From Candidatus Nitrosopumilus sp. (GTDB lineage: Archaea; Thermoproteota; Nitrososphaeria; Nitrososphaerales; Nitrososphaeraceae): 39,996 bases of DNA. Within the stretch, counting starts at the first letter, position 1; each line of letters opens with the position of its first letter. The DNA is taken from positions 1 to 39,996 of the forward strand of contig JACDHC010000003.1 in assembly GCA_013821245.1 (NCBI GenBank). Reading direction: 5' to 3'. Position numbers and translations under genes: made by a program. This document shows, piece by piece, positions 1-39,996 of the stretch. The notes below the pieces were generated by a model. It did no database searches and had not been told where the DNA came from. It worked only from the letters and a program-made list of their open reading frames with translations.

Positions 1-552
1 TATATAGTTGAACATGCTTGTAGTATAGATTGGATTCTTTCCCTGCAAATGAAGATGGAAACCCTGTATTGCCGTTGCTATGTCACGTGCTTTGAATTTT
101 CGTCCATCAAGTTCTATATCAGGTATCTTTCTTTGTGCATTGTATAATTCACGATACCGCTCTTTATTTGTGATATATTTTTTTTTAAATATCTCTGGAG
201 ATGGATTACCCCCTAAAAAAACTGGTATTACGTTCCTATTTTTATAAACCTTTTTTATGGAGATGGAAAGGTAATCCAAAAATCCTTCAAAGAATGAATT
301 AATGTTTGAGAGATTATGCATTGATATTGGATCAGTCCTTATTTCGAATTGACATTTTCCGTATTCAGAATCAACATCATATTTAGAGATTAGTTCTTTG
401 ATTAATGGGTGAGCATTTACCGGTAGTGCTTTATCATCCAGTAAACAGGCTTCGACCTCTACACCCACCCTGTAACTCTCATCAATTCTTTGATGATCAT
501 CCTGAATTCTTTTTTTTAGTTCAAGATATTGATCCGCCAAATAGTTACTCAA
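1..552 (-). CDS. Glutamate-cysteine ligase type 2-like (GCS2 / carboxylate-amine ligase) family protein, C-terminus cut by window edge
   Basis: My reverse-strand translation from TTG at 552 is open to the window edge: LSNYLADQYLELKKRIQDDHQRIDESYRVGVEVEACLLDDKALPVNAHPLIKELISKYDVDSEYGKCQFEIRTDPISMHNL... The 'GVEVEACLLD...YGKCQFEIRTDP' pattern resembles the GCS2 N-terminus. Not in ORF track because it is truncated. Confidence 0.65.
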   Translation of the reverse strand, partial: MSNYLADQYLELKKRIQDDHQRIDESYRVGVEVEACLLDDKALPVNAHPLIKELISKYDVDSEYGKCQFEIRTDPISMHNLSNINSFFEGFLDYLSISIKKVYKNRNVIPVFLGGNPSPEIFKKKYITNKERYRELYNAQRKIPDIELDGRKFKARDIATAIQGFHLHLQGKNPIYTTSMFNYI

Positions 553-719
553 TTTAACTGGGATTTTCCTCTAAAGACTATATACAGCAAAATTGTTTAT
601 TAATGTGTATGTAGAATTTTTTTGTGTGTAATATAAGATATACTTATATAATCAAAATCTAATCCCGTATCTCTACATAATAAACATTTAGAATTACTTC
701 AATTTTGCAAAAATAAATT

Positions 720-1220
720 TTAATCTTTATTTGAACTAATCAATCCTTTTTGTTTTCTGTGCGCTATAGTTATTTCCTTATGGCATATGTAGCATAATGT
801 TCTTAAATTATCTTTATTATGGAAAAACTCCATTACTGTTTTGACCTTGTTCTCCAACGAATCAAATCTGTATCCAAAACTATAATAATGTGATTTTGCC
901 ACCAGGTGATCACACTCAAGCCAATTTTGTTTTGTTTTATTGAAACGTTTTTTCTTGTGCAGTTTTATCCCGCATATCTGGCAGGTAAAATCATCTCGCT
1001 TTAAGACACTATTCCGTACCTTTCTCCAATAAAAGTTAGAATTATACCATTTGTTAAACTCGTTATTGCATTTTTTTGAGCAATATTTTCTAAAGGGTTT
1101 ACATACTTTATTATTACAATTAAGGTTCCTACACAATGGTTCACTATTTTCATCGTATTTGTCAAATTCATTTATATATACAATAAACTTATTTCCAGGC
1201 TTTGTATTTTCTGATTTCAT
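720..1220 (-). CDS. HNH endonuclease with N-terminal Cys-rich (zinc) segment
   Basis: ORF 166 aa; CQICGIKLH...LECDHLVAKSHYY...DNLRTLCYICHKEIT matches HNH signature with two CxxC pairs; N-terminal CRNLNC..CKPFRKYCSKKC. Confidence 0.8.
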   Translation of the reverse strand: MKSENTKPGNKFIVYINEFDKYDENSEPLCRNLNCNNKVCKPFRKYCSKKCNNEFNKWYNSNFYWRKVRNSVLKRDDFTCQICGIKLHKKKRFNKTKQNWLECDHLVAKSHYYSFGYRFDSLENKVKTVMEFFHNKDNLRTLCYICHKEITIAHRKQKGLISSNKD

Positions 1221-1608
1221 AAATGAGATACTTTATTATTGTTTAATTCAAGTAATAAATGGGTTTTTTGTTGACAAAAAAAACACAAAAGAACAAAACA
1301 GCCCTAATGTCGAATATTATATAATTAATTTAGGTTAATGGATTTGTAGTGTTATTATTGAAAAAATGAGATTTGAACAGTAGTGAGAGTTTTTTTTATA
1401 GAAGGTCAATTCAGAATAGTTAGAAGGATTGCTGAATATCCTAATTCTTGTCGGAGTCATAAAAAACACATTTACAGCGTTTTATCATGAGGTATAAAAA
1501 TGAAGTCCAATACTTTATAATATGTATAATAGTATTTCATAAAAAAAGTAGTCAATATGCAAATAAACATTTAAAATAAGATAAACAGACATAATTCAAT
1601 AATTTAAG

Positions 1609-2082
1609 TTGAATATCAGCAAACAGATTCAATTCCCGAAGAGGTTTATTCTTGTAATTATACTAGTGCTTTTGGGTTTAATTTTTTCATTAATGATGTT
1701 AGGCGTATATCTTTCATCCGTAGGTCAAGGCCTATCGTGTTTGACTTGGCCGACATGCCCTAACGGGTTTAATTTTCCGCCTCCAGAGTATTTTTTGGAG
1801 CATTTCCATAGATCTCTAGTTTTAGTTGTTGCCATAATCTTGTATTCATTTACTGTTTTTTCTTTGTTAAGAATTGGCGATAAAAATTTTAAGGTTAAAT
1901 TAATCATTGCATCAGTGCTTTTATCTGCTCAAATAATATTAGGTTGGGTAATGATCTTAACTAGATTGAATCCAATAGTTGTTGCATCTCATCTTTCTAC
2001 AGCGATAGCACTGTTTGGAATTCTTCTTGTTACCTTGTTGTCGGTTTATAATGAATTGCAAAACAACAAGGGTAAAAATTAG
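1609..2082 (+). CDS. ctaA: Heme A synthase / CtaA-COX15 family, half-size archaeal form
   Basis: 157 aa, four hydrophobic segments, CLTWPTCPNGF motif and conserved His (EHFHRS, ASHLSTA); TTG start. Confidence 0.75.
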   Translation: MNISKQIQFPKRFILVIILVLLGLIFSLMMLGVYLSSVGQGLSCLTWPTCPNGFNFPPPEYFLEHFHRSLVLVVAIILYSFTVFSLLRIGDKNFKVKLIIASVLLSAQIILGWVMILTRLNPIVVASHLSTAIALFGILLVTLLSVYNELQNNKGKN

Positions 2083-2093
2083 TTTATGTCTTA

Positions 2094-3146
2094 TCATATC
2101 TTTGTTAATTTTAACATATCCAAAATATTAACTTCCATTCCATACCGATTTTCTTGCATTTTCATATGGTTATAAATTTTTATCAAGTCAAAAAAGTTTT
2201 TGAAAACGCTAAAGTTATTTGATATTTTCATTTTTATAAACTTATAAACAAGGGTATAAATCTTAAATTTTGTCAATATCTCATGGTAATAATTATCCAA
2301 ATTATCCATATTGTTGATAAAAATATCTGCACAAATGGTGGATGGTATTATACCTTCACCCAGCAATGGATAAACCGTCCCGATAGATTCACCAACACCA
2401 ATAGTTTTTCTTCCATCATTAAACGGAATGCATTTTGAAGGTGGTGTTATTCTTACAGGTCTACCGACCTTTTTTATTATGGTGCAGTTATATTTTTTTA
2501 AAAAAAACTCTAGGAATTCATTTGTGTGTTTTCGCCTAAAATCCCCTGATCCTATATGGGCATAACCGTTATCTAAAGGAAAATACCAAAAATAACCCGA
2601 TAGCGAAGGAAATGCCTTAAGGTAAAAGTCATCAAAAGGAACATTTTTATCATATTTTACCTTATATTGAATGCAGGGAATCCATAACTCGTCTTTTAAT
2701 TTCGGCAAATAGTGCCTGTGAAATCCTGTTGAATCAACAATCAAGTCAAAATCTTGTTCCAATTGATTTTTTTCCGGAACTTTATTGAAAATAATATTTG
2801 TTCCCTTTATCATGTCCTGAATTAGTTTTAATTTATCATAGCTTACCATACCCTTTAAATTGATATTCATACTACTGTTACCGTCTCCATCACCATCACT
2901 GCCATTGCCTTTTCCAATGTCAACAGTCATTCTTTTTCCATCATGCAAAACATAATTCTCAAAATCCAGTCCACATCTTTTAGAGTATTCATTCATCACA
3001 TTATCACATGTTGCCCAAGCACAAACAGCATCATGATTTTTCTCCTCCATTCTTTCAAATCCAGTGACCTTGACATCATGTAAACTACTTAACTGATTCA
3101 TCAAATATGCTCCTGCCACGCCTATTCCTATAACGGCAACCTTCAT
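2094..3146 (-). CDS. FAD-dependent oxidoreductase, geranylgeranyl reductase-like
   Basis: N-terminal Rossmann GxGxxG (MKVAVIGIGVAGAYL), internal DSTGFHRHYLP and GVGESIGTVYPLLGEGI typical of the GGR/FAD monooxygenase fold. ORF track starts at 3167; ATG giving MKVAVIGIG is at 3146. Confidence 0.65.
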   Translation of the reverse strand: MKVAVIGIGVAGAYLMNQLSSLHDVKVTGFERMEEKNHDAVCAWATCDNVMNEYSKRCGLDFENYVLHDGKRMTVDIGKGNGSDGDGDGNSSMNINLKGMVSYDKLKLIQDMIKGTNIIFNKVPEKNQLEQDFDLIVDSTGFHRHYLPKLKDELWIPCIQYKVKYDKNVPFDDFYLKAFPSLSGYFWYFPLDNGYAHIGSGDFRRKHTNEFLEFFLKKYNCTIIKKVGRPVRITPPSKCIPFNDGRKTIGVGESIGTVYPLLGEGIIPSTICADIFINNMDNLDNYYHEILTKFKIYTLVYKFIKMKISNNFSVFKNFFDLIKIYNHMKMQENRYGMEVNILDMLKLTKI

Positions 3147-3238
3147 AGTTATAATACAACAACACAATCTAACAAATAAATTGATAACATTTGTCCAAAG
3201 TTTAAAAATATAAACACTAAAATAAATTTGAATATAAA

Positions 3239-3463
3239 ATGAAGAAAAGGATAAGAAAAAACAACAAAATGCCAGGCTCCGCTAGAGTTGGTATTGCACT
3301 ATTGATTATGGGGGCAATAATTGTTGGCCTTGGCACATTTCAAAACAGACAAGCGCTATCTATGTATGGGTTTGTATTTGTTATATGCGGCTTTTTCTTA
3401 TACTTTGTCTCTGTGTCATATGTAAAAAAACAGAGGGAAAAACAAAAAGGGAAAAGTAAATGA
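3239..3463 (+). CDS. Small two-TM membrane protein, hypothetical
   Basis: 74 aa ORF, two hydrophobic stretches, basic termini, not overlapping other genes. Confidence 0.6.
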   Translation: MKKRIRKNNKMPGSARVGIALLIMGAIIVGLGTFQNRQALSMYGFVFVICGFFLYFVSVSYVKKQREKQKGKSK

Positions 3464-3603
3464 TTCAAAAGATATGTTTTATGGTAATTATGTCACAAAT
3501 TCTTACAATTCCATACGCGTTACCTTAAATGAAAAATAGACATAAAGATAAGCCTATTTTATAATTACAAAATAATAGATAAACAATAATAATAATAACA
3601 TGT

Positions 3604-6600
3604 TTATTGAATGAAAATTGCGGGTTTGAATGGCCTTGAGAATTTAGCTTTATTGCCTGGATCCATAATTTCGTTTTGCTTTTCCCTATAGATTAAAATG
3701 TTTTCAGGAGAAATTTTATATTCGTTTGACAATAACGAGATAGCATCATAAAGGGGATTAGATTCATCGAATTTCCCAATATTAAACCTTCTTTCCCTAT
3801 CGACAGGAGTCAAGGAAAGTATGTCATCTATTATTTTTTTTATATAATCAGTGTTGTTTTTGATAATGTTCTGTTTTTCGATATCCTTGTTTGTGCCTGA
3901 CAATAATAGTTTCATCACGACGCCAAAGTTTTTGTTAATGTCATGGGTAACAAGTAACTTCAAGATTTCATAGTACAAATAGTTTTTTTCTTCCGAAGGC
4001 AGATAAATGAATACTTTGTTTATGGCGGTGTTTTTTGTTACCTTTATTATTTTGTTCAGATCAATTAAAATATTTGATATGAATAATTCATTTTCTTCAT
4101 ACACTTCTTCATCTATTGTCTTGTTTTCAATGGATGGCCATGAACTGTTGAAAATGGAGTATTTGTTACCTGAAATATGCCATAACTCTTCTGAAAGAAA
4201 AGGGCAAAAAGGTGACAGAAGTTTAATTCTTTTTGTCAGGTAATGGTAGATTATGGATATGTCTTTTTCGTTTTGGTATAACTTGCCTGTTTTAGCAAAT
4301 TTTCTTTTTTTGTACCATTCAAAATCTTTATCCATTAAATAAAGGGCAGTGTTAAGGGCTTCTCTCATTTTTAACCTATCTAGAGAGTTTGAGACTTCTT
4401 TAACATAGTGCTTTATTCTCCAAATCAACCATCTATCCTCTAGTTCCAGTGAGGTTGATTTTAGAAAGTGATTTATATTGTCAATATCACCCATATTTTC
4501 TATTACGGTTTTATTGTCCTTATAAAAGGCAATATAGAACTTGTAGATATCATTTAGTTTTATGTATATGCCTTTGAGAGTCGAGAATGAAAAGTCAACA
4601 TCTTGTAGCAATTCACCTAAAACCAGCATTGCCACCCTTATCGAATCGGCACTAAACTGTTTGATTGCGCTCCTCAACGGTATGATATTTCCCATAGATT
4701 TTGACATCTTCTTTCCATCCATTAAGACAGAACCATTTACAACAATTTGTTTGGGCCAGCGGTTTGGATCAAACAATATGGCATGATTAAATATAAAAAA
4801 AGAAAGATGGTTGGGAATAAGGTCTCTTCCAGAGTGCCTTGAATCCAGTGGATAATAATACTCAAATTCCTTTTTGATTTCATAAGATATTTTTAAGAAT
4901 CTTTTCAGAAACTCTTGGTCATTTTTGCTAACTTTTTCTTTAAAGGCCTCACACTCATCCGAGAGAACAAGACTTCCGTCATCTTTTATTTTCCCAAAAA
5001 ATTTGGTTTTTCTATTGTATAATATGTATTCAAAAAAAGATTCATCTATTAAATTGTCATAACTTTCCAAACCTTTTGTATTCACATATTTTGCAATAAT
5101 ATAATAAATCATATAGATAACTGAATCCGACAAGCTTTCAATAATCCAATCTTTGTCCCAAGGAAGGGTTGTGCCTAGGCCGGACTTTCTTGCACATGCC
5201 CGCTCCTTTAACCATTCAAAAACATTTTCAAACTCACCAATTATTTCATTCGGCATTATGTCCATTTGGTTCAAACATTTGTTGGCCAATGCCTTCCATT
5301 TTTTATTTCCATAATTTAAAAACCATTGGTTATCGAGAATTTTTACGTAACATGTCGATCCACACCTACAAAAAACTGGTTGATTTGTCAATTCATAAAA
5401 AATTACTGATTTATTCGTTTCTAAAAGCATTTGTTTTATTTTTTCTTTAGCATTTGAAACAGATGTGCCTGACAAGGGGGTGTTGGCATTCATTTTTCCA
5501 CCATAAAACTCCAAATTATACAAATCCGAGGTTGCCTTTTTCAGGTTTGGGTCATTTTGATCTGCAATAGAGTATTTATGTACAAAAATCTGAGAAGGTA
5601 TTAATGATGACTGTTTTTCATGTTTAACTTCAGACTGTTGAATATGGGATTTTAACTTCTCGTAGCTGGAATCAATTACTGTTATTGGCATTATATCATT
5701 AATATTTATTTTTTTTATGAGGTCATTGCCAAATTTTTTAATATCGTTTAATGCTTGTAAATCAAATGGAGCGTGCGCAGGAACTGACATTACTATTCCA
5801 CTGCCTTCATTTGCACTAACAAATGATGCTGGCAAAATTGGTATCCTAGAGCCAGTTAGTGGATTATAGACCAGGCGTTCTATTATGCTGGAGCCCTTTA
5901 TTTTGGATATGATTTTTATGTTGTGGTTCTGAAACCCTAATTTTTTTGTTGCAGATTCACTTAGCAACCAAGTTTCATCATTATTTACTTGGATCTTAAC
6001 ATAAGTTTCATCAGGGTTTATCCACAAATTCGTGGCACCATATATGGTTTCAGGTCGCAATGTTGCTACGGGTATAAACATATCCTCCTCAGATAATTTG
6101 AATTTTATTAAAACATATTCTGTAAATGATGGTTCGATATCTCCCAAAGTATCATGTTGACTAACAGGGTTTTCATCGTTTGGGCACCAACCAACAGGGT
6201 GCGAGCCCTGCTCGATTACACCTAATTCTCGTAAGGTTTTAAATTGCCATGAAATAAATTTCTTATATAATGCATCAATTGTCGTGAATTCTCGTCTCCA
6301 ATCAATTGAATACCCCATTTCAATCATACCCAACTTAATTTCTTTGTGAAAATATTTTGCAATATTTAATGGATTTGTAAAAGAGTTAATTGTACTATCA
6401 TCAATTAAATAAATATTTTTAAAATTTTCAATAATTTCATTGTCATTTGATTGTACTCTTTTTGACATACCCAATATTGGGGTGCCAGTATAATGAAATC
6501 CCATTGGAAATAATACGTTAAAGCCTTTTAACTTATAATACCTAGCATGGACATCAGCCAAGGTATATGTTCTGCCATGCCCAATATGCTGCGGGGAATT

Positions 6601-6783
6601 AGGATAAGGATAGGCCACAGTAATAAAGAATTTTTGTTTAGAGTGGTCTACATCTGAATTATTTGTGTTGTTTTTATCCCAAAAACTTAACCATTTTTTT
6701 TCAATCAGGTGCCAAAAACCTTCACTATTGTTATCATCATAATCATTATTTGCAATATAGTCATCGTTAAATCCAGATAACAT
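3604..6783 (-). CDS. leuS: Leucyl-tRNA synthetase (archaeal type)
   Basis: 1059 aa class I aaRS; HIGH-type PQHIGHG, KMSKS-type KKMSKSMGN, long archaeal editing domain. Confidence 0.95.
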   Translation of the reverse strand: MLSGFNDDYIANNDYDDNNSEGFWHLIEKKWLSFWDKNNTNNSDVDHSKQKFFITVAYPYPNSPQHIGHGRTYTLADVHARYYKLKGFNVLFPMGFHYTGTPILGMSKRVQSNDNEIIENFKNIYLIDDSTINSFTNPLNIAKYFHKEIKLGMIEMGYSIDWRREFTTIDALYKKFISWQFKTLRELGVIEQGSHPVGWCPNDENPVSQHDTLGDIEPSFTEYVLIKFKLSEEDMFIPVATLRPETIYGATNLWINPDETYVKIQVNNDETWLLSESATKKLGFQNHNIKIISKIKGSSIIERLVYNPLTGSRIPILPASFVSANEGSGIVMSVPAHAPFDLQALNDIKKFGNDLIKKININDIMPITVIDSSYEKLKSHIQQSEVKHEKQSSLIPSQIFVHKYSIADQNDPNLKKATSDLYNLEFYGGKMNANTPLSGTSVSNAKEKIKQMLLETNKSVIFYELTNQPVFCRCGSTCYVKILDNQWFLNYGNKKWKALANKCLNQMDIMPNEIIGEFENVFEWLKERACARKSGLGTTLPWDKDWIIESLSDSVIYMIYYIIAKYVNTKGLESYDNLIDESFFEYILYNRKTKFFGKIKDDGSLVLSDECEAFKEKVSKNDQEFLKRFLKISYEIKKEFEYYYPLDSRHSGRDLIPNHLSFFIFNHAILFDPNRWPKQIVVNGSVLMDGKKMSKSMGNIIPLRSAIKQFSADSIRVAMLVLGELLQDVDFSFSTLKGIYIKLNDIYKFYIAFYKDNKTVIENMGDIDNINHFLKSTSLELEDRWLIWRIKHYVKEVSNSLDRLKMREALNTALYLMDKDFEWYKKRKFAKTGKLYQNEKDISIIYHYLTKRIKLLSPFCPFLSEELWHISGNKYSIFNSSWPSIENKTIDEEVYEENELFISNILIDLNKIIKVTKNTAINKVFIYLPSEEKNYLYYEILKLLVTHDINKNFGVVMKLLLSGTNKDIEKQNIIKNNTDYIKKIIDDILSLTPVDRERRFNIGKFDESNPLYDAISLLSNEYKISPENILIYREKQNEIMDPGNKAKFSRPFKPAIFIQ

Positions 6784-6921
6784 TAACTTTAATCAAATAA
6801 TTATGCGGATTATTTAGTTTATCGATGGCAATACCAGGTCAAAAACATTTTCAGATGAGGAAATCCTTTTTTAAAGGGCAGACCAAAAAATGAACTTCAA
6901 TAACGGTGGAAATTGTAGCAT

Positions 6922-7758
6922 TTAGCCGCTATACCTAATTTCAGGCATTTTATCTAATATGCCATTTAATTTTGCCAAATGGAAAAGTGTAGAAATAGAT
7001 TCCCTTCCATCTTTTTTCATGTCAACCGTAAAGTCATTAACATACATTTTAATGAATTTGGCAAGAGTATTTTTGGATGTATTTCTTCCGTATTTGGTTG
7101 AAAAATCAACAGCTTTATCCAAATTTTTTAAACCATATTTTATGGAGTTTTTTAATATGTTGTCAAATTCAATTATTTGTAGAGGTCTAAGGTGCTTGGT
7201 ACTGCCAACATTTATTCCTAAAGGAACGGGCAAACCACTAGTTTTCTTGTTCCACCATGTGCCCAAATCAAATATTTTATTTAAACTCAAGTCTGAGAAA
7301 GTGATTTGAGATTCATGGATTATTAGGCCATAATCAACGTCCTCATGCAATACCGCATTTGGAATTTCACTAAAAAGCATCTGTCGACAGTTTAATTTCC
7401 CAAAAGCTATTGACATTAAAAGGTATGCAGATGTCATCTCCCCGGGTATTCCGATTAACCCTTCTTTTATTTTGTCAATTGTATGGTTTTTTTTAGACAC
7501 TATTATTGGCCCATAGTTAATGCCAAAACTTCCTCCAGTGTTTAATATTACATACTCATTCAGATATGCATAAGCATGGGCTGAAACTGCAGTGATATCC
7601 AGCTCATGATTTATTGCTTTTTTGTTTAATTTTTCTATATCTTCTACAACATGCTCAATCTGAAACTCACCTGTAGAGACTAATCCAGATTCAATACCAT
7701 AGAACATAAAAGCATCATCAGCATCAGGCGTATGCCCCACTCTTATTTTTAAAGGCAT
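6922..7758 (-). CDS. mqnD: MqnA/MqnD family menaquinone biosynthesis protein (probable 1,4-dihydroxy-6-naphthoate synthase)
   Basis: MPLKIRVGHTPDADDAFMFYGI... periplasmic-binding-like MqnD fold; start ATG at 7758 preferred over ORF-track start 7782; mqnE/mqnC nearby. Confidence 0.75.
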   Translation of the reverse strand: MPLKIRVGHTPDADDAFMFYGIESGLVSTGEFQIEHVVEDIEKLNKKAINHELDITAVSAHAYAYLNEYVILNTGGSFGINYGPIIVSKKNHTIDKIKEGLIGIPGEMTSAYLLMSIAFGKLNCRQMLFSEIPNAVLHEDVDYGLIIHESQITFSDLSLNKIFDLGTWWNKKTSGLPVPLGINVGSTKHLRPLQIIEFDNILKNSIKYGLKNLDKAVDFSTKYGRNTSKNTLAKFIKMYVNDFTVDMKKDGRESISTLFHLAKLNGILDKMPEIRYSG

Positions 7759-7883
7759 TATATAACATTTTTTTATAATCAATGTTAATTATAAAAGTTA
7801 AAAACTTAACAAAATATCTAATGCATTGTTGAAAACAAAACAACCAAAACAGGAAAGGTTCTCAATTGGTTTAACGATACACA

Positions 7884-7891
7884 TTTAAATA
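7884..7891 (+). promoter_or_regulatory. Putative archaeal TATA box for aEF-2
   Basis: TTTAAATA about 52 nt upstream of the ATG at 7943; motif match only. Confidence 0.3.
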
Positions 7892-7942
7892 ATTTAACAA
7901 GGAACGTTTAATAATCCTAAAAAAACTTTTTTGATTTATACC

Positions 7943-10147
7943 ATGCCGAAATTTAAATCGACACAGGATATTATCAGAATTATCGGAAACAGAGACCAAA
8001 TTAGGAATTTTGGTGTAATTGCTCACGTTGATCATGGAAAAACCACTATGAGTGACAGTCTTTTAGCCGCTTCTGGAATCATTTCTCCCAGTGTAGCCGG
8101 GCAGGCCCTTGCTCTTGACTCTATGAAACTTGAACAAAATAGACAAATGACAATAAGGGGAGCAAACGTCACATTATTTTATGAAAACGATGAAGGTAAA
8201 GAATACGTTATAAACATGATAGATACCCCTGGACACATAGATTTTACTGGCAGAGTGACCAGAGCTTTAAGGGCCATTGATGGGGTAGTTGTTGTTTCTG
8301 ATTCGGTTGAGGGAATCATGACCCAGACAGAAACGGTTACGCGCCAGGCTTTGGAAGAAAGGGTCAGACCAGTATTATACATTAACAAAATTGACAGATT
8401 GGTAAAAGAACTAAGATTAGATCCGGTCGCAATGCAAAAATGGTTATCAAATATTATTGCCGAATTCAATAGGTTAATCGACTTATATGCGGAACCTGAA
8501 ATAAAGGAAAAATGGAAGGTAAGTATTCAGGGTAATACTGTTGCTTTTGGTTCAGCCAAAGATAAATGGGGGTTTAACTTTCACGTGGCTCAGAAAAAGG
8601 GCATAAGCTTCAAAGATGTTTATGATGCCTACACGTCTACTGACACTAATGCAATAAAGAAATTGGCCGAAAGAGCACCATTGCATGATGCAGTTTTAGG
8701 AATGGTTGTGCAGCATCACCCACCACCTCATGTAGCTCAAAAGTACAGAATACCAAAGATATGGCAAGGTGATTTGGAATCGGATATTGGAAAAGCCCTG
8801 ATAAATTGCGATGAAAAAGGTCCAGCGCTGATGATGGTAACCACAATAAATGTTGATCCCCAAGCAGGAAGAGTTGCAACTGGCAGGCTATTTTCAGGTA
8901 CAATCAAAGATGGTGATGAAGTGTATTTAATAGATTCTAAGAGGGTTGGAAAAGTCCAATCTGTAAATATCTACATGGGGAATACTCGCGAAGTAGTAAG
9001 TGTTTTGCCATGTGGTAATATTCCAGCACTACTTGGACTTGATTATGCTGTTGCAGGAGAAACAATATCAACAGTCAAAAACGTCAACCCATTTGAATCT
9101 ATCAAATATGTTTCTGAGCCCGTAGTTACAATTGCAGTTGAACCAAAACATCCCAAGGACCTGCCAAAGCTTGTAGAAGCATTACGAAGGATTACCGTAG
9201 AAGATCCCAATCTTATTGTAAAGATAAATGAAGAATCTGGAGAAACATTGATGGCGGGAATGGGTGTGTTGCATCTTGAAATTGCATCTTCATTGTTGCA
9301 GGAGGCAGGTTTGGATGTCAAAACTACCCAGCCCCTAATTAACTACAGAGAAACCATAAAGGGCAGGACAGGTCCTCTGATGAGCAAGTCCCCAAACAAA
9401 CACAACAAAATTTTCATGAGGGCAGAGCCATTAAGTGAAGAGGTTATTGAGATGATAAGATCCGGCAAAATAAAAGAAGATATGGATAAAAAAGAACTAT
9501 CAAGATTATTGCGAGAAAAGGGTTGGAGTACTGATGATGCAAGGAGCGTTGTAACGGTAGATAGAAGCGGCAATATGCTATCAGATGAAACAAAGGGTGT
9601 TCAATTTGTTCAGGAATCTATGGATTCTATAAAGTCGGGTTTTGATGATGTTATACATTCTGGACCAATTGCACAAGAATCAGTTAGAGGATTGCGTTTC
9701 ATATTGCATCACTTTGTACCGCACGAAGACCCAGCGCACAGAGGACTTGCACAATTGATGCCTGCTACGAGAAGGGCATTGCTTGGCTGCATGCTTATGG
9801 CCGAACCGGTATTACTAGAGCCCATCTTAGGAATAGAGGTAAAATGCCCACAAGAGCAAATTGGGACTGTAGCTGGAATAATTTCAAGTAAAAGGGGAAA
9901 ATTGTTAAATGTAGACCAAAAGGGAATAATAGCAATCATGTTAGGCGAAGTGCCCGCCTCTGAGACTTTTGATCTTTCAGAGTTGATGAGAGGGGGTACT
10001 GCAGGTAAAGCTATGTGGAGCACCTATTTTAAAACATGGCAACCTATTCCTCAATCAGTATTTAAGAACATAGTCGCAGACGTAAGAAAAAGAAAAGGAC
10101 TAAACCCAGAGCCTCCAAAACCCGATGAATTTATAGACAAAGAATAA
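7943..10147 (+). CDS. fusA: Translation elongation factor aEF-2
   Basis: GVIAHVDHGKTTMSDSLL, NMIDTPGHIDFTGRV, NKIDR; long EF-2 C-terminus. ORF track begins at TTG 7931, ATG at 7943 gives MPKFKSTQD. Confidence 0.95.
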   Translation: MPKFKSTQDIIRIIGNRDQIRNFGVIAHVDHGKTTMSDSLLAASGIISPSVAGQALALDSMKLEQNRQMTIRGANVTLFYENDEGKEYVINMIDTPGHIDFTGRVTRALRAIDGVVVVSDSVEGIMTQTETVTRQALEERVRPVLYINKIDRLVKELRLDPVAMQKWLSNIIAEFNRLIDLYAEPEIKEKWKVSIQGNTVAFGSAKDKWGFNFHVAQKKGISFKDVYDAYTSTDTNAIKKLAERAPLHDAVLGMVVQHHPPPHVAQKYRIPKIWQGDLESDIGKALINCDEKGPALMMVTTINVDPQAGRVATGRLFSGTIKDGDEVYLIDSKRVGKVQSVNIYMGNTREVVSVLPCGNIPALLGLDYAVAGETISTVKNVNPFESIKYVSEPVVTIAVEPKHPKDLPKLVEALRRITVEDPNLIVKINEESGETLMAGMGVLHLEIASSLLQEAGLDVKTTQPLINYRETIKGRTGPLMSKSPNKHNKIFMRAEPLSEEVIEMIRSGKIKEDMDKKELSRLLREKGWSTDDARSVVTVDRSGNMLSDETKGVQFVQESMDSIKSGFDDVIHSGPIAQESVRGLRFILHHFVPHEDPAHRGLAQLMPATRRALLGCMLMAEPVLLEPILGIEVKCPQEQIGTVAGIISSKRGKLLNVDQKGIIAIMLGEVPASETFDLSELMRGGTAGKAMWSTYFKTWQPIPQSVFKNIVADVRKRKGLNPEPPKPDEFIDKE

Positions 10148-10166
10148 AAGATTCTCTTTTCTTATT

Positions 10167-11177
10167 TTACTTTATTCTGCAGGATTCCAAATAATTCTTT
10201 CGCAATAATTTAGCCATAAATATTATTGAAAGTACTAACAAGGGTATACTTATAAAAACAAATATTATTTGGTATATGCTTAAAAATGAAAATGTAATTA
10301 ATGAGCTAAACCCTGCCAAAGAGTAAAAAAAACTTCCAGCACAAGTTGGGCAACCAATAAATAAACCCGAAGTTATGCCAAATAAGCTAAAAAAATTTCT
10401 TTTTGATAGCCTTAATGATTTAATTTGCCTAATCAAATAAATGTTAAATGCTATATTGAAACCAACTAAAATAGAGATAACAACACCTAAAATAAAATTG
10501 ATAGGAATTAGGAGGATGGAAAAATTACTGTTGACTGAAAGTATTAACATTGGAACATAACCTATAGAATTGCAGCAAATTATTAGATTAGATTTGGGAT
10601 AATAACTATTTGTTAGGTTTCCAAAGTCATTTTGTCCTATTCCATTGTCTGAATTATTATGCAATGCAAAATTTTCAGAATGGGTATCATTGGCAGGTAT
10701 AGGTGTCTTGGGAAATAATGAAAATATAGTGCCATCATTATTAAAATATATAAATATATTTGACAGAAAAGCAAAAAAAACAAAATACACAACCGTAATA
10801 GAAATAAATATTATTTTGTTAATTTTTGATTTTAGGGTTGACTGAACGTAATACAGTAGTGTCGAAGGGTTTGAACCACTGTTGTTTTTGGGGAAAAAAG
10901 CCTTTTTTATTCCGACAAGAAAAACAGACAGAAAAATAAAAAAAGCCAGAAAAACCGACAAGGCAAAATTGTATAGTGTTTGGTTTATATAGATTGCATT
11001 TTCTGGAGCGGTGTTTCTTGAGTATATATAAAAGATAAGAAATAAAGAGATGCCACTTAGAATAGAAAGGTAAAGACCTTTTCTATATACTAAAGAGGAA
11101 GATCTTTTATTTTTATCCGTCAATAACAGACAACAGCTAACTAGGAAAATATTAGTTTTTAACCATAAAAAAAACAA
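10167..11177 (-). CDS. Multi-TM membrane protein with GCPTCAGSFF motif, unknown function
   Basis: 336 aa, about 7-8 hydrophobic segments; CPTCAG motif at the start of a TM segment near the C-terminus. Confidence 0.7.
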   Translation of the reverse strand: MFFLWLKTNIFLVSCCLLLTDKNKRSSSLVYRKGLYLSILSGISLFLIFYIYSRNTAPENAIYINQTLYNFALSVFLAFFIFLSVFLVGIKKAFFPKNNSGSNPSTLLYYVQSTLKSKINKIIFISITVVYFVFFAFLSNIFIYFNNDGTIFSLFPKTPIPANDTHSENFALHNNSDNGIGQNDFGNLTNSYYPKSNLIICCNSIGYVPMLILSVNSNFSILLIPINFILGVVISILVGFNIAFNIYLIRQIKSLRLSKRNFFSLFGITSGLFIGCPTCAGSFFYSLAGFSSLITFSFLSIYQIIFVFISIPLLVLSIIFMAKLLRKNYLESCRIK

Positions 11178-11240
11178 TTGTAAACTGTAAATCCGATGAA
11201 AATAGGAAAAATAAATAATTTTGTTAATTAATTTACATGA

Positions 11241-12335
11241 TTATCCAATAATATTAAAAAAAGTATCTCGTTGGACAGGGTTTCTGTTAATCTCATTAAC
11301 TAAAAATTTTAGTTCTTTAACTGAGGTGTGGTTTGCTTTACCAGCAGCCTTAAATATTTCTTCAGAAAATGCAGTTCCCACCAAATCGTTGCCACCATAA
11401 CAAAGCGCCACCTGAGCTAGTTTTTTTCCCAAAGCAACCCAATAAACTGAAACATTTTTTAAAGAATTGTAAAGTAACAATCTTGAGACCGCAATTACTC
11501 TTAAATCATAGGTAGAAGGGCTTTCTGAAACCATAGTATGTTGTTTCTCCAACTCCGTGTTTTCTAAACTAAACTTCAAAGGAATAAAAGTAGTAAAACC
11601 ATGGGTTTTCTTATTTAACTCTCGTAGTTTTATTAAATGATCAATTATATCTTCAGGTGTTTCGATATGCCCAAATAGCATTGTACAGTTGCCTTTTAAT
11701 CCAACTTTATGGGCCTGATAAACAGTGTCTAACCATTCATCACCAGAGCATTTACCCAGAACAATTTTATCACGTGTTGGTTTACTAAAAATTTCAGCAC
11801 CCCCACCAGGAAGAGCATCCAATCCCGCTTCCTTTAGCCTTTGCAGTACCTCTTTTATAGAATTACGGGTTACTTTAGAAATGAAGAATATTTCTGCGGG
11901 TGTCAATGCTTTGATTATGACTTTTGGAAACTTTGATTTTATCGACCTAAACATGTTTTCATAATAATCAAGACCAAGTTTTGCATGAAAGCCCCCAACA
12001 ATATGCAACTCTGTGGCCCCTAAATCATTCACTGCAATCCCGGCTCTTTGTACAATTTGTGTTGGAGTCAATGTATATGCATCATTATCTTTTTCTTTTC
12101 TATAAAAGGCACATAGCTGACAACTTGCAACACAGATATTTGTATAATTTAAATAATAGGAGGAAACAAAACTCACGTTATCACCAACCAATTCTTTTCT
12201 TATTCTATCTGCTGCTGCTCCTAACAGAAATAAGTTTTCATCATTTATCAATTCTAATCCATCATTAAAGTTTAATTCCTCACCTGAAAGCACTTTTTCT
12301 AGGGATGAAGTAGGTTTGATAATAGTTTTAGACAA
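11241..12335 (-). CDS. mqnE: Aminodeoxyfutalosine synthase (radical SAM)
   Basis: CVASCQLCAFYRK (CxxxCxxC), ELHIVGGFH, ALPGGGAEIFS, NCTMLFGHIETPED: MqnE-type signatures. Confidence 0.8.
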   Translation of the reverse strand: MSKTIIKPTSSLEKVLSGEELNFNDGLELINDENLFLLGAAADRIRKELVGDNVSFVSSYYLNYTNICVASCQLCAFYRKEKDNDAYTLTPTQIVQRAGIAVNDLGATELHIVGGFHAKLGLDYYENMFRSIKSKFPKVIIKALTPAEIFFISKVTRNSIKEVLQRLKEAGLDALPGGGAEIFSKPTRDKIVLGKCSGDEWLDTVYQAHKVGLKGNCTMLFGHIETPEDIIDHLIKLRELNKKTHGFTTFIPLKFSLENTELEKQHTMVSESPSTYDLRVIAVSRLLLYNSLKNVSVYWVALGKKLAQVALCYGGNDLVGTAFSEEIFKAAGKANHTSVKELKFLVNEINRNPVQRDTFFNIIG

Positions 12336-12439
12336 TTAATTATATAGATATTTTAAAAAATATAAGTGCTTTTAAAAAGGTCTTTTCTGTTTATAGCGTT
12401 AGATCTACATAACCACAAAATCAAAGAATAAATTATACC

Positions 12440-13588
12440 ATGATTAAGTTTACTTGTTCTTTGCAAAATATCCATTTTATTGATAATTATATGAAAAACA
12501 CGGATCTTGTAAATATAATAAATAACATCATTAAACAAAATGACATACAACTAAATGATGTTATAAATCTTTTAGAAACAAAGGACATACAGCATCTTGG
12601 ATTAGTAAGTAACTACCTTAGAGAACTTTTGTTTGGAAAAACCGTGACTTTCATTAATAATTTAATCCTTAATTATACCAATGTGTGTATTACCAATTGC
12701 AAGTTTTGTGCTTTTTATAGGCCACCAAATCACCAAGAATCATATACAGTATCACAGGATGAAATATTAAAGAGAATTATCTTTGCAAAGTCAAATTTTA
12801 ACATCAAACAAGTATTATTCCAAGGTGGCCATAACCCAAAATTGAATATCGAATATTTTGAGGAAATCTTTAAAGCAATAAATCAAAAATGCCCCGATGT
12901 GGCCATTCATGGGTTATCCGCATCAGAAATAGATATGATTTCAAAGGTGAACAGATCAAGTACATCGGAAGTTTTGAATAGGCTAAAAGAAGCAGGATTG
13001 GTCTCCCTTCCAGGCGCTGGGGCAGAAATTCTAGATGATGATGTAAAAGAAATTATCAGCCCGTTAAAGATATCCAGTGATACATGGTTAAGGATAATGG
13101 AAGAGGCCCATCTTTTGGGTATAAAATCTTCTGCTACCATGATGTATGGAACCGTGGAATCAACAGAACAAAGAGCAAGACATTTAATGAAAATCCTAAG
13201 GCTCCAAAGAAAAACAAAAGGCTTTATGGCATTTATACCATGGAGTTTTGAACCAAATAATACAGAAATTCAAGATAAAGGATTAGTAAAGTATCCCCGT
13301 GGAGGTTTTGAACTATTAAAAATGATATCGGTATCTAGAATAATATTCCATGGCTTGATAGATCATTTACAATCATCTTGGCTAACAAACGGTGTTGGTA
13401 TGGCACAATTAGCTATTTTCCATGGGTCAGACGATTTTGGCGGGACCTTAATTGGAGAAGAAGTAGTTAGTGCAACTGGAGCTCGCTCTACCGAATTGTT
13501 AGCTGGAAATATAATAAACTCAATCAAATCAATGAAATTAATTCCAGCAGAAAGAAACAACAATTATGATATTATAAAGTACTATTAA
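12440..13588 (+). CDS. mqnC: Cyclic dehypoxanthinyl futalosine synthase (radical SAM)
   Basis: NYTNVCITNCKFCAFYRPPNHQESY, VLFQGGHNP, SLPGAGAEILDD, TMMYGTVES: MqnC-type. Start could also be the ATG at 12491. Confidence 0.8.
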   Translation: MIKFTCSLQNIHFIDNYMKNTDLVNIINNIIKQNDIQLNDVINLLETKDIQHLGLVSNYLRELLFGKTVTFINNLILNYTNVCITNCKFCAFYRPPNHQESYTVSQDEILKRIIFAKSNFNIKQVLFQGGHNPKLNIEYFEEIFKAINQKCPDVAIHGLSASEIDMISKVNRSSTSEVLNRLKEAGLVSLPGAGAEILDDDVKEIISPLKISSDTWLRIMEEAHLLGIKSSATMMYGTVESTEQRARHLMKILRLQRKTKGFMAFIPWSFEPNNTEIQDKGLVKYPRGGFELLKMISVSRIIFHGLIDHLQSSWLTNGVGMAQLAIFHGSDDFGGTLIGEEVVSATGARSTELLAGNIINSIKSMKLIPAERNNNYDIIKYY

Positions 13589-13891
13589 ATAGACAAATAC
13601 GCATCATTTTAATTATTTGTTTAAATATATTTTTTTATCTTAAAGGTTTAGGCAACTATTGTAAATTAAAGTTATCATATTTTCACCTAAAGTAATAAGA
13701 ATAAAACAAATAATGCTTAATGATTCCCGTTATGGTAATTTTGATCTTTTAAAATTGTGTCACTACCTATCACCCATAAGATACAATAGAAATATAGACA
13801 TTGGCGACAATTTTGATTATGCCTATATAATGGTAAAATTCCACAATATCGTAAATAGATTTATAAACGTATTTATGTAAAATCCATAATT

Positions 13892-15289
13892 GTGCCAGTA
13901 GGTATAGATGACCTGGCTATCTATGTTCCAAAACTTTATATCGACTACAAAGACTTTGCTGAAGCAAGAGGCATCGACCCACAGAAACTAGAATATGGGA
14001 TTGGAATAAAAAAGATGGCCTTAGCAGATGCTAATCAAGACCCCGCATGCATGGCTGCCAATGCGTGTATGAGGGTTATGAAAAAAAACGATTTAAACCC
14101 GCAAGATATAGGTAGAATCTATGTAGCAACTGAATCTGCTTTAGACGAATCAAAAGCTATGAATTCATTTGTAATCGGAATGCTAGAACAGGTTTATGGT
14201 GAGGACTCTTTAGAACATGCAGGCGGAATAGAATGCAAGTTTGCATGCGTAAGTGGCTCATATGCACTTTATGATAATGCAAATTGGATCAGAGCCGGTG
14301 AAAATGGTGATAAATCTGCAATCGTCATTGTAAGCGATATTGCAAAATACGATATCGGTTCGGCCGGTGAGTATACTCAAGGCGCTGGTGCCGTAGCTTT
14401 GCTCATCAAAAACAATCCCAGGTTATTAGCTTTTGATGAAAAGGTGGCATCAACAATAATAAAAAACGAGTATGATTTCTATAGACCTTTTGGAAAGGAA
14501 ACTCCTCTTGTAAATGGGGTTTATTCGAATTTACTTTATCTAATCCAGGTAAGAAAAGCACTTGAAGCATATAAAGAAAAGGCGATAAAACAGGGTTACA
14601 TAAAACTCAAGGAAGGAGAATCCATCACCGATCATATAGACTACATTAATGTGCATCTACCATATAGAAAAATGGGTGAAAAAGCATTGGCTTACCTATT
14701 AAGACACGAATGGAGACATTTACCCCGATGGAAAGACATAACAACACATCTTAAATTAGATGAGCCTATTCCAAAAGATCCGAGAGGAACCATTGAATCA
14801 TTGTTGGCGGATACTGAATTCATGAAAGCAGACGAGAAATTTAGAAAAGAATTTATGAAAACAACTTATTATCGGGAAGTTTTTGATAAAAAAATGTCTT
14901 CATCATTAGAAGCTTCTGCGATAATTGGAAATCTTTATACCGCTTCAATGTATATGGGACTAAGAAGCCTCGTAGAATTTGAATTTGGTAAAGGATTTGA
15001 CCTCTACAATAAAAGGGTCGGTTTTGGCTCCTATGGTAGTGGATGTAGCGCAATGGTATTCTCAGGCGTATTTCAGGAAGGGTACAAAGAAATAGCAAGC
15101 AAAATGAACCTAGATAAAGAAATAGGAACTAGAACCAAAATATCAATAAACAACTATGAAAAACTACACAGTAATACCAAAAAGTTTGATGAAGCGTTTT
15201 TGAGTGCGGAAAATGAATTCATATTAGTAAGCATAGGTGGAATAACAGCAGATAGAGCAGGTTTTAGAGAATACTGCTATGCATCATAA
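13892..15289 (+). CDS. Hydroxymethylglutaryl-CoA synthase
   Basis: PVGIDDLAIYVPKLYIDYKDFAEARGIDPQKLEYGIGI...; catalytic-type CKFACVSGSYAL; GSYGSGCSAMVF. GTG start. Confidence 0.9.
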   Translation: MPVGIDDLAIYVPKLYIDYKDFAEARGIDPQKLEYGIGIKKMALADANQDPACMAANACMRVMKKNDLNPQDIGRIYVATESALDESKAMNSFVIGMLEQVYGEDSLEHAGGIECKFACVSGSYALYDNANWIRAGENGDKSAIVIVSDIAKYDIGSAGEYTQGAGAVALLIKNNPRLLAFDEKVASTIIKNEYDFYRPFGKETPLVNGVYSNLLYLIQVRKALEAYKEKAIKQGYIKLKEGESITDHIDYINVHLPYRKMGEKALAYLLRHEWRHLPRWKDITTHLKLDEPIPKDPRGTIESLLADTEFMKADEKFRKEFMKTTYYREVFDKKMSSSLEASAIIGNLYTASMYMGLRSLVEFEFGKGFDLYNKRVGFGSYGSGCSAMVFSGVFQEGYKEIASKMNLDKEIGTRTKISINNYEKLHSNTKKFDEAFLSAENEFILVSIGGITADRAGFREYCYAS

Positions 15290-15368
15290 AAAGCTTCTGA
15301 AAAACACAGGGTAACCGGTTGTGCGATAATGAACTATAAAATTCCAAAAATATTTCCTTTTACTATAG

Positions 15369-16604
15369 TTAACTAACGATTTTGAAATTAATATTTTGCT
15401 TCTTAAACAACCCTATCAATATATCAGATTGATCTCTATTTTCAAACTCTAGGCTCAAATATACACCAGCAGTTCCAGCAGGTATATTAGAACTAAGCCT
15501 GTCATGGACGACTTCCACAATATTTACGTTAGCTTTTGAAATTTCATCTACTATGTTTTTTAGTGCTCCAGGTTTGTCTGGCAAATCCACGAATATCTTT
15601 AAAAATCGTCCTGTTTGCATTAACCCCTTTGCAACTACCTGTCCCAAAAGGTACATGTCTACATTTCCACCAGATATTATAGAAACAATGTTTTTCTTGT
15701 TCTGTGATTTGAGTCTTTCATTAGAAATAAGGTATGCAAGAGATGCCGCACCTGCTGGCTCTGCTACAATTTTTGATCGCTCCATTAGCAAAAACATTGT
15801 CTTTACGATAGACAAATCATCAACTAAAACTATATCGTCTACATATTTTCTTACAAGTTCAAATGTTAACTCTCCGGGAGTTTTAACCGAAATACCATCA
15901 GCAATTGTATATCCGTTTTGAAATTTAGTGATTTTATTTGCCTCGATTGATTTTTTCATTGTAGGAAAAGCTGCAGATTCAACTCCTATTATTTTCACAT
16001 CTGATTTAATGGATTTAAACACCAAGGCAATCCCAGCAATCAATCCACCGCCACCAACTGGCACGTAGACTTCGTCAATATCCTTTAAATCCTCCAATAT
16101 TTCCAGACCTATTGTACCTTGACCTGCGATAACGCTTGGGTCTTCAAAAGCAGGTATTATTGTTTTATTTTCTTTTTCAGCTATTTCTTTAATAGATGCA
16201 GATGATTCATCATAATCATTCCCATAACGTATCACTTTTGCCCCATAGGATTTGGTAGCTGCAATTTTTGCTGGTGACGCGTTTTTTGGCATTACGATTG
16301 TACATGGTATATTGTTCATCAAAGAAGCATAAGCAACTCCTTGAGCGTGATTACCAGCAGATGCAGCTATTACGCCATTTTTTTTTATATCATTTGGAAT
16401 ATTGTTTATCTTTGTAATTGCCCCTCTCACTTTGAAGGATCCAGTCTTTTGGAGACATTCAAGTTTTAGATAGATATTATTTCCACAGATATTAGAAAAG
16501 GTAGTTGATTTTAGCATGTCTATTTTCCTAATATTTGATTGTGACAGAATTTTTTGAGATTCCTTTATTTTGTTTAGATCTATAGTGGAAATTTCTTTTC
16601 CCAA
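15369..16604 (-). CDS. ilvA: Threonine ammonia-lyase (dehydratase) with C-terminal ACT-like domain
   Basis: PLP motif KLECLQKTGSFKVRGA; PVGGGGLIAGIA; C-terminal ACT-like region (KIFVDLPDKPGALKNIVDEISKANVNIVEV). Confidence 0.88.
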   Translation of the reverse strand: MGKEISTIDLNKIKESQKILSQSNIRKIDMLKSTTFSNICGNNIYLKLECLQKTGSFKVRGAITKINNIPNDIKKNGVIAASAGNHAQGVAYASLMNNIPCTIVMPKNASPAKIAATKSYGAKVIRYGNDYDESSASIKEIAEKENKTIIPAFEDPSVIAGQGTIGLEILEDLKDIDEVYVPVGGGGLIAGIALVFKSIKSDVKIIGVESAAFPTMKKSIEANKITKFQNGYTIADGISVKTPGELTFELVRKYVDDIVLVDDLSIVKTMFLLMERSKIVAEPAGAASLAYLISNERLKSQNKKNIVSIISGGNVDMYLLGQVVAKGLMQTGRFLKIFVDLPDKPGALKNIVDEISKANVNIVEVVHDRLSSNIPAGTAGVYLSLEFENRDQSDILIGLFKKQNINFKIVS

Positions 16605-16713
16605 ATAAAAAAAGATTTAAGGTTTATTTAAATTTAGTTGTTTAGAATATGCGATGTTTTTCCCAGGCAAAAGTCTTGTGTACGTATGTTGTTCAAATAA
16701 GAGGTTTTAAGAA

Positions 16714-17589
16714 TTATTTTTTAAATATATTGATTAGAGCATAAAATTCTTTCTCGATTTTTGATATTTCAGTTACATTTATTTTTTCAAAATTAATCAC
16801 AGAGGTTTTCTCATGAGTTTTTTTATTTTTTATTAACTCAAAATCCATATTGTATGCTATTCCCTCCTCTCCTATCATCAATTTGTTAGAGTCAATGGAA
16901 GCAGGGTTTATTTGATATAACTCGATTGTAAAATTTTCTAATTCTTTTTTCAAAGATTGTATCAATTGTAAATTTTGGTTAAGTTCGGGAAATGTACTTT
17001 CAACTTCAGATGCTGTTTCAGCTAGGCTTTTAGAGAGATCTTGTTTGGTAAAAAGTTCCTCAAATAGTTTAGTATTATCTGTATCTTTATAGCCTAAATT
17101 TTCTAATTCCTGTTTTATTAATTGATCGCCTTTTTTTGAAATTTCAGATTTAACATTGGAATTTCTTTCCTCTAAATCTCTAATTTTTTTACTTATGCGG
17201 ATGATATCTTTATCCGTTTTATAATATAAAAGAGCATGAAATTGAATTCCCATGTATATATAAAAATAATAATTTTCAATTTCTATACTAATCTGAAAGA
17301 AAATTCTATGCAAATCGTCTGTTTTTGCTGACTGGACGGAAACAACCTTCCAAGAGCTTAATGAACCAACTTCTTTTTCCTTATTGAAAAAATAGTTTAA
17401 TACTCGGTCTGGATCAAAGGTATTTGTTTCTATAACTGTAAAATCGGCTAACATTACCTTTGTTTTCACAGTTTGAAGATTTTTTTTTATTGAGAATTCA
17501 AAGCTATCCCTAAGGTCGTCATTTACTTTATTGATAAATGTAACAAATTCGACATCCTTTTTTCCTTTTACAATTATTGGCAACCTCAT
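16714..17589 (-). CDS. Hypothetical protein with predicted coiled-coil
   Basis: 291 aa; charged helical middle (ISKKIRDLEERNSNVKSEISKKGDQLIKQELENLG); no family recognised. Confidence 0.7.
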   Translation of the reverse strand: MRLPIIVKGKKDVEFVTFINKVNDDLRDSFEFSIKKNLQTVKTKVMLADFTVIETNTFDPDRVLNYFFNKEKEVGSLSSWKVVSVQSAKTDDLHRIFFQISIEIENYYFYIYMGIQFHALLYYKTDKDIIRISKKIRDLEERNSNVKSEISKKGDQLIKQELENLGYKDTDNTKLFEELFTKQDLSKSLAETASEVESTFPELNQNLQLIQSLKKELENFTIELYQINPASIDSNKLMIGEEGIAYNMDFELIKNKKTHEKTSVINFEKINVTEISKIEKEFYALINIFKK

Positions 17590-17679
17590 TAAATTTACAA
17601 TTGAATGAATCTATTTATTATTTACATGAGAATTATGCTTATCAATAGATTAAAATAATATATTATAAATTAATATGCA

Positions 17680-17928
17680 ATGCCTACGGCATATATTTTG
17701 ATAAATAGTATTTTAGGAAAAGAAGAAGAGATAATAAAACAGATTTCGCAAATAAAACAAGTTAAAGAGGTTAGGGGCACATATGGGGTACATGATATTT
17801 TTGTTAAAATTCAAACAGACTCGGTTGATGAAATGAATAACACAATTACATCAAACATAAGAAAGATAAACGGCATAACATCGACCGTAACCCTTGTTTC
17901 TATTCCTGAACAGGGGGGAAAAGATTAA
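17680..17928 (+). CDS. Stand-alone Lrp/AsnC effector (RAM) domain protein
   Basis: 82 aa MPTAYILINSILGKEEEIIKQISQIKQVKEVRGTYGVHDIFVKIQTD...; paralog of 38793..39041. Confidence 0.85.
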   Translation: MPTAYILINSILGKEEEIIKQISQIKQVKEVRGTYGVHDIFVKIQTDSVDEMNNTITSNIRKINGITSTVTLVSIPEQGGKD

Positions 17929-17941
17929 CATCAAATTCCAT

Positions 17942-18121
17942 TCATTTATTTTTCAACACCATAAAAAACAATAGTGTAATTATAACAACACTTAGCCATC
18001 CTATAGACCCCACTATAAAGAAAAGCGAGTAAATTGGTATTAGTAAAGCTACCCCTGCAACCACAGCTCCTATGCACCACATAACAAGTAAAATTTGAAT
18101 ATTGATTTCTGAAATTTTCAT
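17942..18121 (-). CDS. Small two-TM membrane protein (59 aa), not in ORF track
   Basis: My translation: MKISEINIQILLVMWCIGAVVAGVALLIPIYSLFFIVGSIGWLSVVIITLLFFMVLKNK*. The track ORF 17946..18152 is in a different, less plausible frame. Confidence 0.6.
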   Translation of the reverse strand: MKISEINIQILLVMWCIGAVVAGVALLIPIYSLFFIVGSIGWLSVVIITLLFFMVLKNK

Positions 18122-18129
18122 GGATTCTT

Positions 18130-18285
18130 TTAACCTCTGAGGTCCTCATCAAATCCTTTGAGAGTATTCAGAATTTTTCCACAATTACTGCAAATTTGGT
18201 ATTCGGCAAAATCAAAATCGTTGTATTTCCTAAATGAAAAAACATCTTTGTGGTTACAAAAAAAATTTCTAAAGATCTTTATCAT
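18130..18285 (-). CDS. Small putative zinc-binding protein (51 aa), not in ORF track
   Basis: My translation: MIKIFRNFFCNHKDVFSFRKYNDFDFAEYQICSNCGKILNTLKGFDEDLRG*; C-x-H plus CSNCGK zinc-ribbon-like halves. Confidence 0.6.
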   Translation of the reverse strand: MIKIFRNFFCNHKDVFSFRKYNDFDFAEYQICSNCGKILNTLKGFDEDLRG

Positions 18286-18315
18286 TTTTCCACTCCATCA
18301 CTTCACATCTAATAG

Positions 18316-18408
18316 TGCCGCCGGTGAGATTTGAGCTCACGACAGCTCGGTCTTCAGCTTCACCCTATATAAATAGTCGAGTGCTCTTCCAGGCTGAGCT
18401 ACGACGGC
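18316..18408 (-). tRNA. tRNA-Phe (GAA) with non-canonical intron
   Basis: Reverse strand GCCGTCG-TA-GCTC-AGCCTGGAA-GAGC-A-CTCG[ACTATTTATATAGGGTGAA]G-CTGAAGA-CCGAG-CTGTC-GTGAG-CTCAAAT-CTCAC-CGGCGGC-A. Mature 74 nt forms a full cloverleaf with one G-U in the acceptor stem. Confidence 0.88.
18359..18377 (-). other. Putative 19-nt tRNA intron at position 30/31
   Basis: Removing ACTATTTATATAGGGTGAA restores a 5-bp anticodon stem CTCGG/CCGAG. Bulge-helix-bulge: CACU(25-28)/GGUG (intron) 4-bp core, 3-nt bulges CG|A and AA|G, intron hairpin CTAT-TTAT-ATAG. Confidence 0.75.
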
Positions 18409-18560
18409 ACAGATTATTTTCTGCTTTTTTATATTATATATATTATTGCTTTACTTTTGTGTACATATCAATAAATATTTCAGATTAAATTATTATGTTA
18501 ATTCTTTAGGAAAATTTAATCTTAATCTAAATTAGTATATTAAAGTATGTTAAAGGATTA

Positions 18561-18629
18561 GCTATGACAAATAAAGACGAGTTAAACAATGCAGCTATGA
18601 CAAATAAAGACGAGTTAAACAATGCAGCT
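18561..18629 (+). repeat. Perfect 33-bp tandem duplication (2 copies plus 3 nt)
   Basis: (gctatgacaaataaagacgagttaaacaatgca)x2 + gct; encodes MTNKDELNNAA twice. Confidence 0.95.
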
Positions 18630-18779
18630 AATGAATCATCCATATTGGAAAGCCCAGAGGAAAAAAAAAGAAGATTTCTTATAGAGTTTGAAAATCCATT
18701 TAAGTGTGACAAATGCAATGAAAGATTTAAAAAGAAAAAATACCTTCGAGAACACAAAGGTGAAGTTCATGCATATTAA
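18564..18779 (+). CDS. Small C2H2 zinc-finger protein
   Basis: FKCDKCNERFKKKKYLREHKGEVH = C-x2-C-x12-H-x4-H. Start ambiguous between the duplicated ATGs at 18564 and 18597. Confidence 0.75.
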   Translation: MTNKDELNNAAMTNKDELNNAANESSILESPEEKKRRFLIEFENPFKCDKCNERFKKKKYLREHKGEVHAY

Positions 18780-18892
18780 TTTTAGCGCACACCGCAATGC
18801 AATCTTACCTCTGATTTCTTTATCTTGGCATATGCACATATTAAAAAGTCACATAGTAATATTACCAAATACTATTTAGGACGATATCTAAA

Positions 18893-19447
18893 ATGAAGAT
18901 ATATACAAAAACTGGTGACAATGGGGAGACTAGTCTTTTCAATGGTGACCGGGTAAGGAAAGATAACACCAGGATAATAACATATGGTGTTATAGACGAA
19001 GTTAATAGTCATATTGGGTTATTACTAACTTACACCAACAGGGAAGAAAAATTTAGAGAAATCTCAGAAATATTGTCCAAAATTCAGAATCAACTATTTG
19101 TGTTGGGCAGTGATTTGGCAAATCCAGATACAAAGTCAAAGGATTATCCAAGAATTAATAATGAGGATGTGGTTTTTATTGAAAATTCAATAGACAAACT
19201 AGATAAAAACTTAGAGCCATTAAAATCTTTTATTTTGCCTGGGGGATCAATTGAATCCTCCTATTGTCATATAATTAGAACAATAATAAGAAGGGCAGAA
19301 GTAAATATCGTCAATTTGCTTATAAACAATGAAATAAACAAATCATGCTTAATTTTCTTAAATAGGTTATCAGATCTATTCTTTGTTATCTCAAGAGTTG
19401 TAAACAAACTAAAAAACATTCAAGATATCCCTTGGAAACCAAGTTAA
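18893..19447 (+). CDS. Cob(I)yrinic acid a,c-diamide adenosyltransferase, PduO type
   Basis: MKIYTKTGDNGETSLFNGDRVRKDNTRI.YGVIDEVNSHIG... and CHIIRTIIRRAEV: PduO/MMAB family. Confidence 0.9.
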   Translation: MKIYTKTGDNGETSLFNGDRVRKDNTRIITYGVIDEVNSHIGLLLTYTNREEKFREISEILSKIQNQLFVLGSDLANPDTKSKDYPRINNEDVVFIENSIDKLDKNLEPLKSFILPGGSIESSYCHIIRTIIRRAEVNIVNLLINNEINKSCLIFLNRLSDLFFVISRVVNKLKNIQDIPWKPS

Positions 19448-19828
19448 AAAAGATTAAAGAAATCTAATTCTATATGGTTATTAGCTCTTTATTCCGTTCA
19501 GTAACCATTATCATCACTTTACATTTTAAAATGGATTTTTAAATGCTTTCAAAGTAAAAAGTATAAAAATGGTTTTGGTGAAATAGGGAGCATTCTCCAT
19601 TTTCCAATGATTTGTTTTGATAAAAAATAAAATTAACTTTATTCTGTGGAAATACAGCTAAATGACTAGTTTATTAAAGTTCACAAATATACGAGGAAAA
19701 AGTAGTTGATTTTAATCATATAAGATAATGAAACGAATGCAAAAAGATCTTAAAGAGCAGGCAAATTTTACCATTTATATAAACTAAATGACAAGAATTA
19801 AATTGTTTTTTAAATTAGGTTTGAATAA

Positions 19829-19996
19829 ATGACTCAAGTTACCAATGTCCTGCTTATTGTAATTGTTACCGTTTTTTTATCAGTTATCGCAACCCTATTA
19901 ACAGTTCTTTTAGATAACACGGTGGATATAAGAGGTATTATATCAAGTATTCCTAAATTAACCCTGCATAAAATTTTAATAAATGATATCTTATAA
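19829..19996 (+). CDS. Small single-TM protein (55 aa), not in ORF track
   Basis: My translation: MTQVTNVLLIVIVTVFLSVIATLLTVLLDNTVDIRGIISSIPKLTLHKILINDIL*. Confidence 0.5.
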   Translation: MTQVTNVLLIVIVTVFLSVIATLLTVLLDNTVDIRGIISSIPKLTLHKILINDIL

Positions 19997-20020
19997 AACA
20001 AGATTTACTCTATATGCAAT

Positions 20021-20656
20021 ATGAATAAGGAGTCGGAGTTTAACATTGGAGAGATTTCTGCTTTTTTGGGTCATTTTTATAAACTTAAGGAAATTAAAAG
20101 AACAGGCTGGAAATCAAAACTACATTTGAATGACGCAGAATCAGTAGCAGAGCATACTCTTACTATGGTTGTTTTTGCATTGCTGTTTTCAGAATTTAGC
20201 AATTATTCTCCAAAGAGAACAATAAAAATGATAAAAATGATATTGATTCACGATTTAGGAGAATCCATGATTGGGGACTATACACCAAAAACAATAGATT
20301 TTGTTAAGAAAAAACAATTGGAAAATAGCGCAATCAATACCATAATTTCAAAAATCCCATGGATAACAATCAAAACAAAATATTATAGATTATGGAAAGA
20401 ATTTGATGAAAATAGTACAGAAATATCAAAAATGATTCATTTAATTGACAAACTTGAAATGGCTATTCAAGCAAGTTATTATATGGAGAACAGAAAAGAC
20501 ATTAAAAAAGAGGACATAAGGCCTTTTTTGGAATCAGCATCAAGTTACGTAATTCAAAAACACAAAATCAGAGATACCAAAAATAGCAATAATTTGGATA
20601 TAGAAAAAAAAGATGTTGAGGAAATAAAACAAATATTACTTGATTTCTGCAAATAG
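20021..20656 (+). CDS. HD-domain phosphohydrolase (YfbR/5'-deoxynucleotidase-like)
   Basis: LNDAESVAEHTLTM...ILIHDLGESMIGDYTPKT: HD-domain metal-binding motifs. Confidence 0.8.
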   Translation: MNKESEFNIGEISAFLGHFYKLKEIKRTGWKSKLHLNDAESVAEHTLTMVVFALLFSEFSNYSPKRTIKMIKMILIHDLGESMIGDYTPKTIDFVKKKQLENSAINTIISKIPWITIKTKYYRLWKEFDENSTEISKMIHLIDKLEMAIQASYYMENRKDIKKEDIRPFLESASSYVIQKHKIRDTKNSNNLDIEKKDVEEIKQILLDFCK

Positions 20657-20664
20657 AATAGTAT

Positions 20665-21000
20665 ATGCAGTATTTTGTAGCCCTAAAAATTGGTGAAAAA
20701 AGAGTTAAAGACGCTCAAGAATTATTATCTAAATTTCTAAATGAAAACTCCAATCCAGCTATGCCCGCGCTAGCCCTTAAAGATAATAAATCAAATGTTT
20801 GGGAACCTGTAGGTGAGGAAAATTATTTTGCTGTCGTGGAATCGCACCAAGGTTTCCTTGTTGCAATTTGTGATAAAACTGGGATAGCTAAATCTATTGC
20901 AAACTGGTTCACCGAGGAGAAAAAAAACGAAATTGTGAACGTTTTAAAAACAAAAGCAGGATTAGAGCAATATTTTGGAGATATATCATTACCGGTTTAA
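20665..21000 (+). CDS. Hypothetical protein (111 aa)
   Basis: ORF 9 bp downstream of the HD gene, same strand; no family recognised. Confidence 0.65.
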   Translation: MQYFVALKIGEKRVKDAQELLSKFLNENSNPAMPALALKDNKSNVWEPVGEENYFAVVESHQGFLVAICDKTGIAKSIANWFTEEKKNEIVNVLKTKAGLEQYFGDISLPV

Positions 21001-21059
21001 CTTTAATTCACATAAACTGGAAAAGAAATTTTAAAAACCATTTATATAAATTAACATAA

Positions 21060-22295
21060 TTGGAAAAATTTGAACAAGAAATTGAAGTCAAAGGCCATTT
21101 GGTAGACTCTTCAATTCTAACTCGCATCTTTGACAAGATTATGGATTTAAAAGGCGATTTTACGGTTGCAGAATTTTCAATTGGTAAAAGAAAGCAAGAT
21201 TACAGTTATGCCCGACTGCTAGTAAAGGGAAAAAACAAAGAACACTTGTCAAATATCTTGGAGTTTATTTATAGAGAGGGGGCAACTTCAGTATCTTTAG
21301 ATGAGGTAAAATGCATAGAGTCACCAAATGACATGGTGTTACCGGATGACTTTTACAGTACAACAAACAACCCTACACAAATTTTTTTTCGTGGTCAATG
21401 GATAAACGTTGGCAACATGATGATGGACAAATGCATTGTTTTAGATCCAGATAAAAGAGTGGCTCAATGCAAAATTAATCGAGACGTCAAAAGGGGGGAC
21501 CTCGTGGTTACCGGAGAAAGAGGTATAAGGATAATACCACAAGAACGACCAAGAGAGGGTGTTGACATTTTTCAATTTATGAGTAGTTCCAGTTCAAGTG
21601 AGCGACCCTCACAGCAGATAGCGATAAAAGTTGCACGTGATATATACAAAACAAAACAAGAAGGAGGAAAAATTATCGTTGTATCAGGTCCAGTTATAGT
21701 TCATTCTGGCTCTTCAGATATTTTGGCAAAACTAATCAGGTACGGGTATGTAAACGGCATTTTAGCTGGAAATGCATTAGCTGTGCATGATATTGAAAAC
21801 TCATTACTAGGTACATCGTTAGGTATGCATGTGGTTGATGGAACTTTAGCAGTTCGTGGACACCGAAATCACATGATAATAGTAAACGAAGTTTTTAAAG
21901 CTGGTTCTATTAAATCAATGGTAGAAAAAAAAATACTAAAAAGCGGGATAATGTATGAATGCATAGTTAACAAAATCCCTTTTGTATTGTGTGGATCAAT
22001 AAGGGATGATGGGCCAATACCAGATGTCATTACAGATGTTGTTGATGCTCAAAGGCAATACAAAGAACTATTGAGAGATGCAAATTTGGTATTGATGTTT
22101 TCCTCCATGCTGCATTCTATAGCGGTAGGTAACATGATTCCCGCTTCTGTTAAGGTAATTGCAGTTGATATAAATCAATCAGTAGTGACTAAATTACTTG
22201 ATAGAGGAACAACACAAGCAACAGGAATTGTAACAGATATTGGCTCTTTTTTGCCTTTAGTGATGAAACACCTGGATTCACTTATCAACCCCTAA
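21060..22295 (+). CDS. TIGR00300 / LOR-SDH domain protein, possible archaeal-type ornithine cyclodeaminase
   Basis: EIEVKGHLVDSSILTRIFDKIMDLKGDFTVAEFSIGK N-terminal LOR/SDH domain; large C-terminal domain (IIVVSGPVIVHSGSSDILAKLIRYGYVNGILAGNALAVHDIE). TTG start. Confidence 0.75.
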   Translation: MEKFEQEIEVKGHLVDSSILTRIFDKIMDLKGDFTVAEFSIGKRKQDYSYARLLVKGKNKEHLSNILEFIYREGATSVSLDEVKCIESPNDMVLPDDFYSTTNNPTQIFFRGQWINVGNMMMDKCIVLDPDKRVAQCKINRDVKRGDLVVTGERGIRIIPQERPREGVDIFQFMSSSSSSERPSQQIAIKVARDIYKTKQEGGKIIVVSGPVIVHSGSSDILAKLIRYGYVNGILAGNALAVHDIENSLLGTSLGMHVVDGTLAVRGHRNHMIIVNEVFKAGSIKSMVEKKILKSGIMYECIVNKIPFVLCGSIRDDGPIPDVITDVVDAQRQYKELLRDANLVLMFSSMLHSIAVGNMIPASVKVIAVDINQSVVTKLLDRGTTQATGIVTDIGSFLPLVMKHLDSLINP

Positions 22296-22385
22296 CCATA
22301 ACATAATATCTGGTTTAAATTTATACCTTCAAGATATTATGTTTTAGAATAATATAGCATATCGGAAAAAATAAAAATGCATTAT

Positions 22386-23978
22386 TTAACTATGTCTAAT
22401 TGATTCTTTAATCAATTTTAGGGTTAATTGTGGATCAGCTCTCCCACCAGTTTTTTTCATTATTTTTCCCAAAATGAAATTGGCAACATTTGGGTTGTTG
22501 TTTGATTGTTCAATCAGGTGTTTCTCGTTACTCAAAATCTCATCAATATACTTTTTTATAATTTCGGAATCTTGGATTTTTTCTACCTTTAAATTTTCGA
22601 CCAATTTAAGGGGGCTTTCACCTGTCCTAATGCTTTTATCGAAAATTTCTTTAGCAATATTTCTGTTGATAGATTTTCCCTCAACCAGTTTTGCCATATC
22701 CGCAATTTGCCGTGGAGTCACCTGACTATTGAAAGCCCTATTTTTATCAGATTTGTTACCAATGGATTCATCTTTTTCTAACTCATTGGTTTTTGAAAGA
22801 AGTTCGTTCACAATCCAGTTAGATATTTCTTTTGGTGAATTGTATATCTTTACAGATTCTTCATAAAAATCACTCACGTTTTTATTGTTTACAAGTATGT
22901 CAGATATATGATTAGATAGTTTGTGATTTTCAACATACCTTTTTAATCTTTCAATTGGTAGTTCGGGCATGTTTTCTTTGATTCTTACTTTATAATCTGA
23001 CCCCAAAACGATTCTGGGTATATCGGGCTCTGGAAAATACTTGTATTCGTCTTCCTCTTCCTTTGTTCTTGCCGGAATTGTTATTTTTCTTTTCTCATCC
23101 CAGTGTCGTGTCTCTGATTTAACGCTTATTTCATGCATAGACAATGTTTTTTGGCGTGTAATCTCATAAAATATAGATTTTTCAACATCTTTAAATGAAC
23201 TGACATTTTTTATTTCTACCTTTTTTCCACCCTTTACCGAAACATTCACATCACATCTTACGGCCCCTTCCAAGTTTGGATCTGAAACACCCAAATACTC
23301 GAAAATATTGGTGATTTTATTTAGGAAAAGACGCACATCGGTGGCATTCTTAAAATCTGGCTCTGTAACAATTTCTACCAAAGCTACACCCGCCCTGTTA
23401 TAGTCAATTAAGCAATAGTTATTTATTTTGGAATTGCTTTCTTCGTGAACAATTTTGCCGGGGTCTTCTTCTAGTTGGATTCTTTTTATTCTTACAGCTT
23501 TGGATTTTGATTTTCCTGTGTTATCTAATTCAGCTTTGTCATTGTAATATGATATTAACCCATCAAATCCAATGCTACTTAGTTCATAAGAATTATACTG
23601 TGTTATCTGAAAGTTTTTTGGCAAGTCAGGATAAAAATAATTTTTTCGATAAAAGGTTATTTTTTCAGGAATGTTACAATTAAGGGATATACATATCATT
23701 GATGCGTATTCAACAGCTTTTTTGTTTAGCAGGGGCAAGGATCCAGGAAGGCCTAAACAAATTGGACAGGTATTTCCATTTGGCTGGATGTCCCTATAAT
23801 TGGAAAAGCATCCACAGAACAATTTAGTTTCCAGCCTTGTTAGCTGGCAGTGAATCTCTAGGCCGATCTTTATATTTTCATAAGACTTGACATCATCATT
23901 AACGTTATTATTGTTATTCGAATCAAAATCCAATTGGTTTACATTAGATTCAGTTTGGGTCATATGCTTGGAATCCAT
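22386..23978 (-). CDS. gatB: Aspartyl/glutamyl-tRNA amidotransferase subunit B
   Basis: KIGLEIHCQLTRLETKLFCGC...CPICLGLPGSLPLLN; YFPEPDIP. Confidence 0.95.
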   Translation of the reverse strand: MDSKHMTQTESNVNQLDFDSNNNNNVNDDVKSYENIKIGLEIHCQLTRLETKLFCGCFSNYRDIQPNGNTCPICLGLPGSLPLLNKKAVEYASMICISLNCNIPEKITFYRKNYFYPDLPKNFQITQYNSYELSSIGFDGLISYYNDKAELDNTGKSKSKAVRIKRIQLEEDPGKIVHEESNSKINNYCLIDYNRAGVALVEIVTEPDFKNATDVRLFLNKITNIFEYLGVSDPNLEGAVRCDVNVSVKGGKKVEIKNVSSFKDVEKSIFYEITRQKTLSMHEISVKSETRHWDEKRKITIPARTKEEEDEYKYFPEPDIPRIVLGSDYKVRIKENMPELPIERLKRYVENHKLSNHISDILVNNKNVSDFYEESVKIYNSPKEISNWIVNELLSKTNELEKDESIGNKSDKNRAFNSQVTPRQIADMAKLVEGKSINRNIAKEIFDKSIRTGESPLKLVENLKVEKIQDSEIIKKYIDEILSNEKHLIEQSNNNPNVANFILGKIMKKTGGRADPQLTLKLIKESIRHS

Positions 23979-25447
23979 TCATTGAATTTATCTTTGTGTT
24001 CAAAAAAAGTTGCAATATCAATTAAAACTTGTTCATTGAACTCATTTGACAACAATTGTAAACCTATGGGTAACCCTTCTTTGCTGAATCCAGCTGGTAT
24101 AGACATTGCAGGTATCCCGGCCAGATTGGATAGAATAGTGTAAATATCTAAATTATACAGTTCCAAAGGCTTGGCGACTTTTTCACCAATCCTAAAAGGA
24201 AGTATAGGCATTGTTGGCAATACCAAAACATCAAAAAGTTTGAATAGTTTGTTGAATTCATTTTTTATGATTTTTCTTATCTTTTGGGCTTTTAAATAAT
24301 ATTTCCCATAGTAGCCGGCGGACAAAACAAAAGAGCCGACCAATATCCTTCTTTTTACTTCTTCTCCAAAATTGGATCTTACATGAGAGGAATAACTATT
24401 CCATTCATATCCTTCGGGATTATAATTAAAACCATACCGAATGTTATCAAATCGGGATAGATTGCTGCTTGCCTCCGCAGTTGCAATAACATAATACGCG
24501 GCCAAAGCAAAATCAGAATAATTTATTTTAGTTTTATGCACACTAAAATCATGTTCCTTCAATAAGTTTATTTTTTTGTGAACAGTTTCCTTGACTTGGT
24601 ATTCTGAACTGTCTATCAAGTTATCTATAATTCCAACTTTATAGTTTTTGCCCAATATGCCGTCAACAGAATCTATTTTATATTCAAATTGCTGATCAAT
24701 GCCAGCAGAAGCAGAAGAAGAAGCAGAAGTATTATCGTTAGAGTCTCTGCCGCAAATAGCGTTTAGAGTCATAGCAATATCAACAACGGTTCTTGCTATT
24801 GGGCCTATTTGTTCAAGCGAGTTGGAATAGGATACTAATCCATATCTACTGACCAATCCATAGGTTGGTTTTATACCTATAACAGAGCAAAAACTACAAG
24901 GGCAACGAATAGAACCACCAGTATCTGAGCCCAAAGATACAGGAACTTGTAACGAAGAAACAGCTGCAGCACTTCCCCCTGACGAACCGCCGGCAACATA
25001 TTCTTGGTTCCAGGGATTATGAACAGGTCCATAATGAGAAAATTCAGAACTAGTGCCCATTCCGAATTCGTCCATGTTTAACTTTCCTATTATAATGGCA
25101 TCTTGTTTTTCTAATCTGTCAATTACCGTAGCGTTATAAGGAGGGACGTATTCTTGCAAAATTCTAGAAGCGCAGGTGGTTTTCAATCCCAAAACAGAAA
25201 TGTTGTCCTTAATGCCAATGGGGATGCCCAACAAACTACCTAATTTTTCGTTGTTCTTGATTTTTTTATCTATTTGTTTGGCTTTTAATAATACGGATTC
25301 ATAATTTTTTGATATAAAAGAATTGATTTTTAAGTCTACTTTGTCAATTCTCTCAAATAACTGACTAATGTATTCTTCTGCAAATATTTCTTGGTTTCTT
25401 ATTTTTTGTGACACTTGGTATCCAGGCAGTTTGTGCAATTCGCCCAT
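23960..25447 (-). CDS. gatA: Aspartyl/glutamyl-tRNA amidotransferase subunit A
   Basis: GIPIGIKDNISV; YVAGGSSGGSAAAVSSLQVPVSLGSDTGGSIRCP amidase signature. Confidence 0.95.
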   Translation of the reverse strand: MGELHKLPGYQVSQKIRNQEIFAEEYISQLFERIDKVDLKINSFISKNYESVLLKAKQIDKKIKNNEKLGSLLGIPIGIKDNISVLGLKTTCASRILQEYVPPYNATVIDRLEKQDAIIIGKLNMDEFGMGTSSEFSHYGPVHNPWNQEYVAGGSSGGSAAAVSSLQVPVSLGSDTGGSIRCPCSFCSVIGIKPTYGLVSRYGLVSYSNSLEQIGPIARTVVDIAMTLNAICGRDSNDNTSASSSASAGIDQQFEYKIDSVDGILGKNYKVGIIDNLIDSSEYQVKETVHKKINLLKEHDFSVHKTKINYSDFALAAYYVIATAEASSNLSRFDNIRYGFNYNPEGYEWNSYSSHVRSNFGEEVKRRILVGSFVLSAGYYGKYYLKAQKIRKIIKNEFNKLFKLFDVLVLPTMPILPFRIGEKVAKPLELYNLDIYTILSNLAGIPAMSIPAGFSKEGLPIGLQLLSNEFNEQVLIDIATFFEHKDKFNEWIPSI

Positions 25448-25453
25448 TTTATG

Positions 25454-25768
25454 TCAGATCCTAGGTCCTATCACATATCCGTTTTTCCGATTAAGAAAAT
25501 TAAAAGAGGTTTCTTTTCCATTTATACCATCAACATTGCTTGATTTTGAAGTTTTTAGATCTTCACGCAAATCATCAATTTTTATTTCCGTTTTCATATC
25601 GTTAAAAGACATTTCTTGCTCATTATCATTTAACTCTAATTCATCTAGTTTATTAAAAAACAAAATAGTTTCTTTGATTTTATCCAATGTTTTCTGAATC
25701 TCGGATTCATCAATTTCCAATCTTGATAGTGTGCACAATTTCTTTATATCATTGTAATTAGTTGACAT
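25454..25768 (-). CDS. gatC: Aspartyl/glutamyl-tRNA amidotransferase subunit C
   Basis: MSTNYNDIKKLCTLSRLEIDESEIQKTLDKIKETILFFNKLDELEL: GatC; ATG at 25768 preferred to ORF-track start 25951. Confidence 0.85.
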   Translation of the reverse strand: MSTNYNDIKKLCTLSRLEIDESEIQKTLDKIKETILFFNKLDELELNDNEQEMSFNDMKTEIKIDDLREDLKTSKSSNVDGINGKETSFNFLNRKNGYVIGPRI

Positions 25769-26081
25769 TTTTGGGTATAAGGAAAATTGTTTTCCTCTTT
25801 CGTATATAATTTTTCGTATAGGCAGAACAAATAATAGATACTGCAAAAAAATACCCAATATGAAAAACAATAAAACAGATTTAGAATAAATACTGCTTTG
25901 GATTGCAGATAAACAGGTTATTAAACAAGCCACCTGATTGTTTTCATCCAAATAATCAACAAATATATTGTTACATATATTACATTCTCTCCACTAATCA
26001 AATTTTTGGTTTCCATTGATTGTCACAGGGAGCCAGAATAAACACCTAAAGTCTAACTATCTATAACCTAAAAACAAATTA

Positions 26082-26321
26082 ATGGTTTATTTTCCAATAT
26101 CACCAAAAGTGGTTCTCAAGAAAAGAAAGTATACGGATCCTATAAAGGATAGAACGGATTATTTGAGGGTTACTTTCAAGGCCAAAAAGAAACAAAAAAC
26201 AAAAGATACAGAAAATGGATTTATCTTTTCTATGTTATCAAAACAAGAAACTAAAATAAACAAATATATGAACAAAGATATGTATTTAATCAAAACTGTT
26301 TACAATAAAAAAACTTTTTAG
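26082..26321 (+). CDS. Hypothetical basic protein (79 aa)
   Basis: Intergenic ORF with ATG, Lys-rich; no family recognised. Confidence 0.4.
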   Translation: MVYFPISPKVVLKKRKYTDPIKDRTDYLRVTFKAKKKQKTKDTENGFIFSMLSKQETKINKYMNKDMYLIKTVYNKKTF

Positions 26322-26413
26322 CAGAAGAATTTTCAGTATCTAAAAGAAATCAACCGCTTTAAACAATACGATAGATGAAGAACATAAAATAAAAAAGTTC
26401 AAACAAGCCCAAC

Positions 26414-27799
26414 TTAGGGCGTTAACCTGTCTATATCCCGGGGATAAAATGTTGCATCCCTAATGTTTTCTATTTTTAGCAACGCCATCAAAAGTCTCTC
26501 AAGTCCCAACCCAAAACCAGCATGAGGCGGAATACCATAATCAAATATCCTTAGATGATAATCAAACGCGGCAGGATTAAGACCCTTTTTTTTCATGTTA
26601 TCCAACAAGACACTCTTATTGTTAATACGTGTGCTTCCGGAAGACAACTCCAATGGGCCGTACATCAAATCAAACGATTCACTTACCATAATACTGTTGT
26701 TTTCAGAAGTAACAAAAGATGGATTAGGTTTAGAAATGGCAATATCGGAATTTCCCTTTGATTTTACATAAAATGGTTTAGTTGATAAGGGCCAATCAAC
26801 AATATAATAAAAACCATCCCCAATCACATCCTTTAGAATTTTCGGGGAAATATCATCTCCCCATCTAATATATTTATGATTCTTTTGTAGTTTATCTATC
26901 AGTTCCGAATACGTGTATCTGGGGAAAGGGATTTTTAGTTCAGATAGTTCTATTTCCAAATTTTTTAACTCATTTGGGTTTTCATCTTTTATTCTTAATA
27001 TAATGTAAGATATAAGCTCATCAAGCAAATCCATTATGTCATAATAATTAACAAATGCTTTTTCAACATCTATAGAGATTGCCTCAGAAAGATGCCTATT
27101 AGTTCGTGAGGGCTCTGCTCTAAAGATAGGCGCAATTTCAAAAACATTTTCAAAGGCCATTGTTAATTGTTCTTTATATAACTGAGGACTTTGAGCTAAA
27201 AAAGCCTCTTTATCATAGTAAAAAATCGGAAAGAGTGCCGCACCTCCCTCTGTAGCTGTTGAAATCATTTTGGGCGTGTTTACCTCAATAAAATAATTTT
27301 TAGTCAGAAACTCCCTTACAGATTTTAAGATGGTGAACCTAATTCTGAATACATTTTGTAAATAATTTCTTCTCAAATCGAGGGCCCTCAATTCCAATCT
27401 TGTGTCTATGCCTATAGTTGAAACAGACTGGGTTAAAAATGGGGCAGACTTTGTTGAAACCGACAATACCTTTATTTCATGTGGAATCACCTCAACACCA
27501 TTTGGAGACTTTTTTTGCCCAACAACCTTTCCTTTTATGCCTATCGAGGAATGCTCTTTTAGGTTTTTTAATACTTCAAATATATTATTTTCCAAATCTT
27601 TTTCTTTTTTCGCAACTATTTGAGTATCGCCAAATCTATCCCTTAATTGAATAAATAAAACATTGCCATGATCACGTTTGGAGGATATCCATCCCATCAA
27701 TACAGTTAATTGGCCTATCTGGGAATCATTCACCTGGGATGAATAATGGGTCCTCCTCCAATCTCCAAGATCCTGTTCAGTAATCATTTTATCTTCCAA
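26414..27799 (-). CDS. aspS: Aspartyl-tRNA synthetase, archaeal type
   Basis: OB-fold VLMGWISSKRDHGNVLFIQLRDRFG; class II motifs FRAEPSRTNRHLSE and GFGLGLERLLM. Likely start ATG at MITEQDLG (a few codons in). Confidence 0.92.
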   Translation of the reverse strand: MEDKMITEQDLGDWRRTHYSSQVNDSQIGQLTVLMGWISSKRDHGNVLFIQLRDRFGDTQIVAKKEKDLENNIFEVLKNLKEHSSIGIKGKVVGQKKSPNGVEVIPHEIKVLSVSTKSAPFLTQSVSTIGIDTRLELRALDLRRNYLQNVFRIRFTILKSVREFLTKNYFIEVNTPKMISTATEGGAALFPIFYYDKEAFLAQSPQLYKEQLTMAFENVFEIAPIFRAEPSRTNRHLSEAISIDVEKAFVNYYDIMDLLDELISYIILRIKDENPNELKNLEIELSELKIPFPRYTYSELIDKLQKNHKYIRWGDDISPKILKDVIGDGFYYIVDWPLSTKPFYVKSKGNSDIAISKPNPSFVTSENNSIMVSESFDLMYGPLELSSGSTRINNKSVLLDNMKKKGLNPAAFDYHLRIFDYGIPPHAGFGLGLERLLMALLKIENIRDATFYPRDIDRLTP

Positions 27800-27847
27800 C
27801 TTAATACAATAAATTCAAAATTTATCAAAATATAACTTTTATTGATA

Positions 27848-27961
27848 CTAACTATGGTGCATTGGACAATTTACAACATTCCAATCTCTAAAGGCTTCCT
27901 TTTTTGAATTATAATTTATAAAAATTAGTTTTTTTTCATGGCATACTCTGCAAATATTCAA
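27848..27961 (-). CDS. Very small putative zinc-binding protein (37 aa), not in ORF track
   Basis: My translation from TTG: MNICRVCHEKKLIFINYNSKKEAFRDWNVVNCPMHHS*; CRVC...CPMHH. Confidence 0.4.
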   Translation of the reverse strand: MNICRVCHEKKLIFINYNSKKEAFRDWNVVNCPMHHS

Positions 27962-27985
27962 ATATGTTGACACAAATCATTCACT

Positions 27986-28321
27986 ATGGTTAACGAAAAT
28001 TTAGTGCAAATAAATTCCACAAACTGGGAATCTGAAGTCCTAAAGTCAGATAAACCGGTTTTTGTAGATTTCTGGGCAGAATGGTGTGGCCCATGCAGAA
28101 TGGTTGGTCCGGTAGTAGAGCAAATAGCTCAATCACATGCTGATAAAATCAAGGTTGTTAAACTCAATGTGGATGAAAATCAAGAGATTGCAATGAAGTA
28201 TGGCATCCAGTCAATTCCTTCATTGTTGATTTTCAACAAAGGCAAAGAAGTTGGCAGAACCATAGGTGCAGCACCAAAGGATACATATCTAAAATTTATT
28301 AACGATTCGTTATCAAAATAG
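27986..28321 (+). CDS. Thioredoxin
   Basis: KPVFVDFWAEWCGPCRMVGPVVEQIA; YGIQSIPSLLIFNKGKEV. Confidence 0.95.
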   Translation: MVNENLVQINSTNWESEVLKSDKPVFVDFWAEWCGPCRMVGPVVEQIAQSHADKIKVVKLNVDENQEIAMKYGIQSIPSLLIFNKGKEVGRTIGAAPKDTYLKFINDSLSK

Positions 28322-28392
28322 ATATTTTTTATTTTTGGTTACTGCTGTCGATATTAAAGCATTAATAACCATAATTATCAAATAATTTCTAA

Positions 28393-31176
28393 TTGAATAA
28401 AACAGAGATTCTTTCCATTTTTTCATCTAATTTTGAAAAATACTACAAGGTATCACTTTTTGAAAGATTGGGTTTCTCAAGGCAATCATGCAGTATTTGT
28501 AAAAAATTCTATTGGTCACTTGCACCACGCTCATGCTGCCCAGATCACGAAAATTATTCTTTTATTGGCAATCCACCGACCTCAAAACGATTGAGCTATA
28601 CTCAATCCTGGGAAGAAACTAAAAAATATTTTGAAAAAAATGGGCATAAAATAGTAAACCGGTATCCGGTTGTATGTAGATGGAGAGACGATCTTTATTA
28701 CACAATTGCATCAATAGTTGACTTTCAAAGAATTGCGGAAAATAAGGTAGTGTTTGAACTGCCTTACAACCCTCTTGTGGTGCCTCAAATGTGCCTCAGG
28801 TTTAACGATATAGAGAACGTGGGGATTAGCGGACGCCATTATACCTCATTTTGCATGGTAGGTCAAACATGTAATGCCGATATAGAAGGTGGATATTGGA
28901 AAGACCGATGCATTGATTTGGATTTTGGTTTATTGGTGGATGTTCTTGGTATTTCTCCAAAAGAAATAACCTTTGTAGAAGACGTATGGATTGGTGCAGG
29001 GGCATTTGGTAGCTCTTTGGAATACTTTGTTAGGGGATTGGAATTGGGAAATGCGGTTTTTACGGAATTTGAGGGAACGGAAAAAAAATACCACCCCATG
29101 AAAAACAAGATTATCGATATGGGTGCAGGTTTGGAAAGATTTTCATGGATAACCAATGGAACATCCACCAGTTACGATTGCACCTTTGAACCTGTCTTAA
29201 AAAAAATTTACAGCATATTAGGCTTGGACCATTTTTCGTCTCTGGATAATGATAGCTATGAATCAGAAATGCTTGCAAATTATTTTAGTAGGGTTTCATC
29301 AAAACTTGAATCCAATACCGATATAAAGATCATAAAAAAACTGGTTTCCAAAGAACTAAAAATAGATTATGAAAAACTGCAAAAAATAATTACACCCTAT
29401 GAATCATTATTTACCATACTTGACCACATTAAAACACTAATTTTTGCCATAAGCGATGGTTCTTTGCCCTCTAATGTTGGGGGGGGATACAACCTAAGGG
29501 TATTGCTAAGAAGGTCATTGTCAATACTTAAAAAATCAGGTTTCAAATTAAGGATTTCAGATATAGTAGACATGCATATTGATCAATTACAAACACTTTA
29601 TCCTGAGCTAAACTATTTTAGAAATGATATTTTTACCATTTTAGACATCGAATCAAAAAGGTTTGTGGAAACCCAAAATAGAATTAGCTCCATTTCTGCC
29701 AAAATAAAGAAAGAGAGTAACAGATTGGAATTGGAGGATTTGATAAGGCTATATGAGTCAGATGGTATCACTCCAGACTACCTTGTCGATATGGGACTGT
29801 TAGGTACCGTCCCCACCAATTTTTACACAAAACTTTCAGAGATGCATTCATCCACACAACTGAACAAAAAGGACAAAAACGAAATAGCAATAGACAGCGA
29901 TTTAGATTTAGATTCGCTGATAAAAACCCAATTACTTTACTATCAACATCCCACCAAACACATTTTTGATGCAAAGATAACAAAGAAAATTGATGAGAAT
30001 AACGTAGTATTGGATAAGACCTGTTTTTATCCAAGAGGCGGAGGTCAGGAACCCGATACAGGATACATCGGAACCTTCAAGGTAGACAATGTCATAAAAA
30101 TCAAAGACATAGTGTTTCACCACACAGCAGAAAAAAATAATTTAATAGAGGGGGAGATGGTAAACTGCATAGTAGGGAAAGAGCGCCGTCAATCAATAAC
30201 AAAAAACCACACATCTACCCACATTATCAATCAATCATCTAAAAACACATTAGGCTCATGGGTATGGCAGAATTCTGCATTTAAGGAAGAAAATTATGCC
30301 CGTCTTGATATAACGCATCACTCGGCCTTAAACAGGAAAGAGATTCAAGAAATAGAAAAAAGGGCAAATGACATTGTAAGAAAAAACTTACCAGTTTATA
30401 TCAACACTTTTGATAGGGGAATAGCTGAACAAAACTATGGTTTTAGAATTTACCAAGGAGGCGTTGTTCCATCCAACAATGTGAGAATAGTAAACATTGG
30501 TGGTTTAGATATAGAAGCCTGTGGAGGAACGCATGTTTTGAATACCGGGGAGATAGGCCTAATAAAAATCATAAAAACTGAAAGAATTCAAGACGGTGTT
30601 GTGCGACTTGAATTTGTCTCAGGAGAGAATGCACTAAAACACATCCAGAAACAAGATGATCAACTACAGCATATTGTCACCAGCCTTGGTACCAGTAAAG
30701 AAAAAGTTTTGGACTCTTTTTCAAAGAATTTAGAGGAACTCGAAAACTCAAAGAAAAAGATAAAAAGCATAATAAAAAGCATCTCAAAAGTATACCTGCA
30801 GCATATTTTAAACAACGCCACAACAATAAGATCAAAAACCACCACAAGCAAATACGTCAAACTATTTTTTATTATAGAGGATGAGCTTGATGAGGAGTTC
30901 CACCTAACCATAGGGCAAAACTCTACAGAAAGCGATCCGGATCTTATATATGTTGCAGTAATCAACGGCAAAAGTTCTGCCAAGGTAATATCTTTTTGCG
31001 GCAAAAACTCTTCAAAAATCATAAATGCAGGTTTTATTGCCAAATCTGCTTCCTCAATATTAAACGGCTCCGGAGGGGGTTCACCAAACTTTGGCCAAGG
31101 CGGCGGAAAATCAACAGATAATATAAACAAAATCAGGCCAGCAATAGAGGATTTTGTAAATGAAAAAATGGTGTAA
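28393..31176 (+). CDS. alaS: Alanyl-tRNA synthetase (archaeal type)
   Basis: Class II aaRS with archaeal N-terminal Cys cluster; editing-domain NHTSTHIINQ and IEACGGTHVLNTGEIG; GSGGGSPNFGQGGG C-terminus. TTG start. Confidence 0.95.
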   Translation: MNKTEILSIFSSNFEKYYKVSLFERLGFSRQSCSICKKFYWSLAPRSCCPDHENYSFIGNPPTSKRLSYTQSWEETKKYFEKNGHKIVNRYPVVCRWRDDLYYTIASIVDFQRIAENKVVFELPYNPLVVPQMCLRFNDIENVGISGRHYTSFCMVGQTCNADIEGGYWKDRCIDLDFGLLVDVLGISPKEITFVEDVWIGAGAFGSSLEYFVRGLELGNAVFTEFEGTEKKYHPMKNKIIDMGAGLERFSWITNGTSTSYDCTFEPVLKKIYSILGLDHFSSLDNDSYESEMLANYFSRVSSKLESNTDIKIIKKLVSKELKIDYEKLQKIITPYESLFTILDHIKTLIFAISDGSLPSNVGGGYNLRVLLRRSLSILKKSGFKLRISDIVDMHIDQLQTLYPELNYFRNDIFTILDIESKRFVETQNRISSISAKIKKESNRLELEDLIRLYESDGITPDYLVDMGLLGTVPTNFYTKLSEMHSSTQLNKKDKNEIAIDSDLDLDSLIKTQLLYYQHPTKHIFDAKITKKIDENNVVLDKTCFYPRGGGQEPDTGYIGTFKVDNVIKIKDIVFHHTAEKNNLIEGEMVNCIVGKERRQSITKNHTSTHIINQSSKNTLGSWVWQNSAFKEENYARLDITHHSALNRKEIQEIEKRANDIVRKNLPVYINTFDRGIAEQNYGFRIYQGGVVPSNNVRIVNIGGLDIEACGGTHVLNTGEIGLIKIIKTERIQDGVVRLEFVSGENALKHIQKQDDQLQHIVTSLGTSKEKVLDSFSKNLEELENSKKKIKSIIKSISKVYLQHILNNATTIRSKTTTSKYVKLFFIIEDELDEEFHLTIGQNSTESDPDLIYVAVINGKSSAKVISFCGKNSSKIINAGFIAKSASSILNGSGGGSPNFGQGGGKSTDNINKIRPAIEDFVNEKMV

Positions 31177-31451
31177 GGCACGCATATACATATTTCACAA
31201 ATTACAAAGAGTGATCCAAAAAGGATTTGAATTGCAAAAACAGCTAAACTTCCATTTTTTCAACTTTGACACCATATATTTAAACAACAAAGACAACCAC
31301 ATCAAAAATGGTTATAGCATAATGGTAACAACCATTATTGGTAAAACCACATTATAAAATCGATATAATAATATCTCACACACACAAAACGCTACCAATG
31401 TAATAAGGGTTTAAGAATATGTCTTGACACTGAAACATCAACTTTATCTTT

Positions 31452-32594
31452 TTAGGTTACAATTTTGACCAAGTTATCCGAATTTTGCAATGACTTTTTG
31501 ATCTCCATAGCTATGCGTCTTCCAACACCAAATGTTTCACCATATTTATATTTTGTATAGGGAGATGTTGTAGCAAGAATAGGGTTTCCAGGAACTCTTA
31601 AGGAAACATCATAAACTATCATATCCAAATCAAGATTAACAACACTCTGTAAAGAGAAAGGCCCTATAATCCCGGGAGGGTATTCTTTTTTAGTGCTCTC
31701 TACAAATTTTTCACCCATTTTAAAAACATTATCTAAAAGAGACTCGCGAATGCTTGCAGGCGTATGCCCAACCTCAATGTTCTGAAGCTCAATATCCATC
31801 TCCAGTTGATTTCTGGCAGGGATGGATGTGGTGTAATCATGAATATTGGTCTGCAGTCGTCTCTCAATACCTAAAAATTCAGTCTCATCATCAAGAGGAG
31901 AATAAAAAAAATTAAAGTTAAAATATGTTCCAATCAAATACTGCTCTATTACGGAATTATTTTCCAAGGTTTCTTTGTCTATTATGCCTTTGTCAATCCT
32001 ATCTTGGGACTTTTTTTTATAATCATCAAAAGAAGTAACAATAAAAAACGCTCGCTCCAACTTTCGTTTGGCCTCTTGAATTTTTACAAGTGAAGGGCCT
32101 TCAATTTCCTCAGGGTTTGAATAAATTTTGGGATGGGCTATACCAGCCTTTTCCAACAAATAATATTGATTTTTTGGTAAATTCCTCTCCTCAGCTTTTA
32201 ACAACCATCTATTACCAAAAATAGGTACATTAAAGTTATTTTCTATGTTGTCGTAGCCAAGATAAACCGAAAATGATCTATGGGAAATCATTATTGTGTT
32301 AAGATTTAAGAGTTTTTCCTGGTTTTCTTTAAAGAGAATATCCGAAAATTTGTCTAAAATAATTACCTCATCCGAAAGTCGACTAAACTTTATGTAGGGC
32401 AACTCCCTCCCCTTTTGGCAAATACAAACTGTCTTGAGATTTTCATCCTTTGCCCCATCCATTATTTCAAGAGCGGAATGACTCCCTATAACACCGACTG
32501 AAATGTTTTCTAAATCATACTTGTTATGAACATAATCTTTTATTTCAGATCTTTTGGTTTTTTCTTTTCTTTGTAAATAAGGGCTATCCGGCAT
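31452..32594 (-). CDS. purP: 5-formaminoimidazole-4-carboxamide ribonucleotide synthetase PurP
   Basis: VGVIGSHSALEIMDGAKDENLKTVCICQKGRELPY...; ATP-grasp, archaeal PurP. Confidence 0.92.
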   Translation of the reverse strand: MPDSPYLQRKEKTKRSEIKDYVHNKYDLENISVGVIGSHSALEIMDGAKDENLKTVCICQKGRELPYIKFSRLSDEVIILDKFSDILFKENQEKLLNLNTIMISHRSFSVYLGYDNIENNFNVPIFGNRWLLKAEERNLPKNQYYLLEKAGIAHPKIYSNPEEIEGPSLVKIQEAKRKLERAFFIVTSFDDYKKKSQDRIDKGIIDKETLENNSVIEQYLIGTYFNFNFFYSPLDDETEFLGIERRLQTNIHDYTTSIPARNQLEMDIELQNIEVGHTPASIRESLLDNVFKMGEKFVESTKKEYPPGIIGPFSLQSVVNLDLDMIVYDVSLRVPGNPILATTSPYTKYKYGETFGVGRRIAMEIKKSLQNSDNLVKIVT

Positions 32595-32615
32595 TATGAC
32601 ACACTGTATCTTATA

Positions 32616-32924
32616 CTATTGTTCACTGTTTTGTTTTTTTAATTCAAATTCAATAGAGTTTTTTAAATCCTGGTCATTTTTGTTAGAATAATCAACACCC
32701 AATGTCTCTGCAATAGATTCTAATTTTTCCCTGTCAACCGATTTTTGCGCCGATTTATCCATATCCGTTTCAAGTGTTTTCTTTGAATCAATCCTTGCCT
32801 TTTGGAATTCGCTTGATGCTTTTCCCAAAGACCTAGCTAATTCTGGAATTTTTCTGGCCCCAAAGAAAAGTACAACAATAATCAGAACAATAATAATCCA
32901 TTCGGCACCATTAATGAAAGCCAT
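32616..32924 (-). CDS. tatA: Twin-arginine translocase subunit TatA/E
   Basis: GAEWIIIVLIIVVLFFGARKIPELARSLGKASSEFQKAR: TM + FGxxKxPELxRxxG. ORF-track start 32957; ATG at 32924 gives a normal TatA N-terminus. Confidence 0.88.
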   Translation of the reverse strand: MAFINGAEWIIIVLIIVVLFFGARKIPELARSLGKASSEFQKARIDSKKTLETDMDKSAQKSVDREKLESIAETLGVDYSNKNDQDLKNSIEFELKKQNSEQ

Positions 32925-33189
32925 AAAAGGTATGTTACATTTCCCATTAATAAACAATAATATTCAGTTTTAAGGATTGAAGCCATAATCAGATATGTTT
33001 TATCCGTTACCTTTACCTATTAGGCAGCAATGGCGTTTAAAAATATAATAATTTTGTTATGCTTTCCCATGGGCTACAAAGAACATTATATGAATCTTGA
33101 TTTATTAAATTCTGAACCATCCAAAAAAATAAAGCACCAGATTTATGAACAGACTAAAATTCATATAATTTAAAAAATACAGAAATACA

Positions 33190-33510
33190 ATGAAATACAA
33201 CGAAGCTGCATTTATTGGTCAGAAGAACTCAAAAGACGCCCAAATAAGGTTATTTAATTACACAGGTTTTGCCATGTTAACATATACAATAAAACAATCA
33301 CCCGAGGGAAAAGGTTTTCTTCCTGTTGGAGAAAAGATATTTGCAGCCAAGGCGACTTATGGTGATCAGATAATCCTATACATAACTGATGAGGATGGTT
33401 TTGCAAAAGCTCAATCAAAACCAATGAAAATTGAGGAGGGAGAAAAGTTATTTGATAAAATGCTGCAGGATGGAATAGAAAAATATAATGGTCAGATTAA
33501 AACTATATGA
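33190..33510 (+). CDS. Hypothetical protein (106 aa)
   Basis: ORF with ATG; C-terminus overlaps the 3' end of pyrH by 8 bp (tail-to-tail). Confidence 0.65.
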   Translation: MKYNEAAFIGQKNSKDAQIRLFNYTGFAMLTYTIKQSPEGKGFLPVGEKIFAAKATYGDQIILYITDEDGFAKAQSKPMKIEEGEKLFDKMLQDGIEKYNGQIKTI

Positions 33511-34186
33511 CTATCTCTGTACCCATCTTTACATTTTCCAAAACAACCTTATGAATATTATCAGTTGACAACTTAAAGACAACAGTTGGTAAGCCCGATC
33601 TCTCAATTACTTTTAAACTAATTAAATCCATTAAATCATATGTTCCAGCCATAGAATTTTCTATCCTTAATAGATTAATGCAATCCTTGATGCCAATGGA
33701 TTCAAATAATTTAGCGTCAGGGTTGCTTCTAGGATCATAGTTAAAGATTCCCTCCACATCCGTTGCATTAAAAAACTTTATTGCCTTGACCTTTTCAGCA
33801 ATCAATGCGGAGGTAGCATTTGTACTTTGGCCAGGATATAATCCCCCAGTAATAACTATCTTATTTGCGAGAACAGCGGCTGAAACATCATCCAATGTTT
33901 GAGGGGTTAATGGGTAGCATAAGTCCCCAAGACCGGACATCAACAACTTTGCGTTCAGATGAGATACCTGTATGCCAATTATATCAAGTGACGATTCATC
34001 AAAACCTAATGATCTGGATAAACTGATATAGAATCTTGCAATTTTTCCACCACCAGTTATTATTATTGGTTGATAGATTTGATTTATTTTTTTTATTAGA
34101 TTAACATACTCGTATAACATTTTGTGATCTGTATTAAAATTAAATATACTTCCACTGAGTTTTATAACGATGCGTGGCTTAATCAT
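33503..34186 (-). CDS. pyrH: UMP kinase
   Basis: VIKLSGSIF; PIIITGGGKIARFYI; TNATSALIAEKVKAIKFFNATDVEGIFNYDPRSNPDAK: amino-acid kinase fold. Confidence 0.9.
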   Translation of the reverse strand: MIKPRIVIKLSGSIFNFNTDHKMLYEYVNLIKKINQIYQPIIITGGGKIARFYISLSRSLGFDESSLDIIGIQVSHLNAKLLMSGLGDLCYPLTPQTLDDVSAAVLANKIVITGGLYPGQSTNATSALIAEKVKAIKFFNATDVEGIFNYDPRSNPDAKLFESIGIKDCINLLRIENSMAGTYDLMDLISLKVIERSGLPTVVFKLSTDNIHKVVLENVKMGTEIVI

Positions 34187-34237
34187 CCGTTTGATTGTTT
34201 GTTTTTCTTCCTGATTATATAAATTTCGTTATGAATG

Positions 34238-35554
34238 CTAATTGAAATGGCCTTCAAAAACACTTTCAAAAAACTTCCTGTTTTCCCTAGTGGTGTAAAT
34301 CCTAATCATATCCAGATAACCACTGATAGCATTGATTAGTGGAATTTGATCAAAAGATTTTTCATATTCCAATTTTTTGTCTATAATCATTATAGACGTG
34401 ACTTCCCTTTTTTTTGGGGCCAATGGAATTGAGGGGGCTCTCGAAACATCCAAAAATACGGGATACCCAGATTGCCGATATTCTTCAACTATTTTTGTTA
34501 GTTCTTTTATTTTCTCATCAAAAAGTTCGAGTCCGTTGACATTGCTTTTTTCTTGATCAAGTTCCTGTGTGGCAGCGGATATTTTGTTTTTATTTCTTTG
34601 GCTGGATAGTAAAAAAAACTCATAAACACATTTTAATAGGTTTCTATTTTGGTAATCCTTTGCCAGTTTGATCCCAACGTTATTGTCAATACCGTTATCC
34701 GGACTGGGGTTCGATAGGCTGGTAGACAATCGTTCTAAAACCAATTCATCATGTAAAACAAAAAAGTCCTCCAAAGATTTGAAATTGGTAAGACTCAGGT
34801 TCTCGTTTTGAATTTTCATAGAGTGCAGGAGCATTACCTCACCTGACCTAACAGATTTATGGAAATATACCGCTTTAAACATTTGATATCTTGATATCAA
34901 CATAGATTCATATGAATACAAAGACGATTTGTTTATCCCTAAATTATTTTTGGATGAGACCTCCATGGAGTTTATGATCCTATGGTAATCTATTTTACCG
35001 TATTCAGTACCAGAAAAATAGCTGTCCCTGGGAAGGTAATCCATCAAATCCACAGATAACCCCCCGGATATGATTTCATTCAAAAAGTTCATCTTATGTT
35101 TTCCAAAGCTTATGGAGGCTATTTCCTTTGAATCATAGCCATTTTTTTCTATGATATCCGAAATTATGGTGCTCGTGATGATTTTTTGTCCAAAACTTTC
35201 ATGCGAGAACCTGTCACCATCTTTTGAGACCTCCTCAAAAAGATGAGAAAAAGGACCGTGGCCTATATCATGCAACAAGGCAGCAATTCGAAGTTTTTGG
35301 ATAATATCCATATCGGTAAGGTAATCTTTGCTATACAGAGTTTGACCTGACAAACCGGCAAGAAACATTGAGCCAAGGGAATGCTCAAAGCGGGAATGCA
35401 ATGCACCAGGATATACCAAATGCGCTCCGGCCAGCTGCCGAATCCTTCTCAATCTTTGAAAAATAAATGTATCAATTAATTCTTTCTCTATCGATGTGTA
35501 TTTTATATTTTTATGGATTGGATCGGTAATCTCACCAACAAATTTGAAATTCAA
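34238..35554 (-). CDS. HD-domain phosphohydrolase (dNTPase/SAMHD-like)
   Basis: HSRFEHSLGSMFLAG; RIAALLHDIGHGPFSHLFE; LMDYLPRDSYFSG. Confidence 0.85.
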   Translation of the reverse strand: MNFKFVGEITDPIHKNIKYTSIEKELIDTFIFQRLRRIRQLAGAHLVYPGALHSRFEHSLGSMFLAGLSGQTLYSKDYLTDMDIIQKLRIAALLHDIGHGPFSHLFEEVSKDGDRFSHESFGQKIITSTIISDIIEKNGYDSKEIASISFGKHKMNFLNEIISGGLSVDLMDYLPRDSYFSGTEYGKIDYHRIINSMEVSSKNNLGINKSSLYSYESMLISRYQMFKAVYFHKSVRSGEVMLLHSMKIQNENLSLTNFKSLEDFFVLHDELVLERLSTSLSNPSPDNGIDNNVGIKLAKDYQNRNLLKCVYEFFLLSSQRNKNKISAATQELDQEKSNVNGLELFDEKIKELTKIVEEYRQSGYPVFLDVSRAPSIPLAPKKREVTSIMIIDKKLEYEKSFDQIPLINAISGYLDMIRIYTTRENRKFFESVFEGHFN

Positions 35555-35588
35555 TCAGACTGTTCACTAGTTACCAGACAAAGAAATA

Positions 35589-36215
35589 TTAATTTTTATT
35601 TCTTTGTGCGTTTTCCACATGGTTAATGATCAACTGTAATATGGAGTTGGTATCACGGTCCGAACTTATCACAATCCAGTTAAATTTTTTTGCCAAATTC
35701 AGGTAGTTTTTTCTTGCCTTTTCCAGAAAACCTTTGTTTTTTTCAAATTCATCAAGTTTAAAGTTATTCTCAATGCCTCTTTTATAGGAAATAGATGGGT
35801 CGATATCCAAGACAATCACCATATCCTCTTTGGGTAGGCCGGAATCCAAATTAATTAGCCAATCCAAATCCATACCATTTGATAACCCATAAGCCAGATT
35901 GGACTGGTAATATCTATTCAGAATGACAATATTGCCTTGGTTTCTTAATGTTTCTATTTCGGATTTTTTTTCCCACCTATTTGCAGACAATAGAATATGC
36001 TTTACCTCATCATTGTAATGAATTTTACCCTCTAAAAATAACCTTATTTCTCGGCCTATTCTTGTCGTATAGTCTGGAAAATTAAATAGGCTAACGTGGC
36101 CTGGATAAAGTTTGCTGTAAAACTCAAATAGCAGTTTAGATTGAGTAGTTTTTCCAGATTTATCCAACCCCTCAATGATGATTAGTTTGCCTTTTGCCTT
36201 GTTGCCCCCTTCCAA
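35589..36215 (-). CDS. tmk: Thymidylate kinase
   Basis: LIIIEGLDKSGKTTQSKLL P-loop; VILNRYYQSNLAYG. Confidence 0.92.
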   Translation of the reverse strand: MEGGNKAKGKLIIIEGLDKSGKTTQSKLLFEFYSKLYPGHVSLFNFPDYTTRIGREIRLFLEGKIHYNDEVKHILLSANRWEKKSEIETLRNQGNIVILNRYYQSNLAYGLSNGMDLDWLINLDSGLPKEDMVIVLDIDPSISYKRGIENNFKLDEFEKNKGFLEKARKNYLNLAKKFNWIVISSDRDTNSILQLIINHVENAQRNKN

Positions 36216-36291
36216 ACCCCTTACAAAACTTATAGATATCTACATACAAAAAAGTTTTAGTTTATAAATCCTTCACTTTTAAAATACAAAG

Positions 36292-36624
36292 TTGAAAATC
36301 AGATACATCAGAATAGGCATAATTTTAGCCAGTATTTACATTGTTGTGTATTTTGCATTTACTGCCGGTATAATCAATGCGCTAATAGAGGGGCAGAACT
36401 ACAATATTGATGGCTTCATTCCCTCCCGTGCCGTACAAAACAACTATGAGACCATAATCGGAGTTGTCACTCTTTTGTTCGGTTTTGTAGGTATGATGGT
36501 AATGTCAAGGGCATACAATGTCACAAAGAAAAATGAAAAATACATCTACCTTGGCGTTGGATTAGTTATATTTTCATTATCTTTAACCGCAATGTATAAA
36601 ATTGCAGAGCTAAAAATGGGATAA
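36292..36624 (+). CDS. Small membrane protein (110 aa), 3 TM, hypothetical
   Basis: Three hydrophobic segments; TTG start. Confidence 0.65.
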   Translation: MKIRYIRIGIILASIYIVVYFAFTAGIINALIEGQNYNIDGFIPSRAVQNNYETIIGVVTLLFGFVGMMVMSRAYNVTKKNEKYIYLGVGLVIFSLSLTAMYKIAELKMG

Positions 36625-36637
36625 AGAAAAAAGGGGA

Positions 36638-37321
36638 TCATAATTTAATAAAATTGTGATAAAACCACCTTGAGTAAGGGAAAAAAATCTTTGCAAATGG
36701 ATTCGGGGAAGGGGTGGAAGGATGAGAAGAAGGATGAGAAGAAGGATGAGAAGAAGGAGAGATAATACGCGGTTTGTTTTTCATGATTGTTAACCCTGTC
36801 CTACATATTCCCTCGTTAAACTCTAGAAATATCGCAGTACTGGAAATTCTCAAAATGTGGTTGTTCTTCTCCAAATCGTTAATTTCCCCTAGTAATTCAT
36901 TGACCATTTTCTTTGACCTTTCCAATGGCTGATAAAGCGTAATTACGATTGGAATTTTTTTGTTTTCTATTTTCTTTAACAATAGTGATAGAATGTTTAG
37001 GCTTTGGTATCCGCCTGATTTTGGTCTTGGGGTTGTTGTATCTGCGGTTGTTTTGTTATTTCTCAATTTGTAAAGGTTAAACATATTCAAAGAATCAATC
37101 AACCCATTTAGGGAATCAATGATTAATATGGAATCACAAGTTAACGAATTTACCATTTCCTTTATTGTAAATTCAATATTTTTTATGTTTGGCAAAACAA
37201 CCTTTAGATTTGGAAATTCGCTTTTATCATATTTTAGTATATTATTGTCTTGAAAATAAGACGAAAACTGGGTATCAAAATCAACAAATAGTATTTTTTT
37301 TTCTTTGCAGCTCAAAAGCAA
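36638..37321 (-). CDS. RecA/RadB-superfamily-like protein, apparently lacking a P-loop; true 5' end uncertain
   Basis: KKILFVDFDTQFS and Walker-B-like CDSILIIDSLNGLIDSL. Frame stays open upstream of 37321 and encodes a RadB-like N-terminal pattern. Confidence 0.6.
   Translation of the reverse strand: MLLSCKEKKILFVDFDTQFSSYFQDNNILKYDKSEFPNLKVVLPNIKNIEFTIKEMVNSLTCDSILIIDSLNGLIDSLNMFNLYKLRNNKTTADTTTPRPKSGGYQSLNILSLLLKKIENKKIPIVITLYQPLERSKKMVNELLGEINDLEKNNHILRISSTAIFLEFNEGICRTGLTIMKNKPRIISPSSHPSSHPSSHPSTPSPNPFAKIFFPYSRWFYHNFIKL
36720..36758 (-). repeat. 12-bp tandem repeat x3 (plus 3 nt) encoding SSHP
   Basis: Plus strand (ggatgagaagaa)x3 + gga, in frame in the RadB-like ORF: SSHPSSHPSSHPS. Confidence 0.95.
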
Positions 37322-37484
37322 AAACGATAAAAAGTTAATCTTGCTGTTTATGTTGTAAAAATATGACAGGTTGATGCCATCGGAGACTAAATCAGCAAGG
37401 TTGCAGGAAGGAAGATAATTTAATTTACAACACCTTAAATAATTATGGACCAGTCTAATATTTAATGCTAAAGGATAAAAAAAA

Positions 37485-38786
37485 ATGAAACGCGAAGAGA
37501 AAGAGAAAGAGAAAGCAGCAACAACAGCAGAGAATATTGTTGACGATGCTGGACTTGATGAGAAAATACATGGAGATTTTTTAATTTCAAATAAAAAAAT
37601 CTATCTAAACAACGGATCTGTTGGTCCGGTACCAATTTCAACTGTTAAAGCCATTACAGATTTTTATTTAAGGTATTCAGAGCATGGTCCTGACTCTGCA
37701 GAGTCTAATGAGTATTTGGAGAATCTGAAGAGGGAGACAAGGCAAAGGGTTGCAGATTTAATCAACTGCGACAGCGACGAAATTATTTTTACATCCAGCA
37801 CCACCGAAGGTATCAATTTTGTCACACAAGGCATTTCATGGAATAAAGATGATAAAATATTGCTAAGGGACGCAAAAAATGAGCACTTTTCAAACTATTT
37901 GCCATGGGTTAAGGCAGCCAATGATAACAATTTACAGATAGAGACCTTCCCCTTTGATAACGAAAACCTGGTTATAGAAGATCTCACAAAATTGATAGGG
38001 TCATCAACTGATGCTCCCCGGGTTGTTACGACTAGTCATGTAATGTACAACAATGGTTCAATTACCCCTGTTGAAACAATGGGAAGCATTATTAAAAAAA
38101 AGAATAAAAAGATATTGTTTTCTATTGATGGGGCCCAAAGTGTTGGTGCCATTGACGTAGATGTAAAAAAAATCAAATGCGACTTTTTGTCCTTTCCGGC
38201 GTTTAAGTGGGTTTGTGGGCCGCTGGGAATCGGGGTGCTATATGTAAATAAAAAAGTGATGGATAACGATTTTGAGCCAGTGTTTGTGGGAGCAGGCTCC
38301 GCACAAATTGAATCAAACAAGGTGAAAGGCAACAACCCCACAAACACCTCAAACAAAACATGGGAAACCCTAAAATTTTACAAATACCCCCAAAAATATC
38401 ATTCTACATTCAGAAACTATCCCGGCTTGGCGGGCCTTGAGTCATCAATAAGGTATTTGCTTAGAATAGGAATTCCCAACATCTACAAAAAAAATAAAAA
38501 GCTTTCAACAATCTTCAGGGAAGAAATCTCCAAAATAAATGAGATTGTTATCCATGAGGCCTCTGAAGAAGGCATGCGTTCGTCCATGGTTAGTTTTTCG
38601 TTTAAGAGAAATAGCAACAATAGGGTAAGGATGTTGGTTGAAAAACTGCAAGAAAAGGGGATAATACTGGCAGAAAGAGAAATTGGCCTGAAAAAAATCG
38701 TAAGGGCATCCCCTCATTTCTACAATACCGAAAATGAAATCATAAAAACAATTAACGAAATTAAAGTCATAACAAGCAAAATGTAG
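37485..38786 (+). CDS. Class V aminotransferase / cysteine desulfurase-like protein
   Basis: IYLNNGSVGPVPISTV; IIFTSSTTEGIN; LFSIDGAQSVGAIDVDVKKIKCDFLSFPAFKWVCGPLGIGVLYV (PLP Lys motif). Confidence 0.9.
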   Translation: MKREEKEKEKAATTAENIVDDAGLDEKIHGDFLISNKKIYLNNGSVGPVPISTVKAITDFYLRYSEHGPDSAESNEYLENLKRETRQRVADLINCDSDEIIFTSSTTEGINFVTQGISWNKDDKILLRDAKNEHFSNYLPWVKAANDNNLQIETFPFDNENLVIEDLTKLIGSSTDAPRVVTTSHVMYNNGSITPVETMGSIIKKKNKKILFSIDGAQSVGAIDVDVKKIKCDFLSFPAFKWVCGPLGIGVLYVNKKVMDNDFEPVFVGAGSAQIESNKVKGNNPTNTSNKTWETLKFYKYPQKYHSTFRNYPGLAGLESSIRYLLRIGIPNIYKKNKKLSTIFREEISKINEIVIHEASEEGMRSSMVSFSFKRNSNNRVRMLVEKLQEKGIILAEREIGLKKIVRASPHFYNTENEIIKTINEIKVITSKM

Positions 38787-38792
38787 AAGGTT

Positions 38793-39041
38793 TTATTTTT
38801 TTTGCCCCTGTCCCTCTATCACGATCATTGTCAGTGTAGAACGTACTTTATCAATTTTTCTTATGTTCCAGGTGATGATTTCTCTTAATTTGTCCATATC
38901 ATCCGATGAGACCCGCACAATAATGTCGTAAACCCCGAAAACTCCGCTCACTTCCACTACTTCCGGAACTTGCTTTATTTTTTTGATTATGTCACTTTCA
39001 GCACCCAAATCACAGTTTAATAATACATAGGCAGTTGGCAT
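38793..39041 (-). CDS. Stand-alone Lrp/AsnC effector (RAM) domain protein
   Basis: 82 aa MPTAYVLLNCDLGAESDIIKKIKQVPEVVEVSGVFGVYDIIVRV; collinear with 17680..17928. Confidence 0.88.
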   Translation of the reverse strand: MPTAYVLLNCDLGAESDIIKKIKQVPEVVEVSGVFGVYDIIVRVSSDDMDKLREIITWNIRKIDKVRSTLTMIVIEGQGQKK

Positions 39042-39214
39042 GAGGACTTTAGTTGGATTAAATTATTAAACTTTTTGTAGATTTTTTTTCAAGGTTATTA
39101 TTGAAAATTAGCAGGATGCCTAAAGATGATTTATCTTTTGTATTGCACGATTTACACTATTTCGATAACATATGCAAATAATTAATATACCCATTGAAAA
39201 AAACTAAATTTAAA

Positions 39215-39298
39215 GCGGGGGTCGCCTAGCCTGGTAGGGCGTGGGATTGCTAATCCCATGTTCGCAAGAACTCGTGGGTTCGAATCCCACTCCCCGCG
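39215..39298 (+). tRNA. tRNA-Ser (GCT)
   Basis: GCGGGGG...TGGGA-TTGCTAA-TCCCA anticodon arm, long variable arm (TGTTCGCAAGAACTC), T-arm GTGGG-TTCGAAT-CCCAC, acceptor TCCCCGC, discriminator G. Confidence 0.95.
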
Positions 39299-39434
39299 CT
39301 ATTCTTGGGGATTTATTAAAAAAAATGCACACATGAATAAGAATGCTAAAGATTTAAAAAGAAACTCGGATTGTCACGCAAGCAAACCAACACCAATGGC
39401 AAACGTCTAGTTCAAGGAAAAAGAGAAAAAGGTT

Positions 39435-39683
39435 TTACCTAATCCACTTGTTGTAGAAACTAACGTTGCTTTGACCTTCATAGTTATCATAACTTGTCAG
39501 ATGAGATGATTTAACATTAGTATAACCAGACTTACTTTCTAACATTAAAGTATAGTCGTCATTTTCTATACACCCCCTTCTTAAATGATTTAATATAACA
39601 ACAATAGCCAAACCAATAAAATAAAGTGAAAGTGAGGTTAAACAATCTAGTATGTGAATATTATAAACTATAGCGTAAATCAA
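39435..39683 (-). CDS. Small hypothetical protein with one TM segment (82 aa)
   Basis: ORF track; LDCLTSLSLYFIGLAIVVIL hydrophobic segment; no family. Confidence 0.4.
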   Translation of the reverse strand: MIYAIVYNIHILDCLTSLSLYFIGLAIVVILNHLRRGCIENDDYTLMLESKSGYTNVKSSHLTSYDNYEGQSNVSFYNKWIR

Positions 39684-39996
39684 AGTATGTAAAAATAAAT
39701 AAAAATGTAATTAGATTGTACTCTATATTTTAAGAATCATGTTAAATTTTACAAAAAGAAGGGACAGTTCATTAAGATAAAAGAAAAATTTTCCAAATGA
39801 TAGAATGATGTTATTGGCATAACCGGCTCTGTTCATTTAAGGATTCTAAAAGAGCATTTCCTAACTTTTTCTGATGGTTAATGTGGTATATAGATTCATT
39901 TTCAAACCAAATCAATCTTAAATCCACAAAATTAATTTGTTTTCATATCAAAATATTATTGTTGCAGGCCGCAATTCAGAAAATCTATTTCTTAAG

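Follow-up and report, generated by a model that had tools for sequence, protein, structure and literature searches.

The window, that is, the whole stretch of 39,996 nucleotides that was analysed, comes from a soil-type ammonia-oxidising archaeon of the Nitrososphaeraceae and carries an interrupted tRNA-Phe(GAA) gene on its minus strand (18408..18316). The gene is matched by the Rfam tRNA model (44.5 bits, E 2e-6), whose alignment leaves a 24-nt stretch unplaced at the anticodon loop, and its 3′ exon does not encode CCA. An A/T-rich, TATA-box-like stretch located 20-36 nt upstream is a possible promoter. The scanned neighbours encode a cobalamin adenosyltransferase, an HD-domain protein, a threonine dehydratase and an HMG-CoA synthase, and no integrase was found among them; as these are housekeeping genes, an adjoining mobile element was rejected. 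The window also contains an intronless tRNA-Ser(GCT) gene on the plus strand (39215-39299).

Table 1. Features of the interrupted tRNA-Phe gene and its predicted precursor structure (window coordinates)
Feature	Position	Strand	Basis
tRNA-Phe 5′ exon, positions 1-30 (acceptor strand, D arm, 27-CUCG-30)	18378..18408	-	Rfam match, excision scan
Intron, 19 nt, ACUAUUUAUAUAGGGUGAA, at 30/31	18359..18377	-	best excision, same-site introns in 61/400 class genomes, joined exons in intronless relatives
tRNA-Phe 3′ exon, positions 31-73 (G31, anticodon loop, T arm, acceptor, discriminator A)	18316..18358	-	Rfam match, excision scan
Anticodon GAA, positions 34-36	18353..18355	-	excision scan
Predicted exon junction after splicing, ...CACUCG|GCUGAAGA...			
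BHB core helix, 5′ strand CACU, tRNA positions 25-28	18380..18383	-	partner strand GGUG or AGUG in all 61 distinct introns
BHB core helix, 3′ strand GGUG, within intron	18361..18364	-	intron comparison
Inner intron helix, 5′ strand CUAU	18373..18376	-	covarying helix
Inner intron helix, 3′ strand AUAG	18365..18368	-	covarying helix
5′ splice-site bulge CG|A (C29 G30|A)	18377..18379	-	intron comparison, shuffle test
3′ splice-site bulge AA|G (AA|G31)	18358..18360	-	intron comparison, shuffle test
A/T-rich, TATA-box-like stretch upstream of the gene	18428..18444	-	read from sequence

A cloverleaf score was computed for every single excision of 0-30 nt. The top score (26.5) was obtained by removing the 19 nt from 18377 to 18359, which restores the whole cloverleaf, including the correct anticodon and a full 5-bp anticodon stem (CUCGG/CCGAG); ARAGORN calls this spliced 74-nt molecule tRNA-Phe(gaa). 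The interruption lies at positions 30/31 and is therefore non-canonical, that is, at a site other than 37/38. The second-best excision (25.5) yields the anticodon ATT and matches the tRNA-Asn(ATT) that ARAGORN reports, as a miscall, for the unspliced gene.

A pattern for the 30/31 intron was run over 400 genomes of the class and matched in 61 of them, including 53 of the 62 genomes of the same family (Nitrososphaeraceae) and eight genomes distributed across four other families. An uninterrupted tRNA-Phe pattern was matched in 184 further genomes of the class, mostly belonging to one large sister family, and no genome was seen to match both patterns. The commonest sequence of the intronless gene, GAGCACTCGGCTGAAGACCG, reads exactly as the spliced junction is predicted to. 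In six genomes of the family neither pattern was matched, possibly because of assembly gaps. Carriers include Nitrososphaeraceae and several Candidatus Nitrosocosmicus, and the introns in genus mates of the window genome are identical to Nitrosocosmicus introns; a separate DNA search covering the genome itself and 100 relatives gave tRNA-Phe matches in 82 of the 101 genomes. The 30/31 intron is ordinary for Nitrososphaeraceae and represents the norm there, and it was probably inherited from an ancestor of the family. Three genomes of the same family (G037, G042 and G047; loci L107, L108 and L110) have a tRNA-Phe without an intron, and their 30-40 pair is flipped, giving the stem CUCCG/CGGAG rather than CUCGG/CCGAG; comparison of these genes suggests that loss or replacement went along with a base-pair change that was compensated.

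A total of 61 distinct introns of 15-42 nt were recovered, a length too short for an embedded guide RNA, which was rejected. All of these orthologous introns retain the four core pairs and the geometry of a bulge-helix-bulge (BHB), i.e., a 4-bp central helix with a 3-nt bulge at both cut sites. The core helix, which here pairs C25 A26 C27 U28 with GGUG and includes one G-U, covaries among CACU/GGUG, CACU/AGUG, CACC/GGUG and CAUC/GGUG, the partner of U28 being either G or A, and CACU being replaced by CACC or CAUC in some introns. Within the intron, which can form the inner hairpin CUAU-UUAU-AUAG, helix positions 1 and 2 are paired in all 61 introns with three Watson-Crick types each. Over the four positions of the inner helix, 215 of 244 cells are paired, compared with 141.6 +/- 6.4 after re-dealing of the 3′ strands (no more than 165 in any of 2000 trials) and 79-171 when the strands were slid by 1-2 nt; because the aligned genomes share ancestry, the 61 introns do not count as independent cases and these pairing counts are inflated, an effect that the slid controls share. 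An equal core together with a 4-bp inner helix arose in 79 of 200,000 shuffled introns.

The outer helix comprises at most 2 bp (G24-C32 and A23-U33), and these pairs would compete with the D stem. The strict, canonical BHB, with strong flanking helices on the outer as well as the inner side, is accordingly not what is seen: the inner helix has 4 covarying bp and the outer one at most two, which places the structure in the accepted subclass of relaxed BHBs (PMC6379350). When the sequence was folded alone, the BHB-constrained structure (-28.9 kcal/mol) was not favoured over the minimum free energy structure (-30.3 kcal/mol), and the core pair probability was approximately 3%; the structural claim thus rests on comparison, which shows the predicted relaxed BHB to be maintained, through compensatory changes, in the 61 distinct introns. 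The first-pass annotation had already proposed this arrangement, including the 19-nt removal that gives a 74-nt tRNA-Phe(GAA), the interruption at 30/31, the BHB with this core, these bulges and this hairpin, and a weak outer helix of the relaxed type. The excision scan, the ARAGORN call for the spliced molecule, the uninterrupted tRNA-Phe genes of related families, the 61 introns and the shuffle test all agree with it; the assignment of the gene to the minus strand, the limit of two pairs on the outer helix and the expected competition with the D stem are added here.

Among the alternatives, a real intron whose cut is shifted by one nucleotide (29/30 or 31/32) lowers the simple cloverleaf score by just 2 units. 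However, such a shift breaks the 31-39 or the 30-40 pair and destroys the BHB geometry, as the first-pass annotation had anticipated for 31/32, and its product differs from the sequence of the intronless relatives, which makes it very improbable. Since same-site introns, a conserved and covarying BHB and intronless relatives that read the spliced junction all converge, a splice junction at 30/31 is considered nearly certain on comparative grounds.

Another reading is that the gene is a remnant and that an intact second tRNA-Phe elsewhere does the work. The genome assembly (2.28 Mb, 94.6% complete) consists of 323 contigs, and G032, a member of the same family, has five tRNA-Phe genes, both of which leave some room for such a copy. 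Nevertheless, the tRNA set compiled from Rfam matches and 33 extracted loci, together with Rfam and BLAST searches of the 2.28-Mb, 94.6% complete genome, revealed no second tRNA-Phe, that is, none of the intact tRNA-Phe(GAA) copies that the first-pass annotation had named as evidence against its proposal, and the tRNA-Phe exons have one match in the genome. Moreover, the complete, single-contig genomes G005, G007 and G013 of the same genus each have one tRNA-Phe gene, with the intron present. The single copy both here and in these complete genomes renders a pseudogene unlikely, and there is little chance that the locus is a mere remnant. Finally, an intron-free degenerate tRNA (pseudogene) or tRNA-Asn(ATT) with a large, unusual variable region, to which the ARAGORN call and the ATT excision only one unit lower in score might point, has a negligible probability and is refuted by comparison with orthologues: the intronless ones are tRNA-Phe(GAA), and the exons but not the intron loop are conserved in relatives. 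In addition, all tRNA arms are intact, and a tRNA-Asn(GTT) is present elsewhere in the genome (L025).

With regard to the multiple genes of G032 (L054, L102, L104-L106 and L220-L224; all GAA), the 30/31 introns of the four additional copies are longer (33-42 nt) and rich in pyrimidines. The copies share approximately 115-130 bp, corresponding to the tRNA itself, and their flanks are largely unrelated, a pattern resembling the spread of a tRNA gene that carries an intron.

Two PF01974 (EndA) genes were identified in the genome, encoding an alpha subunit of 183 aa (L039:1234-1785) and a beta subunit of 229 aa (L040:1114-1803). The alpha subunit carries Tyr120, His128 and Lys159, whereas the beta subunit has the Tyr and Lys and lacks a His at the aligned place; one gene with the catalytic triad and one without it correspond to the (alpha beta)2 type. 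The best solved relatives of EndA alpha are crenarchaeal EndA proteins (2cv8, 3p1z and 3ajv), and its crenarchaea-type specificity loop (CSL), Lys38-Pro39-Lys40, aligns to K44-P45-R46 of A. pernix EndA, so that the conserved lysine of the (alpha beta)2 type is at the place of K44, which confers a broad substrate range on the A. pernix enzyme. Thaumarchaeota have been assigned alpha2beta2 endonucleases in reviews (PMC4090602, PMC3218864), and efficient removal of relaxed BHB introns has been ascribed to the (alpha beta)2 and epsilon2 enzymes only (PMC6379350). Judging from these genes, the 19-nt intron is almost certainly cut out by a two-subunit splicing enzyme, in line with the heteromeric endonuclease expected in the first-pass annotation. 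Two EndA genes were detected in most of the 71 genomes searched, with or without the tRNA-Phe intron, implying that the enzyme permits the intron and does not predict it.

We are thus highly confident that the locus is a functional tRNA-Phe(GAA) gene, probably present in one copy, and that its transcript would contain a 19-nt, protein-spliced intron at the non-canonical position 30/31. In the proposed pathway, the EndA alpha2beta2 heterotetramer would cleave both 3-nt bulges between their second and third nucleotides (CG|A, AA|G), with predicted cuts at 18378|18377 and 18359|18358, and a tRNA ligase would then join the exons. Formation of the 5-bp anticodon stem and charging of the tRNA would be possible only after joining.

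To date, 30/31 has been explicitly listed among the non-canonical tRNA intron sites (PMC4090602), and tRNAscan-SE 2.0 includes a Thaumarchaeota-specific BHB model, with 107 non-canonical introns counted in the phylum (PMC8450103). The non-canonical intron noted in the first-pass annotation is therefore real and was correctly read, but its rarity was overstated, the site being a listed one and the intron the norm in the family. No paper in the library searched was found to treat the tRNA-Phe intron of Nitrososphaera/Nitrosocosmicus or its family-wide conservation, although the intron may well be recorded in GtRNAdb/SPLITSdb. Like the non-canonical introns of Crenarchaeota and Thaumarchaeota, the intron is short, of the BHB type and found in an alpha2beta2 lineage. 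It shares the 4-bp BHB core, the 3-nt bulges and, as predicted here, removal by EndA with canonical 37/38 archaeal introns, but differs from them in lying within the anticodon stem and in having a relaxed (hBH/HBh′-like) structure without a strong outer helix. The split tRNA-Lys(CUU) of Nanoarchaeum and Staphylothermus is joined at the same position by the same BHB logic (PMC4090602), whereas the tRNA-Phe exons lie in one transcript (in cis), 19 nt apart. In short, the arrangement seen in tRNA-Phe is already known from archaea, and this example of it is well conserved.

A non-canonical tRNA intron kept at its place across one archaeal family, with scattered occurrences in four further families and uninterrupted genes in sister families, offers a clean natural series for tRNA intron gain and loss and for the tolerance of weak outer helices by alpha2beta2 EndA. 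It also matters for annotation based on ARAGORN, in which the gene becomes tRNA-Asn(ATT) and the genome seems to be devoid of tRNA-Phe. A more speculative and rather unlikely idea is that the intron is held family-wide for a function, for example by making anticodon-stem formation, and hence maturation or G37 modification of the sole tRNA-Phe, dependent on splicing, or by shielding against integrases, with loss in one Nitrososphaera-like subgroup accompanied by the base-pair flip (CUCCG/CGGAG).

The genome has a very intron-rich tRNA set (e.g., the Trp, Arg, Gln, Glu and Asp genes at L031, L032, L034, L036 and L038), although the exact cuts are approximate for some of these introns. The other non-canonical introns are located in the variable region of tRNA-Lys(CTT), near 26-28 in tRNA-Asn(GTT), near 29/30 in tRNA-Pro(GGG) and in the D arm of tRNA-Arg(CCT), Gln(TTG), Glu(TTC), Asp(GTC) and, apparently, a second tRNA-Glu (read by eye); tRNA-Trp has a T-arm intron (read by eye) in addition to a canonical one, and canonical introns are present in tRNA-Ala(TGC) and Cys(GCA). 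Isotypes from ARAGORN with introns allowed were not relied on, as several were wrong, such as Ile(TAT) for L025, which is Asn(GTT) after intron removal. Two identical tRNA-Gln(TTG) genes close to contig ends (L034, C126:285-341; L035, C282:20-76) probably represent an assembly duplicate, and L042 contains the 3′ half of a tRNA-Thr(GGT), possibly an integration remnant.
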